A DNA stretch of 64,000 nucleotides from Marinitoga litoralis (lineage in GTDB: Bacteria > Thermotogota > Thermotogae > Petrotogales > Petrotogaceae): positions 1 through 64,000 of the forward strand of contig NZ_JAFBDI010000001.1 in assembly GCF_016908145.1 (NCBI RefSeq), in the 5' to 3' direction. The translations under genes and the position numbers were made by a program. Under the pieces are notes generated by a model. It was not told where the DNA came from and did no database searches. It was given only the letters and a program-made list of their open reading frames with translations. Every line of letters begins with the position of its first letter. Position 1 is the stretch's first letter. Positions 1 to 64,000 of this stretch are shown in pieces.

Positions 1-72
1 AAAAGAACAATGTATGGAAGATGCAAATTTGAAACATTAAAGAACAAAATTCTCATGATAGAGCAAAGTTAA
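1..72 (+). pseudogene. C-terminal tail of an ISL3-like transposase (runs in from the left edge)
   Basis: The first reading frame is open from base 1 to a TAA at 70-72. It encodes 23 residues beginning KRTMYGRCKFETLKNKIL. A basic stretch followed by MYGR.xF..L..K/R is how I remember the C-termini of ISL3-type (DDE) transposases. Only the end is visible, so I cannot say whether the gene to the left is intact. It converges on an IS200-type remnant that ends two bases further on, so two unrelated insertion sequences lie side by side. The call rests on a short match. Confidence 0.5.
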
Positions 73-73
73 T

Positions 74-446
74 TCAAGTATCTTTGGAAAGAACCGTTTT
101 TATTTTACCATTTACACCCACTGTTAAAAGACAATAACTTTTAGACCAAAAAGCAGACTTCCAAAGTTTATCTTTTATACATGGAAATTCTTTTTTGATA
201 ATCCTTGATGAAGCATTTTATACGCATTAATGAACTTAGATAATTCAGAATTAGGTTGAGAAGAAAACAAAACGTGTATATGGTCTTGATCGTGATTCCA
301 TTCTTTTAAGATATTTTTCTCCAATACGTTCAAAAATCTGGTTTAATCTCATTGAGATAGTATCATTAACAACTTTTCTTCTGTATTTAGTTACAAGAAC
401 TAAGTGGTAATTTAAAGATAGAATGATTATTTGTTTCCAAAATCAT
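74..446 (-). pseudogene. tnpA: Frameshifted IS200/IS605-family transposase TnpA
   Basis: Read on the minus strand, three frames together give a Y1 (HUH) transposase of about 124 codons. The pieces in order are an N-terminus ending NNHSIF, then LNYHLVLVTKYRRKVV, then the metal-binding segment WNHDQDHIHVLFSSQP with its His-x-His pair, then FWSKSYCLLTVG with the candidate catalytic tyrosine, ending at TGA (complement of 74-76). At least three frame changes are needed, near the N-terminus, before WNHDQDH and after the KNFH segment, so the gene cannot be functional as read. No TnpB partner is present. The ATG at 446 is the plausible original start. Confidence 0.8.
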
Positions 447-471
447 TTTTTAATCTTCAAAATATATATTA

Positions 472-495
472 ACACTAATGTTATAACATAAGTGT
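472..495. repeat. 24-bp inverted repeat beside the tnpA start
   Basis: ACACT-A-ATGTTATAACAT-A-AGTGT is self-complementary except for one A/A pair (477 and 490). It lies about 25 bp upstream of the tnpA start on the minus strand. IS200-type elements often carry a hairpin near their left end that limits transposase expression, and this could be it. It could equally be an operator. Confidence 0.5.
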
Positions 496-516
496 ACCAA
501 AATTGCAAATTCATCC

Positions 517-534
517 CCGCCTTACAGAAGACGG
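517..534. mobile_element. Subterminal hairpin of the IS200/IS605-like element, left end
   Basis: CCGCCTT-ACAG-AAGACGG forms a seven-base stem with one mismatch. The wider context (TTCATCCCCGCC...CGGAGTATTCTTTG) resembles the imperfect hairpins that TnpA binds at IS200/IS605 ends. It lies upstream of tnpA, as a left end should. The exact cleavage site cannot be fixed without an empty-site sequence. The matching right end would lie near 70, where nothing clear is seen. Confidence 0.5.
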
Positions 535-619
535 AGTATTCTTTGTGTGTTTTGATAAAATGGTGTGATAAAAAATTTATTAAAATAATATAATACATAA
601 TAACTTTAGTTTTTGTCAT

Positions 620-807
620 GAACTCACTCCCTTTTGAAATTTTATCATGTCAATTTAATTAAAATACACTTTGCAATATGAATAAAATATTAATATTAGC
701 AATAATAGTTAATAATAGGTGACTATTTATGATTAATTATAAATTTTTGTTATTTTTATAAAATATTTAATCAAAATTATGTGATAAAATATAATGGGGG
801 TGATAAG
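620..807. other. AT-rich intergenic region upstream of the oxidoreductase gene
   Basis: No ORF with a ribosome-binding site was found here. The last 30 bases hold TGTGATAAAAT (781-790) and TATAAT (790-795). Either could be the -10 element for the gene at 808. The TATAAT is very close to the start codon, so the upstream extended -10 is more credible. No clear -35 box was seen. Confidence 0.4.
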
Positions 808-1806
808 ATGAAAAGAATAAAATTAGGTATTGTAGGAACTGGTATTGCAGCTAGAGATTTGCATTTACCTGGATTAAAAGAATTAGAAGATAAATTTGAA
901 GTTGTAGCATTATATAATAGAACAAAGGAAAAAGCAATACAATTTTCTAATTATTTAAATAATAATCCAAAAATTTATGATTCATATGATAAATTGTTAG
1001 ATAATGTAGAAGCTGTTGATTTAGCCTTACCAGTACAATTAAATTATGAATTTATAGAAAAGGCTTTGAAAAAAGGAGTAAATGTTATTTGTGAAAAACC
1101 AATATCTATAAATGTAGAAGAAGGTAAAAAAATTGTTGAATTATCAAAAAAATATAAAAATGTAATTTATATAGCTGAAAATTATAGACATTTTACAGCT
1201 TTTGATAAAATAAAAGAATTGACTTCAAAGATTGGTAATGTATATTATTTGCAATGGAATTTGTGGATTTATATGTCAAAAGATAATAAATATGCAAATA
1301 CACCATGGAGACAAAATCCAGAACATATTGGTGGATTTATTTCAGATGCAGGAGTTCACCATGTTGCAAGTATGAGAAAAATATTTGGAGATATAAAATG
1401 GGTATATGGTTCTGTTAAAGACATAACAGATTATTTAGGCGGACCAGATTTATTATCTTCTACTTTTGAATTCGATAATGGAATACTTGGCAATTATAAT
1501 GTTTCATATGCAATGGATGGGAAGAATATATTAATGATAAAAGGAGAATTAGGAGATATTATATTTGAAGATGATATAATTAAAGTTATAAAATATAGAG
1601 ATAAAGTTATAGAATATTATGACGAATATAAGACTCATGATGAAAATTCTTATAAAAAGGAATTTGAAGATTTTTATGAAGTCATAAATGGTAAGGAAAA
1701 TGATTTAGGTAATGCAGAAGAAGCCTTAAAAGATTTAGCTTTTATTGAAGCTGCAATAAAATCAAACGGTGAAAAAAGAGTGTATATAAATGATTTAATA
1801 AAATAA
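808..1806 (+). CDS. Gfo/Idh/MocA-family oxidoreductase
   Basis: This is an NAD(P)-dependent sugar or cyclitol dehydrogenase-like protein of 332 residues. The N-terminus KRIKLGIVGTGIAARDLHLPG is the Rossmann GxGxxA fold. The segment CEKPISINVEEG (near residue 100) is the family's conserved EKP motif, with the catalytic lysine in it. The central segment GGFISDAGVHHVASMR contains the His that normally faces the substrate. GTG at 781 gives a longer frame, but ATG 808 has GGGGGTGAT seven bases upstream, so 808 is chosen. It stands alone and converges on the secreted protein at 1821. Its place beside sugar importers suggests modification of an imported sugar. The substrate cannot be told. Confidence 0.88.
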   Translation: MKRIKLGIVGTGIAARDLHLPGLKELEDKFEVVALYNRTKEKAIQFSNYLNNNPKIYDSYDKLLDNVEAVDLALPVQLNYEFIEKALKKGVNVICEKPISINVEEGKKIVELSKKYKNVIYIAENYRHFTAFDKIKELTSKIGNVYYLQWNLWIYMSKDNKYANTPWRQNPEHIGGFISDAGVHHVASMRKIFGDIKWVYGSVKDITDYLGGPDLLSSTFEFDNGILGNYNVSYAMDGKNILMIKGELGDIIFEDDIIKVIKYRDKVIEYYDEYKTHDENSYKKEFEDFYEVINGKENDLGNAEEALKDLAFIEAAIKSNGEKRVYINDLIK

Positions 1807-1823
1807 AGGGCGTTAGCCCTTTA
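1804..1823. terminator. Bidirectional terminator between convergent genes
   Basis: TAAAGGGC-GTTA-GCCCTTTA is an eight-base perfect stem with a four-base loop, followed by TTTT on the plus strand. It includes the stop codons of both flanking genes (TAA at 1804-1806 and, in complement, 1821-1823). Confidence 0.85.
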
Positions 1824-4001
1824 TTTTATAGTTATTGCAAAAATATGCATTGTAGGCTTTTTAGGTAAAAAAATGTTTTTTAGTTCTTTATTTTTTAAAT
1901 CAAATGTATTTAAATATATTTTAGGATTTAGATTTTCTTTTATACCTAAACCATTATATCTGTAAATAGTATCAATAACAATATTTTCGCCATATATTGG
2001 TGATTGGCACCAATCAGAAAAACTTAATAATTCTTCTTGTATTTCTCCGTCAATATATTCAATTAATATTTTTTCTTGATAATTACCGTGTTCTGAAGAA
2101 CCTAATATAAATAATTTTTGGCCTTTTGTGTTATTAATTTCTAATCTTTGACCAGCACATACAAGATTATCATTTCCATCTATTTTTATTTTAAAAGGTA
2201 TATCATTATATTTAATAAAATTATTTGATAATTCTTTAATAATTTCTTCGGAAGGATATTTTGCACCAAATACTCCATCAGGATTATCGAAATTTCCTTC
2301 TCGTCTATTTGAAAATGAGGTAATTCCATCATTATTGAAAACATTATCTAAGTCGAGAATGGAATAATTATCTATATTATATGTCTTTAAAGATAGATTA
2401 GAATAATCATTAGAATTGGTATTATATTTATAATTAATTTTATTAATAGTATCATTTGTTAGTTCTATAAATTCATTATCTAATTTTATTATATATGTAT
2501 ATTTTTGAGGAATTAAAAGAATTTGATCTAAATACAACGTTCTATTATTTTGTGGGGTTATCGAAATAGTTAATTTGCCTTTTTCTAATTTAATAGGAAT
2601 AAAGTTTCTATTAGAAACAATTTTTTCTTTACCAGAATAAATTTTTATTTCTGATTCTGGTATATTTCCAATTAAATGAATATAATATTCACCAGAAAAT
2701 TCGATCATAGTTTTTAATGCTATTTTTTCATTAGTTTTAATTTGTATATTACCAGAATTATCTAATTCAAAGTAATATATACCAGTATCCATTTTTTCTG
2801 CTTCCATTAAAATAGCTTGATTACCACCGATAGTTTTAGAATAATAAAATTTTTCATATTCTTTTGGAAGTGATTTTAATCTAGTAAGAGCTATTAATGC
2901 AGAAATTGTTGATTCTGCACCAGCATTTTGGTTAACATATACCGAATGCATACCATCAAATCCTTCGCCATTATATCCAAGCATAGGGAAATTTAAATGG
3001 TTATTACCTGAATAAAAAGATCCAAATAAAAAGGCTTTAATAGCATAATTTTCATTATTAGTAACTAAATACAAATTAGATAAAGTAGATATTATTGTTT
3101 CTAAACCATATGAAAGATATGGATATTTGATAATGAAATTTTTTATTTCATAAACTGGGCCAATTGATAATAAAAGATCATAAAAATTTACATATTTTAT
3201 TACAGAATCTAAGTATTTTTTATCATTTGTTATTTTATAAGCTTCTATTAATGCCTCACCTTGCCTTGAACCCCAAGTATGCCATAAAAATTGATTTTTA
3301 TTACCCTCATTATAAGTTCCATAATATGGTCCATCTTTTACTTGATAATTTAATATAGAATCAGATAATTTGATGATATATTCTAAATCATTTGGATCAT
3401 TTGAATAAATAAAATATTTGCTCAATCCAAGCAATAATAAAGAAGTAACGTCAGTACTGTTATTTAAGAGATTTTCTGAATTCAAATTACTTAATAAAAT
3501 TTTTTTTACTTTAGAAGCTGATTTTATTAATAAAATATTTAATTCTTCATCGGGGAAGATATTTATAGCATTACTAATAGCCCAAAATGCTCGGGCAGCC
3601 CACCAACTAGCTGATTTTTTGCTAGTAACACCTAATTTATTTATAGAACCATCTTCAAACACAAAATTATAAAAATCTCCATCATAGTCTTGCATTGCTA
3701 ATACAAATTCTAACGCTTCTTTAGCTCTAGTATAGTAAAAATCTTTTTTTTCTAATTTATATAAATCAGTATATAAGATTGCAACTCTTGCAACATCGTC
3801 AACACATGTAACTCCTTCTCCGGGAGCTGGTTTGTGGATATATCTATTTCCATATTTATCTGCATATATCCAATAACCAATATATTCTTTCTCTCCTATT
3901 TTAAAAGTATCTCTTAAAAATTCAAGATGATTAAAATTTAATTCTAAGGAAAAAACATTTATCGTTAAAAATAGTAGAATAAATATAATAATTTTTTTCA
4001 T
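1821..4001 (-). CDS. Secreted protein with an alpha/alpha-toroid-like domain and a carbohydrate-binding-like C-terminus
   Basis: The 726-residue protein starts with a signal peptide (KKIIIFILLFLTINVFS). Residues about 30-370 are helical and carry GEGVTCVDDVAR, KSASWWAARAFW and LWHTWGSRQGEAL. This pattern of aromatic and acidic positions is typical of six-hairpin (alpha/alpha)6 glycan enzymes. DDVAR resembles the DD-x-AR signature I remember from proteins that neighbour GH130 mannoside phosphorylases. Around residues 390-500, ILMEAEKMDTG...RTLYLDQILLIP resembles a CBM6/35-like beta-sandwich. The remaining 200 residues are unrecognised. The ribosome-binding site is GGAGGTAAAAT. It lies downstream of the secreted protein at 4040, past a terminator. 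Probable role: outer or periplasmic glycan processing or binding. No catalytic residues are assigned. Confidence 0.6.
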   Translation of the reverse strand: MKKIIIFILLFLTINVFSLELNFNHLEFLRDTFKIGEKEYIGYWIYADKYGNRYIHKPAPGEGVTCVDDVARVAILYTDLYKLEKKDFYYTRAKEALEFVLAMQDYDGDFYNFVFEDGSINKLGVTSKKSASWWAARAFWAISNAINIFPDEELNILLIKSASKVKKILLSNLNSENLLNNSTDVTSLLLLGLSKYFIYSNDPNDLEYIIKLSDSILNYQVKDGPYYGTYNEGNKNQFLWHTWGSRQGEALIEAYKITNDKKYLDSVIKYVNFYDLLLSIGPVYEIKNFIIKYPYLSYGLETIISTLSNLYLVTNNENYAIKAFLFGSFYSGNNHLNFPMLGYNGEGFDGMHSVYVNQNAGAESTISALIALTRLKSLPKEYEKFYYSKTIGGNQAILMEAEKMDTGIYYFELDNSGNIQIKTNEKIALKTMIEFSGEYYIHLIGNIPESEIKIYSGKEKIVSNRNFIPIKLEKGKLTISITPQNNRTLYLDQILLIPQKYTYIIKLDNEFIELTNDTINKINYKYNTNSNDYSNLSLKTYNIDNYSILDLDNVFNNDGITSFSNRREGNFDNPDGVFGAKYPSEEIIKELSNNFIKYNDIPFKIKIDGNDNLVCAGQRLEINNTKGQKLFILGSSEHGNYQEKILIEYIDGEIQEELLSFSDWCQSPIYGENIVIDTIYRYNGLGIKENLNPKIYLNTFDLKNKELKNIFLPKKPTMHIFAITIK

Positions 4002-4012
4002 ATTTTACCTCC

Positions 4013-4034
4013 AAAAAAGGGCACTTAAGTGCCC
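4013..4034 (-). terminator. Rho-independent terminator after the 4040-5386 gene
   Basis: GGGCACTT/AAGTGCCC is a perfect 16-base palindrome (4019-4034). On the minus strand it is followed by six Ts (the A-run 4013-4018). It would stop transcription before the 1821-4001 gene, though readthrough is possible because that gene starts only 12 bases further on. Confidence 0.8.
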
Positions 4035-4039
4035 TAATT

Positions 4040-5386
4040 TTATTCTGATATATGAATTTTTTGAATTTCTAAAGTTCTTTTTTCTAAAAAGTCAATAGCT
4101 TCATTAGAATCTCTTGATTGGAATAAAGAATAATATCTTTTATATTTTACAATATCACCTGCTTTGAATTTTGCCATCCAGTACTTACCTACATTTTCTT
4201 CAGAATATGGAGGGAATACACCTTTTGTTGCTTCGTAATTATCCATTTCACCAGGTAACCATCTAAAGATACCATCTCTAAATTCTCTACTTTCATAGAA
4301 CCAGAAATCGTTAAATACAAAATCTTTTAAATCAGAATAAACAACAGGTTTTTCAGGTAATATTTCAGCAGCACCTAAACCATATTTTGGTGAGAAATTA
4401 GCTCTCCAACTTTCTTGAGAAACAAATGCATATGTAGCTCCCCACCATAATGGTTTCATAGAATCAATAGCTGGAAACTCAATGTATGGTTTTCCATTTA
4501 CATATTTAACTGCATTTCTTTGTGTCCAATAATCAAGTGGTGTACCATTAATTTGTTCAGCCCAAACCATTCTTCTGAACATTGGTAAAATATGTAAAGC
4601 ATTATCATCTATGCTTGTTATTGGAGCAGTAGCCATCACTTGTAATTTCATTATATCAACATAATTTGTAAATTCAAATGTATTTTCAACTAAAACATCA
4701 CCAGTTTTGAAAATATGGGTTACAATATGCTGATTTAATCCAGGTAATAATTTTGAATATAAATCGGAAACTACAGTTACCGCTATTGGACCTGCTTCTA
4801 AAACCTTTACTTTTTCAATATCAAAACCTGAAGAAGTAAATTCAACATGTTTTCCTAATTTTCCATCGATATAAAATGTGCTTCCTGACCATCCAGCAAC
4901 CCTAGCAGTACCTAATTCATTGTATATTGTCCCATTAATATCTTTGTATCTTACAAAATTAGCTAATCCATATTTATTTATTTTAACATCAAAATCCTTT
5001 GAAGTAACTAAATATTCGCCATTTTCTTCATTTACTGAAAAATAAGGTTCGAAAGTCATTAAATCCATATCAGAATTATCTGAAATAATAATTTTAGCAG
5101 TTTTTTTAAAAGTAAATAACAATATATCTTCTGATGAAATTCTTTGGTTACCATCAATATCATCAATTTGATATGGCAAATAAATACCATTCTCATCCAT
5201 AATTCTTATAGAATACCAGTTTGCATCAAAATCTTCTCCAACAATATCAAGGATTTTTGAAAAGGAAATTGTATATGGGACATCCATCCATGTCATTTGA
5301 TCTGTTTTTACTTCAATAATTCTTTCTTCTGCCATAACAAATATACTTAATAATACTAAAATTGCCAAAATAAAGCTTTTTTTCAT
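4040..5386 (-). CDS. Secreted protein of unknown function, LacI-regulon member by operator
   Basis: The 448-residue protein has an N-terminal signal peptide (KKSFILAILVLLSIFVMA, cut before EERI). The body is beta-rich. Residues 55-95 (SIRIMDENGIYLPYQIDDIDG...ILLFTFK) resemble the small N-terminal barrel of secreted glycan-lyase-like proteins such as the PcRGLX/YetA type. Later segments (FDVKINKYGLANFVRYKDINGT; WWGATYAFVSQESW) could belong to a galactose-mutarotase-like fold. This is a shape comparison only. The gene is divergent from lacI at 5691. Its promoter carries the same TAAGCGCTTA palindrome as the lacI promoter, so it probably belongs to the beta-mannoside regulon. The start at 5386 is preceded by AAGGGGGTAAAAC. 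Expected role: extracellular binding or cleavage of the polymer whose fragments the importer takes up. Confidence 0.6.
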   Translation of the reverse strand: MKKSFILAILVLLSIFVMAEERIIEVKTDQMTWMDVPYTISFSKILDIVGEDFDANWYSIRIMDENGIYLPYQIDDIDGNQRISSEDILLFTFKKTAKIIISDNSDMDLMTFEPYFSVNEENGEYLVTSKDFDVKINKYGLANFVRYKDINGTIYNELGTARVAGWSGSTFYIDGKLGKHVEFTSSGFDIEKVKVLEAGPIAVTVVSDLYSKLLPGLNQHIVTHIFKTGDVLVENTFEFTNYVDIMKLQVMATAPITSIDDNALHILPMFRRMVWAEQINGTPLDYWTQRNAVKYVNGKPYIEFPAIDSMKPLWWGATYAFVSQESWRANFSPKYGLGAAEILPEKPVVYSDLKDFVFNDFWFYESREFRDGIFRWLPGEMDNYEATKGVFPPYSEENVGKYWMAKFKAGDIVKYKRYYSLFQSRDSNEAIDFLEKRTLEIQKIHISE

Positions 5387-5413
5387 TGTTTTACCCCCTT
5401 TTATAAATTTAAG

Positions 5414-5426
5414 GTTAAGCGCTTAC
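5414..5426. promoter_or_regulatory. LacI-type operator O1 (GTTAAGCGCTTAC)
   Basis: This 13-base site with the perfect core TAAGCGCTTA is identical to the one at 5665-5677. It lies just downstream of the proposed -10 of the minus-strand gene 4040-5386, where a bound repressor would block initiation. A central CG in a short palindrome is typical of LacI-family sites. Confidence 0.75.
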
Positions 5427-5432
5427 ATATTT

Positions 5433-5460
5433 ATTATATATTTTTATATAAACTTTGCAA
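5433..5460 (-). promoter_or_regulatory. Promoter of the secreted-protein gene 4040-5386
   Basis: On the minus strand, TTGCAA (5455-5460) is followed after 16 bases by TATAAT (5433-5438). Transcription would start next to operator O1. The rest of 5461-5640 is AT-rich with no further gene or site that I can support. Confidence 0.55.
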
Positions 5461-5664
5461 AATTTGAAGAACGATGTTTAAAAGTAAATATAAGAAATTA
5501 GGGATAAATATGGAAATATTTTAAAGATTTATTAATTTTATTTTGTTTAAAAATAAGAAAAATAAAATAAAATTATAATAAACAATATTATTTCAAATTA
5601 ATGAAAAATATTTGGATTTTTTGAGTTTTTAAAAAAATACTTTTATATGTTATTATAAGATTGG

Positions 5665-5677
5665 GTTAAGCGCTTAC
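5665..5677. promoter_or_regulatory. LacI-type operator O2 (GTTAAGCGCTTAC)
   Basis: It is identical in all 13 bases to O1, 250 bp away on the other side of the divergent region. It ends one base before the AGGAGG ribosome-binding site of lacI. The candidate -10 (TATTAT, 5651-5656) lies just upstream, which fits repression of the lacI-importer-GH130 operon by its own product. The spacing could also allow looping between the two sites. Confidence 0.75.
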
Positions 5678-5690
5678 AGGAGGTGTGATT

Positions 5691-6680
5691 ATGGCTAATA
5701 TTGAAGATGTAGCAAAACTTGCTGGAACATCAATAGCGACGGTTTCTAGAATAATTAATAATAAAGGTAAAGTATCTGAAAAAACTAAAATAAAAGTATT
5801 AAAAGCTATAGAAGAATTAAATTATAAGCCTTCAAGTCAAGCAAAGCATCTTGCAAAAGTAAAGTATGGTTTTAAAATTGGTGTATTAATAAGTGATAGG
5901 ATAAAAAGTATTTTAGATAAAAATAAAAATGAATTTGGAGAAATGGATTTTTATTCTACTGTATTAGAAGGTATTTATGATGGAGCTAAAGAAAATAAAT
6001 CAAAGATTAAATTATTTACTTTTGATGAATATTTAAATACTGAAAAAGATTGTGATGGTATTTTAATTATTGGATCCGATAAAATTCCTGATGAAATTTT
6101 GAATTGTAATATTAATATGGTTTTAGTTGATAATTATATCGTAGGGAAAAAAATTAATGCAGTGATATCTAATGGTTTTGATGGTGCATATTATGTGGTT
6201 GATAAAATGATAAAAAGAAATTATAAAAGAATTATTCATGTGCATGGATCTTTAGAATTTTACGAATTTAGAAGAAGATTTGAAGGGTATGAATTAGCTA
6301 TGAAACAAAATAATTTATTACCTATAACATATGAGGTTGCAGAAAATCAAGAATCTATAAATTATATTATAGATTTAATATTGTCTAAAAATCCTGAAGT
6401 TATTTTTGCATCAAATGATCCAATAGCCATAATGATTTTAAATTCTTTAAAATCAAAAAACATTAAAGTTCCAGAAGATATACAAGTAATTGGATTTGAT
6501 GATATAGTATTCTCTTCGTCAATTGAGCCAACGTTATCAACAGTTAAAGTATTTAAATATGAAATGGGAAATGTTGCATTTGAAAGAGTAATAGAATTAA
6601 TAAATGGTAAAAATGTTCATCCATATGTAACTTCATTATTTACGGAATTTATTGAAAGAAATTCAACTAAGGGGGTATGA
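5691..6680 (+). CDS. LacI-family transcriptional repressor of the mannoside operon
   Basis: The 329-residue DNA-binding regulator has an N-terminal helix-turn-helix, IEDVAKLAGTSIATVSRIIN, followed by the hinge KPSSQAKHLA. A periplasmic-binding-protein-like sensor domain follows (IPEDIQVIGFDDI near the C-terminus). GTG at 5685 is in frame, but ATG 5691 is seven bases after AGGAGG and is chosen. It is first in an operon: its TGA overlaps an in-frame ATG just ahead of the binding-protein gene. The operators at 5414 and 5665 are probably its targets. From its position the inducer should be a mannoside or other sugar carried by the importer. Confidence 0.9.
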   Translation: MANIEDVAKLAGTSIATVSRIINNKGKVSEKTKIKVLKAIEELNYKPSSQAKHLAKVKYGFKIGVLISDRIKSILDKNKNEFGEMDFYSTVLEGIYDGAKENKSKIKLFTFDEYLNTEKDCDGILIIGSDKIPDEILNCNINMVLVDNYIVGKKINAVISNGFDGAYYVVDKMIKRNYKRIIHVHGSLEFYEFRRRFEGYELAMKQNNLLPITYEVAENQESINYIIDLILSKNPEVIFASNDPIAIMILNSLKSKNIKVPEDIQVIGFDDIVFSSSIEPTLSTVKVFKYEMGNVAFERVIELINGKNVHPYVTSLFTEFIERNSTKGV

Positions 6681-6682
6681 AA

Positions 6683-7933
6683 ATGAAAAAATTGCTAGTG
6701 ATTTTATTTTTATCAATGTTTGTTTTATCCTTTGCAAAAACAACATTGGTATTTTGGACTGCACCAAATCCTAATCAAGAAGCTTTTTGGAAAAAATTAG
6801 TTGCTGAATATGAAAAGCAAAATCCTGATATTGATATCGAATGGACAACAATTCCTGCTGCAGGAAGTTCTGAAGAAGCAATTTTAAGTGCAATTGCATC
6901 AGGAAGAACTCCTGATATTTGTACAAATATTTTTTCAGGATTTGCTGCTCAATTAATAGAATTGGATCAATTAGTTGAATTGAATAAATTACCAGGATTC
7001 AATGATTTAATTTCAGTTAGAAAAATGGAAAATATTATAAAAGGTTGGGAATTTATGGGTAAATCATATGTTTTACCTATTTATTCTAATCCTATATTGA
7101 TGTGGTGGAGAAAAGATATTTTAAAAGAATACGGTTGGGAAAAACCACCAAGAACTTATTCTGAAATATATAAACTTTCAAAACAATTTGTTGTACCTAA
7201 AGAAAAATATACAATGAGAGTTGTAGCTGGAAGAAACTGGTGGGATAGATGGTTTGATTATATTACTTACTATTATGCAGCAAGTGAAGGAAAACCTTAT
7301 ATCGATTTGAAGAAATATAAGGCTGTATATAATAATGATGCGGGAATAAAAGTTGCAAAATTTTTTGAAACGATGTTTAAAAATGGATGGACTGCTGTAG
7401 ATCTTGGAAATGCTCCATTATATAATGGTGTAATTTTAGCAAGTTTAAAAGGCCCATGGGAAATACCTTATGCAGAAAATCAATTCCCAGAAGTATTAAA
7501 AAATATAGAAATTACACCACCAGTAGTGCCTGATGATTATCCCGAAAAAAATCCTATTTATACTTTTGCAGATACAAAAGGATTAGTAATATTTAAATCT
7601 TCTAAACACCAAAAAGAAGCTTGGGATTTTGTTAAATGGGTTTTTTCAAATCCTGAATATGATAGATTATGGTTAGAAATGACAAAAATGCCACCAGCCA
7701 GAGGAGATTTATTAGAAAATAAATTATTTACAGAATTTTTTAATAATAATCCATTAGCAGCAGAATATGCTAAATATGTAGCTTATGCAGTACCTCCAGC
7801 TTTAATATCAAAAACTGTTGAGGTTCAAGATGAAATGACATATAGTTTAATTGAACCATTAATGTATGGAAAATCTGATGCCGAAAGTGCAATAAAAGAG
7901 TCTATAAAAAAGATAAATAGAATAATATGGTGA
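6683..7933 (+). CDS. Sugar ABC transporter, extracellular solute-binding protein (family 1)
   Basis: The 416-residue secreted binding protein has signal peptide residues 1-18 (KKLLVILFLSM...LSFA), with no lipobox cysteine. The mature start KTTLVFWTAPNP.QEAFWKKLV and the segment IASGRTPDICTNIFSGF are typical of oligosaccharide-binding MalE/UgpB-like proteins. An ATG at 6677 overlaps the lacI stop but is only two bases from the Shine-Dalgarno GGGGG. ATG 6683 has a spacing of eight and is preferred. Two permease genes and a GH130 phosphorylase follow directly, so the ligand is inferred to be a beta-mannoside or gluco-mannoside. The ligand is not shown by the sequence. Confidence 0.9.
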   Translation: MKKLLVILFLSMFVLSFAKTTLVFWTAPNPNQEAFWKKLVAEYEKQNPDIDIEWTTIPAAGSSEEAILSAIASGRTPDICTNIFSGFAAQLIELDQLVELNKLPGFNDLISVRKMENIIKGWEFMGKSYVLPIYSNPILMWWRKDILKEYGWEKPPRTYSEIYKLSKQFVVPKEKYTMRVVAGRNWWDRWFDYITYYYAASEGKPYIDLKKYKAVYNNDAGIKVAKFFETMFKNGWTAVDLGNAPLYNGVILASLKGPWEIPYAENQFPEVLKNIEITPPVVPDDYPEKNPIYTFADTKGLVIFKSSKHQKEAWDFVKWVFSNPEYDRLWLEMTKMPPARGDLLENKLFTEFFNNNPLAAEYAKYVAYAVPPALISKTVEVQDEMTYSLIEPLMYGKSDAESAIKESIKKINRIIW

Positions 7934-7937
7934 TTTT

Positions 7938-8816
7938 ATGGTTACTAAAATGCGAAAAAGAGAAGCCCGTAAGGGGCTTCTTATATCCTCAACATATTTG
8001 ATATATGCTGCTATTTTTTGGGGATATCCATTTGTGTGGTTAGTTATATTGGCTTTTTCTAGATGGAGATATGTAGGTAGACCACAATTTGCAGGATTTA
8101 GAAACTTTTTGAGGATAATTTATGATCCAATATTTTGGAAATCATTTTTTAATGTTTTAAATTTTCTAGTATATTATATACCAATAGTTTTAATATTTTC
8201 ATTATTATTTGCATTAGCTTTAAGTAAGTTGAAATATGGAAAAACATTTGTAGCTTTATCTTTTTTAGTAGCAAATATTTCTTCTGGAGTAGCATATTCT
8301 ATTATGTTTTCAAAATTGTTTGCAGAAAATGGGCCATTAAATCAAATAATATATAAACTTTTTAATACTACCATTCCTTGGTTTACAAGTCCTCAATTAG
8401 CAATGTTTTCTATATCTCTAATAGTAGTATGGAAATTTATTGGTTATTATGGATTAATACTATATTCTGGAATTATTAGTATTCCTAAAAGTATATATGA
8501 AGCAGCAGAATTAGATGGTGCAAACAAATATGTGAAATTTTTTAAGATTACATTGCCATTGTTAAATCCTTCTATAATAATGGTTTTAGTATTTGCTATA
8601 TCTTTATCATTTGGTATATTTACTGAACCATATATGATTACTGGTGGAGGCCCAATGAGGAGTACATTAATGCCAATGATGGTTATGTATACTTCAGCTT
8701 TTCAAAAATTAGATCCAACTTATTCAGCAACAATGTCAATTTTTATAGCGTTTTTCAGTTTCGGAATAATTTGGATAACAAGAAAATTATTTGAAAGAGA
8801 AGTGGAAATAGTATGA
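7938..8816 (+). CDS. Sugar ABC transporter permease, MalF-like
   Basis: The 292-residue inner-membrane permease has about six transmembrane helices. The EAA loop (EAAELDGANKYVKFFKITLP, from about residue 191) is the contact for the transport ATPase. It starts four bases after the binding-protein stop and its stop overlaps the next permease (ATGA type). No ATPase gene is present in the operon. Sugar importers of this CUT1 type in Thermotogota commonly share an ATPase encoded elsewhere. Confidence 0.92.
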   Translation: MVTKMRKREARKGLLISSTYLIYAAIFWGYPFVWLVILAFSRWRYVGRPQFAGFRNFLRIIYDPIFWKSFFNVLNFLVYYIPIVLIFSLLFALALSKLKYGKTFVALSFLVANISSGVAYSIMFSKLFAENGPLNQIIYKLFNTTIPWFTSPQLAMFSISLIVVWKFIGYYGLILYSGIISIPKSIYEAAELDGANKYVKFFKITLPLLNPSIIMVLVFAISLSFGIFTEPYMITGGGPMRSTLMPMMVMYTSAFQKLDPTYSATMSIFIAFFSFGIIWITRKLFEREVEIV

Positions 8817-9631
8817 AAAAAATAAATAATCATATATTCCACATATTTATGTTTGCTTTGGCATTATTGTGGTTATATCCATATATTTGGTTATTAATGG
8901 CATCGTTAAAACCATCTAATGAAATATATACTAGATTTTGGCCAATACATTTCACTTTAGAGCATTTTAGGTTTATATTAGAAAGTGCAGAAAAAATGCA
9001 AAGACCATTTATAAGAGCATTTTTAAATAGTTTGTTTGTTTCGGTTACAGTAACAGCATCTGTTGTATTAACTTCGTCAATTATATCATATGCTTTGGCT
9101 AAATTAAGATTTAAAGGAAGAAATAAAATATTTAATTTTTTGATATTTCAAATGGTTTTTCCAAGTTTTATGTTTACAATTCCTATGTATATTTTAATAA
9201 GAAATTTGGGACTATTAGATACATATTCTGCATTAATATTACCAAGTTTAATGAGTGGTTGGGGTATTTTTATGATAACTCAAAGTTATAAAGGAACACC
9301 TAATGATTATATTGAAGCTGCAAAAATGGATGGAGCTACTGATCTATGGATTATTTTTAAAATAATGATTCCATTAAATAAATCTGCAGTTGCAATAGTA
9401 TCTTTGTTTACGTTTATTGGTATTTGGGATAATTTTATGTGGCCTTTAATAGTAATGAAAGATTATAACAAAATGCCATTATCAGTATTGTTGGCAAGCT
9501 TTAATCATGAATATGGATCCTATATAGGGCCAATATTAGCCGGATCTGTTATACAAACTATACCTATGGTTATACTATTTTTAATATTTAGAAAATATTT
9601 CTTACAAGGAATTTCAATTACTTTAAAGTGA
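8813..9631 (+). CDS. Sugar ABC transporter permease, MalG-like
   Basis: The 272-residue inner-membrane permease is the partner of the preceding one. It has six predicted helices and the EAA loop EAAKMDGATDLWIIFKIMIP at about residues 168-188. WDNFMWPLIVMKDYNKMPL is typical of MalG-type CUT1 permeases. It overlaps the upstream permease by four bases, which suggests translational coupling. Confidence 0.92.
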   Translation: MKKINNHIFHIFMFALALLWLYPYIWLLMASLKPSNEIYTRFWPIHFTLEHFRFILESAEKMQRPFIRAFLNSLFVSVTVTASVVLTSSIISYALAKLRFKGRNKIFNFLIFQMVFPSFMFTIPMYILIRNLGLLDTYSALILPSLMSGWGIFMITQSYKGTPNDYIEAAKMDGATDLWIIFKIMIPLNKSAVAIVSLFTFIGIWDNFMWPLIVMKDYNKMPLSVLLASFNHEYGSYIGPILAGSVIQTIPMVILFLIFRKYFLQGISITLK

Positions 9632-9641
9632 GGTGTTAAAG

Positions 9642-10526
9642 TTGGATTTGAAATTAAAAAGACATCCATTAAACCCATTATTTTCTCCTAATCCAAATCA
9701 TTTATGGGAATCAAGATTTGTTTTTAATCCAGCTGTAGTATATGATGGAGAATTATTTCATATGTTATATAGAGCTCAGGGAGAAGATATGGTCTCAAGA
9801 ATGGGGTATGCGGTAAGTACAGATGGTATTCATTTTAACAGAATGGAAAAACCTGTATTTGAACCAGAAGATATAACAGAAATGTATGGTGTTGAAGATC
9901 CTAGACTTACATATATTAATGGTAAATATTATATGTGTTATACTGCATATTCTCCAACAAATATTAGTGTTGCTATGGCTTCTACAACAAACTTTTTTAA
10001 TTGGGAAAGGCATGGTATAGTATTACCTGAATCTCCAAATAAAGATGCTGCTATTTTACCAGAAAAAATAAATGGAAAATATGTAATGTTCCATAGAATA
10101 GAACCAGATATATGGTTAGCTTTTTCAGATGATATGATTCATTGGGGAGATTATGTAAGTATAGCAAAGCCTAGAGAAGGATATTGGGATGATGTAAAAA
10201 TAGGTATTGCAGGACCTCCTATAAAAACTGAATATGGATGGTTATTATTATACCATGGAGTTCAGAATGCACCTAGATTAATATATAGATTAGGATTTAT
10301 GCTTTTAGATTTAAATGATCCTACTAAAGTTTTAAAAAGAACAGAAAAACCTGTATTAGAACCAGAAGAACCATGGGAAAAGTTTGGTGGAGTACCAATG
10401 GTAGTATTTTCTGACGCAATAGTTGAGTATAAAGATCAATATTATATATATTATGGTGCAGCTGATAATTATATAGCATTAGCGACAATTTCAAAAGAAG
10501 AAGTTTATAAATGGATAAAAGAATAA
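9642..10526 (+). CDS. GH130 family phosphorylase (beta-1,4-mannoside type)
   Basis: This cytoplasmic glycoside phosphorylase of about 294 residues has a five-bladed propeller fold. Diagnostic segments are RFVFNPAVVYDGELFHMLYRAQ, RMGYAVSTDGIHF (the usual place of the catalytic Asp), YGVEDPRLTYINGKYYMCYTAY, LLYHGV and YYGAADNYIALAT. GH130 enzymes use inorganic phosphate to split beta-mannosides, giving mannose-1-phosphate. A GTG at 9633 has no proper ribosome-binding site. TTG 9642 has GAGGTG six bases upstream and is chosen. It ends the importer operon, so its substrate is probably what the importer brings in. Mannosyl-glucose and mannooligosaccharide specificities cannot be told apart by eye. 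Confidence 0.88.
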   Translation: MDLKLKRHPLNPLFSPNPNHLWESRFVFNPAVVYDGELFHMLYRAQGEDMVSRMGYAVSTDGIHFNRMEKPVFEPEDITEMYGVEDPRLTYINGKYYMCYTAYSPTNISVAMASTTNFFNWERHGIVLPESPNKDAAILPEKINGKYVMFHRIEPDIWLAFSDDMIHWGDYVSIAKPREGYWDDVKIGIAGPPIKTEYGWLLLYHGVQNAPRLIYRLGFMLLDLNDPTKVLKRTEKPVLEPEEPWEKFGGVPMVVFSDAIVEYKDQYYIYYGAADNYIALATISKEEVYKWIKE

Positions 10527-10560
10527 TATATACCCCATCTCAAGATGGGGTATATATTAT
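10523..10560. terminator. Bidirectional terminator between the two sugar operons
   Basis: AATATATACCCCATC (10525-10539), loop TCAA, then GATGGGGTATATATT (10544-10558) gives a perfect 15-base stem. It contains the stop codons of the GH130 and GH65 genes and serves both strands. Confidence 0.88.
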
Positions 10561-12761
10561 TGAGATATATTTTTAATTTTTAAATTATTTTGAGTGATTT
10601 TAATATTGAATAAATTATTTTTATAATAAATATTAAATTCCATACTTTTCCAATGTGGTGGTAGCCATGGTTTAAAATTTAGATTTTCTTTTTTATCAAT
10701 ATACATTCCACCGAACCCAAATATTGCCGCTTGCCATGTTCCACCAGAACTTGCTGCATGTAATCCTAGAGCTGTATTCCCTTGATTATCATCTAAATCT
10801 ACAAGAGCAGTTCTTAAAAAATATTCATAAGCTTTAGAATGGTCTCCAACTGCTAATCCCATAATAGCATACATACTAGGGCTTAGTGAAGATTTATGCA
10901 TAGTTCTTTTTTCATAATATTCAAAATTAATTTTTTTGGTTTCAAAATCAAATTCTTCAGGTAATAAATGCATTAACATTAGAACATCAGCTTGCTTTAT
11001 TAATTGATAATTATTTAATTTAGATAAATCTACATTTTTTGGCCATTCAGGCATATTTTTATTATTATAATTTGTAATTATTTTATCTTCAAGATTAAAA
11101 TATCCTTCAAATTGTTCTATTAAATGAGTATTTTTATACCATGGAATAAAAATTTTATTTGATATTTCTTCCCATTTTATTAATTCGCTCTCAGTTAAAT
11201 TTATTTTATTTGATATTTTTTCATAACTTTCTGGAAATTTTTCTTTAATAATTTTTATATATTTTAAGGCTTCAATTATATTCCATTTGGCTAAATAATT
11301 TGTATAAAAATTATTATTTACATGTTCATGAAATTCGTCAGGACCAATCACATCGTTAATTTCATATCTATCTTTATTTTTGTTATATTCAGCTCTAGAA
11401 ACCCAAAATCTTGCTGTTTCAAAAAAGATTTCAGCACCATATTCTAAGAAAAATTCCCAATCGTCTGTAGCCCTCAAATATTCTCTTATTGCAAATGCAA
11501 TATCAGCTGTTATATGATACTCTTTATCTCCTGTCCAAATTCTAACTTTATTACCATAATAATCTTCTCCCCATTTTGGAGTTTCTTCATCGCCTGTATC
11601 CGCAGATTCCCAAGGGAATTGAGCTCCCAAATATCCATTTTTTCTTGCATTTTCTCTTGCCTTATCTAATGTATGATATCTATACATTAGAAATGTACGT
11701 GCAGCTTTTGGAAATTCGTAAATATAAAATGGTAACATAAAAATTTCAGTATCCCAGAAAACATGACCTTTATAGCCTTCACCATGTAGTCCTTTTGCGC
11801 CTATGCTAACTAATTCATCTTCAGGATTTGCAAGTGATAATAGCGAAAAAATATTAAATCTTAAAGCTTTATCTGCCTTTTCATCACCTTCTATTTTTAT
11901 ATCTGCAACATTCCAAAGTTTTTCAAGTTTTTCCTTACTTTTTTTTAAAAGATTATCAACACCAATTTTTCTTGCATTAATTATTTCTTTCAAATTATTT
12001 TCATATACGTTTCTATCTCTTCTAGAATCTAAAACACTGGTATAAATGCTTATATTATACTCTTTTTCAGGTTCGGGATCTATGTCTATTGATTGAGCTA
12101 TAAAATCTATATAATTTCTAGTAGTTTTTGAATGATAGTTTTCAATATCTATAGAAGATAATATACCAACTTTATAATTTTGTTCTTTTGTAGTAGCTTC
12201 TAAATATAAAAAATCATCTGAAAGTGTATAATTTGACAAGAAATAATGTTTTACTCTATCTTTTGGATGTAAAAAAGAATTTGTAGTTTTTCCATCAATG
12301 AAATATTCTAAAGTTATTCTATCCTTATAGTTTTCTGGAGTTATATTATATTTCATTAAAGCTAAATTTCTTTTGTCATGACTTAAAAATCTATAACCTT
12401 CAATTTTTGTAATTCTATTTTTATTATCTTTTAATCTAATCTTTTTATATAGTATTCCTTGTTTCATATCCAATACTCTTATATAATCAAGAATATCACA
12501 TTTAAGTGGATTTAAATATTCATATTTTAAATATATTCTTAATCCCCAAAAATAAGGTAAATTAACCAACTCTTTAACTTGAGACTCTGATTTATCAAAT
12601 ATACCAGCAACGTATGTTCCTGGAGTCTCATTAGAAAATAAATCTTCAAAAGTGCCTCTTACTCCCAAATATCCATTTGAAAGAGTAAATATAGTTTCTT
12701 GTGAATGAGATATTTCAAAATTTTCTTGTTTTATTAACCATTTTTCATCTGATAGGATCAT
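10557..12761 (-). CDS. GH65 family glycoside phosphorylase (kojibiose/maltose/trehalose phosphorylase type)
   Basis: The 734-residue cytoplasmic enzyme has the usual GH65 order of N-terminal beta-sandwich, helical linker and (alpha/alpha)6 catalytic barrel. The segments LSNGYLGVRGTFED (28-41), GHVFWDTEIFMLPF (332-345) and GYLGAQFPWESADTGDE are family hallmarks. The catalytic acid should be Glu476 in VIGPDEFHEHVNNNFYTN. KQADVLMLMHLLP and HKSSLSPSMYAIMGLA are the phosphate-side motifs. GH65 phosphorylases invert an alpha-glucoside to beta-glucose-1-phosphate. The adjacent, overlapping beta-phosphoglucomutase gene fits that product. Kojibiose, maltose, nigerose and trehalose specificities cannot be separated from the sequence alone. 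Confidence 0.88.
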   Translation of the reverse strand: MILSDEKWLIKQENFEISHSQETIFTLSNGYLGVRGTFEDLFSNETPGTYVAGIFDKSESQVKELVNLPYFWGLRIYLKYEYLNPLKCDILDYIRVLDMKQGILYKKIRLKDNKNRITKIEGYRFLSHDKRNLALMKYNITPENYKDRITLEYFIDGKTTNSFLHPKDRVKHYFLSNYTLSDDFLYLEATTKEQNYKVGILSSIDIENYHSKTTRNYIDFIAQSIDIDPEPEKEYNISIYTSVLDSRRDRNVYENNLKEIINARKIGVDNLLKKSKEKLEKLWNVADIKIEGDEKADKALRFNIFSLLSLANPEDELVSIGAKGLHGEGYKGHVFWDTEIFMLPFYIYEFPKAARTFLMYRYHTLDKARENARKNGYLGAQFPWESADTGDEETPKWGEDYYGNKVRIWTGDKEYHITADIAFAIREYLRATDDWEFFLEYGAEIFFETARFWVSRAEYNKNKDRYEINDVIGPDEFHEHVNNNFYTNYLAKWNIIEALKYIKIIKEKFPESYEKISNKINLTESELIKWEEISNKIFIPWYKNTHLIEQFEGYFNLEDKIITNYNNKNMPEWPKNVDLSKLNNYQLIKQADVLMLMHLLPEEFDFETKKINFEYYEKRTMHKSSLSPSMYAIMGLAVGDHSKAYEYFLRTALVDLDDNQGNTALGLHAASSGGTWQAAIFGFGGMYIDKKENLNFKPWLPPHWKSMEFNIYYKNNLFNIKITQNNLKIKNISQ

Positions 12762-13416
12762 TTTTTCGCCTCCTGAATATGTCTGTTAAAATATCTAAAT
12801 TTATTTCATTTAATGATTTAACAACTAAGTTAGCATGTGATAATTCATTATAATTATTATGTCTTGCAACCCCTATAGTAAACATTTTTGCATTAATACC
12901 AGCATTTATTCCTTCTATGGCATCTTCAATTACAATACAATTTTCTGGAGAAACATTTAATCTATTAGCAGCAATTAAAAAAATTTCAGGATTTGGTTTA
13001 CCATTAACAAAGTCATAGCCTGTGACAACTGTATCAAAAATATTGTATATACCTAAAGAGTCTAATATTTTTTTAGTGTTTTTACTTGATGAAGCTACTG
13101 CTATTTTAATTTTATTATTTTTAAGTTCTTTAATGAAATTCCATGTATCAGTAAATATTTCAGGAGGATTTTTTTCAACATATTCTAAAAAATAATTTTG
13201 TTTCTCTTCTGACATTGTAGTTAATATTTCTTCATCAGCATTTATTGCAACAGAAGAGATTCCTTTCATTCTAGGTTTCCCGTCTACTTTTTCTTTATAT
13301 ATTTTAAAATCAAAATAATAACCATATTTTTCAAACATTTTTTTCCATGCTTTGAAATGTAAAGGAACAGTATCAGTAATTACTCCATCCATATCAAATA
13401 TAACAGCTTCTAACAC
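12745..13416 (-). CDS. pgmB: Beta-phosphoglucomutase
   Basis: The 223-residue HAD-superfamily enzyme converts beta-glucose-1-phosphate to glucose-6-phosphate. Motif I is FDMDGVITDTVPLHFKAW (nucleophile Asp8, acid/base Asp10). SSSKNTKKILDSLG is motif II. GKPNPEIFLIAA and CIVIEDAIEGI are motifs III and IV. The cap segment DGKPRMKGISSV resembles the beta-PGM substrate loop. Its end overlaps the GH65 gene start by 17 bases, so the phosphorylase and its follow-on enzyme are translated together. Confidence 0.9.
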   Translation of the reverse strand: MLEAVIFDMDGVITDTVPLHFKAWKKMFEKYGYYFDFKIYKEKVDGKPRMKGISSVAINADEEILTTMSEEKQNYFLEYVEKNPPEIFTDTWNFIKELKNNKIKIAVASSSKNTKKILDSLGIYNIFDTVVTGYDFVNGKPNPEIFLIAANRLNVSPENCIVIEDAIEGINAGINAKMFTIGVARHNNYNELSHANLVVKSLNEINLDILTDIFRRRKNDPIR

Positions 13417-13427
13417 ACAAATTCCTC

Positions 13428-14321
13428 CTAACCTTTAATTGCTGAAGATTTTCCTGATTCTATAAATTGATTTTGGAAAGATAAAAAAATAATAATCATT
13501 GGTATTGTCATAAGAATAGATGCTGCCATCATATATTGCCAAAAAGTGTAATATGATGTTTTAAAGAAATTTAATCCCATAGTCAAAGTATACATAGTTT
13601 TATCTGACGTAATTATTAAAGGCCACATAAAATCATTCCAAGCACCTAAAAAAGTATATATTGCTAAAGCACTCATAGCAGGTTTAGCATTTGGGATTAC
13701 AATAGTAAAAAATGTTTTAATTATTCCAGCACCATCTATTCTTGCAGCCTCTTCTAATTCTTTTGGGAAATTTAAAAAGAATTGTCTCATTAAGAAAAGT
13801 CCAAATACACCTGTTAATTTTGGTAAAATTAATCCACTATAAGTATTAACAAGTCCAAATTTTACCATAAGATTGTATTGAGGTATCATAATCACTTGGA
13901 ACGGAATCATCATTGTAGCCAAGAAAAGAGAAAACCAAAAATTTTTAAATGGAAAATGTAGTTTTGCAAATGCATATCCTCCTAGTGTATCTAAAATCAA
14001 ATGTCCTATGGTTAATGCTCCTGCATAAAATATAGTATTTAAAATCCATCTTCCATATAGAGGAACAACCTCAAAAATTTTTATATAATTTTTTAAAGTA
14101 GCATTAACTCCAAAAACCTTTGGGGGTATTTTAAAAAGATTAATATTAGGAGGCCATTGCATTATATCTATTCCAAATCTTTCTCCAGTATTCGGATCAA
14201 TACCATTTAATGGGGTAATAGAAACTAAAAATGCCCAAAAAAAAGGGAATAAAGATATTAATGCATAAGATATTAAAATAATATAAGATATAGTTCTTGC
14301 TAATTTTATTTTGCTTTTCAT
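13428..14321 (-). CDS. Sugar ABC transporter permease, MalG-like (GH65 operon)
   Basis: This inner-membrane permease of about 297 residues has about six helices. The EAA loop is ELEEAARIDGAGIIKTFFTI, and GAWNDFMWPLIITSDKTMYTL is MalG-like. ATG 14321 lies six bases after GAGGTG. An in-frame GTG at 14330 overlaps that ribosome-binding site and is rejected. A hydrophilic periplasmic segment after the first helix (about residues 30-85, with PFFWAFLVSITPLNGIDPNTG) is longer than usual. It follows the MalF-like permease directly. Confidence 0.9.
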   Translation of the reverse strand: MKSKIKLARTISYIILISYALISLFPFFWAFLVSITPLNGIDPNTGERFGIDIMQWPPNINLFKIPPKVFGVNATLKNYIKIFEVVPLYGRWILNTIFYAGALTIGHLILDTLGGYAFAKLHFPFKNFWFSLFLATMMIPFQVIMIPQYNLMVKFGLVNTYSGLILPKLTGVFGLFLMRQFFLNFPKELEEAARIDGAGIIKTFFTIVIPNAKPAMSALAIYTFLGAWNDFMWPLIITSDKTMYTLTMGLNFFKTSYYTFWQYMMAASILMTIPMIIIFLSFQNQFIESGKSSAIKG

Positions 14322-14331
14322 AAAATTCACC

Positions 14332-15489
14332 TCAATATTCTTCTTTAATAAACTTTCTTTGTAAAATAGTTATAAATAATATAATTGCAAATAATATTAG
14401 CGCCAATGCAGATGCATAACCCATATTTCCATATTCAAATGCGTTTTTATAAATATAATAAGAAATTGTTATATTTCTCATATTTTTTATTAAGAAATAA
14501 ATTTGATCAAAAACTTGCATACAGCCTATTGTACCCATAATCATTACAAACAAAATTTGAGGCTTTAACATTGGAACTGTAATTTTCCAGAATATTATTG
14601 ACGAGGTAGCCCCATCAATTTTTGCTGCTTCATATATTGATGTTGGAATATCTTGTAACCCCGCTAAAAATGTAACCATAAAATATCCTGCAGTTGTCCA
14701 TATATTCATTACCATAATGGCTGGTAATGCTGTATTTGGATTTTCTAACCAGGCTATTGGTTGAAATCCAAATATTGATAAAAACCTATTTAAAATTCCT
14801 GGACGAGAATATATCATCCAAAAAATCATAGATATAGCAGCTGATGATGTAATTGCAGGAATAAAAAAAGTAGCTTTAAAAAACTTTACTCCCTTAATTT
14901 TTGAATTAGTAGCTACTGCTAAAACAATAGCTAAGAAAGTTTGAACAGGTACTACAATTATTGAATAAAAAAAAGTATTAAATAATGAAATAATAAAATA
15001 TTGGTCTTTAAACATTTTTTTGAAATTTTCCAATCCTAAAAAATTAGGAATATATTTTTTAAATTTAGAACTTCCTCTCTTAAGATAAAGATCCATTAAA
15101 TCAGATATTTTTATCTCTTTATTTAATTTACCATCTACAAAATCCTGTAATAATTTTTTAGTATCAAAATAATTTTTTATTATATTTTCCTTTTCATTAT
15201 CTAAATTTATCCCAACATCGGATTTAATGAAAGATATTAAATTAAAGTAATCTTTTATCTCATTAATTGAAGAAACTTCATTTTGAAAAAATCCAAGATG
15301 AAATTCTAAAGTTTCTTGTGGATTAAAAGTAACTTCTAAATTTCTAGCATTCAAAGGATTATAATCAGTAAAACTATAATAAAAAGCTGCGAAAATAGGA
15401 TATATTGTAAAAATTATTATTGTTAAAATAATTGGAGATGCAAAAAGATATCCAACTATAGCTTCTTTTGATTTCCACTTTAATTGCAT
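14332..15489 (-). CDS. Sugar ABC transporter permease, MalF-like, with a large extracellular insertion
   Basis: This permease of about 385 residues exceeds the usual 290-300. The extra length lies between the first helix and the rest: about 110 hydrophilic residues after YYSFTDYNPLN up to PNFLGLENFKKMF. This is the same position as the periplasmic P2 loop of E. coli MalF, which contacts the binding protein. The EAA loop EAAKIDGATSSIIFWKITVP is intact. ATG 15489 is chosen because GGTGGT lies a few bases upstream. The longer frame to 15543 would begin inside the binding-protein gene and cross the hairpin at 15506-15534. Confidence 0.88.
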   Translation of the reverse strand: MQLKWKSKEAIVGYLFASPIILTIIIFTIYPIFAAFYYSFTDYNPLNARNLEVTFNPQETLEFHLGFFQNEVSSINEIKDYFNLISFIKSDVGINLDNEKENIIKNYFDTKKLLQDFVDGKLNKEIKISDLMDLYLKRGSSKFKKYIPNFLGLENFKKMFKDQYFIISLFNTFFYSIIVVPVQTFLAIVLAVATNSKIKGVKFFKATFFIPAITSSAAISMIFWMIYSRPGILNRFLSIFGFQPIAWLENPNTALPAIMVMNIWTTAGYFMVTFLAGLQDIPTSIYEAAKIDGATSSIIFWKITVPMLKPQILFVMIMGTIGCMQVFDQIYFLIKNMRNITISYYIYKNAFEYGNMGYASALALILFAIILFITILQRKFIKEEY

Positions 15490-15505
15490 AAGACCACCAC
15501 CTTTA

Positions 15506-15534
15506 AATTTAAGGGGGATTTCCCCCCTTAAATT
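15506..15534 (-). promoter_or_regulatory. Strong intercistronic hairpin after the binding-protein gene
   Basis: AATTTAAGGGGG (15506-15517) pairs with CCCCCTTAAATT (15523-15534) over 12 bases with a five-base loop. It overlaps the binding-protein stop codon and precedes the permease ribosome-binding site. On the minus strand it is followed by AAAGG, not a U-run. It is therefore better explained as an mRNA-stabilising or attenuating hairpin that keeps binding protein in excess over permease than as a full terminator. Confidence 0.7.
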
Positions 15535-16750
15535 ATTTTCCACTAATCCATTGAGGATAATTTTCCTTTATTTGATTTAAAGCTTCTTCTAAAGTAATTT
15601 TATTATAAAATAAGTCTTTTAATCTTGAATTTATTTGATCATTTGCTATAGAGAAAATACCAGTGGGTGTTGGAACACTCCAAGGTTGAGCATATTCTGC
15701 GCCTTTATAAAATGGTATTTTCATAGGATCTTTATCTTTTGATGCTAAATCTTTTCTTGAAGCTAAAACACCAGCTTTTTCAACGAAAATTTCTTGTCCT
15801 CTAGTAACTAAAAATTTTAAAACTTCCCAAGCTGCAGCTTTATTTTTTGATTCTTTGTTAATTGACCAAGAAACAGTATATACCATAGTAGATTTTTTTA
15901 TTAAAGAAGGCATTTCAACAACACCCATTTTTTTATAAACGTCAGGATAAGAACTTTTTAAAAATCCTAAAGACCATGGACCTGACATACCCATAGCAAC
16001 TTTTTCTTTTCCAAGAGCTTCTCCAATCCATCCTGCTCCAACAGTTTGTGGTTCAACAGCAACATTATATTTAGTTACTAAATCAATATAAAATTTAAGT
16101 CCAAATTTAGATGCGGGTTCATCTAAAGTAGTATTTAAATTCTCATCAACTAGTCTTCCTCCAGAACCTAAAATAAAAGGGATAACTCTATTAAAATCTG
16201 CGGCTAAAACTAAAGGAGTTTCAAATCCATTTCTTTTTAATTGTAATGCTTTGTCTAATAAATCAAACCAAGTATCATCACTTGTTGGATACGGAACACC
16301 ATATTTATCGAATATTTCCTTATTATAATATAATGCTAAAGTCGAAAAATCTTTTGCAATACCATATACTCTGTTATTATATTTGAAAGCATCAATCAAT
16401 GATGGAAAGTATGCATCTAAATCAAAGTTATCTTTTTTAATATATAAATCTAATGGTAATAAAACATTTTTTGATGCAAATTCTTGAAAAAAGTAGACAT
16501 CAACATAAAAAATATCTGGTGCTGTTCCTGCTGATATACGTGTTTTTAATGTTTCTATATAATTTCCTGGTATAGGTTCCCAAACGATTTGAATATCCTT
16601 ATGAGTAGAGTTAAATTCTTCAACTCCGGCTTTAATAGCAGATTCTTCATCTGGATTACCTGGCCATCCCGAAATTTTTATAGTTGTTACAGCAAATAAC
16701 GAAGAAACCATAAACAAGGATAAAAAAATAACTACCAATACCTTTTTCAT
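15533..16750 (-). CDS. Sugar ABC transporter, extracellular solute-binding protein (family 1, GH65 operon)
   Basis: The 405-residue secreted binding protein has a signal peptide KKVLVVIFLSLFMVSSLFA, with cleavage before VTTIKISGW. ISAGTAPDIFYVDVYFFQEFA and KVAMGMSGPWSLGFL are conserved in MalE/UgpB-like proteins. The ribosome-binding site is GAGGAGGGAT. It is the first structural gene of the operon: binding protein, two permeases, beta-phosphoglucomutase, GH65. The ligand is probably an alpha-glucoside, by association with GH65. Confidence 0.9.
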   Translation of the reverse strand: MKKVLVVIFLSLFMVSSLFAVTTIKISGWPGNPDEESAIKAGVEEFNSTHKDIQIVWEPIPGNYIETLKTRISAGTAPDIFYVDVYFFQEFASKNVLLPLDLYIKKDNFDLDAYFPSLIDAFKYNNRVYGIAKDFSTLALYYNKEIFDKYGVPYPTSDDTWFDLLDKALQLKRNGFETPLVLAADFNRVIPFILGSGGRLVDENLNTTLDEPASKFGLKFYIDLVTKYNVAVEPQTVGAGWIGEALGKEKVAMGMSGPWSLGFLKSSYPDVYKKMGVVEMPSLIKKSTMVYTVSWSINKESKNKAAAWEVLKFLVTRGQEIFVEKAGVLASRKDLASKDKDPMKIPFYKGAEYAQPWSVPTPTGIFSIANDQINSRLKDLFYNKITLEEALNQIKENYPQWISGK

Positions 16751-16774
16751 AAAAATCCCTCCTCTATTTAATAT

Positions 16775-16788
16775 TGAAAACGATTACA
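16775..16788. promoter_or_regulatory. Second LacI-type operator, in front of the binding-protein gene
   Basis: TGAAAACGATTACA matches 12 of 14 bases of the perfect palindrome upstream of the neighbouring lacI (17789-17802). It lies 25 bp before the start codon of the 15533-16750 gene, in the 54-bp gap after lacI. It is likely the main control point of the structural genes. Confidence 0.65.
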
Positions 16789-16804
16789 TTTCGTATTAAA
16801 AAAA

Positions 16805-17773
16805 TTATTTTTTGAATTTTAATGTGCTTTCTCTAATAGAAATATCAACTGGTATTATAATATTTTTTACTTCTTTGTTAAGAGATAAAGAATATAACAT
16901 TTTTGCAGCATTATAACCAATTTTATATATGTTTTGATTTATCGATGAAATATTTAGTATTTTTGATGATGGTAAATCATCAAAACCTATTAAAGGCAAA
17001 TAATAATTAATTTCATTCATATAATCATAAACACCATATGCCATTAAATCTGAACTACAGAAAATGCCATCATAATCTTTTAAATTAATTTTTTTAATAA
17101 TATTGTATCCAGATTTTCTACTAAAGTCCCCGTAAACTATATCAACATTAACATTAAAATCTTTTTTTGCATTTAAAACACCATTTAAACGTTGATAAGT
17201 AACCGCTGGACCTAAATTTCCACTAATAAATAAAATGTTTTTACTTCCTAATTCACTTAGATGTTTAATACCTAAGTATCCACCTAATTCATTATCTGAA
17301 TCAACAAAAATAAAATTATTCTTGTTATTCCTTCCTATCACAATATAGGGAAATTTAATTGAATTTAAATATTCAACTCTTTCATCATTATCTTCTAGAT
17401 CTGTAATAAAAAAACCGCTTACTAAATTACTTTTAATTAATTTTTTATAATGATTTATGCAGTCCTTTTTTTCATGTGAATCTAAAATGAGCTTTAAATT
17501 ATTATGAAAAAAATATTCCATAATACCATTTAAAAAAGGATGAGTATATGAGTCATTTTCGGTGATATGATTTCTCCTCATTACTAATCCAAACAAATTT
17601 GAAGATCTTTTCCTTAAAGATTTAGCACTAAAATCTGGTTCATAACCATATTTATTAATTATTTCTAAAACTTTATTTTTAGTTTCTTCTTTTACATTAG
17701 AAGAATTATTTATTACTCTTGAAACTGTAGCAACAGAAACCCCAGCTAAATTAGCAATATCTTTTATTTTCAT
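16805..17773 (-). CDS. LacI-family transcriptional repressor of the GH65 operon
   Basis: The 322-residue regulator has an N-terminal helix-turn-helix, IKDIANLAGVSVATVSRVIN, and hinge YEPDFSAKSLRKR. The sensor domain ends with SSINQNIYKIGYNAAKMLYSL. It is transcribed in the same direction as the GH65 operon and lies just upstream of it. A perfect operator palindrome stands 16 bp before its start codon, suggesting autoregulation. It differs from the lacI at 5691 in sequence and in operator type, so the two sugar systems should be controlled separately. Confidence 0.9.
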   Translation of the reverse strand: MKIKDIANLAGVSVATVSRVINNSSNVKEETKNKVLEIINKYGYEPDFSAKSLRKRSSNLFGLVMRRNHITENDSYTHPFLNGIMEYFFHNNLKLILDSHEKKDCINHYKKLIKSNLVSGFFITDLEDNDERVEYLNSIKFPYIVIGRNNKNNFIFVDSDNELGGYLGIKHLSELGSKNILFISGNLGPAVTYQRLNGVLNAKKDFNVNVDIVYGDFSRKSGYNIIKKINLKDYDGIFCSSDLMAYGVYDYMNEINYYLPLIGFDDLPSSKILNISSINQNIYKIGYNAAKMLYSLSLNKEVKNIIIPVDISIRESTLKFKK

Positions 17774-17788
17774 TTAAAGCACCCCTTA

Positions 17789-17802
17789 TGTAATCGATTA
17801 CA
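17789..17802. promoter_or_regulatory. LacI-type operator, perfect palindrome TGTAATCGATTACA
   Basis: This perfect 14-base palindrome with a central CG lies upstream of the minus-strand lacI at 16805-17773. A near copy precedes the binding-protein gene. The rest of 17803-17916 is AT-rich and shows no other site that I can support. Confidence 0.75.
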
Positions 17803-17916
17803 ATTAATTATAACAAAAAAATATTAAAAAAAAAATTTAGAAAAAAGATAATACTGGTTATAATACTTAATTAATTATGTTTAAGGTAAATTATAAAAGA
17901 AATTTTAATTATTACT

Positions 17917-17940
17917 AAAAAAGACACCCAAAAGGGTGCC
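17917..17940 (-). terminator. Terminator after the 17946-18611 gene
   Basis: Read on the minus strand, GGCACCC-TTTT-GGGTGTC (one internal mismatch) is followed by TTTTTT (the A-run 17917-17922). It separates the anchored protein from the lacI transcription unit. Confidence 0.75.
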
Positions 17941-17945
17941 TGACA

Positions 17946-18611
17946 TTATTTTAATGGTGTATTTTTAAATGCTTCATCTAAAACTTTATTTAAATTTTCA
18001 TAAAATTCCTTACCTTGTTCTCCTAATTGTTCAATTAGATATGATTGTTGTTGTAATAAAGAAAATGCTGTTTTTGGGTTATAAATTAATACAGAATGAT
18101 ATTCTATTCTTCCTGCTTTCATAATATAATATTTTGCAACAACTTCTGCTCCAGTTTGAATTGTTTTAGCAAAGTTAGAACTTACATTTTTGAATACTGT
18201 ATTTGTAACAGAAACTACTTTATCTTCGTCTGTACCAGTTGATGCACTTTGTAATACTCCTTGAGCTCTTTGTTGGAAATTAGTTACAACAGAATTTAAA
18301 TATCTTGATAATTGTTCTCTAGCATCTTGTTCTGCTTGTGTATACATAACTGCACCCATACCTGGAGCACCTTCAGCAATTCCATCAAAATACAAAAGGA
18401 AGCCTTCTTTTTTTAATTGTTTTAATTCCGCACCCTTACCAGCTTTTTTGAATTCAACAACAGCCTCTTTTGGAATTTCGGCGATTTTTACCCCATCAAT
18501 ATCAAGTGCTTTAAATGGATATGTTAATGTATTGTATAAAAAGATACCACCAAGTAGTAATGCAACAATACCTAAACCCACACCAGTCCATAAAATGACA
18601 CTATTATCCAT
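17946..18611 (-). CDS. Membrane-anchored protein, LPP20-like/unknown
   Basis: The 221-residue protein has one N-terminal transmembrane helix (about residues 6-27, ILWTGVGLGIVALLLGGIFL) and a large soluble domain presumably outside the membrane. The domain has an alternating helical region, YTQAEQDAREQLSRYLNSVVTNFQ, then VKYYIMKAG-like strands. This recalls the LPP20 family seen in envelope lipoproteins, but there is no lipobox cysteine. It is a single-gene unit with its own promoter and terminator. I do not recognise a specific function. Confidence 0.6.
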   Translation of the reverse strand: MDNSVILWTGVGLGIVALLLGGIFLYNTLTYPFKALDIDGVKIAEIPKEAVVEFKKAGKGAELKQLKKEGFLLYFDGIAEGAPGMGAVMYTQAEQDAREQLSRYLNSVVTNFQQRAQGVLQSASTGTDEDKVVSVTNTVFKNVSSNFAKTIQTGAEVVAKYYIMKAGRIEYHSVLIYNPKTAFSLLQQQSYLIEQLGEQGKEFYENLNKVLDEAFKNTPLK

Positions 18612-18663
18612 AATTTCCCCTCCTTTATAGTTTTAGCTAATTTTGTTAAATTTTTATATTTAA

Positions 18664-18693
18664 ATTATACCATAAAATATAAAATTAATGCAA
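18664..18693 (-). promoter_or_regulatory. Promoter of the 17946-18611 gene
   Basis: On the minus strand, TTGCAT (18688-18693) is followed after 18 bases by an extended -10, TGGTATAAT (TATAAT is 18664-18669). It is divergent from the promoter at 18704-18732. Confidence 0.65.
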
Positions 18694-18703
18694 TTAAAAT
18701 TTA

Positions 18704-18732
18704 TTGATTTTTAACTTTATTTAAGATATAAT
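18704..18732 (+). promoter_or_regulatory. Promoter of the MFS transporter gene
   Basis: TTGATT (18704-18709), 17-base spacer, TATAAT (18727-18732), 35 bp before the start codon at 18768. This is close to the sigma-70 consensus. Confidence 0.75.
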
Positions 18733-18767
18733 AATTCGTAAAACTAAATAATTTTTGAGGTGGTTAA

Positions 18768-19910
18768 ATGGATAAAAAATTAATAAAATATTTTTATACT
18801 AATTCGATATTAGCTTATTCATTTATTACTATTTTAATATCTCCTATGTTTGCAAATAAATTAGGGTTAACGGTATTTGATACAGGAATTATTTTTTCAA
18901 CTGTATATGGAATTCAAGCGATTTTAACAGTTTTACTTGGCCATTATTTTGAAAAAAAATCACCTAATTATGGACTAGCTTTGGGGAGATTTTTATTTGC
19001 CATAGGAAATATATTATTAGCATATGCATTTAATTCAATATCTTATTTAATAGCACAAATATTAATAGGTAGTTTTGATATTTTTTCCCCGCTTATTAGC
19101 ATGTATGAAAGAGCAATTGTACCACCAAAAGAAAGGGAAAGATTTTATAAGTATTTGATTTTCATTTCTGAAGGTGTAAAGGTATTATTATTTTTACCAT
19201 TATTATTTTTTATTGATTATAATAATACATCAATATCTTTTTATAGAAATGTATTTATTTCAGTATTCATATTTAATATATTATATGTATTTCTAATTTT
19301 AAAAGTTTTGCCATTTGTTAAAAGCGGAAGTGATTTACATGAAGAGCATATTGATATACATAAACCAAATCTCAGAAAATATCTTACTGTATTAATAAAT
19401 CAAATTATATTTTATGCTAATTTTGGGTTTGGAAGTTATTTAATCATATCATATTATGTAAAAGAATCTTTGAATGGTGATTCTAAGATAATGATTATAT
19501 ATGAAATTATATTCTCTTTAACAGTTTTAAGTTCAATGATTTGGAGAAAATATATTAAAATGAACTTTGAAAATAGATTGATTTTAGGAACATTTATAAT
19601 GGCATTTTTCTATTTTTCATTGTTATTTAAAGGCTGGATTCCATTCTTCTTATCCCATGTAATATTAGCAACAGGATTTACATTTTGGTTTTCTGCAAAA
19701 GAGCCGTTAAAACAAGAATATGCTCCTGTTAATTTTGGAAGATGGGAAGGTATTTTTAATGGACTAAATTTATTTTCGAAAATTTTCACTCCAGCATTAG
19801 CAGGTTATGTGGCTTATAATTTTTCATATAGCACTGTATTTATTATCTCTTTTATAGTATTATTAATAAATTCAATAATAACATACATAGGACTAAAAAC
19901 CGAGGCTTAG
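18768..19910 (+). CDS. Major facilitator superfamily-like transporter
   Basis: The 380-residue inner-membrane protein has about 11-12 hydrophobic helices. The first half carries the paired helices LGLTVFDTGIIFSTVYGIQAILT and LGHYFEKKSPNYGLALGRFLFAIGNILLA, with the loop position of the MFS A-motif. NFGRWEGIFNGLNLFSKIFTPALAG near the C-terminus is also MFS-like. It has its own promoter and ends in a hairpin terminator. The substrate is unknown. Confidence 0.75.
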   Translation: MDKKLIKYFYTNSILAYSFITILISPMFANKLGLTVFDTGIIFSTVYGIQAILTVLLGHYFEKKSPNYGLALGRFLFAIGNILLAYAFNSISYLIAQILIGSFDIFSPLISMYERAIVPPKERERFYKYLIFISEGVKVLLFLPLLFFIDYNNTSISFYRNVFISVFIFNILYVFLILKVLPFVKSGSDLHEEHIDIHKPNLRKYLTVLINQIIFYANFGFGSYLIISYYVKESLNGDSKIMIIYEIIFSLTVLSSMIWRKYIKMNFENRLILGTFIMAFFYFSLLFKGWIPFFLSHVILATGFTFWFSAKEPLKQEYAPVNFGRWEGIFNGLNLFSKIFTPALAGYVAYNFSYSTVFIISFIVLLINSIITYIGLKTEA

Positions 19911-19925
19911 CTTCGGTTTTTTTAT
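19898..19925 (+). terminator. Terminator overlapping the MFS stop codon
   Basis: AACCGAGGC (19898-19906), loop TTA, GCTTCGGTT (19910-19918), then a T-run to 19923. The stem has one G-T pair. The stop codon TAG (19908-19910) lies in the loop. Confidence 0.85.
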
Positions 19926-19964
19926 TTTTTAAAAAAGGAGTATAATAAAGATGGAGGTGATAAT

Positions 19965-20621
19965 ATGACTAAAAAGGTAATGATTATAATATTTATTATT
20001 TTCTCAATGTTGTTATTCTCTCAGAAAATAACATTTAAAACTTTTGATACTTATTATAATAATCATAAAATTGCATGGGATTTTGATATTACATATGACG
20101 GATCTATATTGTATTTTTTAAACTTTAAAACTGAGGAAATACCATATGAAATGGAATTTATTACAGAATATAATAGTGTATTAATTTCTGGTGAAAAGAA
20201 AGGATATTTGTATAAATTAAAAGTAGTAGCTAAAAATATAGATAGAGAAATACTTGGGATAAGTGATGAAGCTACCTTAATTGTATTTGACAATGATGAA
20301 GAACCGTTAAGAATTATAGGGAGTAAAGTAAGTAAAGAAGAAGATAAAAAAATTGTTCATTTTATTATTAAAAATGTATCTAGTAAAATTATAAAAAATT
20401 TTGAATTAAGATATTGGGGAATTGATATTTTAGGTAATCCTATCAGAATAAACAGAAGAAGTTTTTTGAGATATAAAGAAGAGGATATAGGAATTAAACC
20501 ATTTGAATATTATGATTTATATTTTGAAATAAAAAATGAACCATTATTAAGATTTATAAAAGGAGAAATTTGGGAAATTGAATTTGATGATGAAACTATA
20601 TGGGAAAAAATTGTATATTAG
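19965..20621 (+). CDS. Secreted or anchored protein of unknown function
   Basis: The 218-residue protein has an N-terminal signal or anchor segment (KKVMIIIFIIFSMLLFS). The rest is predicted beta-rich, with repeated hydrophobic strands such as YLYKLKVVAKNIDREILGISDEATL and KIVHFIIKNVSSKIIKNFELRYWG. I recognise no domain. GGAGGTGAT stands four bases before the start. A TATAAT at 19941-19946 gives a possible promoter after the MFS terminator. It is followed 25 bases later by the CDP-alcohol phosphatidyltransferase gene and may be the first gene of that operon. Confidence 0.6.
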   Translation: MTKKVMIIIFIIFSMLLFSQKITFKTFDTYYNNHKIAWDFDITYDGSILYFLNFKTEEIPYEMEFITEYNSVLISGEKKGYLYKLKVVAKNIDREILGISDEATLIVFDNDEEPLRIIGSKVSKEEDKKIVHFIIKNVSSKIIKNFELRYWGIDILGNPIRINRRSFLRYKEEDIGIKPFEYYDLYFEIKNEPLLRFIKGEIWEIEFDDETIWEKIVY

Positions 20622-20646
20622 AAAAATTGTATTTTAGGAGGAAAAT

Positions 20647-21246
20647 ATGTTAGATACAAAAGCAAGAAAGTTTTTTGATCCTTTATTTGATAAATTAGCA
20701 AACACATTTATTAAATTTAATATTAAACCTAATCAGATAACTACATTATCTTTAATAATTGGATTATTATCAGCGATTTCATACTATTTTGATTATATTA
20801 TATTATCTATATTACTATTATGGATTTCAGGTTTGTTTGATGTATTAGATGGAACAGTTTCAAGAAAAACAAATTCATCATCATCATTATTAGGTACATT
20901 ATACGATATAGTTTTTGATAGAATTGTTGAATTATCAATAATATTATCTATTGCTTTAAAAAATAATAGTTCTATAATATTATATGGAATAATTGTATTA
21001 TTAATATCAATTGTATTATCCATGACGACTTTCCTCACTACCGGTTTATTAGTAAATAAAAAAAGTTATAAAACATTTTATTATCAACCAGGTCTTGCAG
21101 AAAGAAGTGAGGGATTTATTTTTCTTACAATAATGATTATTTTTAAAAATTATATCTTTCCAATATCGTTATTATTTAGTGCATTGATATTTATAACCTT
21201 TATCCAAAGGTTATTTGAGGCTATTAAATATTTAGGGAGTGATTAA
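20647..21246 (+). CDS. CDP-alcohol phosphatidyltransferase family protein
   Basis: The 199-residue membrane enzyme makes phospholipid headgroups. The family motif is complete: Asp65, then DG at 68-69, SR at 72-73, nine residues, Gly83, Asp87 and Asp91 (LDGTVSRKTNSSSSLLGTLY then DIVFD). Ser replaces the usual Ala in DGxxAR. Around the motif are about six hydrophobic helices. The family transfers a phosphatidyl group from CDP-diacylglycerol, or a headgroup from a CDP-alcohol, to an alcohol acceptor. The acceptor cannot be read from the sequence. The RBS is AGGAGGAAAAT. The next gene starts right after its stop, so it is part of a tight four-gene cluster to 24099. Confidence 0.85.
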   Translation: MLDTKARKFFDPLFDKLANTFIKFNIKPNQITTLSLIIGLLSAISYYFDYIILSILLLWISGLFDVLDGTVSRKTNSSSSLLGTLYDIVFDRIVELSIILSIALKNNSSIILYGIIVLLISIVLSMTTFLTTGLLVNKKSYKTFYYQPGLAERSEGFIFLTIMIIFKNYIFPISLLFSALIFITFIQRLFEAIKYLGSD

Positions 21247-22029
21247 ATGAGAAAATTAATTTTTTTAGTATTATTAATATTTACAAGTAATGTTTTTGCA
21301 ATTTTTTCTGATTTTGATAATTTTTTTAATAAGTATGTTGATGAAAATGGTTTTGTAAATTATAAAAATATAGATAGAGAAGATATTGATTTACTATTAA
21401 ATAAAATTACTAAAATTGATGATTTTAGTACTTGGTCAGAAAATGAAAAATTATCTTTTTGGATAAATACCTACAATTTTTTAGCAATCACAATTGTATA
21501 TGAAAACTATCCTATCAAGAGTAATTTTTTAAAATCAATAATATATCCCAAAAACAGTATTAGACAAATAAATGGTGCCTTTGATGGAATAAAATATAAT
21601 GTTTTGGGAAATATGATGACGTTAGATGATATCGAACATAACACAATAAGAAAAAACTTTAATGAACCAAGAATACATTTTGCTTTAGTTTGTGCAGCAT
21701 ATAGTTGTCCTAAATTATTGAATCATGCATATTTTCCAGATAATTTAGATTTGCTATTAGAAGAACAAGCTAAACATTTTTTTTCTTCCAAAAAGCATTT
21801 CTATTTAGAAAACAATAAAGTATATATTTCAAAAATTTTAGATTGGTATGGAGAAGATTTTATTAATAAGTATTATGATGAAAATAACTTTAAATGGTTA
21901 TCAAAAAAAGATAATTCAATTATCAATTTTGCAAAAAACTATGTAGACAATGAAATAAAAGATTTTTTATTAAACAATAAATATAGTATTGAATATATAC
22001 CGTATAACTGGGAGTTGAATGAAAAATGA
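21247..22029 (+). CDS. DUF547 domain protein, secreted
   Basis: The 260-residue protein has a signal peptide (RKLIFLVLLIFTSNVFA). The DUF547 core is clear: KLSFWINTYNFLAITIVYENYP, then MMTLDDIEHNTIRKNF and PRIHFALVCAAYSCPKL. The Cys and His in this core may mean a thiol- or metal-dependent activity, but the family has no established reaction that I know of. It starts at the base after the upstream stop and overlaps the VTT gene by four bases, so the cluster is translationally coupled. Confidence 0.88.
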   Translation: MRKLIFLVLLIFTSNVFAIFSDFDNFFNKYVDENGFVNYKNIDREDIDLLLNKITKIDDFSTWSENEKLSFWINTYNFLAITIVYENYPIKSNFLKSIIYPKNSIRQINGAFDGIKYNVLGNMMTLDDIEHNTIRKNFNEPRIHFALVCAAYSCPKLLNHAYFPDNLDLLLEEQAKHFFSSKKHFYLENNKVYISKILDWYGEDFINKYYDENNFKWLSKKDNSIINFAKNYVDNEIKDFLLNNKYSIEYIPYNWELNEK

Positions 22030-22691
22030 TAAAAAAATTATGGAAACCTATACTATTATTATTTCTTGTTATTTCAATGATAGTATTAAGTAAAATATAT
22101 AATTTTGATGATAAATTAGTTTTATTTTTAGATTCTGTAGATAGTTTAGGCTTTAATGGTATTATTTATTTTTCATTAATATACATATTTGCTGTAGTAT
22201 TAGGAATTCCAGGCTCAGCTTTAACTATTATTGCTGGAGCAACTTTTGGATCTGTAAAGGGTGTAATTATTGTTAGTATTTCTTCTACAATAGGTGCTAC
22301 TATTGCATTTTTGATTTCAAGGTATTTTGCAAGAAAACAATTATACGAATATTTTAAAAAGAATGAAAAATTTATTAAGTTAGATAATATGGTGAAAAAA
22401 AATGGCCCTATAGTTGTTGCGATAACTAGATTAATTGCATTATTCCCATTTAATTTGCTAAATTATGGTTTTGGTTTAACTAATGTTTCTTTATTTGATT
22501 ATGTATTTTATTCATGGATATTTATGTTACCAGGAACAATATTATATGTAGTTGGTGCAGATGTAATAACAAAATCAATATCTCAAGGAAAAATTCCATG
22601 GACATTAATTATAATTTTCCTTTTAGCAATTGTATTTATTTATCTTTTAACGAAGAATTTCAAGAAAAAATTAGGTGAAAATGATGAATAA
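22026..22691 (+). CDS. VTT (TVP38/TMEM64/DedA-like) membrane protein
   Basis: The 221-residue protein has about six hydrophobic helices. VVLGIPGSALTIIAGATFGSVKG and TRLIALFPFNLLNYGFGLTNVSLFDYVFYSWIFMLPGTILYVVGAD are the conserved re-entrant and core segments of the VTT family. Members have been linked to lipid scrambling or undecaprenyl-phosphate recycling. The TVP38 branch often sits beside a mercuric-reductase-like flavoprotein, as here. Confidence 0.85.
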   Translation: MIKKLWKPILLLFLVISMIVLSKIYNFDDKLVLFLDSVDSLGFNGIIYFSLIYIFAVVLGIPGSALTIIAGATFGSVKGVIIVSISSTIGATIAFLISRYFARKQLYEYFKKNEKFIKLDNMVKKNGPIVVAITRLIALFPFNLLNYGFGLTNVSLFDYVFYSWIFMLPGTILYVVGADVITKSISQGKIPWTLIIIFLLAIVFIYLLTKNFKKKLGENDE

Positions 22692-24099
22692 TTTTGAAGA
22701 GATATATCTTAATAATATTAAACCAAAAGATTGGATTAATCCAAAACCTAAAAAAATATATGATTTAATTATTATTGGAGCTGGAACTGCTGGATTAGTA
22801 AGTGCAGCAGGGGCAGCGAATTTAGGTGCAAGTGTTGCAATTATTGAAGAAAGATATTTTGGAGGAGATTGTTTAAATTATGGTTGTGTTCCTTCAAAAG
22901 GATTAATTGAATATTCAAAAAAAATGAAAGTATTAAAAGAATTTAAATTTCCTGTAAAAGAAGAATATTTTAAAGATGCTATGTCTGAAATGAGAAAAAA
23001 ACGTTCAATTATTAGTGAAAATGATTCAGTTCATAGATTTAAAAAAATGGGTGTAGATATATTTTGGGGAAAGGGATATTTTAATTCAGAAAATTCAATA
23101 ATTTGCGATAATGTTGAACTATTTTTTAAAAAAGCTATAATTGCTACAGGTACAAGACCATTTGTTCCAAAAATACCAGGATTAAAAAGATTTTTAACAA
23201 ATGAAACTATTTTTGATCTAAATTATTTACCTAAAAAAATATTAATATTAGGAGGAGGACCTATTGGTTGTGAATTAGGTCAAGTTTTTAATAATTTTGG
23301 TTCAAAGGTCACTATTTTGGAAAAAAATGATAGATTATTACATAAAGAAGATGCAGAGGCCTCAAAAATATTAATGAATAAATTTATTGAAGAAGGAATC
23401 AATATTGAAACTAATGTTTCTTTAGAAAAAATTGAAGAAAATATAGCAATATTAAGTAATGGAAAGAAAATAGAATTTGATGAAATATTAATGTCAGTTG
23501 GTAGATTACCAAATACAGATATTAATTTAGAGAAAGCTGGAATAGAATATAATGAAAGGGGAATATTAGTAAATGATTATTTAAGAACAACAAATAAAAA
23601 GGTATATGCAGCTGGAGATATAGCATTTAAGTATAAATTTACTCATACAGCAGATTTCACTGCAAGAATAGCATTACAAAATGCATTATTTTTTGGGAAA
23701 AAGAAAGCTAGTAAATTAATAATTCCTTGGTGTATATATACTTCTCCTGAAATTGCTCATGTTGGTGAATACGAAAACGAATATACGGACGTTATAAGAT
23801 TAGATTTCAAAGAAAATGATAGATCTATTTTATCAAATAATGAAGGTTTTTTAAAAGTTATTATGAGAGGAAACAAAATAATTGGAGCAACAATAGTACA
23901 TAATTTTGCAGGTGAGATGATAAATGAGTTATCAGTTGCTATAAAAAATAATATCTCGTTATCTAAATTATCTTCTGTTATACATCCATACCCTACTAAT
24001 TCTGATTTAATTAGAAGAGCTGGAGATAAATATAATAGTAAAAAACTCACACCATTAAACAAAAAAATACTAAAATTTATTTTAAAACTTAATCATTAA
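22681..24099 (+). CDS. FAD-dependent pyridine nucleotide-disulfide oxidoreductase, mercuric reductase-like
   Basis: The cytoplasmic flavoprotein has about 472 residues. FAD-binding GAGTAG is at residues 33-38. The redox disulfide is Cys64/Cys69 in GGDCLNYGCVPSK. The NAD(P)-binding site is ILGGGPIGCELGQ, and the C-terminal dimer motif HPYPTNSD takes the place of the usual HxHPTxxE. The N-terminus FEEIYLNNIKPKDWINPKP is an extension seen in the branch next to TVP38 proteins. It lacks the C-terminal Cys pair and the heavy-metal-binding N-terminus of true mercuric reductases, so mercury detoxification is unlikely. ATG 22681 follows AGGTG by five bases. An in-frame GTG at 22675 is inside that site. 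The physiological electron acceptor is unknown. Confidence 0.85.
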   Translation: MMNNFEEIYLNNIKPKDWINPKPKKIYDLIIIGAGTAGLVSAAGAANLGASVAIIEERYFGGDCLNYGCVPSKGLIEYSKKMKVLKEFKFPVKEEYFKDAMSEMRKKRSIISENDSVHRFKKMGVDIFWGKGYFNSENSIICDNVELFFKKAIIATGTRPFVPKIPGLKRFLTNETIFDLNYLPKKILILGGGPIGCELGQVFNNFGSKVTILEKNDRLLHKEDAEASKILMNKFIEEGINIETNVSLEKIEENIAILSNGKKIEFDEILMSVGRLPNTDINLEKAGIEYNERGILVNDYLRTTNKKVYAAGDIAFKYKFTHTADFTARIALQNALFFGKKKASKLIIPWCIYTSPEIAHVGEYENEYTDVIRLDFKENDRSILSNNEGFLKVIMRGNKIIGATIVHNFAGEMINELSVAIKNNISLSKLSSVIHPYPTNSDLIRRAGDKYNSKKLTPLNKKILKFILKLNH

Positions 24100-24116
24100 A
24101 AAGATGAATCATAATC

Positions 24117-24141
24117 AAAAAGTCCGCATCGCGGACTTTTT
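24117..24141. terminator. Bidirectional terminator
   Basis: AAAAAGTCCGC (24117-24127), loop ATC, GCGGACTTTTT (24131-24141): a perfect 11-base stem with A/T runs at its base. It serves the flavoprotein gene and the convergent tgt gene. Confidence 0.88.
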
Positions 24142-24170
24142 GATATACATTCTTATTATATACATTATTT

Positions 24171-25911
<1,741 letters not shown>

Positions 25912-25945
25912 AATTTCACCTCCTTGAAATGTTTTTTCTGTATTA

Positions 25946-25974
25946 ATTATATCAGAAAAATTTTAAAATAGTAA
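25946..25974 (-). promoter_or_regulatory. Promoter of the cyclodeaminase-tgt operon
   Basis: On the minus strand, TTACTA (25969-25974), 17-base spacer, TATAAT (25946-25951), about 35 bp before the start codon at 25911. The divergent purine phosphorylase gene has a TGTGATAAAAT-type -10 near 25989-25999. Confidence 0.6.
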
Positions 25975-26037
25975 TTTTGAGATGATTTTGTGATAAAATT
26001 TAAATGAAAAGACATGAAAAAAAGGGAGGAATAAAAT

Positions 26038-26850
26038 ATGTATAATAAAATTAAGGAAGCTGTAGAATATATCTCTTCAAAAACAGACGTGAAACCTTTG
26101 TTAGGGCTTATTTTAGGATCTGGATTAGGGTATATTGCAGATGAGATTGAAGATCCAATTATAATTGACTACAAAGATATTCCCCATTTCCCACAATCAA
26201 CTGTAGTTGGTCATGAAGGAAAAATGATTATTGGTATGTTAGAGGGAAAACCAGTAGTAACTTTAAAAGGAAGATTTCATGCATATGAAGGGCATGATTT
26301 AAAAAAATTAATATTCCCAATATATGTTTTTAAGGAATTAGGAGTTGAGGGTTTAATATTAACAAATGCAGCTGGAGGAGTTAATAAAACATTTAATCCT
26401 GGAGATATAGTAGCCGATGTGGATTTTATTAATTTTTCAATGAAAAATCCTTTAATAGGTCCAAATGTTGATGAATTAGGGCCAAGATTTCCAGCTATGG
26501 CAAGCCCAGTAGATAAAAAATGGTTAAAAAGAATTAAAGAAAATGCTGAAGAAAAAAATATAAAAATAGAAGAAGGTACATATTGCTGGATGTTAGGACC
26601 TTCATATGAAACTCCTGCAGAAATAAAAATGTTAGAAAAATTTGAAGGAGATTTAGTAGGAATGTCAACAATGCCAGAAATTATAGCAGCTAATCATTGT
26701 GGTATTAAATCTGTAGCTTTTTCTGCTGTAACTAATATGGCTGCTGGAATATTACCTCAACCTTTAGATCACAAAGAGGTTATGGAAGTGGCTAATAGAA
26801 TAAAACATAGATTTGCTAAAGTTGTAAAAATTGCAATTAAAACATTTTAA
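26038..26850 (+). CDS. Purine nucleoside phosphorylase
   Basis: The 270-residue enzyme cleaves purine nucleosides with phosphate to the base and ribose-1-phosphate. GLILGSGLGYIADEI (phosphate loop), VVGHEGKMIIG, GRFHAYEGHD, LILTNAAGGVNKTFNPGDIV, SYETPAEIKML and VGMSTMPEIIAANHCGIK match the trimeric PNP-I family in order and length. The RBS is GGGAGGAATAAAAT. It is followed 18 bases later by the NrnA-like gene, and together they suggest nucleotide salvage. Confidence 0.93.
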   Translation: MYNKIKEAVEYISSKTDVKPLLGLILGSGLGYIADEIEDPIIIDYKDIPHFPQSTVVGHEGKMIIGMLEGKPVVTLKGRFHAYEGHDLKKLIFPIYVFKELGVEGLILTNAAGGVNKTFNPGDIVADVDFINFSMKNPLIGPNVDELGPRFPAMASPVDKKWLKRIKENAEEKNIKIEEGTYCWMLGPSYETPAEIKMLEKFEGDLVGMSTMPEIIAANHCGIKSVAFSAVTNMAAGILPQPLDHKEVMEVANRIKHRFAKVVKIAIKTF

Positions 26851-26868
26851 AAGGAGTGTGTAATAATA

Positions 26869-27843
26869 ATGATAAGAACATTAGAAGCAATAGTTGGTGA
26901 AATAAATAAAGTAAAAAACATTATTGTTGTAGGTCATATAATGCCAGATGGAGATGATATTAGTTCTGTATTGGCTTTAACAATGGGATTAGAAAAAATT
27001 GGTAAAAATGTAAGAGCAGTTATAGATGATGATATTCCAGGATATTTAGAAGAGTTTCCATTTGTAAAAGAAAAAATAAAATCGTATGATTGTATTAGTA
27101 AATTCCCAGCAGAGCTAATTATATCAGTAGATGCATCATCACCTGATAGAATTGGTAGAGTATATGACCATTTCAAATTTGCTAGAAGTATTGTTATAGA
27201 TCATCATGCAACAAATACTTATTTTGGAAATGTTAATTGGGTAGATAAATTTGGAGCAACTGCACAAATGGTATTAAGATTAAATAAAATGTTAGAAGTG
27301 GAATATGATGAAGATTTAGCAACAGTTAATTTGTTGGGTATTGCTACCGATACTGGATTTTTCAAATATTCTAATACTGATGCTGTAGTATTTGAAGATG
27401 TAGCTTGGTTAGTAAAAAATGGTGGGAATATAGGATTAATATCTAATATGATTTTGGAAAATAAACCACTAGAACATCTTTTATTATACAAAGATTTTTT
27501 AAATGAAATGAAAATTGATAATAATATTGCTTATTCTCATATTACTTTAGATATGTTAAATAAATACGATATATTACCTAAGGACTCTCCTTCATTTGTA
27601 GGTGAATTAAGATCAATAAAAGGTATAGAAGTAGCTATAACTTTTTCAGAAGGGGAACCAAATGTTTATCATGTAAGTATGAGATCAAAAGATTGGTTTG
27701 ATGTATCAAAAGTAGCAGTTGCATTTGGAGGAGGAGGTCATCCAAGAGCTGCTGGGTTTAGTAAAGAAACTGATAATTTAGAAAAGCTTGAAAAAGAAAC
27801 AGTAAACGCTATTAAAAATTTAATGGAGAGTTATGAAAAATGA
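26869..27843 (+). CDS. DHH/DHHA1 phosphoesterase, NrnA-like
   Basis: The 324-residue protein is probably an oligoribonuclease / pAp phosphatase. It has four motifs: GHIMPDGDDISSV, ISVDASSPDR, VIDHHATN and IATDTGFFKYSN. GGGGHPRAAGF of the DHHA1 nucleic-acid-binding domain is near the C-terminus. The first metal motif reads PDGDD, as in typical NrnA. The next gene (MnhE) overlaps its stop by four bases, so this soluble nuclease is translationally coupled to the antiporter module. Confidence 0.9.
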   Translation: MIRTLEAIVGEINKVKNIIVVGHIMPDGDDISSVLALTMGLEKIGKNVRAVIDDDIPGYLEEFPFVKEKIKSYDCISKFPAELIISVDASSPDRIGRVYDHFKFARSIVIDHHATNTYFGNVNWVDKFGATAQMVLRLNKMLEVEYDEDLATVNLLGIATDTGFFKYSNTDAVVFEDVAWLVKNGGNIGLISNMILENKPLEHLLLYKDFLNEMKIDNNIAYSHITLDMLNKYDILPKDSPSFVGELRSIKGIEVAITFSEGEPNVYHVSMRSKDWFDVSKVAVAFGGGGHPRAAGFSKETDNLEKLEKETVNAIKNLMESYEK

Positions 27844-28262
27844 TTTATTTGTTCATACTCTTTTTGTGGTTAGGGTTTATAGGTTCTTTAAGTGATTCAG
27901 CAATAATATTAGGAATTATTGTCACTATTTTAGTAGTGAAAATTTCTGAATTTTTTCTTAAAGAGGAAATAATAGGTTTTGTTGAATTATTTATTTCTGC
28001 AATTGGAAGAATAATAGAAATGTATAAAATGACATTTAAATCAATAAAATATATATTCAAAAAAAGTTATTGTGGCTTAGTTGCTATAAATGTAGAGAAT
28101 AAGACTGATTCTGAAAAAGCTGCAATAGCAAATTGTATAACATTAACACCAGGAACAATGTTTGTATTAGAAGAAAATAATAATTTAATTATACACAAAT
28201 TTGATAAAGATCCTGATGCAGCTCATTCATCAAAAGATGTTTGGAAGGGTGAACTTTTTTGA
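27840..28262 (+). CDS. Mrp/Mbh-type antiporter subunit E (MbhA-like)
   Basis: The 140-residue membrane protein has two N-terminal hydrophobic helices, then a soluble domain: KKSYCGLVAINVENKTDSEKAAIANCITLTPGTMFVLEENNNLIIHKFD. NCITLTPGT is the MnhE signature. It is the first gene of a module with the Mbh order E-F-G-D/SBP-E/B-C-D. It overlaps both neighbours by four bases. Confidence 0.9.
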   Translation: MIYLFILFLWLGFIGSLSDSAIILGIIVTILVVKISEFFLKEEIIGFVELFISAIGRIIEMYKMTFKSIKYIFKKSYCGLVAINVENKTDSEKAAIANCITLTPGTMFVLEENNNLIIHKFDKDPDAAHSSKDVWKGELF

Positions 28263-28513
28263 TATATACTATATTAATTATTTTAGTTATATTATCCCTT
28301 TTAATGATGATAATAAAGATAATGATTGGTCCCACTCCATGGGATAGAGTTTTGGCTTTTGCATCAATGTCTACAAAACTTGCAATAATAAGTTTGGTAT
28401 ATGCTATAGTAAATAAATTTTATATAATGATAGATATAATAATAATATTTTTGGTTCTAAATTTATGGGGTATAGTTATTATTTCTCGATTCTTAGAAAG
28501 AGGGAATAAATAA
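28259..28513 (+). CDS. Mrp/Mbh-type antiporter subunit F (MbhB-like)
   Basis: The 84-residue protein has three hydrophobic helices. MIIKIMIGPTPWDRVLAFASMSTK is the conserved MnhF segment (GPTxxDRVLA). The start codon is TTG overlapping the MnhE stop (TTGA), with GGAAGGGTGA upstream. Confidence 0.9.
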   Translation: MIYTILIILVILSLLMMIIKIMIGPTPWDRVLAFASMSTKLAIISLVYAIVNKFYIMIDIIIIFLVLNLWGIVIISRFLERGNK

Positions 28514-28794
28514 TGATAGCAAATATATTAATAATATTTGGGGGAGTTTTGATATTATTAGGTAGTATAGGAATGATGAATCAAAAAGATTTATATACTA
28601 GAATTCAATTTGGAGGAATTTCTGATACAGTAGGAACATTTACTGTTCTAATTGGGCTCGCTTTACAAACTCAAAGTGAAATTTTTAGATTTATAATTAT
28701 AGGATTATTAGTATTGCTAATTGGACCAGTTTTATCACATGCTATAGCTCATAGTGCAGCATATAATAAGATAAAGGTGAGAGATAATGACTGA
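28513..28794 (+). CDS. Mrp/Mbh-type antiporter subunit G (MbhC-like)
   Basis: The 93-residue protein has three helices. GSIGMMNQKDLYTRIQFGGISDTVG and IGPVLSHAIAHSAAYN are the MnhG family motifs. The start ATG shares one base with the MnhF stop TAA. Confidence 0.9.
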   Translation: MIANILIIFGGVLILLGSIGMMNQKDLYTRIQFGGISDTVGTFTVLIGLALQTQSEIFRFIIIGLLVLLIGPVLSHAIAHSAAYNKIKVRDND

Positions 28795-29536
28795 ACTCTT
28801 AATACATTTTTTAATATTATCATTGATTTTTCTTACTATAGTATTGTTCTTTGTAAGAAGGTATATAAGTGTAATACTAATTTATGCATCTTTTGGAACA
28901 ATTCTTTCTGGAATATTTTTTATTATGAACGCACCTGATGTAGCAGCAGTACAAATGACAATAGGTTCTGCATTTCTTATTTTTGTATATATAATAGCAG
29001 TAAAAACAAGGTCAAAAATCAAAATTGGGTATATAGAAACACCATATCTTATATATAATGAAGGTAACAAACTTTTAGGATTTGAAAAGGAAATATTGGA
29101 TAAATTTTCTGAAAATTCTTTTTTTGATATTGAATATCATCCGATTAAAAAAGAAGATTTTAACACCTTTTTAAATAGTAAAAAATATGATGTTTTAGTA
29201 GGTGGTATTCTCATAGGAGATATAAGCAAATGTGAGTTTATTTGTTCTGAAGAATATTTACCTACAAAAATCTTTAAGTGTAAAGAAAAAATTCCAGAAA
29301 CATCTAATGGAATGATGTTATATTTTGATTTACCTGAAAATTTAATCGATTATTTAAGACTTAAAGATTATCTTAGAAAAAAATCAGATATAATTGCTGA
29401 AGAGTATGTAAAGAGTGGATATAGAGTTGTTTTTACAAAAAATAATAAAGCGTTAAAGGATGAATTTAATCGATTTTTGAAAAGATTTATGAATACAAAA
29501 GAATATGAGGATATCATTCGGAGGAATATAGGATGA
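28787..29536 (+). CDS. MbhD-like antiporter subunit fused to a periplasmic-binding-protein-like domain
   Basis: The 249-residue protein has two parts. Residues 1-74 are three helices with FGTILSGIFFIMNAPDVAAVQMTIGSA, the DUF4040/MbhD signature that also forms part of the MrpA C-terminus. Residues 76-249 read like a type 2 solute-binding protein (SBP_bac_3). They begin IKIGYIETPYLIYNEGNKLLGF, match the family again at YDVLVGGILIGDISKCEF and SEEYLPTKIFKCKEK, and end DEFNRFLKRFMNTKEYEDII, the usual family ending. No signal peptide separates the parts. Arg24-Arg25 after helix 1 and KTRSK after helix 3 suggest that the binding domain faces the cytoplasm, unless the positive-inside rule fails here. 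Its start overlaps MnhG by eight bases. The ligand is unknown. Confidence 0.8.
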   Translation: MTELLIHFLILSLIFLTIVLFFVRRYISVILIYASFGTILSGIFFIMNAPDVAAVQMTIGSAFLIFVYIIAVKTRSKIKIGYIETPYLIYNEGNKLLGFEKEILDKFSENSFFDIEYHPIKKEDFNTFLNSKKYDVLVGGILIGDISKCEFICSEEYLPTKIFKCKEKIPETSNGMMLYFDLPENLIDYLRLKDYLRKKSDIIAEEYVKSGYRVVFTKNNKALKDEFNRFLKRFMNTKEYEDIIRRNIG

Positions 29537-30216
29537 AAAGACTCTTTTTTTCTATTATTTCATTAATACTCTTTTTTTATGTATTGTACTTGGAAATACC
29601 AAAAGAAATTAATCATAATCCATATTATGATATAAGTGTTCTTAGTGAGAATGGTTCATTAAATTTAGTTTCTGCTATAGTTTTAGATTATAGATTTTAT
29701 GATACTTTTTTTGAAATTTTAGTTTTTACAATAACAATAATTGGCATATCTTATTTTATGAAATTTTTCAAACCTAATAAGAATGAATTTTCACCTCCTT
29801 CTGTAGTATTGAGAGTTTTTGCACCAGTAATGTTTCCTATAACCTTATTATTAGGATTTTATAATACATTAACAGGACATTTGTATCCAGGTGGTGGATT
29901 TAATTCTGGTATTATTTTAGGAACAGGAGTTTTGTCTTTAGCTTTAGTAAAAAAATATGAAGATATTGAAGATATTTTTGAAAAATCAAGAATAGAAGAA
30001 ATAAAAGTTTTAATTCCATTGTTTATTATTATATATGCTGTAATAGGAAAGATGTTTTTTGGAGAATATTTTATAAATTTTTTTCCCAAAATGCAACCAG
30101 GAAGTATATTTAGTGGTGGAAGTGCTGTAATGTTAAATTCATTTATAGCTTTTGAGGTTTTTGGTGGTTCTTGGACTATATTATATCAGTTTATTAAACA
30201 TAGGGGGTTGCTCTAG
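29533..30216 (+). CDS. MbhE-MnhB fusion subunit of the antiporter module
   Basis: In the 227-residue membrane protein, the first 80 residues contain NLVSAIVLDYRFYDTFFEILVF, the MbhE/MrpA-C-terminal segment (AIVxDYRxxDTxxE). From about residue 85, LRVFAPVMFPITLLLGFYNTLTGHLYPGGGFNSGIILGTGV is the MnhB signature. So two subunits that are separate in archaeal Mbh complexes are joined here. It overlaps its upstream neighbour by four bases. Confidence 0.85.
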   Translation: MKRLFFSIISLILFFYVLYLEIPKEINHNPYYDISVLSENGSLNLVSAIVLDYRFYDTFFEILVFTITIIGISYFMKFFKPNKNEFSPPSVVLRVFAPVMFPITLLLGFYNTLTGHLYPGGGFNSGIILGTGVLSLALVKKYEDIEDIFEKSRIEEIKVLIPLFIIIYAVIGKMFFGEYFINFFPKMQPGSIFSGGSAVMLNSFIAFEVFGGSWTILYQFIKHRGLL

Positions 30217-30551
30217 TGAATATATATTTTGTATATTCATTTATAATAATAATATTGGGATTATTCGGAATAATAATAAAAAAGGATTTGATTATTAAAT
30301 TAATTTTTCTTTCTATATTTCAATCTGGTATATTATTATTTTTTGTAGTTTTATCATATAATAAAAATATACCTATTGTAATATCTAATACCTTAAGAGA
30401 TTTTTCAGATCCATTAATTCATTCATTTTTATTAACTGTTATTGTTATTGGCTTTGCCACAATATCTCTTTCTTTAGTATATATAATGATTTTAGCAGAA
30501 AAATTTAAAACTCATGATATTGATATTATAGAAGAGGAGTTAGAACAGTAA
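30216..30551 (+). CDS. Mrp/Mbh-type antiporter subunit C (NuoK-like, MbhG-like)
   Basis: The 111-residue protein has three helices. DFSDPLIHSFLLTVIVIGFATISLSL matches the MnhC/NuoK signature (DPLxxALxLTxIVI). The start is GTG. It shares one base with the preceding stop and one with the next start. Confidence 0.9.
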   Translation: MNIYFVYSFIIIILGLFGIIIKKDLIIKLIFLSIFQSGILLFFVVLSYNKNIPIVISNTLRDFSDPLIHSFLLTVIVIGFATISLSLVYIMILAEKFKTHDIDIIEEELEQ

Positions 30552-31978
30552 TGTCTATGTTATTAATATTATTACCTATATCTTTAGGTATTCTAGCTTA
30601 TATTTCAAAAGATAATCATCGCAAGATAGGGTATTTAAATTATTTAATATTAATGAGTTTAAACGTTTATTTGGCTTTTTTTGGACATGAAGAAAGAATT
30701 TTCCCCGGTGGATGGGATAGGTTAAAAGGAATAGAAATTTATTTTCCTAAAGAAATGTATGTACTAGCTTTTTTCTTTAACATAATGATGTTAATTATAT
30801 ACTGGAGATCTGCTCGAAGACATGATAATATATTTACAGCATTGTGGTTAATGATTAATGGAACTTTAATAGGTATATTAACATCTGAGGATTTTTTTAA
30901 TACATATGTAAATTTAGAACTTATATCTATTTCATCTTTCTTGCTTATAGGTATAGGAAGAAATGAAAGAAGAATTTGGGCAAGTTTGAAATACATGTTT
31001 TTAAGTTATATTGGTCTTAGTTTTTACCTTTTAGGAGCGGGTCTAATATATGCGCAAACAGGAAGTTTAAACCTACATATTGCCTTTTCGCAAGATCCAA
31101 ACCCTTTAGCAACATCTTTAATAATCACGGGACTTTTGGTTAAAAGTGGTATGTTATTTTTAGCTGCATGGCTACCAACAGCTCATTCAGAAGCATCATC
31201 AGAAATATCTGCTGTTTTATCAGGATATATAGCTCCAATAGGTACTTATGTAATATATTCATTTTCATTATATGAAGGTTTTTATATCGAGGCAAAAGAA
31301 ATACTATTAATATATGGATTTGTATCGTTGATATTTGGTGGTATATTAGCCTTTTTAGAAAATGACGCAAAAAGAATATTAGCTTATTCTACAATTTCTC
31401 AAATGGGTTTAGCGATGATAATAATAGCAGAAAAGAAAGAATTATATATACCATTCTTTATACTTCATATGTTATATAAATCTTTAGCTTTTTATAATGT
31501 TGGACGAATATATGAAAAAACTCATTATAGGGATGTTGAAATACTAAAAACTGTAAAAGGTTATGATATAAATAAAATTTTAGCTATTTTTAGTGTTTTT
31601 GGATTATCTGGAATATTCCCAACACATACATTTTTTGTAAAAGAAGGAATTGGAATACATGGAAGTTTAAAAATAATGTTATACATTTCTGCCTTTACAA
31701 CTGCCTTTTATTCATTAAAATTGATTATGTCTTTAAAAGTATCAAAAAAATATTATTATTTAATGTTGATTATACCTATGATACCTTTGCTAAATTATAT
31801 ACCATTACATTTTTCGATTTTGGATATTTTAATATCAGGTTTAGCATTGATTGTTGGAATATTATTATCAAAGATAAAAACAATACCTATGTCAGTTAAG
31901 TTGAATTATTTGGAAAATGCATTAATATTACAGATCTTTTCTATTGTTTTAGGATATTATTTAATAAAATATATTTAA
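30551..31978 (+). CDS. Mrp/Mbh-type antiporter subunit D (NuoN/L-like proton channel, MbhH-like)
   Basis: The 475-residue membrane protein has about 14 helices and is related to complex I antiporter subunits. Expected charged residues are present: Glu in TYVNLELISISSFLLIG, Lys in TGLLVKSGMLFLAAWLPTAHSEA and Lys in DAKRILAYSTISQMG. It is the only large channel-type subunit of the module, since no full-length MrpA is present. No hydrogenase genes follow in the window, so the set looks like a stand-alone Na+/H+ antiporter module rather than a membrane-bound hydrogenase. Confidence 0.9.
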   Translation: MSMLLILLPISLGILAYISKDNHRKIGYLNYLILMSLNVYLAFFGHEERIFPGGWDRLKGIEIYFPKEMYVLAFFFNIMMLIIYWRSARRHDNIFTALWLMINGTLIGILTSEDFFNTYVNLELISISSFLLIGIGRNERRIWASLKYMFLSYIGLSFYLLGAGLIYAQTGSLNLHIAFSQDPNPLATSLIITGLLVKSGMLFLAAWLPTAHSEASSEISAVLSGYIAPIGTYVIYSFSLYEGFYIEAKEILLIYGFVSLIFGGILAFLENDAKRILAYSTISQMGLAMIIIAEKKELYIPFFILHMLYKSLAFYNVGRIYEKTHYRDVEILKTVKGYDINKILAIFSVFGLSGIFPTHTFFVKEGIGIHGSLKIMLYISAFTTAFYSLKLIMSLKVSKKYYYLMLIIPMIPLLNYIPLHFSILDILISGLALIVGILLSKIKTIPMSVKLNYLENALILQIFSIVLGYYLIKYI

Positions 31979-31995
31979 AATAGAGGAGGAGGGCT

Positions 31996-33846
31996 ATGAA
32001 AAAGTATATTAGTATATTTTTATCAGTAATATTGTTTACATTGTCTTTTGGGGCAATAATGAAATCTGTTGATGGTAACACAGTTACTGTTCAAATTTTG
32101 GAAATTAAGGACGGTAATATAACAGTAAAACTTTTTAATCAAATTTATACTGTTCAACAAAGTAATGTATTATATATTTCATTTGATGAAAAAACAACAT
32201 CTGATTATGGTGTTATTATTGATGATAAGCTTTTTTCTGGAACACTAACATCATATGCATCGAATACAGCAAATATACAAATGGATATTGGAGAAATAAT
32301 TTTAAAAGATGTATCTAAATTAAAATTTGTTAATTTTTCAAAGCCAAATGTTCCTGATATTAAATGGGTTAGAGATACACAACCACAAGATTTTGAAATT
32401 TCTTTAGGAGATAATTATACAGAAATTAAAGGGAATATTTTTGAGGCAAAAGAAAATCAACTATTTTTAAATATTCCTGTTTTAGGGCAAGGAGCAATAA
32501 GTTTAGATATTATAAAGAGTATTTCTTATCCTAAATACGAATTCAAAGAACCATATACTTTAAAATTAGTAAATGGTTATGAATTTAAATATGAAAACTT
32601 CTTAAAAAAGGTTAATGATTATTATTTCTTTGACTTGGGTTATGGAACTATTAGTTTAATTAACTCCTCTATTTATGGTTTTTCAGGCGGAATGAAAAAA
32701 CCATATACCAAAGATACTTATTTTATATTGAAAAATGGAATGAAATTCTTTGGAGAAATAAAATCTAATGTTAATGAACAAGTTGAAATTAGTAGTATTT
32801 TTGGAGATCATAAAATAACAAAGGATTCAATTTTAACATATGCAAAGATACCTTCTGATAATATAATGTTGGTAGTATCTAAAGATGAAGTATTATATGG
32901 TGATTACACTTTAGAAAACAGAAAAGTTGCTTTTAATCCATATAATAATGGGAAAATTGATTTGATTATTTTAAATAATAATAAAGAGAAAGAATCTTTA
33001 ACTAATGCTATAGAAAATTGGAGATTAGAATCAAAAATTATAAATAAATCATTAGCAATTAGTAATTATAATTTAGTTGCGTATGGAAATGATAAAATGG
33101 TTATATTAATTTCAATACCTTCAAAAGAAGGATTTAGTAGCTATAACCATGATTTTAAAGTAACTTCTATGGCTTTTGATGATGAAAGTCAGTTGTTGTA
33201 TTCAGGAGACGAGAAAGGGATTGTAAATGTATTTAATTTAACTACAAAAAATGTTGATTATATGTTTGATTTCAAAAGTAAAGTTAATTATATAACTGCA
33301 AAAAATAAAATAGTATATGTAGCGTTAGAAAATGGCGAATTATATACAATAACTGGAGTAGAAAGTAAATTATTAGCTAAGTTTGATAAGGGAATAACAA
33401 AAATAAATGTAAATGATAGAGCTATATATGTATCATTAATTGATGGAAAAGTTATTAAAATTGATAAATTTGATGGAAAAGTAATTTGGAATGTTGGATT
33501 TGATGGGAAAGTATCTGATTTAATTCTTTTGAAAAACGATAAATATCTTATAGTTTCACAAGAAAAGGGAACAATATCAATTATAGATATTGAAAATGGA
33601 AATGTTTTAACATCATTTAAGTCTTTTGAAGGAGTATATGAAATTTCATCATCATTGCTAAAAAATTATTTTATTGTTTCAGGTAAGGGCGGTAATGTAG
33701 AAATTTGGAATAGTACTAATTTAAATAAAGTTTCAAGTTTTAATTTAGGTTCTGATATTGTTTATTCATTAGTTGATTCAACAGGAGATGTATTATTTGT
33801 ATTAGAAAACAAAGCTGTTGTATCAATGAAATTATTTGAATATTAA
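31996..33846 (+). CDS. Secreted protein: SH3/Sm-like repeats plus a beta-propeller
   Basis: The 616-residue protein has a signal peptide (KKYISIFLSVILFTLSFGA). Residues about 20-350 repeat a short unit of the type 'DGNxxxxxxLxxxxLxxVxxISF' four or more times (for example VQILEIKDGNITVKLFNQIY). Residues about 370-610 carry WD40/PQQ-like blades such as VTSMAFDDESQLLYSGDEKGIVNVF, AIYVSLIDGKVIKIDKFDGKV and ISIIDIENGNVLTSF. There are probably seven blades, but I have not counted them exactly. It starts 17 bases after the antiporter module with a strong RBS (GGAGGAGGGCT) and is probably co-transcribed. No enzymatic motif was seen. A periplasmic scaffold is likely. Confidence 0.65.
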   Translation: MKKYISIFLSVILFTLSFGAIMKSVDGNTVTVQILEIKDGNITVKLFNQIYTVQQSNVLYISFDEKTTSDYGVIIDDKLFSGTLTSYASNTANIQMDIGEIILKDVSKLKFVNFSKPNVPDIKWVRDTQPQDFEISLGDNYTEIKGNIFEAKENQLFLNIPVLGQGAISLDIIKSISYPKYEFKEPYTLKLVNGYEFKYENFLKKVNDYYFFDLGYGTISLINSSIYGFSGGMKKPYTKDTYFILKNGMKFFGEIKSNVNEQVEISSIFGDHKITKDSILTYAKIPSDNIMLVVSKDEVLYGDYTLENRKVAFNPYNNGKIDLIILNNNKEKESLTNAIENWRLESKIINKSLAISNYNLVAYGNDKMVILISIPSKEGFSSYNHDFKVTSMAFDDESQLLYSGDEKGIVNVFNLTTKNVDYMFDFKSKVNYITAKNKIVYVALENGELYTITGVESKLLAKFDKGITKINVNDRAIYVSLIDGKVIKIDKFDGKVIWNVGFDGKVSDLILLKNDKYLIVSQEKGTISIIDIENGNVLTSFKSFEGVYEISSSLLKNYFIVSGKGGNVEIWNSTNLNKVSSFNLGSDIVYSLVDSTGDVLFVLENKAVVSMKLFEY

Positions 33847-33856
33847 TATATAATAT

Positions 33857-33892
33857 AATAGCAAAAGCTCCCACACGGGAGCTTTTGCTATT
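33857..33892. terminator. Bidirectional terminator
   Basis: AATAGCAAAAGCTCCC (33857-33872), loop ACAC, GGGAGCTTTTGCTATT (33877-33892): a perfect 16-base stem between two convergent genes. Confidence 0.9.
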
Positions 33893-34259
33893 TGTTTTTA
33901 CCGTAAGATTTTAAATAATTTAATTCTTTTAAAAAAACAAAAATCATGATTAGAGTGAATAAATAGATATAAAAATTAAAATTTGGAATATCTCCATCAC
34001 TTGTATATACAGCTAACCAACCAAACAAATACTTTAATAATTCATACGATCCTATTATAAAAGATATTATTGTACTGACAATTATATGTGCAGATTTGTG
34101 ATACCAAATATTTTTAATATCTTCCCATAATCCAATAAAAGCTATTAAAGAAACAGTTAAATAAGAAATAAATATAAAACTATCATAATTAAAGTTAATT
34201 ATTGACATAATAAAAGATATGATACCTATAATAATTAGAATGTATTTTTTATTTTTCAT
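33888..34259 (-). CDS. Small membrane protein downstream of feoB
   Basis: The 123-residue protein has four hydrophobic helices and short charged loops. I recognise no family. It overlaps the feoB stop by four bases, so it belongs to the feo operon. A helper role in ferrous iron transport, perhaps stabilising FeoB, is possible but is only inferred from position. Confidence 0.6.
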   Translation of the reverse strand: MKNKKYILIIIGIISFIMSIINFNYDSFIFISYLTVSLIAFIGLWEDIKNIWYHKSAHIIVSTIISFIIGSYELLKYLFGWLAVYTSDGDIPNFNFYIYLFTLIMIFVFLKELNYLKSYGKNK

Positions 34260-36205
34260 AAGAAGATTCCTCCCAGTAGATACACAATGTTAGCAAGTAT
34301 ATATGCAACAATTAAAGTATAGAATAATTCAAAGAATAACCATTTGTAACTACCAGTTTCTTGTTTTATAACACCTAATGTTGCAAAGCAAGGAATATAT
34401 GCTAAAACAAAGAAAATTAAAGCTAATGCAGATCTTTGAGTTAAAATAGTTTGTAAAGCATATGTAATACCTTCCTCACCTACATTAAGTATTGTCATAT
34501 ATGATGAAGCAACAACCTCTTTTGCAACTGCACCAAATATTAGTGAAATATTAGTTTGCCAATTCCAACCCAAATGCAATGTTATAGGTTCAAATAGTTT
34601 TCCTATATATGCGGCATATGATGATGAAATATCGTTATTATTTGGGAAATATGATAATAACCATATGAATATTGTAGCTATTAAAATTATTCCGCCAGCC
34701 TTTTCTAAGAAATGTTTTCCTCTATTCCAAGAGTATAATAATAAATTTCTAAATGTAGGCATTCTAAAACGAGGTAATTCGATTGTAAAAGGTACTTCAT
34801 CGCCTTTAATAAAAAATGTTTGTAATATTTTGGCTGATAATAGAACTAATAATATACTTGATATATAGACTAAAAGCATTATTGTAGCAGCATTTTTACT
34901 AAAAAAAGCACTTATTAATAATACATAAACTGGTAATCTGGCAGAGCATGATGCAAAAGGAACACTTAATATTAAAGCCATTCTCTCTTTCTTATTTGCA
35001 ATAGTCTTTGTTGATAATATGGCAGGAACACTACAACCAAAACCTAAAATTATAGACATAAAAGATCTACCGCTTAATCCAAATTTTCTTACTAATTTAT
35101 CTACTAAAAATGCAGCTCTAGGTAAATACCCCGACTCTTCTAAAAATCCCATAAAGAAAAATAATACAAACAATTGTGGAATAAATACTAATACTCCACC
35201 AACACCACCAATAATACCATCAATTAATAGTGAATTTAACCAAGGTATTTTAATTATTCCATCTAAAGCATTACCTAAAGAAGAAAATCCCAAATCAATT
35301 AGATCAGATAATGGGCTAGCAATATTAAATGTTAAAGAAAATACGAAAAACAATGCTACTATATATATTAATAGTCCTAATAATTTATGAGTTAAAACAT
35401 GATCTAATATATCTCTTAAAGCCCAACTTCTTCCTTCTTCAACAACAGCACTTTTAATTATTGAAGAAATAAAATTAAATTTCCAATTCATATACTCTGT
35501 TTTTAATTTTTGAATATCAAATTTATTCGAAATATCGTTAATTAATTCTTTAGGATAATCGAAATTTTTTGAACTAAATTCTATAAAGTATATTGCTAAC
35601 CATTCAGGATCGTATGATTTTAAATAATCAAATTGTTTTATTTTTTCTGCGAAATAATTAACATATTCATTAATGCTTTCTGGGTAAGGAAATTTTTTAG
35701 AAGGGATTAATTTTTTTTCTGCAACCTTATGAATTTCTTCTAACAATATATCAATTCCTACATTTTTTTTAGCAGAGGTTAAAACGACTGGAATATTTAT
35801 TGTTTGAGAAATGAAATAAGGATTAATTTCCTTTCCTTTTTCATTTGCTTCGTCAATAGAGTTAATTGCAAGAACTACTGGTAATTTCATTTCCAAAATT
35901 TGGGTTAGTAAATACATTGATCTTTCTAAGTTTAATGCATCAGCAACTACAATTACAGCATCTGGATATTCATTTAAGAAATAATCTCTTGCAACCCTTT
36001 CGTCTTCACTTTGTGCAGAGAGTGTATATATACCAGGTAAATCAACTAATTTAAAGTTATGACCTTTGTACTTAAATGCTCCTACTTTTTTTTCTACAGT
36101 AACACCTGGCCAATTTGCAATATATTGTCTACTTCCAGTTATTATATTAAAAATCGAAGTTTTACCTACATTAGGATTTCCTATAATAGCTATTTCAAAA
36201 GTCAT
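34256..36205 (-). CDS. feoB: Ferrous iron transport protein B
   Basis: The 649-residue inner-membrane Fe(II) importer has an N-terminal GTPase: P-loop GNPNVGKTS (residues 9-17), DLPG (55-58) and NSID (115-118). Then a helical regulatory segment and a membrane domain with two Gate-like segments: GFLEESGYLPRAAFLVDKL...GRSFMSIILGFGCSVPAIL and, later, AKEVVASSYMTILN. It is slightly shorter than E. coli FeoB. ATG 36205 is chosen because GGAGGGTGAAT precedes it. An in-frame ATG at 36220 overlaps that site. Operon order: FeoA-like, FeoC-like, FeoB, small membrane protein. Confidence 0.95.
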   Translation of the reverse strand: MTFEIAIIGNPNVGKTSIFNIITGSRQYIANWPGVTVEKKVGAFKYKGHNFKLVDLPGIYTLSAQSEDERVARDYFLNEYPDAVIVVADALNLERSMYLLTQILEMKLPVVLAINSIDEANEKGKEINPYFISQTINIPVVLTSAKKNVGIDILLEEIHKVAEKKLIPSKKFPYPESINEYVNYFAEKIKQFDYLKSYDPEWLAIYFIEFSSKNFDYPKELINDISNKFDIQKLKTEYMNWKFNFISSIIKSAVVEEGRSWALRDILDHVLTHKLLGLLIYIVALFFVFSLTFNIASPLSDLIDLGFSSLGNALDGIIKIPWLNSLLIDGIIGGVGGVLVFIPQLFVLFFFMGFLEESGYLPRAAFLVDKLVRKFGLSGRSFMSIILGFGCSVPAILSTKTIANKKERMALILSVPFASCSARLPVYVLLISAFFSKNAATIMLLVYISSILLVLLSAKILQTFFIKGDEVPFTIELPRFRMPTFRNLLLYSWNRGKHFLEKAGGIILIATIFIWLLSYFPNNNDISSSYAAYIGKLFEPITLHLGWNWQTNISLIFGAVAKEVVASSYMTILNVGEEGITYALQTILTQRSALALIFFVLAYIPCFATLGVIKQETGSYKWLFFELFYTLIVAYILANIVYLLGGIFL

Positions 36206-36207
36206 AT

Positions 36208-36435
36208 TCACCCTCCACATCTTTTTTTATCACAGAAATTATTAATAGGGCAATCTGAACATCTTAAATCCATATCACTAAAAACATTAATTTTAATACC
36301 ATTAGATAATAAAAATGGAAAAACTATTTTCCAATCTTGATCAGATATATTATATTTTCTTTTTATTTCATCCACAGATAAATTTTCTTTGCTTTTTTGA
36401 ATATATGAAATTATATCATTTATATTAATATTCAT
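36208..36435 (-). CDS. FeoC-like protein with a cysteine cluster
   Basis: The 75-residue protein has an N-terminal winged-helix-like part (IISYIQKSKENLSVDEIKRKYNISDQDWKIVFPFL) and a C-terminal tail with four cysteines, LRCSDCPINNFCDKKRCGG. FeoC proteins bind Fe-S or iron through such a tail and pair with FeoB. Its position, just before feoB and sharing one base with the FeoA stop, supports the call. The spacing C-x2-C-x6-C-x4-C is not identical to enterobacterial FeoC. Confidence 0.7.
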   Translation of the reverse strand: MNININDIISYIQKSKENLSVDEIKRKYNISDQDWKIVFPFLLSNGIKINVFSDMDLRCSDCPINNFCDKKRCGG

Positions 36436-36887
36436 TATAATCTCCTCACTAATATTTTTCTAGCTCTACCTTTACCCAATAATAAATTATTTCCATTTAC
36501 TTTAATATTCAATTTTCCATAATTATTAGAAATAACTTCAATTTTGCTACCTATTTTAACATTGAGTTTTTCTATTTCTTTTTTAAATAACAAACCGCCT
36601 TGTAGAGAGATGACTTCATATTTACCTGGATTAGCCTCGTATAAAAATAATAATTCTTCAGAAACTTCAACGAATATTTTTTTTGCTTCATCTTTTCTAA
36701 TCATTATTTTATTATCTTCGATTTTAAATACCATAGGGTCTCCAAAAGGAGATTCGTGTACATAGGTTATTTTTTTTCCGGGAATTATACCCATGGCAAT
36801 AAATCTTTCTTTTATATTTTCATCGAAATCTAATCTAACTATTGTTCCATCCATTCCAATTTTTAATCCAGTTAAAGGTATTACCAT
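36435..36887 (-). CDS. FeoA-type protein with two tandem FeoA domains
   Basis: FeoA-like SH3 domains are normally about 75 residues. This 150-residue protein looks like two joined copies. Copy one runs to about residue 74 (LTGLKIGMDGTIVRLDFDENIKERFIAMGIIPGKKITYV). Copy two has the LNVKIGSKIEVISNNYGKLNIKVNGNNLLLGKGRARKI pattern. The second copy is more diverged. It is first in the feo operon and carries its own RBS (TAGGAGGATGCC). It probably regulates or contacts FeoB. Confidence 0.8.
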   Translation of the reverse strand: MVIPLTGLKIGMDGTIVRLDFDENIKERFIAMGIIPGKKITYVHESPFGDPMVFKIEDNKIMIRKDEAKKIFVEVSEELLFLYEANPGKYEVISLQGGLLFKKEIEKLNVKIGSKIEVISNNYGKLNIKVNGNNLLLGKGRARKILVRRL

Positions 36888-36957
36888 GGCATCCTCCTAA
36901 TGTGATATTTTTCTTTATATATTTTACACAATTCCTGTTAAAAGCAAAACTATTTAA

Positions 36958-36976
36958 AAGTAATAAATTATTACTT
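36958..36976. promoter_or_regulatory. 19-base palindromic operator upstream of feoA
   Basis: AAGTAATAA-A-TTATTACTT is a perfect 9+1+9 inverted repeat 70 bp before the feoA start. It lies just upstream of a promoter-like stretch (minus-strand TTAACA near 36940, TATAAA near 36917). The inner 7-1-7 arrangement resembles Fur-type boxes. No regulator of that type is in the window; CsoR-type regulators bind GC-rich sites. Confidence 0.65.
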
Positions 36977-37064
36977 AATATTTCGAAATTTGAAAATAAT
37001 TTCATTATTAAACAAAACAGTAACGTGTATTTATGTATTATTTCATTATAATCTAATATTTTTA

Positions 37065-37358
37065 CTATAAAGTTTTATTTATATATTCTATTATATCTTC
37101 TAATTCTTTTATTTTATTTTCTATTTCTGAAGGTTCTTTTGAATAAGCTGCTTCTCTAACACATGTTTCAAGGTGTTCTTTTAAAATTTGGGAATTTGCT
37201 TTTTTTAACAATGAGATTGATGCAAGTATTTGCTTTGAAATATCAATACAATATCTATTATCTTCAACCATTTTTATTACAGCTTCTACTTGTCCCCTAG
37301 CTGTTTTTAACACATTTAAAGATTTATTATGCTTAATATGATGACTATGATTATCCAT
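37065..37358 (-). CDS. csoR: CsoR-type metal-responsive repressor
   Basis: This helical DNA-binding protein of about 97 residues has Cys37, His62 and Cys66 (NRYCIDISKQI and KEHLETCVREA). These match the Cu(I)-binding Cys-His-Cys triad of CsoR at nearly the same numbers. The N-terminus is His-rich (DNHSHHIKH), which could add metal affinity. ATG 37358 is chosen because AGGAGGGATAAAT precedes it. The longer frame to 37385 reads through that site. It lies upstream of the feo operon in the same direction with a 177-bp gap and a separate promoter (-10 at 37389-37394). No copper gene is nearby, so its target is unclear. Confidence 0.85.
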   Translation of the reverse strand: MDNHSHHIKHNKSLNVLKTARGQVEAVIKMVEDNRYCIDISKQILASISLLKKANSQILKEHLETCVREAAYSKEPSEIENKIKELEDIIEYINKTL

Positions 37359-37430
37359 ATTTATCCCTCCTAGCGTTATTATCAATGTATTATATCATAT
37401 ATATTATAACTTATTTTTATTATATTTTCG

Positions 37431-37459
37431 TTTGCTAAATAAAAAAATTGTGGTATGAT
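37431..37459 (+). promoter_or_regulatory. Promoter of the 37491 gene
   Basis: TTTGCT (37431-37436), 17-base spacer ending TGTGG, TATGAT (37454-37459): an extended -10 promoter 32 bp before the start codon. Confidence 0.6.
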
Positions 37460-37490
37460 ATATAAGAAAGAAAAATGGAGGAGGTAGGTT

Positions 37491-40115
37491 ATGGAAAAAG
37501 TAAATAAATATCCAAAAGATATTTTATCAATGGGATTGTTTTTTTTAGTATTACCATTTTTAATGATTCCAAGTTGGGTTTATGAATATTCTACTCAAAA
37601 ACATTTAGTTTTTACAGTATTTTATACTATTATGTTCTTCTATTATTTGCTTAAAATGCAAAAAGAAAAGTATGAAATAAATTATTCATTAAATCATATA
37701 TATTTTTCGTTTTTTGGTCTATCTACTGTTTTATCTTTAATTAGTGTTATTTTACAAAATAAATATTATTTTAGATATTCCTTTGAAGTTTCAATGTATA
37801 CATTAATAATTGTTTTTGTATCATATATTTTATCAAATAGATTTGGTAAAAAGTTTGATTATATAGAATCTGCATTATTTATATTTTTAATAACTGGATT
37901 TATTATAGGATTTGATGGACTGTTAAATAAATTTTTTGGTTTTGACTTATTCTTTGGTAAATACGGAGATCCTTCACAAAGAATAACATTAAGAACGACA
38001 ATAGGAAATCCAAATTTTGTTTCTGATTATATGGGTCAAATGATACCTATAGGTATATATTTTGCTCTTTCAAGAAGATCAAATTTGTATAAAAAGATTT
38101 TTGCAGTAATTTCGGTATTTATAATGTTTTGGGTATTATTGTTTGCTCAAACTCGTTCTATTTATTTATCATTCTTTTTAGGAATGATAATTTTTGCAGT
38201 ATTTTTTACAGTTACTGTATTAAAAAATAAAGATAATATAAATTATTTAAAATCAAAAAGCTTTATTATCCCATTGATCTTAATAATTATAATTATATCT
38301 TTCTTATTAATAATGTTTAATATACCTTCTCCGTTTAATAAAGGGGGAGAGGTTGTTGCTTCAAAAAGATTTGAAGCAATGGCATCTGTTTCTTCTTGGG
38401 ATGAAAGAACATTATCTTGGTTAGCGGCAGTAGAACAATTTAAAGATCCTAATCATATAGAAAATAGAATAATTGGTGGCGGGATTGGAACTTATCCTGT
38501 ATATGCTGTAAGATACATGGGAGATATACAAGCAAGAAATCCAGAGAAATTTTATTATGCTTGGAATAACTTTAAAAGAGCACATAATGATTATTTACAA
38601 GTTTTAGGTGAAACAGGAATAATAGGATTTATTTCGATTATATTATTACTTTTAGGGCTTGTAACTGTATATTTAAAGAGAGTATTTAAAATTGAGGATT
38701 TTGATAAACTATTATTATTTAATTTATTTGCTTGGAGTTTAACAATAGTTGCTGTTCATTCATTCACAGAGTTCCCTATGCATTTACATCCAAATATTAT
38801 GTCGGCATTATTTATTATTTCAGTTGCTGTATCAGAACAATTTGGTGAAACTAGAAAGTTTAAATTAAGTAAAAATACTTTGAGAAATATATTTATAGTA
38901 TTTTTGGTTTTAGGCATAATAGTATCGTATTTAAAAATTCAATCTACAGCTGCAGAAGTTTATTTTAAAATTGGAAATACAGAGTATATGAAAATAGATG
39001 CGTATGAGAACGTTGTGAAAAATCAAATACCAAATATAATTAGTCAAATTGATGATAAAATAAATGAATATAAAAATTTAAAAGTAACTAATCCATTGGA
39101 TTTACAAAAAGTTTCAAATGAAATAAAAAAATTAGAGGAACAAAGACAAAAATATTTAGCTGCAAAATCTGATTATGAAAATAAAGCATTTGAATCGTAT
39201 AAAAAGGCAAAAGAGTATTTTATTAAATCTTTAAATGCTAATCCAGCTTTTGGTAAATCTGGCTTCTATTTAGCTCAATTATTAGCAAAAACCCCATATA
39301 GATTAATGGAATTAGATTATAATAATTTGGAAAAATATATGGAAATGAAAACAACAGAATATACTCATATGTTATATGAGTATGAAGGTGCATTAGATCT
39401 TATGCCGTTTAATAGAAAGAAAATTAGAGATGATATAAAAGGATTATACGAATTATTAAAAAATGAAAATAATACCCAATTATTACAAGCCTTAGCATAT
39501 ATACAATCCATACAAGATGAAATAGATCAGTTAGAAAGCAATTATGTTTCATTTAATGAGAAAAATGCCTATAGGCTTATATCTAAATTAAATGTTTTAA
39601 TTTTCCAAAACTTGAATAATATAGAAAATTACTTTTCAAATAATGAAGAAGTAATAAAAGAAATAAATATTTTAAAAGAGAGATATTATAATGATTTTGT
39701 TCATTGGTATGAAAAAGCAATTTACATATTACCAGGTGGTTGGAATAGATTCCCTGAATGGGAAGATGTTTATACAGAATATATGAAAATTATGTTCAAC
39801 TTCAATGAATATTTAGGATATGAAAAAACAATAGATAACATTTTGGAAATTTCCAAAAAGGAAGCTAATGCGGATTATTATATGGCAAAAAAATTCAGAG
39901 GTATTCCAGATAAATCGTTTGAGTTTTTTGAAGATCTCTATTTCCATTTAAAATCTTTAAAACTAGAAGAATTAGCAAATAAATTATCTTCTGGTGTAGT
40001 GGAAAATTATAAAGATCTATATAATTATTATTTAGAATATTTGAAAAAATATCCTGATTATACATATAGAAATAGAGTAGAAACATTTATTAAAACATAT
40101 GAATTTCTAAAATGA
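37491..40115 (+). CDS. Wzy/O-antigen-ligase-like membrane protein with a long C-terminal helical domain
   Basis: The first 450 residues of this 874-residue protein hold about 11 hydrophobic helices. A conserved loop, RRAHNDYLQVLGETGIIGF-like (FKRAHNDYLQVLGETGIIG), carries the family's His. FAQTRSIYLSFFLG and FTEFPMHLHPNIMSALF are other Wzy/WaaL-type motifs. The remaining 420 residues are helical and charged, with a coiled-coil segment (about residues 515-570) and TPR-like repeats. It starts with GGAGGAGG. It is likely to polymerise or ligate a cell-surface glycan; the C-terminal half may organise the substrate complex. It begins the long envelope/housekeeping run. Confidence 0.75.
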   Translation: MEKVNKYPKDILSMGLFFLVLPFLMIPSWVYEYSTQKHLVFTVFYTIMFFYYLLKMQKEKYEINYSLNHIYFSFFGLSTVLSLISVILQNKYYFRYSFEVSMYTLIIVFVSYILSNRFGKKFDYIESALFIFLITGFIIGFDGLLNKFFGFDLFFGKYGDPSQRITLRTTIGNPNFVSDYMGQMIPIGIYFALSRRSNLYKKIFAVISVFIMFWVLLFAQTRSIYLSFFLGMIIFAVFFTVTVLKNKDNINYLKSKSFIIPLILIIIIISFLLIMFNIPSPFNKGGEVVASKRFEAMASVSSWDERTLSWLAAVEQFKDPNHIENRIIGGGIGTYPVYAVRYMGDIQARNPEKFYYAWNNFKRAHNDYLQVLGETGIIGFISIILLLLGLVTVYLKRVFKIEDFDKLLLFNLFAWSLTIVAVHSFTEFPMHLHPNIMSALFIISVAVSEQFGETRKFKLSKNTLRNIFIVFLVLGIIVSYLKIQSTAAEVYFKIGNTEYMKIDAYENVVKNQIPNIISQIDDKINEYKNLKVTNPLDLQKVSNEIKKLEEQRQKYLAAKSDYENKAFESYKKAKEYFIKSLNANPAFGKSGFYLAQLLAKTPYRLMELDYNNLEKYMEMKTTEYTHMLYEYEGALDLMPFNRKKIRDDIKGLYELLKNENNTQLLQALAYIQSIQDEIDQLESNYVSFNEKNAYRLISKLNVLIFQNLNNIENYFSNNEEVIKEINILKERYYNDFVHWYEKAIYILPGGWNRFPEWEDVYTEYMKIMFNFNEYLGYEKTIDNILEISKKEANADYYMAKKFRGIPDKSFEFFEDLYFHLKSLKLEELANKLSSGVVENYKDLYNYYLEYLKKYPDYTYRNRVETFIKTYEFLK

Positions 40116-40360
40116 GAATAGCAAGTATATTATTAATAATTGTAATATTATTAAATTCAATAACCTTTTATGTATATTTAAAATTTAAGAATATGGAATC
40201 TATAGAATCTAAGTATTCTATATTTGATGTATATATGAAAACAAGATTTTATGATAAATTAATAATATTTATGTATAATCATAATGATGTTCCAGATATA
40301 GAACTAAATGGATTGATATTCAAAAGAAACGGAAATGAAATCATAGTCGAGGAGGAATAA
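40112..40360 (+). CDS. Small single-pass membrane protein
   Basis: The 82-residue protein has one N-terminal hydrophobic helix (about residues 3-25) and a charged C-terminus. It overlaps the stop of the 37491 gene by four bases and lies one base from degV, so it is part of the operon. I recognise no family. Confidence 0.6.
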   Translation: MRIASILLIIVILLNSITFYVYLKFKNMESIESKYSIFDVYMKTRFYDKLIIFMYNHNDVPDIELNGLIFKRNGNEIIVEEE

Positions 40361-40361
40361 A

Positions 40362-41237
40362 ATGAAAAGAGCTATTATAGTTGATTCGGGTTGTGCTCCG
40401 ACACCTGAATGGATAAGTAAATATAATTTAAAATTTATGGGAATGAAGGTATATATTAATGGTAAAGAATATACAGATGGTGTAGATTTAACTAAAGAAG
40501 AATTTTATGAATTAGTAAAGGGTGCTGAAGATATTTATACAGCACAACCATCTTTAAAAGAAATAATGAATATATATGAAGGTTTAAAAGAAGAAGGTTA
40601 TGACGAAATAATCGATATTCATTTTTCTTCTAAAATGTCTGGATTATATAACACTGCACAAATGGCTAGGAATATGTTAAATTTTGATGTAAAAATAGTA
40701 GATACAAAAATGGTATCTATAGGGGCATCATTTGTTGCTAGGAGAATTGTAGAATTATTAGAGGATGAAAATAGATCTTTTGAAGAAATTGAAAACAAAA
40801 TACCTCAAATTATTGAAAATACATTTATGGAATTCACTGTACCTACATTAAAATATTTGATTAAAAATGGAAGAATAGGTAAAGCTGCAGGTATGGCTGG
40901 TACATTATTAAAAATTGTACCCGTATTATCAGTAGAAGATGGTGAAATATATCCATTAACCAAGGTTAGAGGAATAAATAAAGCGATAAATGTTATGGCA
41001 GAAAATGCTTTTGAGTTTATAAAAAATAGACCACATAATATAAAGATATATAAAGTTCATGGGTTTGAAAAAAACAAAGAACAAGAAGATGCAGTTTTTA
41101 ATAAATTCATGGAAAAATTTGAAAAATTAAATTATAATTATGAATTAATTGAAGGGCAAATCTGGCCAACAGTAGCATGTCACAGTGGACCTGAAGTATT
41201 TGGATTAGCTGTATATGGGGAGGAAAATCCTATATAA
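40362..41237 (+). CDS. DegV-family fatty-acid-binding protein
   Basis: The 291-residue cytoplasmic protein has family motifs: VDSGCAPTPEWISKYNLKFMGMKVYINGKEYTDG, AQPSLKEIMNIYE, HFSSKMSGLYNTAQMAR and KYLIKNGRIGKAAGMAGTLLKIVPVLSVEDGEI. DegV-type (FakB) proteins bind fatty acids for phosphorylation by FakA. No fakA is seen here. Its TAA shares one base with the recG start. Confidence 0.92.
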   Translation: MKRAIIVDSGCAPTPEWISKYNLKFMGMKVYINGKEYTDGVDLTKEEFYELVKGAEDIYTAQPSLKEIMNIYEGLKEEGYDEIIDIHFSSKMSGLYNTAQMARNMLNFDVKIVDTKMVSIGASFVARRIVELLEDENRSFEEIENKIPQIIENTFMEFTVPTLKYLIKNGRIGKAAGMAGTLLKIVPVLSVEDGEIYPLTKVRGINKAINVMAENAFEFIKNRPHNIKIYKVHGFEKNKEQEDAVFNKFMEKFEKLNYNYELIEGQIWPTVACHSGPEVFGLAVYGEENPI

Positions 41238-43579
41238 TGCATCTGGAGGATTTTTTTAATGAATTAGAATATTTATTTAACTTAGGTATTTCCCAAAAAA
41301 TACATATTAAAAGTTTTTTTTCGGAAATATATAAGTTTTGCAAAAATAATTATAGTATTATAGAAAAAGAAAAGGGCCTAAAAGAAAAAATAGGCTCCTT
41401 TTTGGCATATTATATGCCATTAAACAAATTACCTCAAGAAAGAGCTATTAAAAGAATAAAACAAGGGTTTGATTTAATAAAAAAATTAAAAGATGAATAT
41501 TTAATAGATACTCCAGAAACGCCATATAAGGATATGCCTTTAAAAACTGATATTAAATATGTAAAAGGTGTAGGAAATAAAAGGGCCACAATATTAAGAG
41601 ATTTAGGTATAAATAATATTGAAGATACTTTTTATTTTATTCCAAGAGATTATGAAGATCGACGTGAAATTAAATTAATTTCTGAATGCTATCATGGCCA
41701 AACATGTTTAGTGGTTGGAAATATAGTAAATTATGAAGAAAGAAAAACTGGAGCATTAAAAATATTATATTATGCTCTAGAGGATAAAGAGCATTCAGTT
41801 ATGATATTAACTTGGTTTAATCAAGATTATATAAAAAAGTTTTTACAAGTTGGAATGAAGGTAGCAGTATATGGAGTTGTTGAAATTGAATTTGGTAAAA
41901 AACAAATGAAAAATCCTGATTTTCAAGTTATAACAAATGAGAAAGAAATAAAAAAAGGAATTTTACCTGTATATCCTTTAAAAAAAGGATTATATCAAAA
42001 TAATATGAGATATATTCTTTCTGAAACTATTCAATATGCAAATAAAAAAGAAGAATTCTTACCAAAAAAAATAATGGAAAGATATGATATTATTGAATTC
42101 CCTAAAAGAATAAAAGGGATACATTTTCCTAAAAGTTTTTATCATTTAAATAAAGCTAAAGAAGGACTAAAGTATGAAGAAATATTTTTATTTGAATTTT
42201 CTGTATTAATACAAAAACAAAAAATACAGTCTAAAGAAGGGTATGCTAAAAATATTAAAGGAGAATTAGCTAATAAGTTTATATCATTACTACCTTTTAA
42301 TTTAACAAATGCTCAAATAAATGCATATAATGAAATTAGAAAAGATATGGAAAAAAATAATCCAATGAATAGATTATTACAAGGTGATGTTGGTTCTGGT
42401 AAAACTGTTGTTTCAGAAATAGCATTAATAGATAATTATGAAAGTGGATTTCAAGGAGCTGTTATGGTTCCAACATCAGTTTTAGCAAAACAACAATTTA
42501 AAAAAATAAAAAGAGATTTGGAAAAATTAGATATTAAGGTAGAATTATTATTAGGTGAAACAAAAAATTCTGAGAAAAAAATAATTAAAGAAAAATTATT
42601 AAATAATGAAATAGATATTTTAATAGGGACTCACGCTTTAATACAAGATGATGTAGTCTTTAATAATTTAGGATTAGTTGTGATAGATGAACAGCATAGA
42701 TTTGGAGTAAAACAAAGATTAGCATTAATTAATAAGGGGAAAATGCCAGATATTTTGTTTATGACAGCAACACCAATTCCTAGAACATTAGCTATGACAT
42801 TATATGGCGACTTAGATGTTACTGTAATAAATGAAATGCCATCAGGAAGAAAAAAAATTAAAACAGTATTAGTAAAGGAACATAAAATTAACGAAATATA
42901 TAAGTTTATTGAAGACGAATTAAAAAATGGTAATCAAGCCTTTTTTGTTTATCCGCTTATAGATGAATCAGAAGTTTTGGATTTAAAAGCTGCAACTGAA
43001 ATGTATGAAATATTGAATAATCGTTTTAAAGAATATGGAGTTGGTCTTTTACATGGGAAAATGACTCCAGATGAAAAGAATACAGTAATGGAAAAATTTA
43101 GTAAAAAAGAGTTTTCTATTTTAGTATCTACAACTGTAGTTGAAGTAGGTGTTGATATTCCAGATGCTACAGTTATGGTAATAGAACATGCTGAAAGATT
43201 TGGTTTATCACAATTACATCAATTAAGAGGAAGAGTAGGTAGAAGTAAAAAACAAGCATATTGTTTTTTAGTTATTAGCGAAAATGTATCAAGTGAAACT
43301 AGAGAAAAATTAAGAAAATTTGCTAATACAAATAACGGATTTGAGGTTTCTGAAATTGATTTAGAGTGGAGAGGCCCAGGGAAATTTTTTGGTACAGAAC
43401 AACACGGATTACCAGATTTTCAGTTTATTGATATATTAAATGATCCAGATTTGATTTCAAAGGCAAGAAATGATGCAGAAGAAATTTTAAATGAAGATCC
43501 AAATTTAGAAAATCATATTAATTTAAAAAATGAAATATATAATAGATATGGTAAAAAATTAAAAATGTTAGAAGCATAG
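41237..43579 (+). CDS. recG: ATP-dependent DNA helicase RecG
   Basis: The 780-residue helicase remodels stalled replication forks and recombination intermediates. An N-terminal wedge domain with VKGVGNKRATILRDLGINNIEDTFYFIPRDYEDR is followed by the helicase domain: RLLQGDVGSGKTVVSEIAL (Walker A), VVIDEQHRFGVKQR, FMTATPIPRTLAMTLYGDLDVT, VVEVGVDIPDATVMVIEHAERFGLSQLHQLRGRVGRS. The length fits family norms. About 100 extra N-terminal residues are also seen in Thermotoga RecG. The start ATG 41237 is preceded by GGGGAGG. Confidence 0.96.
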   Translation: MHLEDFFNELEYLFNLGISQKIHIKSFFSEIYKFCKNNYSIIEKEKGLKEKIGSFLAYYMPLNKLPQERAIKRIKQGFDLIKKLKDEYLIDTPETPYKDMPLKTDIKYVKGVGNKRATILRDLGINNIEDTFYFIPRDYEDRREIKLISECYHGQTCLVVGNIVNYEERKTGALKILYYALEDKEHSVMILTWFNQDYIKKFLQVGMKVAVYGVVEIEFGKKQMKNPDFQVITNEKEIKKGILPVYPLKKGLYQNNMRYILSETIQYANKKEEFLPKKIMERYDIIEFPKRIKGIHFPKSFYHLNKAKEGLKYEEIFLFEFSVLIQKQKIQSKEGYAKNIKGELANKFISLLPFNLTNAQINAYNEIRKDMEKNNPMNRLLQGDVGSGKTVVSEIALIDNYESGFQGAVMVPTSVLAKQQFKKIKRDLEKLDIKVELLLGETKNSEKKIIKEKLLNNEIDILIGTHALIQDDVVFNNLGLVVIDEQHRFGVKQRLALINKGKMPDILFMTATPIPRTLAMTLYGDLDVTVINEMPSGRKKIKTVLVKEHKINEIYKFIEDELKNGNQAFFVYPLIDESEVLDLKAATEMYEILNNRFKEYGVGLLHGKMTPDEKNTVMEKFSKKEFSILVSTTVVEVGVDIPDATVMVIEHAERFGLSQLHQLRGRVGRSKKQAYCFLVISENVSSETREKLRKFANTNNGFEVSEIDLEWRGPGKFFGTEQHGLPDFQFIDILNDPDLISKARNDAEEILNEDPNLENHINLKNEIYNRYGKKLKMLEA

Positions 43580-43590
43580 TAGGTGATAAA

Positions 43591-44139
43591 ATGTTAACTA
43601 TTGAAAATGGACAGTTTAAAGGAAGAAAAATAGATATTGTACCAGATAAAAGAACCAGATATACTCCAGCTAATGTTAGAAGGGCTATATTAAATATTGT
43701 TGATGTTAGTGAAATGATAACATTGGAAATTTTTGGCGGTTCTGGGTCAGTATCCTTTGAATTTTTAAGTTCGGGAGCGCATCATTCAACGATTATAGAA
43801 GCATCAAAACAAGCATGTTCTACAATTTTGAAAAATGCAAACTTCTTAGGTGTAAAAGATAAAATAAAATTAATATGTTCTGATTTTAGAAAAAGCATAG
43901 GAAAATTAACGGAAAGATATGATTTAATATTTATGGATCCTCCTTTTCAAATGGGATTAGCTGAGGAGGCTATATTAAAAATAATAGAAAACAAAAATAT
44001 ATATGATGAAGATACATTGATTATAGTTGAACATTCTAAAAGAGAATTATTAAAAAAAGAATATGGTGATTTATTAAGATATAAAGAGTATAATTATGGT
44101 GATATAATTTTATCTCTTTATACAAAGGAAGGTGATTAA
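43591..44139 (+). CDS. rsmD: 16S rRNA (guanine-966 N2)-methyltransferase, RsmD-like
   Basis: The 182-residue SAM-dependent methyltransferase has GRKIDIVPDKRTRYTPANVRRAILNIV at the N-terminus, LEIFGGSGSVSFEFLSSGA (SAM-binding) and LIFMDPPFQMG (the NPPY-type catalytic motif as DPPF). Length and order fit RsmD. It lies 11 bases after recG with RBS AGGTGATAAA. Confidence 0.9.
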   Translation: MLTIENGQFKGRKIDIVPDKRTRYTPANVRRAILNIVDVSEMITLEIFGGSGSVSFEFLSSGAHHSTIIEASKQACSTILKNANFLGVKDKIKLICSDFRKSIGKLTERYDLIFMDPPFQMGLAEEAILKIIENKNIYDEDTLIIVEHSKRELLKKEYGDLLRYKEYNYGDIILSLYTKEGD

Positions 44140-44140
44140 T

Positions 44141-44503
44141 ATGATTATCGAAAAATATCATATTTTTAATGTTATGGAAGAAATAGTTGAACAAATTACA
44201 AATGAAATGTTTAATATGCCTAATATTGAAATTTGTATATGTGATAGGTGTAAAGCTGACGTAATAGCTTTAGCATTAAATCATTTGCATCCAAAATATG
44301 TTGTTTCTGAAAAAGGAAGAATATTTTCTGAGTTAGAAACTTATACATTTCAATTAAGGGCAGAAGTTTTAGCTGAAGTATTAAAAGCAATGGAAAAAAT
44401 AAAAGAAAATCCTTCTCATCCAAAAGAAGAATCAATATATAAGGAAGTAAAGATAAGTGTTGATGAATTAGAAAAACATTTTGATGATATTAATAATAAA
44501 TAG
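44141..44503 (+). CDS. ComFB-like late competence protein
   Basis: This protein of about 120 residues has the ComFB core ICDRCKADVIALALNHLHPKYVVSEKGRIF, with Cys-x2-Cys plus an earlier Cys (EICICDRC) that could bind zinc. ATG 44141 follows GGAAGGTGATTAAT. An in-frame GTG at 44132 lies inside that ribosome-binding region. The biochemical role of the family is not settled. Confidence 0.8.
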   Translation: MIIEKYHIFNVMEEIVEQITNEMFNMPNIEICICDRCKADVIALALNHLHPKYVVSEKGRIFSELETYTFQLRAEVLAEVLKAMEKIKENPSHPKEESIYKEVKISVDELEKHFDDINNK

Positions 44504-44513
44504 TTTTATAGTA

Positions 44514-45038
44514 TTAATAATATGCAGTAAAAATCATTCCTAAAATTTGTTCGTTTTGATTAATTATATTTTTTCCTAGTTTTAATAAAAACAATTGAGA
44601 TTCTAAACTTTTAATTTTATTTTCCAATTCTTTTTTTATGTCAGGATTATCTTCTGAAGAAAGAAATTTTTTCAATTTGTTTATTAAATCTTCTAATTTT
44701 TTGATTTCTGATTTATTTGATTTATCATTATTATTATTTGTTTTATTTTCGTCTTTATTTTCATTAGGATAAGCAATTTTAACTTCTGTTTTTCCAGCAA
44801 CTGCAGCTAAAAAAGCGCCTCTTTTTTGCATATCTAATGAAATTTTACTATATACTACATATCCGCCATTTATAGCAGCTTGTTTTTTAAACGCTATTAA
44901 ATTGCTTGTTTCTTGAGATAATACTCTAATTATGCTTAGTGATGCAGGTGCAGATGATGCTATTCCAGGCTCTCCTGGATCCAACTTATACCCAAGTATT
45001 GGATTAACTGCATCAGGATTGATTTTCATATTTATCAT
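44514..45038 (-). CDS. Conserved-looking protein of unknown function
   Basis: The 174-residue protein begins with a compositionally normal domain (LGYKLDPGEPGIASSAPASL, then LSQETSNLIAFKKQAAINGG and YVVYSKISLDMQKRGAFLAAVAGKTEV). A linker rich in Asn and Lys follows (about residues 93-110) and then a charged coiled-coil-like helix. No signal peptide or membrane helix is present. It is the only minus-strand gene in a 14-kb plus-strand run, with RBS AAAGGGGTG. I do not recognise the family. Confidence 0.55.
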   Translation of the reverse strand: MINMKINPDAVNPILGYKLDPGEPGIASSAPASLSIIRVLSQETSNLIAFKKQAAINGGYVVYSKISLDMQKRGAFLAAVAGKTEVKIAYPNENKDENKTNNNNDKSNKSEIKKLEDLINKLKKFLSSEDNPDIKKELENKIKSLESQLFLLKLGKNIINQNEQILGMIFTAYY

Positions 45039-45105
45039 ATATACACCCCTTTATATATATTTAGAATGTTTAGAATATTAAAAGTTCAATGAAAAGAGTG
45101 GTAAA

Positions 45106-47109
45106 ATGAATTTAGAAGAAAATAAAAAAATAATAAAAATAGATAATGTTAAAATATACTTTTCATATACTAATGAAGATATAAATGAAAAAAAAATAAA
45201 AGAAATATATAATAAGTATTCTATAGACTTAATTATTATTTTTATTATTAAAAATAATATAGACGTTTACATGTATTCAGAAGATTTGATTATTCCATCA
45301 ATATTTAAAAAATATGAGTTTAAAGAAAAAGAGAAAATATACGTATTTTCTAAAAATGAAGAAAATATAGAAAAGTTGATAAATGAGATAATAAATGAAT
45401 TTAAAAATAATTATAATCCAATTATCCTTGCTAAAGATATTATGTCTTATCCAGTAAGAACAGTATTAGCTGGTGAAAGTATTGAAAAAGTATATAGATT
45501 AATGATGCAAACGGGGCATAATGGATTTCCAGTAATAGATAATAATGAGTTAATAGGAATAATTACTAGAAAAGATGTAGAAAAAGCAATTAATCATAAT
45601 TTATCAAAATATCCAGTAAAAAAGTTTATATCGAAAAATATTATATCTGTTTTACCTAAAACACCTATAGAAGAAGTTAGGATGAGAATGTTGGAAAATG
45701 GTGTTGGCAGAGTTTTAGTAATAGATGAAAATAATACTTTAACAGGTATAATAACACGTTCAGATATATTAAAAGGGAAAATTTTTCATAAGTCACAACC
45801 TAATATTATTATTGATTATGAAGAAAAGCTTCATAAGTATAATGTATTAAAAAAAATGGTAAAAATAATTGATCCAAAATATATGAATTTATTAAGGTTA
45901 TTAGGGGTATATGGAACAGAATTAAATATGCCTGTATATTTAGTTGGAGGTTTTGTAAGGGACTTATTGTTGGAGAGAAAAAATTTTGATATTGATATTG
46001 TTGTAGAGGGTGATGGTTTAAAATATGCTAAATATGCATCTAGAAATTTAAGAGCAACTTTTGTAGAACATAGTGAATTTCATACAGGATCATTATTTTT
46101 TAAGGATGGATTTAGAATAGATATTGCAACTGCAAGAACAGAATATTATGAAAAACCAGCAGATTTACCTAAAGTAGAATTGAGTACAATAAAAAAGGAT
46201 TTATATAGGCGCGATTTTTCTATCAACGCAATGGCAATAAAACTTAATAGTGAAGAATTTGGTGTTTTGCTAGACTTTTTTGGATGTAAAAATGACCTTG
46301 ATAATGGAATTATTAGAGTTTTATATAATTTAAGTTTTATTGAGGATCCAACTAGGATTTTACGAGCTATTAGATTTGAAAAAAGATTTAATTTTCAAAT
46401 AGAAAAAAATACAATAGAATTGTTAAAAGACGCTGTAAATAATAACTATATTGAAAAAGTAACAGGAATGAGATTAAGAGAAGAATTTGAAAAAATATTA
46501 TCAGAGAAAAATATTATTAATTCTTTAAATGAAATGGGAGAACTAAAAATTTTAGATCATTTATTTTTATATTCTGAATTTAAAACAAAAAAAATAGAGG
46601 CATATAATAAGGTTTTAGAGTTTTATAATTGGATAAAAGAAAATATACCAGAGTATTTGTATAAAGTCAAAAAGTTCCACTTATTTTTATATACATACTT
46701 ATTATATGAAAGTAAAGAAGCTATTATTTATTCATATGAAAGGTATGGACTGCCTAAAAAGTTTTTAAATAATATAGATAAACTAAAAGAAGTATTAGAA
46801 ACATTTAATACATCAGAAATAAATAAATTGTCTGATATATATAAATTAGTAGAGACTTTTGATAATGAATTATTAATATCTTTAGGTGGTCTTATAGAAG
46901 ATGATACTATAGAGTTATATAAAAAGTATTTATTTGAAATTAAAGATCTTAAATTAAATATAACAGGAACTGATTTAATTAATTTAGGTATTAAAGGTAG
47001 ACTCATTGGAAAAATATTGAATGAAATAAAATTAAAAAAACTTGATGAAAACATAGATGAGAAAGAATATTTAAATAAAATTGTGAGGGAATTAAATGAA
47101 CGAGTATAG
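45106..47109 (+). CDS. CBS-pair plus tRNA nucleotidyltransferase (poly(A) polymerase family) protein
   Basis: The 667-residue protein has three parts. Residues 1-105 are unassigned, perhaps a vestige of a DHHA1-type domain. Residues about 108-230 are two CBS domains (AKDIMSYPVRTVLAGESIEKVYRLM; FISKNIISVLPKTPIEEVRMRML). Residues about 275-660 are the class II nucleotidyltransferase: YLVGGFVRDLLLERKNFDIDIVVEGDG with the GG and DxD motifs, KDLYRRDFSINAMAI, EDPTRILRAIRFEKRFNF. It adds C or A to tRNA 3' ends. Aquifex/Thermotoga-type proteins of this family usually begin with a full DHH domain, which is missing here. It overlaps the next gene by 14 bases. Confidence 0.88.
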   Translation: MNLEENKKIIKIDNVKIYFSYTNEDINEKKIKEIYNKYSIDLIIIFIIKNNIDVYMYSEDLIIPSIFKKYEFKEKEKIYVFSKNEENIEKLINEIINEFKNNYNPIILAKDIMSYPVRTVLAGESIEKVYRLMMQTGHNGFPVIDNNELIGIITRKDVEKAINHNLSKYPVKKFISKNIISVLPKTPIEEVRMRMLENGVGRVLVIDENNTLTGIITRSDILKGKIFHKSQPNIIIDYEEKLHKYNVLKKMVKIIDPKYMNLLRLLGVYGTELNMPVYLVGGFVRDLLLERKNFDIDIVVEGDGLKYAKYASRNLRATFVEHSEFHTGSLFFKDGFRIDIATARTEYYEKPADLPKVELSTIKKDLYRRDFSINAMAIKLNSEEFGVLLDFFGCKNDLDNGIIRVLYNLSFIEDPTRILRAIRFEKRFNFQIEKNTIELLKDAVNNNYIEKVTGMRLREEFEKILSEKNIINSLNEMGELKILDHLFLYSEFKTKKIEAYNKVLEFYNWIKENIPEYLYKVKKFHLFLYTYLLYESKEAIIYSYERYGLPKKFLNNIDKLKEVLETFNTSEINKLSDIYKLVETFDNELLISLGGLIEDDTIELYKKYLFEIKDLKLNITGTDLINLGIKGRLIGKILNEIKLKKLDENIDEKEYLNKIVRELNERV

Positions 47110-47428
47110 ATTATATATTTTAATATCTATAATTATTATTAGCATATCAGTTTTTTTTATTATTAAAGTATTAAATGAATCTTCAGATTTAATTACTATA
47201 GCTTCTTTGCAGGAAGTTCCATTAGAAATTGAAAACAATAGCGAAAATGCTATTTTAATTAATGATAGAGAATTAGGGCCACATGAAAAAACGAATATGA
47301 ATCTCAGGCAAAATGAAAAAATTACAATTTCAAATAATGCTGGAACTGTTATTATACGAACATTTGAAAAGAATTATAAAATAAAATTAAAATCTTTTGA
47401 GGTGGTGATTGAAAATGGGGAAAATTAA
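47096..47428 (+). CDS. Small single-pass membrane protein of unknown function
   Basis: The 110-residue protein has one N-terminal helix (about residues 6-27) and a beta-rich outside domain (EVPLEIENNSENAILINDRELGPHEKTNMNLRQNEKITISN). The pattern suggests a small PEGA-like or Ig-like fold, but I cannot name it. It overlaps both the upstream CBS/nucleotidyltransferase gene (14 bases) and the DUF4416 gene (14 bases), so translation is tightly coupled. Confidence 0.6.
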   Translation: MNEYRLYILISIIIISISVFFIIKVLNESSDLITIASLQEVPLEIENNSENAILINDRELGPHEKTNMNLRQNEKITISNNAGTVIIRTFEKNYKIKLKSFEVVIENGEN

Positions 47429-47978
47429 AGATATTGATAGAGTAAATTATGTTATACATGTTTTCACTGCTGGTGATACAGATTACTGGTTATATCATGA
47501 AAATGTTTTAGAGGAATTACAAAAACATTTTGGTGAAATAGATTATATGTCAGAAGAATTAGATTTTCAGAAATATACATATTACTACAATATGGAAATG
47601 GGACAAAACGTAAAAATAAAAGCTAGAATGATTAGTTTTAAAAATTTATATTCTCCAGGATTTTTAGCTGAAGCTAAAACAATTACAAATAATATTGAAG
47701 CTAAATATGCTGTTGATGGTAAAAGAAAAGTTAATTTAGATGTAGGCTACATTCATCATATGCAATTTGTTTTAGCAAGTACAAAACCTTGGGGAAATAG
47801 AATTTATTTATCAAAAGGTATATACGCAGAAATTACATTAATGTATGTATATGAACAATGGAAGGCATTTGATCATTCATATCAAAACTTCAAAGATAAG
47901 GAATACCAAGATATTTTAACTGTAATTAGAGATATGTATTTAGAAAAGAGAAAAAAATGGTTATCAGGAAAGAAATAA
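47415..47978 (+). CDS. DUF4416 family protein
   Basis: The 187-residue cytoplasmic protein has family motifs: LQKHFGEIDYMSEELDFQKYTYYYNMEMGQNVKIKARMISF, AEAKTITNNIEAKYAVDGKRKVNLDVGYI and LASTKPWGNRIYLSKGIYAEITLMY. The function of the family is not known to me. ATG 47415 follows GAGGTGGTGATT. An in-frame TTG at 47409 is closer to the SD and less likely. Confidence 0.85.
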   Translation: MGKIKDIDRVNYVIHVFTAGDTDYWLYHENVLEELQKHFGEIDYMSEELDFQKYTYYYNMEMGQNVKIKARMISFKNLYSPGFLAEAKTITNNIEAKYAVDGKRKVNLDVGYIHHMQFVLASTKPWGNRIYLSKGIYAEITLMYVYEQWKAFDHSYQNFKDKEYQDILTVIRDMYLEKRKKWLSGKK

Positions 47979-47979
47979 T

Positions 47980-49344
47980 ATGAAAAATAAAATTTCAATA
48001 TTAATTATATTAATTATTAATATAATTAATATTTTTGGAAGTGCAAAATTATTATTTCCAGGTAGTATTGAGTTCTATTATCAAAGATCGAAAAATATTA
48101 ATTCCGGTATTTACTATACCGGAATTCCTTTGTTTTATACAGAAGATAACAATTACAAATCTAATATTATGTTTGAATTTCCTTTAGGCTATGAAAAAAG
48201 ATTAGAAAATAATGTTACTTTTAATGGTGGAGGATATTATACTCTAGAAAAGGATAAAATATTTTTTAGTGATTTATATAATGAGTTTTATTCTTGGATG
48301 AATTTTGGTTTTGAATTTTATCATAATGAAGAGTTATATGCTAGATTTATAGCTGATTTTAAAGAAGGGAATAGCCCCTATTTTAAATTTGAATCACTAG
48401 ATATATTTGATATATATAATGATTTTTCTCTGTCTAAAAGGACTACTTTAGATATGCCATCATTAAGTTATTTAAGTTTAAAAAATAATAATTGGAATTT
48501 TATTTTAGGTAGAAATAAAATATCTTTAGGACCATTAAAAAATTCATTGATATTATCAGATGCTTCTAAATACTACGAAAATATTAACTTTAAATATGAT
48601 TTTGATAATATTTCATATAATTTAATATTAATTTCTATGCAGCCAATGATGACAAAAAGCGAGTATGATATTCAATTTTCTTCAGATGCTACATTGGCAA
48701 TGAAAGAAGTTTTAGTAAATAGATTTGACTTGAGAAAGGATATTTTTAATTTAGGATTTACGTCTTTAAATTTGTACGGTGGTAAATTTCCTAATTCAAT
48801 AATTGATGTAAGTAATGCATTAGTATCTTTTGATATTCAAATGCAAATGAAAAATTTGCGATTATATTTTCAAGATTCATATAATCCAGTAAAATCCAAA
48901 AATAGTTTAGGGTATGGTATTGAAATACTATTTGAATTGTTAGAAGACGCATATTTTTCACTATTATATGAAAATTATCATGTAGATGAAGGTATATATG
49001 AAGATAATATTCCATATAACAGATTATATAATCGCTCATTAGAAATAATCAATGAACCAGGTGCAAGATATTTTTATGATAATCCATTAGGATTTAAATA
49101 TGATGAGAATTCAAATGTGAATTCTATTCAAACATATTTATCTACTCAAAATTTATTAGTATTTTACGAAAATGAATTTGGTAAATCATTTGGGAATGAT
49201 TTTTATAATAATAGGTTTAAAGTATACTTTAAAGTTCCATATATAGGTGAAATTCAAATTAAATATATAGATACAAAATATAGCGAAGAAAAATTTAAAA
49301 TTTATTCATTATTTTGGATGCTGCCAATAAAAATTCAATGGTAA
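47980..49344 (+). CDS. Wzi-like outer-membrane beta-barrel protein, copy 1
   Basis: The 454-residue protein has a hydrophobic N-terminal signal (KISILIILIINIINIFG) and then alternating hydrophobic/polar strands rich in Tyr and Phe. Conserved segments are NWNFILGRNKISLGP, NRFDLRKDIFNLGFTSLNLYGGKFPN and FDIQMQMKNLRLYFQDSY. These resemble the Wzi/capsule-assembly family (RLD, then E.xxY.G, then LD.xL). It lies next to a paralogue at 49358 and a UDP-GlcNAc 2-epimerase, so a glycan-anchoring role at the toga is plausible. No TonB box was seen. Confidence 0.65.
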   Translation: MKNKISILIILIINIINIFGSAKLLFPGSIEFYYQRSKNINSGIYYTGIPLFYTEDNNYKSNIMFEFPLGYEKRLENNVTFNGGGYYTLEKDKIFFSDLYNEFYSWMNFGFEFYHNEELYARFIADFKEGNSPYFKFESLDIFDIYNDFSLSKRTTLDMPSLSYLSLKNNNWNFILGRNKISLGPLKNSLILSDASKYYENINFKYDFDNISYNLILISMQPMMTKSEYDIQFSSDATLAMKEVLVNRFDLRKDIFNLGFTSLNLYGGKFPNSIIDVSNALVSFDIQMQMKNLRLYFQDSYNPVKSKNSLGYGIEILFELLEDAYFSLLYENYHVDEGIYEDNIPYNRLYNRSLEIINEPGARYFYDNPLGFKYDENSNVNSIQTYLSTQNLLVFYENEFGKSFGNDFYNNRFKVYFKVPYIGEIQIKYIDTKYSEEKFKIYSLFWMLPIKIQW

Positions 49345-49357
49345 TCATGGTGATAAT

Positions 49358-50677
49358 ATGAAAAAATTATATATTATTTTATTTTTACTATTTTCTCAAA
49401 TATCTTTTTCATTTTACTTTGAAAATGATGTAGATTATAAAATATATATGGTAGAAAAAATGCTTAATGGCGAAGCATTGAATACTTCTATTTCCCCATA
49501 TCCTTCAAATGGGAATGATGAGAGTATAAATATATATATACCATATTTTAAAGAAAATGATTATATTCTTATTCCGATTTTTGAATATGAAAAAAATAAT
49601 TTTGGATTTTCAATAAATACGACAAAAAATCATAGCTTGAAATTGAATTTCTATTATGGTAAAAAAATAAACTCATTTTGGTTTGTTTTTGGAAGATATC
49701 AAACAGATTGGTCATTATTAGAACATGGAGTATTTTTTTCTGATTCTCTACCATATATTGAAGGAATAACAGGAGGGTTTACAACAAATTATTTATTAGG
49801 TGATATGGGTATATATTTTGGTGCGTATACTTTTAATCCATATTTAACAAACGATGAATTAGATATTCAAAAGATGCATATTGATGGGAATTCAGATAGA
49901 AGAATTATAAATGAAGGATATTATGATCCGTATAAAACATTATTAATACATAGACTAGATTTAAAACCAATAAGATTTTTTAGGGTTTCAATAAATGAAT
50001 TAAATCTTATTGGAGGAAAGTTTCCAGATATAGTTGATTTGAATTTTATGAATATACTTCACAACACATATGGTGAGGGATATTCAAATGCTATGTTTGC
50101 AATTGATGGAGAATTAGTTCCATTTAAAGGGATAAAAATATATGGTGAATTAGCAATGGATGATTTTGTTGTTCCGTTAACTGAGGCAGGTGCAGAAAGT
50201 TATAAACCTACAGCATTTGCATGGGGGTATGGTATAAAATCTGCATTTAAAAGAAATAATAGCTATTATATTGCTAAATATGAAAATTATAAAATATATT
50301 CATGGATGTATAATAGATGGCAAGAATTATTGAAATTTACTGGAAGATATATAGATGATAAAATTTATGATATACCTATGGGTTATGATTATGGTAGCGG
50401 TATAGAAAGCCAATTAATATCATTAGAGTATATAAAAAATGATATAAATATAAAATTATTAATAGAGAATGTAGTTCAAGGAGAAATTAATTTAAATACA
50501 TCATATTTTGAAACAGATTTAAAAGGAAATACAGAAACGTGGGAAGGGCCATATGGTGAAATAACAGAATATTATTTTTCTACATTTAGTATAAATACAA
50601 AAAAATTTATTTTTAATATAAAATTAGAAAAATTAATTCCTATAGAATATGAAGTATCATACAAAATACTATTTTAA
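49358..50677 (+). CDS. Wzi-like outer-membrane beta-barrel protein, copy 2
   Basis: The 439-residue protein has a signal peptide (KKLYIILFLLFSQISFSF). The segments SFWFVFGRYQTDWSLLEHGVFFSDSLPYIEG, IHRLDLKPIRFFRVSINELNLIGGKFPD and IDGELVPFKGIKIYGELAMDDF align by eye with copy 1 and fit the Wzi pattern better. The copies are diverged, so this looks like an old duplication. It is preceded by a small gap (13 bases) and RBS GGTGATAAT. Confidence 0.7.
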   Translation: MKKLYIILFLLFSQISFSFYFENDVDYKIYMVEKMLNGEALNTSISPYPSNGNDESINIYIPYFKENDYILIPIFEYEKNNFGFSINTTKNHSLKLNFYYGKKINSFWFVFGRYQTDWSLLEHGVFFSDSLPYIEGITGGFTTNYLLGDMGIYFGAYTFNPYLTNDELDIQKMHIDGNSDRRIINEGYYDPYKTLLIHRLDLKPIRFFRVSINELNLIGGKFPDIVDLNFMNILHNTYGEGYSNAMFAIDGELVPFKGIKIYGELAMDDFVVPLTEAGAESYKPTAFAWGYGIKSAFKRNNSYYIAKYENYKIYSWMYNRWQELLKFTGRYIDDKIYDIPMGYDYGSGIESQLISLEYIKNDINIKLLIENVVQGEINLNTSYFETDLKGNTETWEGPYGEITEYYFSTFSINTKKFIFNIKLEKLIPIEYEVSYKILF

Positions 50678-50693
50678 AAAGGAGTTGAGGGGA

Positions 50694-51812
50694 TTGAAAG
50701 TTGGTTTAATATTTGGTACAAGGCCAGAAGCAATAAAAATGGCTCCGGTATATCATACATTAAGAGAATATGGGATTGATGCAAAAATTATCGCAACAGC
50801 ACAACATAGGGAAATGCTAGATCAAGTATTAGAACTTTTTGATATAAAACCAGATTATGACTTAAATGTTATGACACATAGACAGACATTACCAGAATTG
50901 ACAAAAAATTTAATTGAAAAATTAGATAAAGTATTGAAAGAAGAGAATTTTGATTATATTTTAGTACAAGGAGATACTACATCAACTTTTGTTGGTGCCT
51001 TAATATCTTTTTATTATAAAATACCAGTTGGTCATATTGAAGCTGGTTTGAGAACAGATAATATATATAATCCATTCCCTGAAGAAATGAATAGAAGGCT
51101 TACCAGTGTAATTAGCTCATTACATTTTCCGCCTACAAATGTATCAAAATATAATTTATTAAAAGAAGGAATTTCTGAAGATAAAATATTTATAACTGGA
51201 AATACTGTAATAGATGCTTTATTATGGGTTATTGAAAAAAATAAAGATAAAATAGAGGAAATATTAAGTAAATATGATTTATTAAATAAAAAATATATTT
51301 TAATGACAATGCACAGAAGAGAAAATTGGGGAGAACCTATGAAAAATGTAATGCAAGCAGTAAAAGAATTTTTATTGAAAAATAAAGATATTTATTTAGT
51401 ATTTCCAGTTCATTTAAATCCCGCTGTAAGAGATATAGTGTTTCCTGAATTAGAAAATTTAGAAAATGCAATATTAATTAATCCTGTTGAATATCTTGAA
51501 TTTACTGCATTAATGTCTGGCTCATATTTTATAATGACAGATTCAGGTGGTATACAAGAAGAAGCACCAGCATTAGGGAAACCGACATTGGTTTTAAGGG
51601 AAACTACTGAAAGGCCAGAAGCAATTGGAGCAGGTACAGCAAAATTAATAGGAACTAATAAAGAAGTAGTTTTAGAATATATGAATAAATTGGCATTTGA
51701 TAAGGAATTTTATTCAAAAATGTCAAATGCCAAAAACCCATTTGGCGATGGAAAAGCTTCAATGAGAATAGCTAAAATTCTTTTAAATGAAGATGTGGAA
51801 GAGTTTAAATAA
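50694..51812 (+). CDS. wecB: UDP-N-acetylglucosamine 2-epimerase (non-hydrolysing)
   Basis: The 372-residue cytoplasmic enzyme makes UDP-N-acetylmannosamine. VGLIFGTRPEAIKMAPVYHTL, ATAQHREMLDQVLELF, LVQGDTTSTFVGALISFYYKIPVGHIEAGLRT, NPFPEEMNR, MHRRENWGEP and TDSGGIQEEAPALGKPTLVLRETTERPEA are all family motifs. TTG 50694 is taken as the start, nine bases after AAGGAG. The longer ATG frame (50649) lies inside the upstream gene and has no RBS. It supplies a sugar for surface glycans, consistent with the Wzi-like and Wzy-like neighbours. Confidence 0.95.
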   Translation: MKVGLIFGTRPEAIKMAPVYHTLREYGIDAKIIATAQHREMLDQVLELFDIKPDYDLNVMTHRQTLPELTKNLIEKLDKVLKEENFDYILVQGDTTSTFVGALISFYYKIPVGHIEAGLRTDNIYNPFPEEMNRRLTSVISSLHFPPTNVSKYNLLKEGISEDKIFITGNTVIDALLWVIEKNKDKIEEILSKYDLLNKKYILMTMHRRENWGEPMKNVMQAVKEFLLKNKDIYLVFPVHLNPAVRDIVFPELENLENAILINPVEYLEFTALMSGSYFIMTDSGGIQEEAPALGKPTLVLRETTERPEAIGAGTAKLIGTNKEVVLEYMNKLAFDKEFYSKMSNAKNPFGDGKASMRIAKILLNEDVEEFK

Positions 51813-51836
51813 AATTGCCAGCTTTTGCTGGCAATT
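51813..51836. terminator. Bidirectional terminator
   Basis: AATTGCCAGC (51813-51822), loop TTTT, GCTGGCAATT (51827-51836): a perfect ten-base stem between convergent genes. Confidence 0.88.
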
Positions 51837-54435
51837 ATTTTATAATATCTCTAATTGTAGTATCAAGAGTAGTTGATAATGAAAATGTAAATGTATATAA
51901 ATCTTTTGAAGGTAGATAATATGTTCCAAATTCAAAATCAATTGGTATATTTTGGTCAGTAACAAAATAAATTTCTGGTGAAATGACAAATGTTAATCCA
52001 AATAAATTATCATAATCTATTAACTTGTAAATGGCATTTAATGTATAATCAATATCGCCTATTGATAATATATTAAAGACATTTAATCTACTATCGGAAT
52101 TATCAGAATAATTAAATAGATCTAAGTTAATTCCATATACTTCTTTATATTGATCCATAATTATTGGATCATAATCATATATTAATGATATTTTGTCAAA
52201 TAAAGGATTAAAAACCTCTTCTTTTGCATATCTTATTTCTATGCTGAATGAATTTAATATAGGTAAATGGTTATCAAAAAAGTATGCAATATCTGCTGCG
52301 TAAGCGTTTAAAATACTATTATTTAGATTATAAAGATAATAACTTCCAGAAAAATATAAACCTAAATTATATAGATTTTCATAAATAATAATTGGATTCA
52401 AGTAATAATTATTTAAATCGATATATTCTCCATTTAAAATAAATGTTGTTGAATAAGCTAATGCATTAGAATAACTACCAATATCTATATATTTTGGTAT
52501 TGAATACTTTAACTGTCCTGATAATGTTTGGTCTGAATTAAAAAAGCTTTTTGAATAATTTAAATTTAAATTAAACCAAGGATTAGGGTTATAAGATATA
52601 TTAGTATTTAATCCTAAATCCAACATATTTAAATTATCTGTATATAATGAATAATATCCTAATCCTAAAGTATAATACGGGTATTTTTCAAAAGATAATA
52701 ATGAAGAATTTTGATAAAGATTATTTATAATTTCAAAATTTGTTTTAAAGTTTATTTCGTATGCATCAAATTTGGATATGTCATCATTTAATAGTAAATT
52801 AGATTTTAAAAGAATTGGATAATGATTATTGTGTCTTTCTACATCAAAAGTATGCATTTCAGGATCAATATCTATTGTTATTACATCCTCTTTGTTAAAT
52901 TCAACATTTTCTATAGTAACAAATTCTTTTGTTCCATCTTCTGTTAAAACTCTAATCTTTGTTGGTATTTTCATATTATTAAGGTCAACAACTATTTTAT
53001 CTTTATTTACGCTTATAAATGGATCATAATTGTTATTGTTTATAAATAAATCATTTAATATTTGACTGTCAATATAATTAGACATAAAATCAAAAAACTC
53101 TTTTTCTGATGGATTTTTCTCATTATAATTATAGTAATATTCAGAAAGAATATTTTTTAATTTTTCTCTTCCTATATAATCTTCAATTGAAAACATAGCC
53201 CTTTTTCCTTTGTTGTAATAAATATATGATGCAAAATTTGCAGGTATTTCGTCTATATCATCTGAAACAGAATTTTTTATATTATAATAGTTTAAATTAA
53301 ATATTCCATTTTGATCTAAATCAGAAAAATTCTTTACTAATATATCGGAAAAACTTTCTGTTAAAATATCAGGTAAATAAATGTTATACAGCCTATCGTC
53401 ACCATATTTTTCATACATAGAAATATGCGCTGCATAATCAGCTAAAGATTCGCTCATGAAATTATTTTTTGCAAAGTCAACACCGACACCTATTCCAAAC
53501 CACATATGAGCTAATTCATGAGATACAACATAGAAAGTCATAGGTTCTAATAACCCTGGTAAAAGCAAATCAGCTGTAGTGAAAAAACCATCACCTAATA
53601 AAAACATTCCATCAGCTGCCATTCCATACATTCCAGGGTATGGATCTTGAATAACATTAATATTTGAATATTTTAATTTACCAAAATCTTTTGTATGTAA
53701 TTCAAGAGCTTTAATAACCTGTGTAGCCATAATTGCAGCTCTTTGTTCTTGTCCTTTTCTATACCAAATATTTAAATTATAATCTTTAGATTCTAATGTT
53801 AATGTTAAATATGAATCTTTTTTCACAAAAACAATAGGCATTGAAACATATTTTCCTTCGGAATGATATTTTTCTCCATTTTGTTTTCCAAAAATTATTG
53901 GAATGAAATTATCATTTTTTTCATAAGAAATAGAAACGTTATGATGTGGAAGTGAATAATCGGTATTTCTATTAATTATTATTGGATACCATCCAAATCT
54001 CCATATGTATATATCATCAAAATCCACATTATCAGGAGAATTTTTATTATAAAAGTAAGTTTTAAAAGTAATTTTTATAATTTTTTCATTTGTATCTACA
54101 TACAAAATTCCATTTTTCTTTTGATACTCTCTAAATTTGTTTGAATGATAATCCAAATAAGAAAAGTTTAATTTATTATTATTTTTGTCAGTCACTTTTA
54201 AAATTTCAATTTTATTATTATTTTTTTGTTCAAATAATGCATTAATGTATGGGTTATCATGACTATCTAAATTAGGAAATAAGGCAAAATATGGTTCTTC
54301 ATTTTCTTCTAAAGTTACAGTTAAATATCCTAAAATAGCTTTTTCATTTTCAATGAGTGTAACGTTTAAATCATAATTTGCGGTATAAGAAATAATGCTC
54401 AATAATACAAATATAAAAATACCAATTTTTTTCAT
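51835..54435 (-). CDS. M1-type metallopeptidase with a barrel-like C-terminal domain
   Basis: The 866-residue secreted protein starts with signal peptide KKIGIFIFVLLSIISYTA. The gluzincin zinc site is HELAHMWFG at residues 306-314, with a third ligand Glu329 in FMSESLADYAA; the catalytic Glu is the second residue of HELAH. This spacing fits M1 aminopeptidases. Before it is a beta-rich N-terminal domain. After about residue 580 (52700 to 51835), the last 285 residues alternate Tyr/Leu-rich strands with short turns (YYTLGLGYYSLY, LDLGLNTNISYN, GQLKYSIPKYIDIG, TFTFSLSTTLDTTIRDIIK). This is the look of an outer-membrane beta-barrel. No GAMEN exopeptidase motif was recognised. It stands alone. Confidence 0.75.
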   Translation of the reverse strand: MKKIGIFIFVLLSIISYTANYDLNVTLIENEKAILGYLTVTLEENEEPYFALFPNLDSHDNPYINALFEQKNNNKIEILKVTDKNNNKLNFSYLDYHSNKFREYQKKNGILYVDTNEKIIKITFKTYFYNKNSPDNVDFDDIYIWRFGWYPIIINRNTDYSLPHHNVSISYEKNDNFIPIIFGKQNGEKYHSEGKYVSMPIVFVKKDSYLTLTLESKDYNLNIWYRKGQEQRAAIMATQVIKALELHTKDFGKLKYSNINVIQDPYPGMYGMAADGMFLLGDGFFTTADLLLPGLLEPMTFYVVSHELAHMWFGIGVGVDFAKNNFMSESLADYAAHISMYEKYGDDRLYNIYLPDILTESFSDILVKNFSDLDQNGIFNLNYYNIKNSVSDDIDEIPANFASYIYYNKGKRAMFSIEDYIGREKLKNILSEYYYNYNEKNPSEKEFFDFMSNYIDSQILNDLFINNNNYDPFISVNKDKIVVDLNNMKIPTKIRVLTEDGTKEFVTIENVEFNKEDVITIDIDPEMHTFDVERHNNHYPILLKSNLLLNDDISKFDAYEINFKTNFEIINNLYQNSSLLSFEKYPYYTLGLGYYSLYTDNLNMLDLGLNTNISYNPNPWFNLNLNYSKSFFNSDQTLSGQLKYSIPKYIDIGSYSNALAYSTTFILNGEYIDLNNYYLNPIIIYENLYNLGLYFSGSYYLYNLNNSILNAYAADIAYFFDNHLPILNSFSIEIRYAKEEVFNPLFDKISLIYDYDPIIMDQYKEVYGINLDLFNYSDNSDSRLNVFNILSIGDIDYTLNAIYKLIDYDNLFGLTFVISPEIYFVTDQNIPIDFEFGTYYLPSKDLYTFTFSLSTTLDTTIRDIIK

Positions 54436-54530
54436 TTCATCACCATCCAATGATTAAAAAAAGTTTTTATACAGTATATAAATATTTCAAAAATTATAAT
54501 GCATGTATTTTTTAATAATATTATTGTATT

Positions 54531-54902
54531 TTATAATCCTTTTCCTCTTAGAATTTCTTTTGCTTCTTCGGGAGTAAGTTCTCCCTTTTCAATTTTTTCT
54601 AAAATTAAAAACGTATCAACATTAGATTTTTGTTCTTCAAAACCCATAGCTCTAACTACACTTTCTAACCTTGCTTTAGCAGTTGGATAAGAAATGCCTA
54701 TTTCCTTTTGAACATCAGAGAGATTACCTCTGTTTTTTATAAAAATCTTTAAAAAATATAATTGATCATCAGTTAATTTTGCAAAATCATCTAAGTGGAA
54801 ACTCCCTTTTATAGTTACATCACATTCTGGACATTTTAATTCAGATATTATAAGTTCTTTTCCACAAACTGGACAATGAGATAATCTTTTGTATTTTTTC
54901 AT
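54531..54902 (-). CDS. DUF2089 family zinc-ribbon/helix-turn-helix regulator
   Basis: This protein of about 123 residues has a zinc ribbon (HCPVCGKELIISELKCPECD) followed by a helix-turn-helix stretch (GNLSDVQKEIGISYPTAKARLESVVRAMG) and a C-terminal DUF1956-like tail (EKIEKGELTPEEAKEIL). ATG 54902 follows AAGGAAGGTGAAAAA. A longer frame to 54944 has no RBS. It may regulate its neighbours, but no operator was found. Confidence 0.85.
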   Translation of the reverse strand: MKKYKRLSHCPVCGKELIISELKCPECDVTIKGSFHLDDFAKLTDDQLYFLKIFIKNRGNLSDVQKEIGISYPTAKARLESVVRAMGFEEQKSNVDTFLILEKIEKGELTPEEAKEILRGKGL

Positions 54903-55021
54903 TTTTTCACCTTCCTTAAATGTTTTATATAAAAATAATACCACTTAACTTTAAAAAAGTCAAGTGGTATTTTAATTATTTTTAAATCCATATTATAATA
55001 TTTTATATAACTTAAGTATAT

Positions 55022-55612
55022 CTATAATATTTTTATATTTTCTATTAAATTTTCTGATTTTAATATATATTCCATGTCTTTTTCATTTACACTTTTTATA
55101 TAATCGTCAAGTACACAAATTTCAAAGTTCTTTTCTAAAGCAGTTTTAATTGTTTCTAACACACATACATCTCCAGCTAAACCTAAAATTGCTAACTTTT
55201 TAATATTGTGATCTTTTAAAAATTCTTCTAATCCGGTAGAATTTTTTAAATTAATATCTTCATAAAATGCGGAATAACTATCTGTATTTTCAGTAGTTCC
55301 TTTTTTTACAAGAAAATCATAATGATTAATAAATAATTCATTACCATATGTACCTTTTACACAATGTGGTGGCCATATATTAAAAGATTTATTGTTCTCT
55401 GGATGATCATCTTTACTAGCAATTATTAAATAATTTTCCTTTTTTGCTTCATTTAAAAATTCATTTACTGAATTTATCCATTCTTCTGTAGTACCCTTTA
55501 CAGGAAGTTCATTTTCGCATCTTAATGTAAATCCATTTTGACAGTCAACACATAGAATTGCAGTATTTTCAGGTATGAAATTTATCTCTTTTAATTTATT
55601 TATAATTTCCAT
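55022..55612 (-). CDS. Nicotinamidase/isochorismatase family hydrolase
   Basis: The 196-residue hydrolase probably converts nicotinamide to nicotinic acid in NAD salvage. Triad residues are visible: Asp in ILCVDCQNGF, Lys in FLVKKGTTENTDSYSAF and Cys in GLAGDVCVLETIKTAL. The metal/His positions in KDDHPENNKSFNIWPPHCVKGTYG support nicotinamidase over general isochorismatase. ATG 55612 follows GGAGGTGATTTT. Confidence 0.85.
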   Translation of the reverse strand: MEIINKLKEINFIPENTAILCVDCQNGFTLRCENELPVKGTTEEWINSVNEFLNEAKKENYLIIASKDDHPENNKSFNIWPPHCVKGTYGNELFINHYDFLVKKGTTENTDSYSAFYEDINLKNSTGLEEFLKDHNIKKLAILGLAGDVCVLETIKTALEKNFEICVLDDYIKSVNEKDMEYILKSENLIENIKIL

Positions 55613-55755
55613 AAAATCACCTCCAAAATATTTATTGTTCATATATATTATACTATAATTATGAGAAAATCATAAATATAATGAAAAAAATTTCATTATC
55701 TTTATTAAATTGGATTTAATTAGTAATATGTAAGGTTTTTAAACGATATTTTGTA

Positions 55756-55764
55756 TGGTATAAT
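55756..55764 (+). promoter_or_regulatory. Extended -10 promoter of the aminotransferase gene
   Basis: TGGTATAAT (TATAAT at 55759-55764) lies 34 bp before the start codon at 55798. No good -35 box was seen, which is common with extended -10 promoters. Confidence 0.6.
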
Positions 55765-55797
55765 CACAATGGAATAAAATACTAAGGAGGGATACGA

Positions 55798-56946
55798 ATG
55801 GCAAAGATGATTAGAAAGAATTATTTATTAGCACCAGGTCCAACACCTGTACCAATTGACTTATTATTAGAAGGAGCAAAAGACACAATTCATCACAGAA
55901 CACCTCAATATTTAGAAATTCAAAAAATTGCTTTAGAAGGAGCAAAATATATATTTAGAACAGAAAATCCTGTATATGTTTTATCTTCATCAGGAACAGG
56001 TGCAATGGAAACAGCAGTTGCTAACACTTTGAATCCAGGAGATAAAGCGATTGTTGTAGTATCTGGAAAATTTGGAGAAAGATGGATGGAAATATGTAAA
56101 GCATATGGAGTAGACCCAATTGTAGTAGACTTAGAATGGGGAGATTATGTAAGACCAGAAACAATTAAAGAATTATTAGAAAATAATCCTGATACAAAAG
56201 CAGTATTTACAACATTAAGTGAAACATCTACAGGTACTGTTCATCCTATAAAAGAAATTGCTGAAATTGTTAAAGACACAAATGCTATTATTGTAGTTGA
56301 TGCTATTAGTGGTATGTTAGCTCAACCTTTAGAAATGGATAATTGGAATTTAGATATTGTTGTAACTGGAGTACAAAAAGGATTTATGATGCCTCCAGGT
56401 ATTGCTTTAATAGGAGTAAGTGAAAAAGCATGGAAAGTTATAGATGAAAATAAAAATCATCATTATTACTTTGATTTAAAGGCATATAAGAAAAAATATC
56501 CAGACTCTCCATATACTCCACCTGTTAATTTAGTATATCAATTAGCAAAATCTGTACAAATGATACAAGAAGAAGGAATTGAAAATGTTTGGGAAAGACA
56601 TAGAATAATGGCAGAAGCTACAAGAGCTGCAGTAAAGGCTATGGGATTAGAATTATTTGCTAAAAATCCAGGAAATGTTTTAACATCTATAAAAGTACCT
56701 GAAGGTGTAGATGGAGGAAAAATTTTAAAATACTTAAGAGATGAAGAAGGAGTAACATTTGCTGGAGGTCAAGATCATTTAAAAGGAAAAATAATAAGAA
56801 TTGCACATTTAGGTTATATGTCCAAATATGATGTAATAGTAGGAATTAGTGCTTTAGAAATGGCATTAAAGAAATTTGGTTATGATGTTGAATTAGGTTC
56901 AGGCGTTAGAGCAGCTCAAGAAGTATTTATGAAAGAAGGTGTTTAA
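55798..56946 (+). CDS. Class V aminotransferase (serine/alanine-glyoxylate type)
   Basis: The 382-residue PLP enzyme has [32 protein letters not shown] and [15 protein letters not shown] at the N-terminus. The PLP-binding lysine is in [20 protein letters not shown]. The Asp in [15 protein letters not shown] binds the pyridine nitrogen. The very next gene is a SerA-type dehydrogenase, so it probably serves serine biosynthesis or breakdown, as I remember for Thermotoga neighbours. A class V enzyme in place of classical SerC is notable. Substrates cannot be fixed by sequence. Confidence 0.88.
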
Positions 56947-56947
56947 T

Positions 56948-57877
56948 ATGTGGATACATATTAATGATCCTTTAGATGCAGAAGCAACAGAAAAATTAAA
57001 AAATGCTTTACCAAATGCAAAAATTACAATAGAGCATTATGAAAAAGATGTTTTAAAAGAAAAAGTTAAAGATTTTGATGTTTTAGTTGTTAGAAGTGCA
57101 ACTAAAGCTACAAGAGAAATAATTGAAAATGGAAATAATTTAAAATTAATCGCTCGTGCAGGTATGGGATTAGATAATGTAGATTTAGAAGCAGCAAAAG
57201 AAAAAGGGATAAAAGTTATAAATACTCCAGGTGCAAATTCTCTTTCTGTTGCTGAATTAGTTGTTGGATATATTTTAGCAATATATAGAAATATAGTTAC
57301 AGGTACTGTAACTTTAAGAGAAGGAAAGTGGGAAAAGAAAAGTTTAAAAGGTTATGAATTAACAGGAAAAACTTTAGGTATTATTGGTTTTGGAAATATT
57401 GGTAAATTAGTAAGAAAATTAGTTACAGGTTTTGATATGGAAGTTTTAGTTTTTGATGTTTTTGAAATTCCAGAAGAAGTTCAAAAAGAACATAATGTAA
57501 AACAAGTTTCCTTAGAAGACGTAATAAAAAATTCTGATATTATTACTTTACATGTTCCTCTAACTGATAAAACAAAACACTTAATTTCCGAAAAAGAATT
57601 TGAAATGATGAAAGATAATGCTATTATTATTAATGCTGCACGTGGCGGAGTAGTTGATGAAGAAGCGTTATTAAAATATTTAGAAAATGGAAAGATTTTG
57701 GGAGCAGGATTAGATGTTTTTGAAACAGAACCACCAACAACTGAAATACAAATGAAATTATTGAATCATCCAAAGGTTGTTGCAACACCACATATAGGAG
57801 CTACAACAAAAGAAGCACAAAAAAGAGTAGGGTTAGAATTGGTAGATAAGATAATAGAATTTGTTAAGAATGCCTAA
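56948..57877 (+). CDS. serA: D-3-phosphoglycerate dehydrogenase-like (SerA, short form)
   Basis: The 309-residue NAD-dependent 2-hydroxyacid dehydrogenase has LIARAGMGLDNVDLEAAKEKGIKVINTPGANSLSVAELV, the NAD loop GIIGFGNIGKLVRK, Arg in INAARGGVVDEEALL, Glu in LDVFETEPP and His in VVATPHIGATTKEAQ. It lacks a C-terminal ACT domain, so serine feedback is not expected. ATG 56948 follows GAAGGTGTTTAAT. An in-frame GTG at 56939 overlaps that site. It starts right after the aminotransferase stop. Confidence 0.9.
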   Translation: MWIHINDPLDAEATEKLKNALPNAKITIEHYEKDVLKEKVKDFDVLVVRSATKATREIIENGNNLKLIARAGMGLDNVDLEAAKEKGIKVINTPGANSLSVAELVVGYILAIYRNIVTGTVTLREGKWEKKSLKGYELTGKTLGIIGFGNIGKLVRKLVTGFDMEVLVFDVFEIPEEVQKEHNVKQVSLEDVIKNSDIITLHVPLTDKTKHLISEKEFEMMKDNAIIINAARGGVVDEEALLKYLENGKILGAGLDVFETEPPTTEIQMKLLNHPKVVATPHIGATTKEAQKRVGLELVDKIIEFVKNA

Positions 57878-57917
57878 TTTGTTAAAATAATTTAATATTA
57901 TTTGAGAAAATATGAGT

Positions 57918-57923
57918 TATAAT
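57918..57923 (+). promoter_or_regulatory. -10 element of the ferredoxin promoter
   Basis: TATAAT in the stretch GAGTTATAATAATATAG lies 37 bp before the GTG start. The -35 is not clear. Confidence 0.45.
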
Positions 57924-57933
57924 AATATAGTGA

Positions 57934-58140
<207 letters not shown>

Positions 58141-58152
58141 TAATCACTTATG

Positions 58153-58175
58153 GCAGCCCTTTGGGCTGCTTTTTT
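58153..58175 (+). terminator. Terminator after the ferredoxin gene
   Basis: GCAGCCC (58153-58159), loop TTT, GGGCTGC (58163-58169), then a T-run. Confidence 0.9.
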
Positions 58176-58181
58176 ATTGTT

Positions 58182-58209
58182 TTGATATTTTAAAAAAATG
58201 TTGTATAAT
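58182..58209 (+). promoter_or_regulatory. Promoter of the minD operon
   Basis: TTGATA (58182-58187), 16-base spacer, TATAAT (58204-58209), 40 bp before the minD start. Confidence 0.7.
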
Positions 58210-58248
58210 ATGGATGAAATGCAAACATATATGTATGGAGGGGCTAAT

Positions 58249-59073
58249 ATGAAAAAAAGTAAAGTTATTGTGGTTACCTCGGGGAAGGGGGGAGTTGGTA
58301 AAACTACTATCTCCGCAAATATAGGAACGTCTTTAGCGTTATTGGGTTATGATGTTTGTTTGATTGATGCAGATATAGGATTAAAAAACTTAGATTTGGT
58401 TCTTGGATTAGAAAATAGGATAGTATATACTATTTTAGATGTAGTAAAAGGTGGGAAGTCTCCTTTAGAAGCTGTGGTAAAGCATAAGCAAATAAAAAAA
58501 TTAAATTTATTAGCATCATCTCAAATTGCCAATAAAGATATGATATCTCCTGATGATATGAAAATGATTATAAACGAGTTATCTAAGCATTTTGACTATA
58601 TAATAGTTGACTCTCCTGCAGGAATAGAACGAGGTTTTAAAAATGCTGTTGTTGCTGCTCAACATGCGGTTGTTGTTACAACTCCAGAATTAACAGCAAT
58701 AAGTGATGCAGATAGAGTTATAGGATTATTAGAGAACGAAAAATTCAATGAAGATAGAATTTCATTAATTGTAAATAGAGTTAAATTACATATGGTTAAT
58801 AAAAATGAAATGTTATCACCTGAGGATATTAGAAATGGTTTAGCAGTAGAATTATTGGGGGTTATTCCTGATAGTGAGGACATCATAATTGCAACAAACA
58901 AAGGAATACCTATCACTTTAGAAGATAATTCTAAAGTTTCAAACATCTTTATGAATATTGCACAAAGAATTACTGGAAAAGAAAATCCAATAGAAAATGA
59001 TTTTGCATTATTAAAAGAAAATGGCAAAAAAGGTTTTAGGGTATTCCTGCAAAAAATGTTTGGTGGCAGGTGA
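58249..59073 (+). CDS. minD: Septum-site ATPase MinD
   Basis: The 274-residue ParA/MinD ATPase places the division site. Deviant Walker A is GKGGVGKTT (residues 12-20). LIDADIGLKNLDLVLGLENR and IVDSPAGIERGF are further motifs. The C-terminal membrane-binding amphipathic helix ends KGFRVFLQKMFGGR. ATG 58249 follows GGAGGGGCTAAT. MinE follows with a TGA/ATG junction, but no minC is present in the window. Confidence 0.95.
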   Translation: MKKSKVIVVTSGKGGVGKTTISANIGTSLALLGYDVCLIDADIGLKNLDLVLGLENRIVYTILDVVKGGKSPLEAVVKHKQIKKLNLLASSQIANKDMISPDDMKMIINELSKHFDYIIVDSPAGIERGFKNAVVAAQHAVVVTTPELTAISDADRVIGLLENEKFNEDRISLIVNRVKLHMVNKNEMLSPEDIRNGLAVELLGVIPDSEDIIIATNKGIPITLEDNSKVSNIFMNIAQRITGKENPIENDFALLKENGKKGFRVFLQKMFGGR

Positions 59074-59078
59074 TAATG

Positions 59079-59366
59079 ATGGGTTGGTTTAATTTTGGCA
59101 GAAAAAAAGCTAGTAGAGATGTTGCTTTAAAAAGAATGCAAAGTTTAGTAGGTAGTAGAAGAGAAAATATTTCTAATTTATCGAGGAATACAGGAAACGT
59201 AGCTGTTGTTAATAGATATGAAGTGTCAATAAATACTAATGAAATAACCAAAGTTATTAGGGACTATGTAAGGAAAAAAGCTAAAATAGATGATAAAAAT
59301 GTAAAAGTACATATTAGTAAAGATGAAAATGGATATACAATAGTTACAAATATATTTTTTAGATGA
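59079..59366 (+). CDS. minE: Cell division topological specificity factor MinE
   Basis: This protein of about 95 residues follows minD directly. The segment SRDVALKRMQSLVGSRREN (about residues 12-30) is in the position of the MinD-contacting helix. TKVIRDYVRKKAKIDDKNVKVHISKDENGYTIVTNIFF is the C-terminal topological domain. The N-terminus WFNFGRKK could be the membrane-targeting segment. ATG 59079 is six bases from AGGTG; an ATG at 59076 is too close. Confidence 0.85.
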   Translation: MGWFNFGRKKASRDVALKRMQSLVGSRRENISNLSRNTGNVAVVNRYEVSINTNEITKVIRDYVRKKAKIDDKNVKVHISKDENGYTIVTNIFFR

Positions 59367-59375
59367 GGTGAAAAA

Positions 59376-59777
59376 ATGTTAAAAGAGTTTACTTTGAATA
59401 CTTCATCTAGAAGCGAATTTATTGACATAACTAATGAAATAAGAAGTTTTGTTAAAGAAAGTAAAGTAAAAGAGGGAATCGCAATAATTCATATACCTCA
59501 TACAACTGCTGGGGTAACAATAAATGAAAATGCAGATCCGTCAGTAAAAAGAGATATGAAACAATTTATAAATAAACTTATACCTGAAGAACCGTATTTT
59601 ACACATTTAGAGGGAAATTCTGATTCCCATATCAAATCCACTTTAGTTGGTCCTTCATTAACTTTGATAATAACAAATAATGATATATTGTTAGGGACAT
59701 GGCAGGGAATATATTTTTGTGAATTTGATGGACCCAGAAGAAGAAAATTTTTTGTAAAAATAATTAGTGATAAATAA
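59376..59777 (+). CDS. YjbQ/UPF0047 family protein
   Basis: The 133-residue protein has IIHIPHTTAGVTINENADPSVKRDM, HLEGNSDSHIKSTLVGPSLTL, GTWQGIYFCEFDGPRRRKF: all family signatures, with His residues that may bind metal. Some members have thiamine-phosphate synthase activity in vitro. It is encoded nine bases after minE with RBS GAGGTGAAAAA. Confidence 0.92.
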   Translation: MLKEFTLNTSSRSEFIDITNEIRSFVKESKVKEGIAIIHIPHTTAGVTINENADPSVKRDMKQFINKLIPEEPYFTHLEGNSDSHIKSTLVGPSLTLIITNNDILLGTWQGIYFCEFDGPRRRKFFVKIISDK

Positions 59778-59798
59778 TCCCTCTAAAGAGGGATTATT
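59773..59798. terminator. Terminator after the yjbQ gene
   Basis: AATAATCCCTC (59773-59783), loop TAAA, GAGGGATTATT (59788-59798), followed by ATATT. It is weaker in Ts than the others and lies only 26 bp before the next start, so readthrough is possible. Confidence 0.7.
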
Positions 59799-59823
59799 AT
59801 ATTACCTGATTGGAAGTGATAAT

Positions 59824-61125
59824 ATGCAAGAAATATTATACGCACCGGATAAAATATTAATAAATGAAGGAGAATTAACTGAATATTTGATGGTATTAAA
59901 AGAAGGGAAATTAGAAAGTTATTCTAATTTTTGTAATTATTCTTCGGTTGAAAGTAGTGGGATTTTTGGGAGTGAGGTTATATTACCGGGCATAAAATCT
60001 TTTGATTCGGTTAAAGTAGTAGAAAATAGTAGAGTTGTTTTAATAGAAAAAGAATTAGCAGAGAAATTTTTGCTTTCTAATTATAATTTAATTATTTATC
60101 TTATTAAAAAATATATATCAAAAATAATTAGTCTAAATAATAAATTATTTAGTTCAAAAGAAAATAGTGAAGATGTAAATAATGAAAATGCAAATAGTGA
60201 AAAAGAAAGTATTATAGATAAAAATTTATCTAAAGAAGAATTATCTAAAAAATATTTAAAAATTCATAGAAGACGAAGTTATTATCATATAGAAGATGGC
60301 CAAATTAAAATTTATTTTAAGGCAAGAAAATTATTTAATAAAGGGAAGATCAAAGAGGCTTTAGAAGAGTTCAAAAAAATCCATTATTCTGATTTTGATG
60401 TATATTTTCAAGCTGAAATTGAAATTTGGAAATACTTATGTATGATTTTAATGTTCCCTGATAAAAAATATTATTTAGAGAAAACATTAAAAGAAAAATA
60501 TCCATTTATTAAAGAGCTATTTTCGTTTATGATTTTTGAAAAAATATTAACAAATTCTCATTTGGAAAAACCATTAGTTACATATTTAAAAAGTGGATAT
60601 TTAATTCCTTCTAATACTGTTTTATTTTATGAAGGTGAAAATGGTGACTGGGCATTTATGATATTGTCAGGAAATGTAAGAGTTTCAAAGGTTGATAATA
60701 AAAATGAAAAATTATTAGCAATATTATCAAATGAAGAAATTGTTGGTGAGATTGCATGTTTTAAAGATGTATTAAGAACTGCAACAGTATTTACTTCAAC
60801 ACCTTTACAAATGATTAAAATAGAAAAAGAAAATTTAGAAGATTTAGTTAAAAGTAATCCTGCTTTTGGATTAAAAATAGTAAAAAATCTAATAAAAAGA
60901 TTGGACTTTGAGAGATACTGGCATTCGCCATTATCTTTTGAAGAAAAATTAAATTTTATGATAAAAAAATATGGTAAAAATATATTAAACAAATCGAGAT
61001 TAAAAACCGAAGAAATATATGGTTTATTTAGATTGAATGATGTAAATAAAAATGAATTAATAAATTATTTATTTAAATCTAATATAGCAACACTAAGACC
61101 AGATGGAACATTAAAGTTTATGTAG
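59824..61125 (+). CDS. Protein with two cyclic-nucleotide-binding-like domains
   Basis: The 433-residue protein has three parts. Residues about 1-105 form a CAP_ED-like domain with no phosphate-binding cassette (LAPDKILINEGELTEYLMVLKEGKLESY). A helical linker with a TPR-like part follows (KARKLFNKGKIKEALEEFKKIHY). Residues about 255-375 are a complete cNMP domain: IPSNTVLFYEGENGDWAFMILSGNVRVSK, then GEIACFKDVLRTATV with the GE...RTA cassette of a binding-competent site. The tail may be a winged helix (EEKLNFMIKKYG...LKTEEIYGLFRL). It may be a cytoplasmic nucleotide sensor. ATG 59824 follows GGAAGTGATAAT. Confidence 0.75.
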   Translation: MQEILYAPDKILINEGELTEYLMVLKEGKLESYSNFCNYSSVESSGIFGSEVILPGIKSFDSVKVVENSRVVLIEKELAEKFLLSNYNLIIYLIKKYISKIISLNNKLFSSKENSEDVNNENANSEKESIIDKNLSKEELSKKYLKIHRRRSYYHIEDGQIKIYFKARKLFNKGKIKEALEEFKKIHYSDFDVYFQAEIEIWKYLCMILMFPDKKYYLEKTLKEKYPFIKELFSFMIFEKILTNSHLEKPLVTYLKSGYLIPSNTVLFYEGENGDWAFMILSGNVRVSKVDNKNEKLLAILSNEEIVGEIACFKDVLRTATVFTSTPLQMIKIEKENLEDLVKSNPAFGLKIVKNLIKRLDFERYWHSPLSFEEKLNFMIKKYGKNILNKSRLKTEEIYGLFRLNDVNKNELINYLFKSNIATLRPDGTLKFM

Positions 61126-61134
61126 GAGGGAGAA

Positions 61135-61296
61135 ATGAAAATCTTATTGTTTTCAGAAGGAAAGAATCTATTTAATAAATCTGCAGTGGGAAAAGCTTTG
61201 GAATTTGAAAAAAGTTTTGAATTTTCAGAATCAGATATAAAAATATATGTACAAAAATTGAAAAATATATATGGTGAGTTGTATGAAAAAAAATAA
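61135..61296 (+). CDS. Small protein resembling the N-terminus of a GT4-type glycosyltransferase
   Basis: The 53-residue ORF has a strong RBS (GGAGGGAG). The start, MKILLFSEGKNLFNKSAVGKA, looks like the first beta-alpha unit of glycolipid glycosyltransferases, including the GxG-like loop. The rest ends after KIYVQKLKNIYGELYEKK with a stop, so no catalytic domain follows. Its end overlaps the start of the UPF0104 gene by 14 bases. It could be a genuine small gene or the remnant of a truncated glycosyltransferase. A short functional role would be new. Confidence 0.5.
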   Translation: MKILLFSEGKNLFNKSAVGKALEFEKSFEFSESDIKIYVQKLKNIYGELYEKK

Positions 61297-62296
61297 AAAA
61301 AACATTATAGGCATTTTATCTTCTGTTACTATAGGAGTTTTTGTAATTTTATTTTTAGAAAAATTTTATAAGACTAATATATTGACTGAAATAAAGAAAT
61401 TAAAATTAAATGATATTGTAATAGTCTTTTTTATTTATTTTTTGGGATATATTATTGACACTATTAGATATGTTATTATTATAAAGCAATTTAATACTAA
61501 AATAAGTTTTTTTCAATTATTCTATAATAATGTTATGGGTTTATTCTTTTCATCTATCACACCTTTTGCTGCAGGTGGTCAGCCATACCAAATTTATCAT
61601 TTAAACAAACATGGTTTAGATTTAGAGCATTCAACTAATATAGTTGTTTCGAGATTTATTACAGCAATGATACTTAATTTAATTATAGCACTAACATCAT
61701 ATAAAAAGGTAATAAGTGCTTTATATGGAACAAAAATAGAATCAGTTCTTATAAATACTGGCTTAGTTATTTCAGCTAGTATAACGATATTAATTATGTT
61801 AGTATTTATAAATTCAAATTTAATTATAAATATATTAGATAAATTAAAAATAAAAAGATTAAAAAAATTAAAAGCTAAATATTTAGAATGGTCAAATAAT
61901 CTAAAAGTAAGTATTAAATTTCTTTGGAATGAAAAATTACATATAATGATTGTGGACATAATATTAAATCTAATAATTTTATCTCTACAAGCATATGCTA
62001 TATATTATTTATTTTTAAAATATGCTAATTTGAATAATAATTTTGATAATTTTATTATTGTTTTTGGTACAATGATGCTATTAAATATGGTGGTTTATTA
62101 TATTCCTACTCCTGGGGCTAGCGGGACTATTGAAGCTACATATCAATTAGTATTTTCTTCAATATTAAAAATACACAAAGGAGTTTTTTTATCAATTATA
62201 GGTTGGAGATTTGCTACATATTATTTACAAATTTTATTTGGGATTTTATTTAGAATATATATTAAAATATTCTTTAAGGAAGAGGAGGAAATATGA
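61283..62296 (+). CDS. UPF0104 / lysylphosphatidylglycerol synthase-TM family membrane protein
   Basis: The 337-residue membrane protein has about eight helices. GLFFSSITPFAAGGQPYQIYHLNKHGLDLEH and YIPTPGASGTIEATYQLVF are the family motifs. Members move or flip lipids or lipid-linked sugars. ATG 61283 has GGTGAG seven bases upstream. The frame extending to 61271 has no better site. It overlaps the next gene by four bases and belongs to the glycolipid/envelope cluster. Confidence 0.88.
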   Translation: MKKNKKNIIGILSSVTIGVFVILFLEKFYKTNILTEIKKLKLNDIVIVFFIYFLGYIIDTIRYVIIIKQFNTKISFFQLFYNNVMGLFFSSITPFAAGGQPYQIYHLNKHGLDLEHSTNIVVSRFITAMILNLIIALTSYKKVISALYGTKIESVLINTGLVISASITILIMLVFINSNLIINILDKLKIKRLKKLKAKYLEWSNNLKVSIKFLWNEKLHIMIVDIILNLIILSLQAYAIYYLFLKYANLNNNFDNFIIVFGTMMLLNMVVYYIPTPGASGTIEATYQLVFSSILKIHKGVFLSIIGWRFATYYLQILFGILFRIYIKIFFKEEEEI

Positions 62297-63123
62297 AAAA
62301 TTTAATTGTCACTGCTTGCAATGATAAATATGAAGATTTTTTATATAATGATTGGTATATGTCGTTAAAAGATAATGTTAATCTTGAAAATATAGATATT
62401 TTAGTAATTGATTTTGGATTAAGCGATAGTATTGTAGAAAATCTAAAAAAAGAGAATATATTAATAAAAAAAGCAAGTATAGAAGGTAATATAGTAAATG
62501 TACGATTTTTTGAGTTGTATGACTTTTTGAAGAATAATAATTATAATAATGTTTTAAGTTGTGATTCAGGAGATATTATTTTTCAAAAAGATATTTCTAA
62601 TTTATTAAATTCAAAAATTGAAAGTTTCATGGCAGTATGTGAAGATATAAATTCTCCAATGGATATAGTTTTAAATAATGATAACATATCTGATGATTTA
62701 AAAAAAGATATTAAAGATATATTAGAAAACAAAAAAATGATAAATGCTGGGGTTATTTTTGGTAATAGAGAATCTTTTATTTCATTACTAGAATTCATTA
62801 TTAATAATATTAAAGATTTAAATGTTTGGGGTTTAGATCAACTATTGATTAATTATTATCTATATAAATATGGATTTAAAGAATTAGATGATGAATATAA
62901 CTTTATTCCTACAACTCATATAAGTTCCTTTGATATAAAAGATGGAAAAATATACAAAAGTAATGGGGAATTAGTATCTATTGTGCATAATGCTGGAGGA
63001 AAATCTTTTTTTAGGCCATTAAAAAATTTTGGATATAAAAACAATAAGATAAGATTAAATAAAACTTTAGTTAAATCTTTGAGGTTTGTGTATAAAATTT
63101 TTAATAGAAATAAAGGGGTGTGA
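62293..63123 (+). CDS. GT-A-fold glycosyltransferase-like protein (GT8-like)
   Basis: The 276-residue protein has VLSCDSGDIIFQKDISNLL, an acidic DxxD motif in the place of the metal-binding DxD, MINAGVIFGNRESF, NVWGLDQLLINYYLY and IVHNAGGKSFFRP. This order of acidic, NAG, DQ and H segments is typical of GT8/GT77-like enzymes. It lacks a signal peptide and should act in the cytoplasm. It overlaps the UPF0104 gene by four bases and precedes a GT4 enzyme by five bases. Confidence 0.7.
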   Translation: MKNLIVTACNDKYEDFLYNDWYMSLKDNVNLENIDILVIDFGLSDSIVENLKKENILIKKASIEGNIVNVRFFELYDFLKNNNYNNVLSCDSGDIIFQKDISNLLNSKIESFMAVCEDINSPMDIVLNNDNISDDLKKDIKDILENKKMINAGVIFGNRESFISLLEFIINNIKDLNVWGLDQLLINYYLYKYGFKELDDEYNFIPTTHISSFDIKDGKIYKSNGELVSIVHNAGGKSFFRPLKNFGYKNNKIRLNKTLVKSLRFVYKIFNRNKGV

Positions 63124-63127
63124 AATA

Positions 63128-64000
63128 GTGAATATAGGAATATTTTCAGATGTATACTTCCCTCAAAAAAATGGTGTTTCAACTGCAGTTAAATTATATA
63201 AGGAAGAAATGGAAAAATTGGGTCATAATGTATACCTATTTGTTCCCAAATATTCTAAAGACTATAAAAGGACAGAAAAAAATATTTTTGAATTCCCTGC
63301 AATTAAGTTTTTGTTTGAAAAAGAACAAAGAATAGCTTTACCAATATCCACAGACATTTTTAAAATCAAAGATTTAAATTTAGATATAATTCATTCACAA
63401 GATCCTTTTTCTATGGGGATATTTGCTGAGTTTATGTCCAAATTATTGAAGATTAAACATGTAGGGACACATCATACAATGTATGAGTATTATAGAAACT
63501 ATTTACCTTTAATTATTAGACCAACATTAAAACAAACTCAAAGGATGATAAAGAATTGGTGTTTAAAATTAGATAAAGTTATTTCTCCAACAAATAATAT
63601 AAAAGATTTGTTAGTTAGTTATGGTGTTCCAGAAGAACATGTTGTTGTAATACCAACAGGAATAGATATAAATAAATTTAATAAACCAATTGAATGGGAT
63701 ATCAGAAAAGAATATGATATTAACCCAGATGAAAAAATAATATTATTTGTTGGTAGATTAGGTCCAGAGAAAAATATAGATTTTTTAATTAAAGTAATCC
63801 ATGAAGTATATCATGAAGAAAAAAATATAAAATTTGTAATTGTTGGAGATGGAGTTGAAAGAGATAAATTAGAAGATATTGTTATTGACTATGATTTACA
63901 TGAAAAAGTAATATTTACTGGAGGGCAACCAAGAGAAAAAGTATTAGATGCATATAAACAAGCTGATTTATTTATTTTTGCATCATATACTGAAACACAA
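63128..64000 (+). CDS. GT4 family glycosyltransferase (partial, runs past the right edge)
   Basis: The frame is open from GTG 63128 to the last base (291 codons, no stop). MNIGIFSDVYFPQKNGVSTAV is the N-terminal donor-domain start. SQDPFSMGIFAEFMSKLLKIKHVGTHHTMYEYYRNY and VISPTNNIKDLLVSYGVPEEHVVVIPTGID are typical of GT4 glucosyl/mannosyl-diacylglycerol enzymes. FVGRLGPEKNIDFLI and GGQPREKVLDAYKQADLFIFAS begin the acceptor-side domain. The EX7E motif should lie just beyond. GGGGTG stands seven bases before the start. Together with the UPF0104 protein it probably builds glycolipids. Confidence 0.88.
   Translation, partial: MNIGIFSDVYFPQKNGVSTAVKLYKEEMEKLGHNVYLFVPKYSKDYKRTEKNIFEFPAIKFLFEKEQRIALPISTDIFKIKDLNLDIIHSQDPFSMGIFAEFMSKLLKIKHVGTHHTMYEYYRNYLPLIIRPTLKQTQRMIKNWCLKLDKVISPTNNIKDLLVSYGVPEEHVVVIPTGIDINKFNKPIEWDIRKEYDINPDEKIILFVGRLGPEKNIDFLIKVIHEVYHEEKNIKFVIVGDGVERDKLEDIVIDYDLHEKVIFTGGQPREKVLDAYKQADLFIFASYTETQ

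Follow-up and report, generated by a model that had tools for sequence, protein, structure and literature searches.

Mrp modules form the ion-pumping core common to complex I and MBH. MbhD is the counterpart of the first helices of MrpA TMH17–21 in the Mrp structure, and Na+ entry has been mapped to the cytoplasmic side of MrpE/F/G/MrpA-C (PMC7419157). MrpA E706 (MbhD E69) is an essential glutamate of the Na+ path, and H719, P721 (the latter at a helix end) and MrpE P114 affect the Km for Na+ (PMC7419157). The mrpCD1D2EFGAB cluster of Aphanothece halophytica is a Na+/H+ antiporter in E. coli (PMC5703873).

Here we describe an operon in the window, the 64,000-nucleotide stretch of Marinitoga litoralis DNA that was analysed, in which MbhD is fused to a domain derived from a family-3 solute-binding protein (SBP). 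An Mrp antiporter subunit is a known kind of protein; the added SBP-derived domain is the unusual part. No published description of an MbhD–SBP fusion was found in the open-access literature, subscription papers lying outside the search.

Gene, operon and reality of the fusion

The operon (27840–31978) has the order mnhE-F-G-[mbhD-SBP]-mbhE/B-mnhC-mnhD, the same gene arrangement as in the MBH membrane module. Its features are as follows:

27840..28262, +, mnhE, 140 aa, with a C-terminus short relative to Mbx-type MnhE (Pfam MNHE, E 3.5e-15)
28259..28513, +, mnhF (Pfam MrpF_PhaF, E 1.1e-9)
28513..28794, +, mnhG (Pfam PhaG_MnhG_YufB, E 3e-19)
28787..29536, +, mbhD-SBP fusion gene, 249 aa, ATG start (Pfam; frame open in ~70 genomes of the phylum)
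28787..29008, +, MbhD part, residues 1–74, three TM helices (Pfam MbhD; 6cfw_D; model helices 2–22, 28–46 and 50–73)
28952..28954, +, Gln56, at the position of the essential MrpA E706/MbhD E69 (alignment)
29012..29281, +, SBP-derived domain, first part of lobe D1, residues 76–165
29282..29395, +, lobe D2 remnant, residues 166–203, one short strand and one helix
29348..29350, +, Asp188, aligned with the D2 ligand Asp of true SBPs
29396..29533, +, return strand of lobe D1 and C-terminal helices, residues 204–249
29533..30216, +, mbhE/mnhB (Pfam MnhB, E 9.1e-20; MbhE, E 1.1e-6)
30216..30551, +, mnhC (Pfam Oxidored_q2, E 1.8e-15)
30551..31978, +, mnhD, antiporter-type subunit (Pfam Proton_antipo_M, E 1.3e-39)

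Pfam MbhD (PF13244) matched residues 13–73 of the fusion protein (E 3.6e-9, 37.1 bits, cut-off 27.2) and SBP_bac_3 (PF00497) matched residues 78–246 (E 5.6e-12, 46 bits, cut-off 26.4). With both cut-offs exceeded, the fusion of MbhD to a family-3 SBP domain claimed by the original prediction was borne out, and its domain limits (residues 1–74, then about 174 residues) and lack of a signal peptide were also right. The MbhD part carries the APDVA motif and three TM helices, and a PDB sequence search with the fusion protein returned MbhD of MBH (6cfw_D) and ArtJ (2pvu), each over the expected part. The ORF overlaps both neighbours by a few bases (mnhG ends at 28794 and the next ORF starts at 29533) and thus looks like an ordinary coupled operon gene.

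A frameshift or misassembly joining two genes can be dismissed with near certainty, as relatives already refute it: the identical fused frame is present in the ~70 genomes and in a second phylum. The prediction had flagged the junction for such a check, and it is no artefact, the fused frame being open in other genomes of the genus (59–62% identity), the family (34–45% identity) and the phylum. In one genome of the same genus (G002, locus L006, 87% complete), a frameshift lies ~10 residues past the MbhD/SBP junction and represents either a sequencing error or a broken copy.

A NuoL-like MrpA half was absent from the operon by Pfam, and NuoH/B/C/D-type genes, which would mark an MBH/Mbx redox complex, were absent beside the fused gene. 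As in a stand-alone Group 3-like Mrp, all small subunits are found with MnhC and MnhD in one MrpA-less cluster, and the operon resembles the irregular 'Group 3' kind. In our best explanation, the operon encodes a stand-alone Mrp cation/proton antiporter without MrpA and with predicted exchange activity, and the fusion protein serves as its MbhD (MrpA C-terminal-type) subunit; taken as a whole, we give this explanation an even chance. Just 3′ of mnhD, on the same strand, 31996–33846 encodes a secreted-looking 616-aa protein with beta-propeller (WD40/PQQ-like) matches.

Distribution and ancestry of the fusion

The same fusion, which the prediction proposed to seek in other Petrotogales, is present in that order and well beyond. 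A protein search matched 50 of 61 relatives. A profile search matched 102 of 103 genomes of the phylum Thermotogota, ~70 of them with the full-length fusion, the remaining matches being plain MbhD or ordinary SBPs alone. Identity to the window's protein is as low as 19% in an alignment of 40 fused proteins (A7), and a profile scan of contigs with a narrow alignment gave five loci. A limitation of the fusion to Petrotogales was rejected by its presence across Thermotogota and in a second phylum.

Many fusion-bearing genomes encode a second, unfused MbhD of ~80 residues. This form adjoins NuoH and NuoB in all 16 sampled Mbx-type loci of the phylum (L079 and L080 among them), with NuoC and NuoD also there where the fetched stretch reaches; the paralogous operon L080 contains NuoH/B/C/D-type genes. 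In the sampled loci, the fused MbhD is located in stand-alone Mrp operons. Family f10 (L076, L092, L093, L109 and L111–L114) has only the preceding mnhE-F-G at the fused gene, and its stand-alone Mrp is split, with a second MnhB and a third antiporter-type subunit (MnhD) elsewhere in the genomes. Among the three fusion-free genomes checked, G009 and G044 are without any MnhB or antiporter-type subunits and G050 has the Mbx set only.

Several variants were encountered along the way. The Mrp cluster of G038 combines MbhD, MbhE and MnhB in a single 323-aa protein (L126:3131-4099), G051 encodes a 181-aa MbhD with a ~110-aa tail that is not clearly SBP-like (L127:3424-3966) and G021 contains a third Mrp/complex-I-like cluster of a different kind, in which NuoH-B-C-D accompany two antiporter-type subunits (L130). 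A spirochaete locus (L035) encodes a plain unfused MbhD.

Outside the phylum, the fusion turned up in G202 when 390 relatives were searched, and a search of 100 small genomes found many further fusions in the same second phylum. The tail after MbhD spans 187–236 residues in the second phylum, 140–187 in Thermotogota and 105–126 in cyanobacteria. Four second-phylum tails tested against SBP_bac_3 gave E values of 1.6e-13 to 2.3e-8; fused relatives among those tested also exceeded the cut-off, with L081 just below. Aligned alone by hhalign, the Thermotogota and second-phylum tails matched with an E value of 4e-30. Second-phylum relatives retain more of lobe D2, which is near-complete in L199.

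The DUF4040 protein of cyanobacterial Mrp operons also carries a C-terminal tail (for example, WP_212666905.1 of Acaryochloris; NCBIfam PRK07377). These proteins are annotated as 'hypothetical protein'. By hhalign, the cyanobacterial tails matched the Thermotogota tails (probability 89%, E 2.4e-6), gave nothing significant against the second-phylum tails and had no D2 and no Asp equivalent; no Pfam SBP match was obtained for them. The cyanobacterial tail (L143:5977-6525; L144–L173) is probably a further eroded SBP lobe, being counted as probable on its weak D1 likeness with help from the tree. A plasmid search returned one Acaryochloris record only. In Acaryochloris, the DUF4040 Mrp operon lies near a sodium-dependent bicarbonate permease.

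A tree of MbhD and MbhE/MnhB (67 rows and 295 columns, with several long branches and the root not inferred) placed all tailed MbhDs on one side of the branch separating them from the untailed ones (support 97/83). Cyanobacteria fell within the Thermotogota fused group, beside family f8 (support 98/89), and a Thermotogota fused clade without cyanobacteria was rejected by the AU test (p 1e-4). The simplest reading of these sequences would be a single fusion event in the ancestor of the antiporter lineage. The fusion is old, and both its age and its range exceed what the prediction supposed; at least two bacterial phyla share it, and a third probably does. Computation thus establishes the identity of the parts, their fusion, its conservation and its single lineage. 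Because the fusion is real, old and multi-phylum, the SBP-derived domain is likely to be a functional component of the pump.

Fold, topology and ligand residues of the SBP-derived domain

AlphaFold2 models of moderate confidence were built from five aligned sequences and represent single proteins rather than the complex (mean pLDDT 70.9 for the window's protein and 79.7 for its relative L031). Both show three TM helices followed by SBP lobe D1, in which the two long strands (152–165 and 204–217 in the window's protein) are connected by a short strand and one helix in place of the second lobe. This D2 remnant comprises ~38 residues, compared to ~95 in true SBPs, and its loop at 171–181 has a pLDDT below 50. 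Foldseek searches of the PDB brought up folds of the SBP type (best E 3.2e-10 and 2.8e-8, TM-scores near 0.55). In a profile search of PDB sequences, D1 aligned on either side of lobe D2, ~60 residues of which stayed unmatched. The domain is therefore predicted to be one-lobed with D1 intact, and the ligand cleft between lobes is absent from the model of the window's protein. The complete SBP domain originally proposed did not hold up, as both the model and the profile alignment lack a two-lobed fold; for this reason, the domain was not classed as a working SBP.

Mean K+R counts in the phylum are 1.70 for loop 1, 0.07 for loop 2 and 3.08 for the tail. The corresponding counts in the second phylum are 2.64, 0 and 3.00. 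Cyanobacteria have almost no charge in loop 1 (0.26) but a positive tail (2.00). This positive-inside pattern would place the SBP-derived domain in the cytoplasm, as had been proposed from the charges of the window's protein, and the pattern holds across the phylum. The placement is put forward on charge pattern only. An SBP_bac_3 domain would be expected to be exported to the outer face; no signal peptide precedes this one, and its positive-inside counts suggest the opposite side.

The domain starts at the end of the MbhD helix equivalent to the P721-bearing helix of MrpA. At the position of Gln56, 21 of the 64 Thermotogota fused proteins and 10 of the 29 from the second phylum have Gln, while the Mbx-type MbhD of the window's genome has Glu. 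Of 60 fused-operon sequences from the phylum, 57 retain the DTxxE motif of MbhE, in which the exit residues D792 and E796 are taken to lie.

MnhE is 115–140 aa long in fused-MbhD operons (the second phylum excepted), compared to 155–159 aa in the Mbx type. After the TLTP-type motif, mostly 19–27 residues follow in the fused operons of the phylum (36–39 in the window's family), 21–31 in cyanobacteria, 39–50 in the second phylum and 42–47 in unfused operons of the phylum. Across clades, a shorter MnhE thus accompanies a shorter SBP domain. Correlation between the two sizes gave a rho of 0.60 within the phylum and −0.45 within the second phylum, with related sequences not independent; because the correlation is mostly between clades, it may reflect history rather than contact. 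The co-reduction is a hint that MnhE may contact the SBP-derived domain. The idea that the SBP domain substitutes for the missing MnhE end was weakened, as the largest SBP domains accompany the longest MnhE, and only co-reduction was retained.

True SBPs of the window's genome (L068 and L070) carry a T-x-E-R type motif (TxxER) in D1. Aligned with these, the fused proteins do not keep the motif alignably, and positions after GG vary freely. Asp188 aligns with the Asp that closes the D2 strand in true SBPs, and 34 of 40 fused proteins have Asp at this position. In GlnH-type proteins, this D2 Asp contacts the ligand ammonium and the motif Arg contacts the carboxylate. Strong retention of Asp188 could mean that a ligand site remains. 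The suggestion of 'a ligand, or a former ligand site' is best kept in its second half: with D2 reduced and TxxER not kept, a normal ligand-binding site is not supported and 'former ligand site' fits better. Elsewhere in the window's genome, another SBP_bac_3 domain (L071:508-1869, − strand) is apparently fused to a GGDEF-like domain, so that binding-protein domains would serve as sensors in other proteins of this organism.

Proposed role and comparison with known systems

We propose that the domain is a repurposed, one-lobed cytoplasmic cap or gate and not an amino-acid flytrap, a reading that we consider about equally likely to be right or wrong. A family-3 SBP would have been joined to MbhD and later trimmed to one lobe. 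A linker of a few residues would tether the domain to MbhD helix 3 at its cytoplasmic end, placing the domain alongside the Na+ path on the MbhD/MnhF side and close to the part of MnhE that lies in the cytoplasm. No longer a Venus flytrap, it would form a cytoplasmic cap packed on MnhE/F/G and may help to assemble or gate cation entry. We infer from position and co-reduction that the domain touches MnhE and acts as a cap or gate; control of ion exchange by the domain, part of the original prediction, is plausible from its position.

A functionless remainder of an old fusion, tolerated and slowly disappearing, would account for the stepwise drop in domain size over the three groups and for the frameshift inside the domain in G002. 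This is improbable, as the domain is in frame in the ~70 genomes across very deep divergence with core residues conserved, and G002 is the sole broken case seen. Family-3 SBPs are normally extracellular, and the domain might be an ordinary receptor for external ligands outside the cell; the charge pattern places the tail inside, the helix end is near the cytoplasmic Na+ cavity in Mrp and the model has no cleft, which together make this very unlikely.

A cytoplasmic sensor, in which the remaining lobe (D1 with Asp188 of D2) binds a small molecule or ion and thereby alters antiport, is possible but doubtful. When isolated, the D1 lobe of T. maritima ArgBP binds arginine (KD 3.4 μM; PMC7589609), so that loss of D2 alone leaves ligand binding possible, and the retention of Asp188 and the fuller D2 of second-phylum relatives, nearly complete in L199, favor the same reading. 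The loss of TxxER, with positions after GG free to vary, the absence of an inter-lobe cleft in the window's protein and the cyanobacterial tails without D2 or the Asp equivalent argue against it. More speculative still, and unlikely, is a ligand- or ion-responsive gate at the cytoplasmic mouth of the Mrp antiporter, derived from a nutrient-binding protein and inherited by Thermotogota, the second phylum and cyanobacteria; if true, it would couple Na+ export to the level of a metabolite or ion.

A soluble domain that sits by the proposed cation entry and has been retained across phyla would represent a regulatory or structural element missing from the solved Mrp and MBH structures. The fusion also suggests a possible origin for the unexplained C-terminal half of cyanobacterial PRK07377/DUF4040 proteins. 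As an evolutionary case, it captures the loss of one lobe from a binding protein, with a single antiporter lineage containing near-complete, half and remnant stages.

Compared to known systems, the fusion protein shares its three-helix fold and APDVA motif with MbhD of Pyrococcus furiosus MBH (6cfw_D) and MrpA TMH17–19. The known MbhD (6cfw_D) stops after helix 3, whereas the fusion protein continues for 174 residues and has Gln for Glu69. The Mbx-type complex of the same genomes shares the homologous MnhE-F-G-MbhD-B-C-D module and differs in having a redox arm (NuoH-B-C-D), a plain ~80-aa MbhD and a full-length MnhE. Cyanobacterial Group 3 Mrp clusters are likewise MrpA-less, with exchange known only for the cyanobacterial relative (PMC5703873). 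Their DUF4040 subunit, to which the published mrpA genes may correspond, falls on the same side of the tree and also has a C-terminal tail, which is ~110 residues long and weakly like an SBP lobe, compared to 174 residues in the window's protein. D1 sequence and fold are shared with family-3 amino-acid SBPs (ArtJ, 2pvu; GlnPQ SBDs, 4g4p; AncQR, 4zv1), from which the fusion protein differs in having no signal peptide, a single lobe, a lost ligand motif, fusion to a membrane subunit and a predicted cytoplasmic location. The isolated D1 of T. maritima ArgBP (7a99; PMC7589609) is likewise a lone D1 lobe capable of independent folding; it is engineered, soluble and arginine-binding, whereas the lobe of the fusion protein is natural and has most ligand positions changed.
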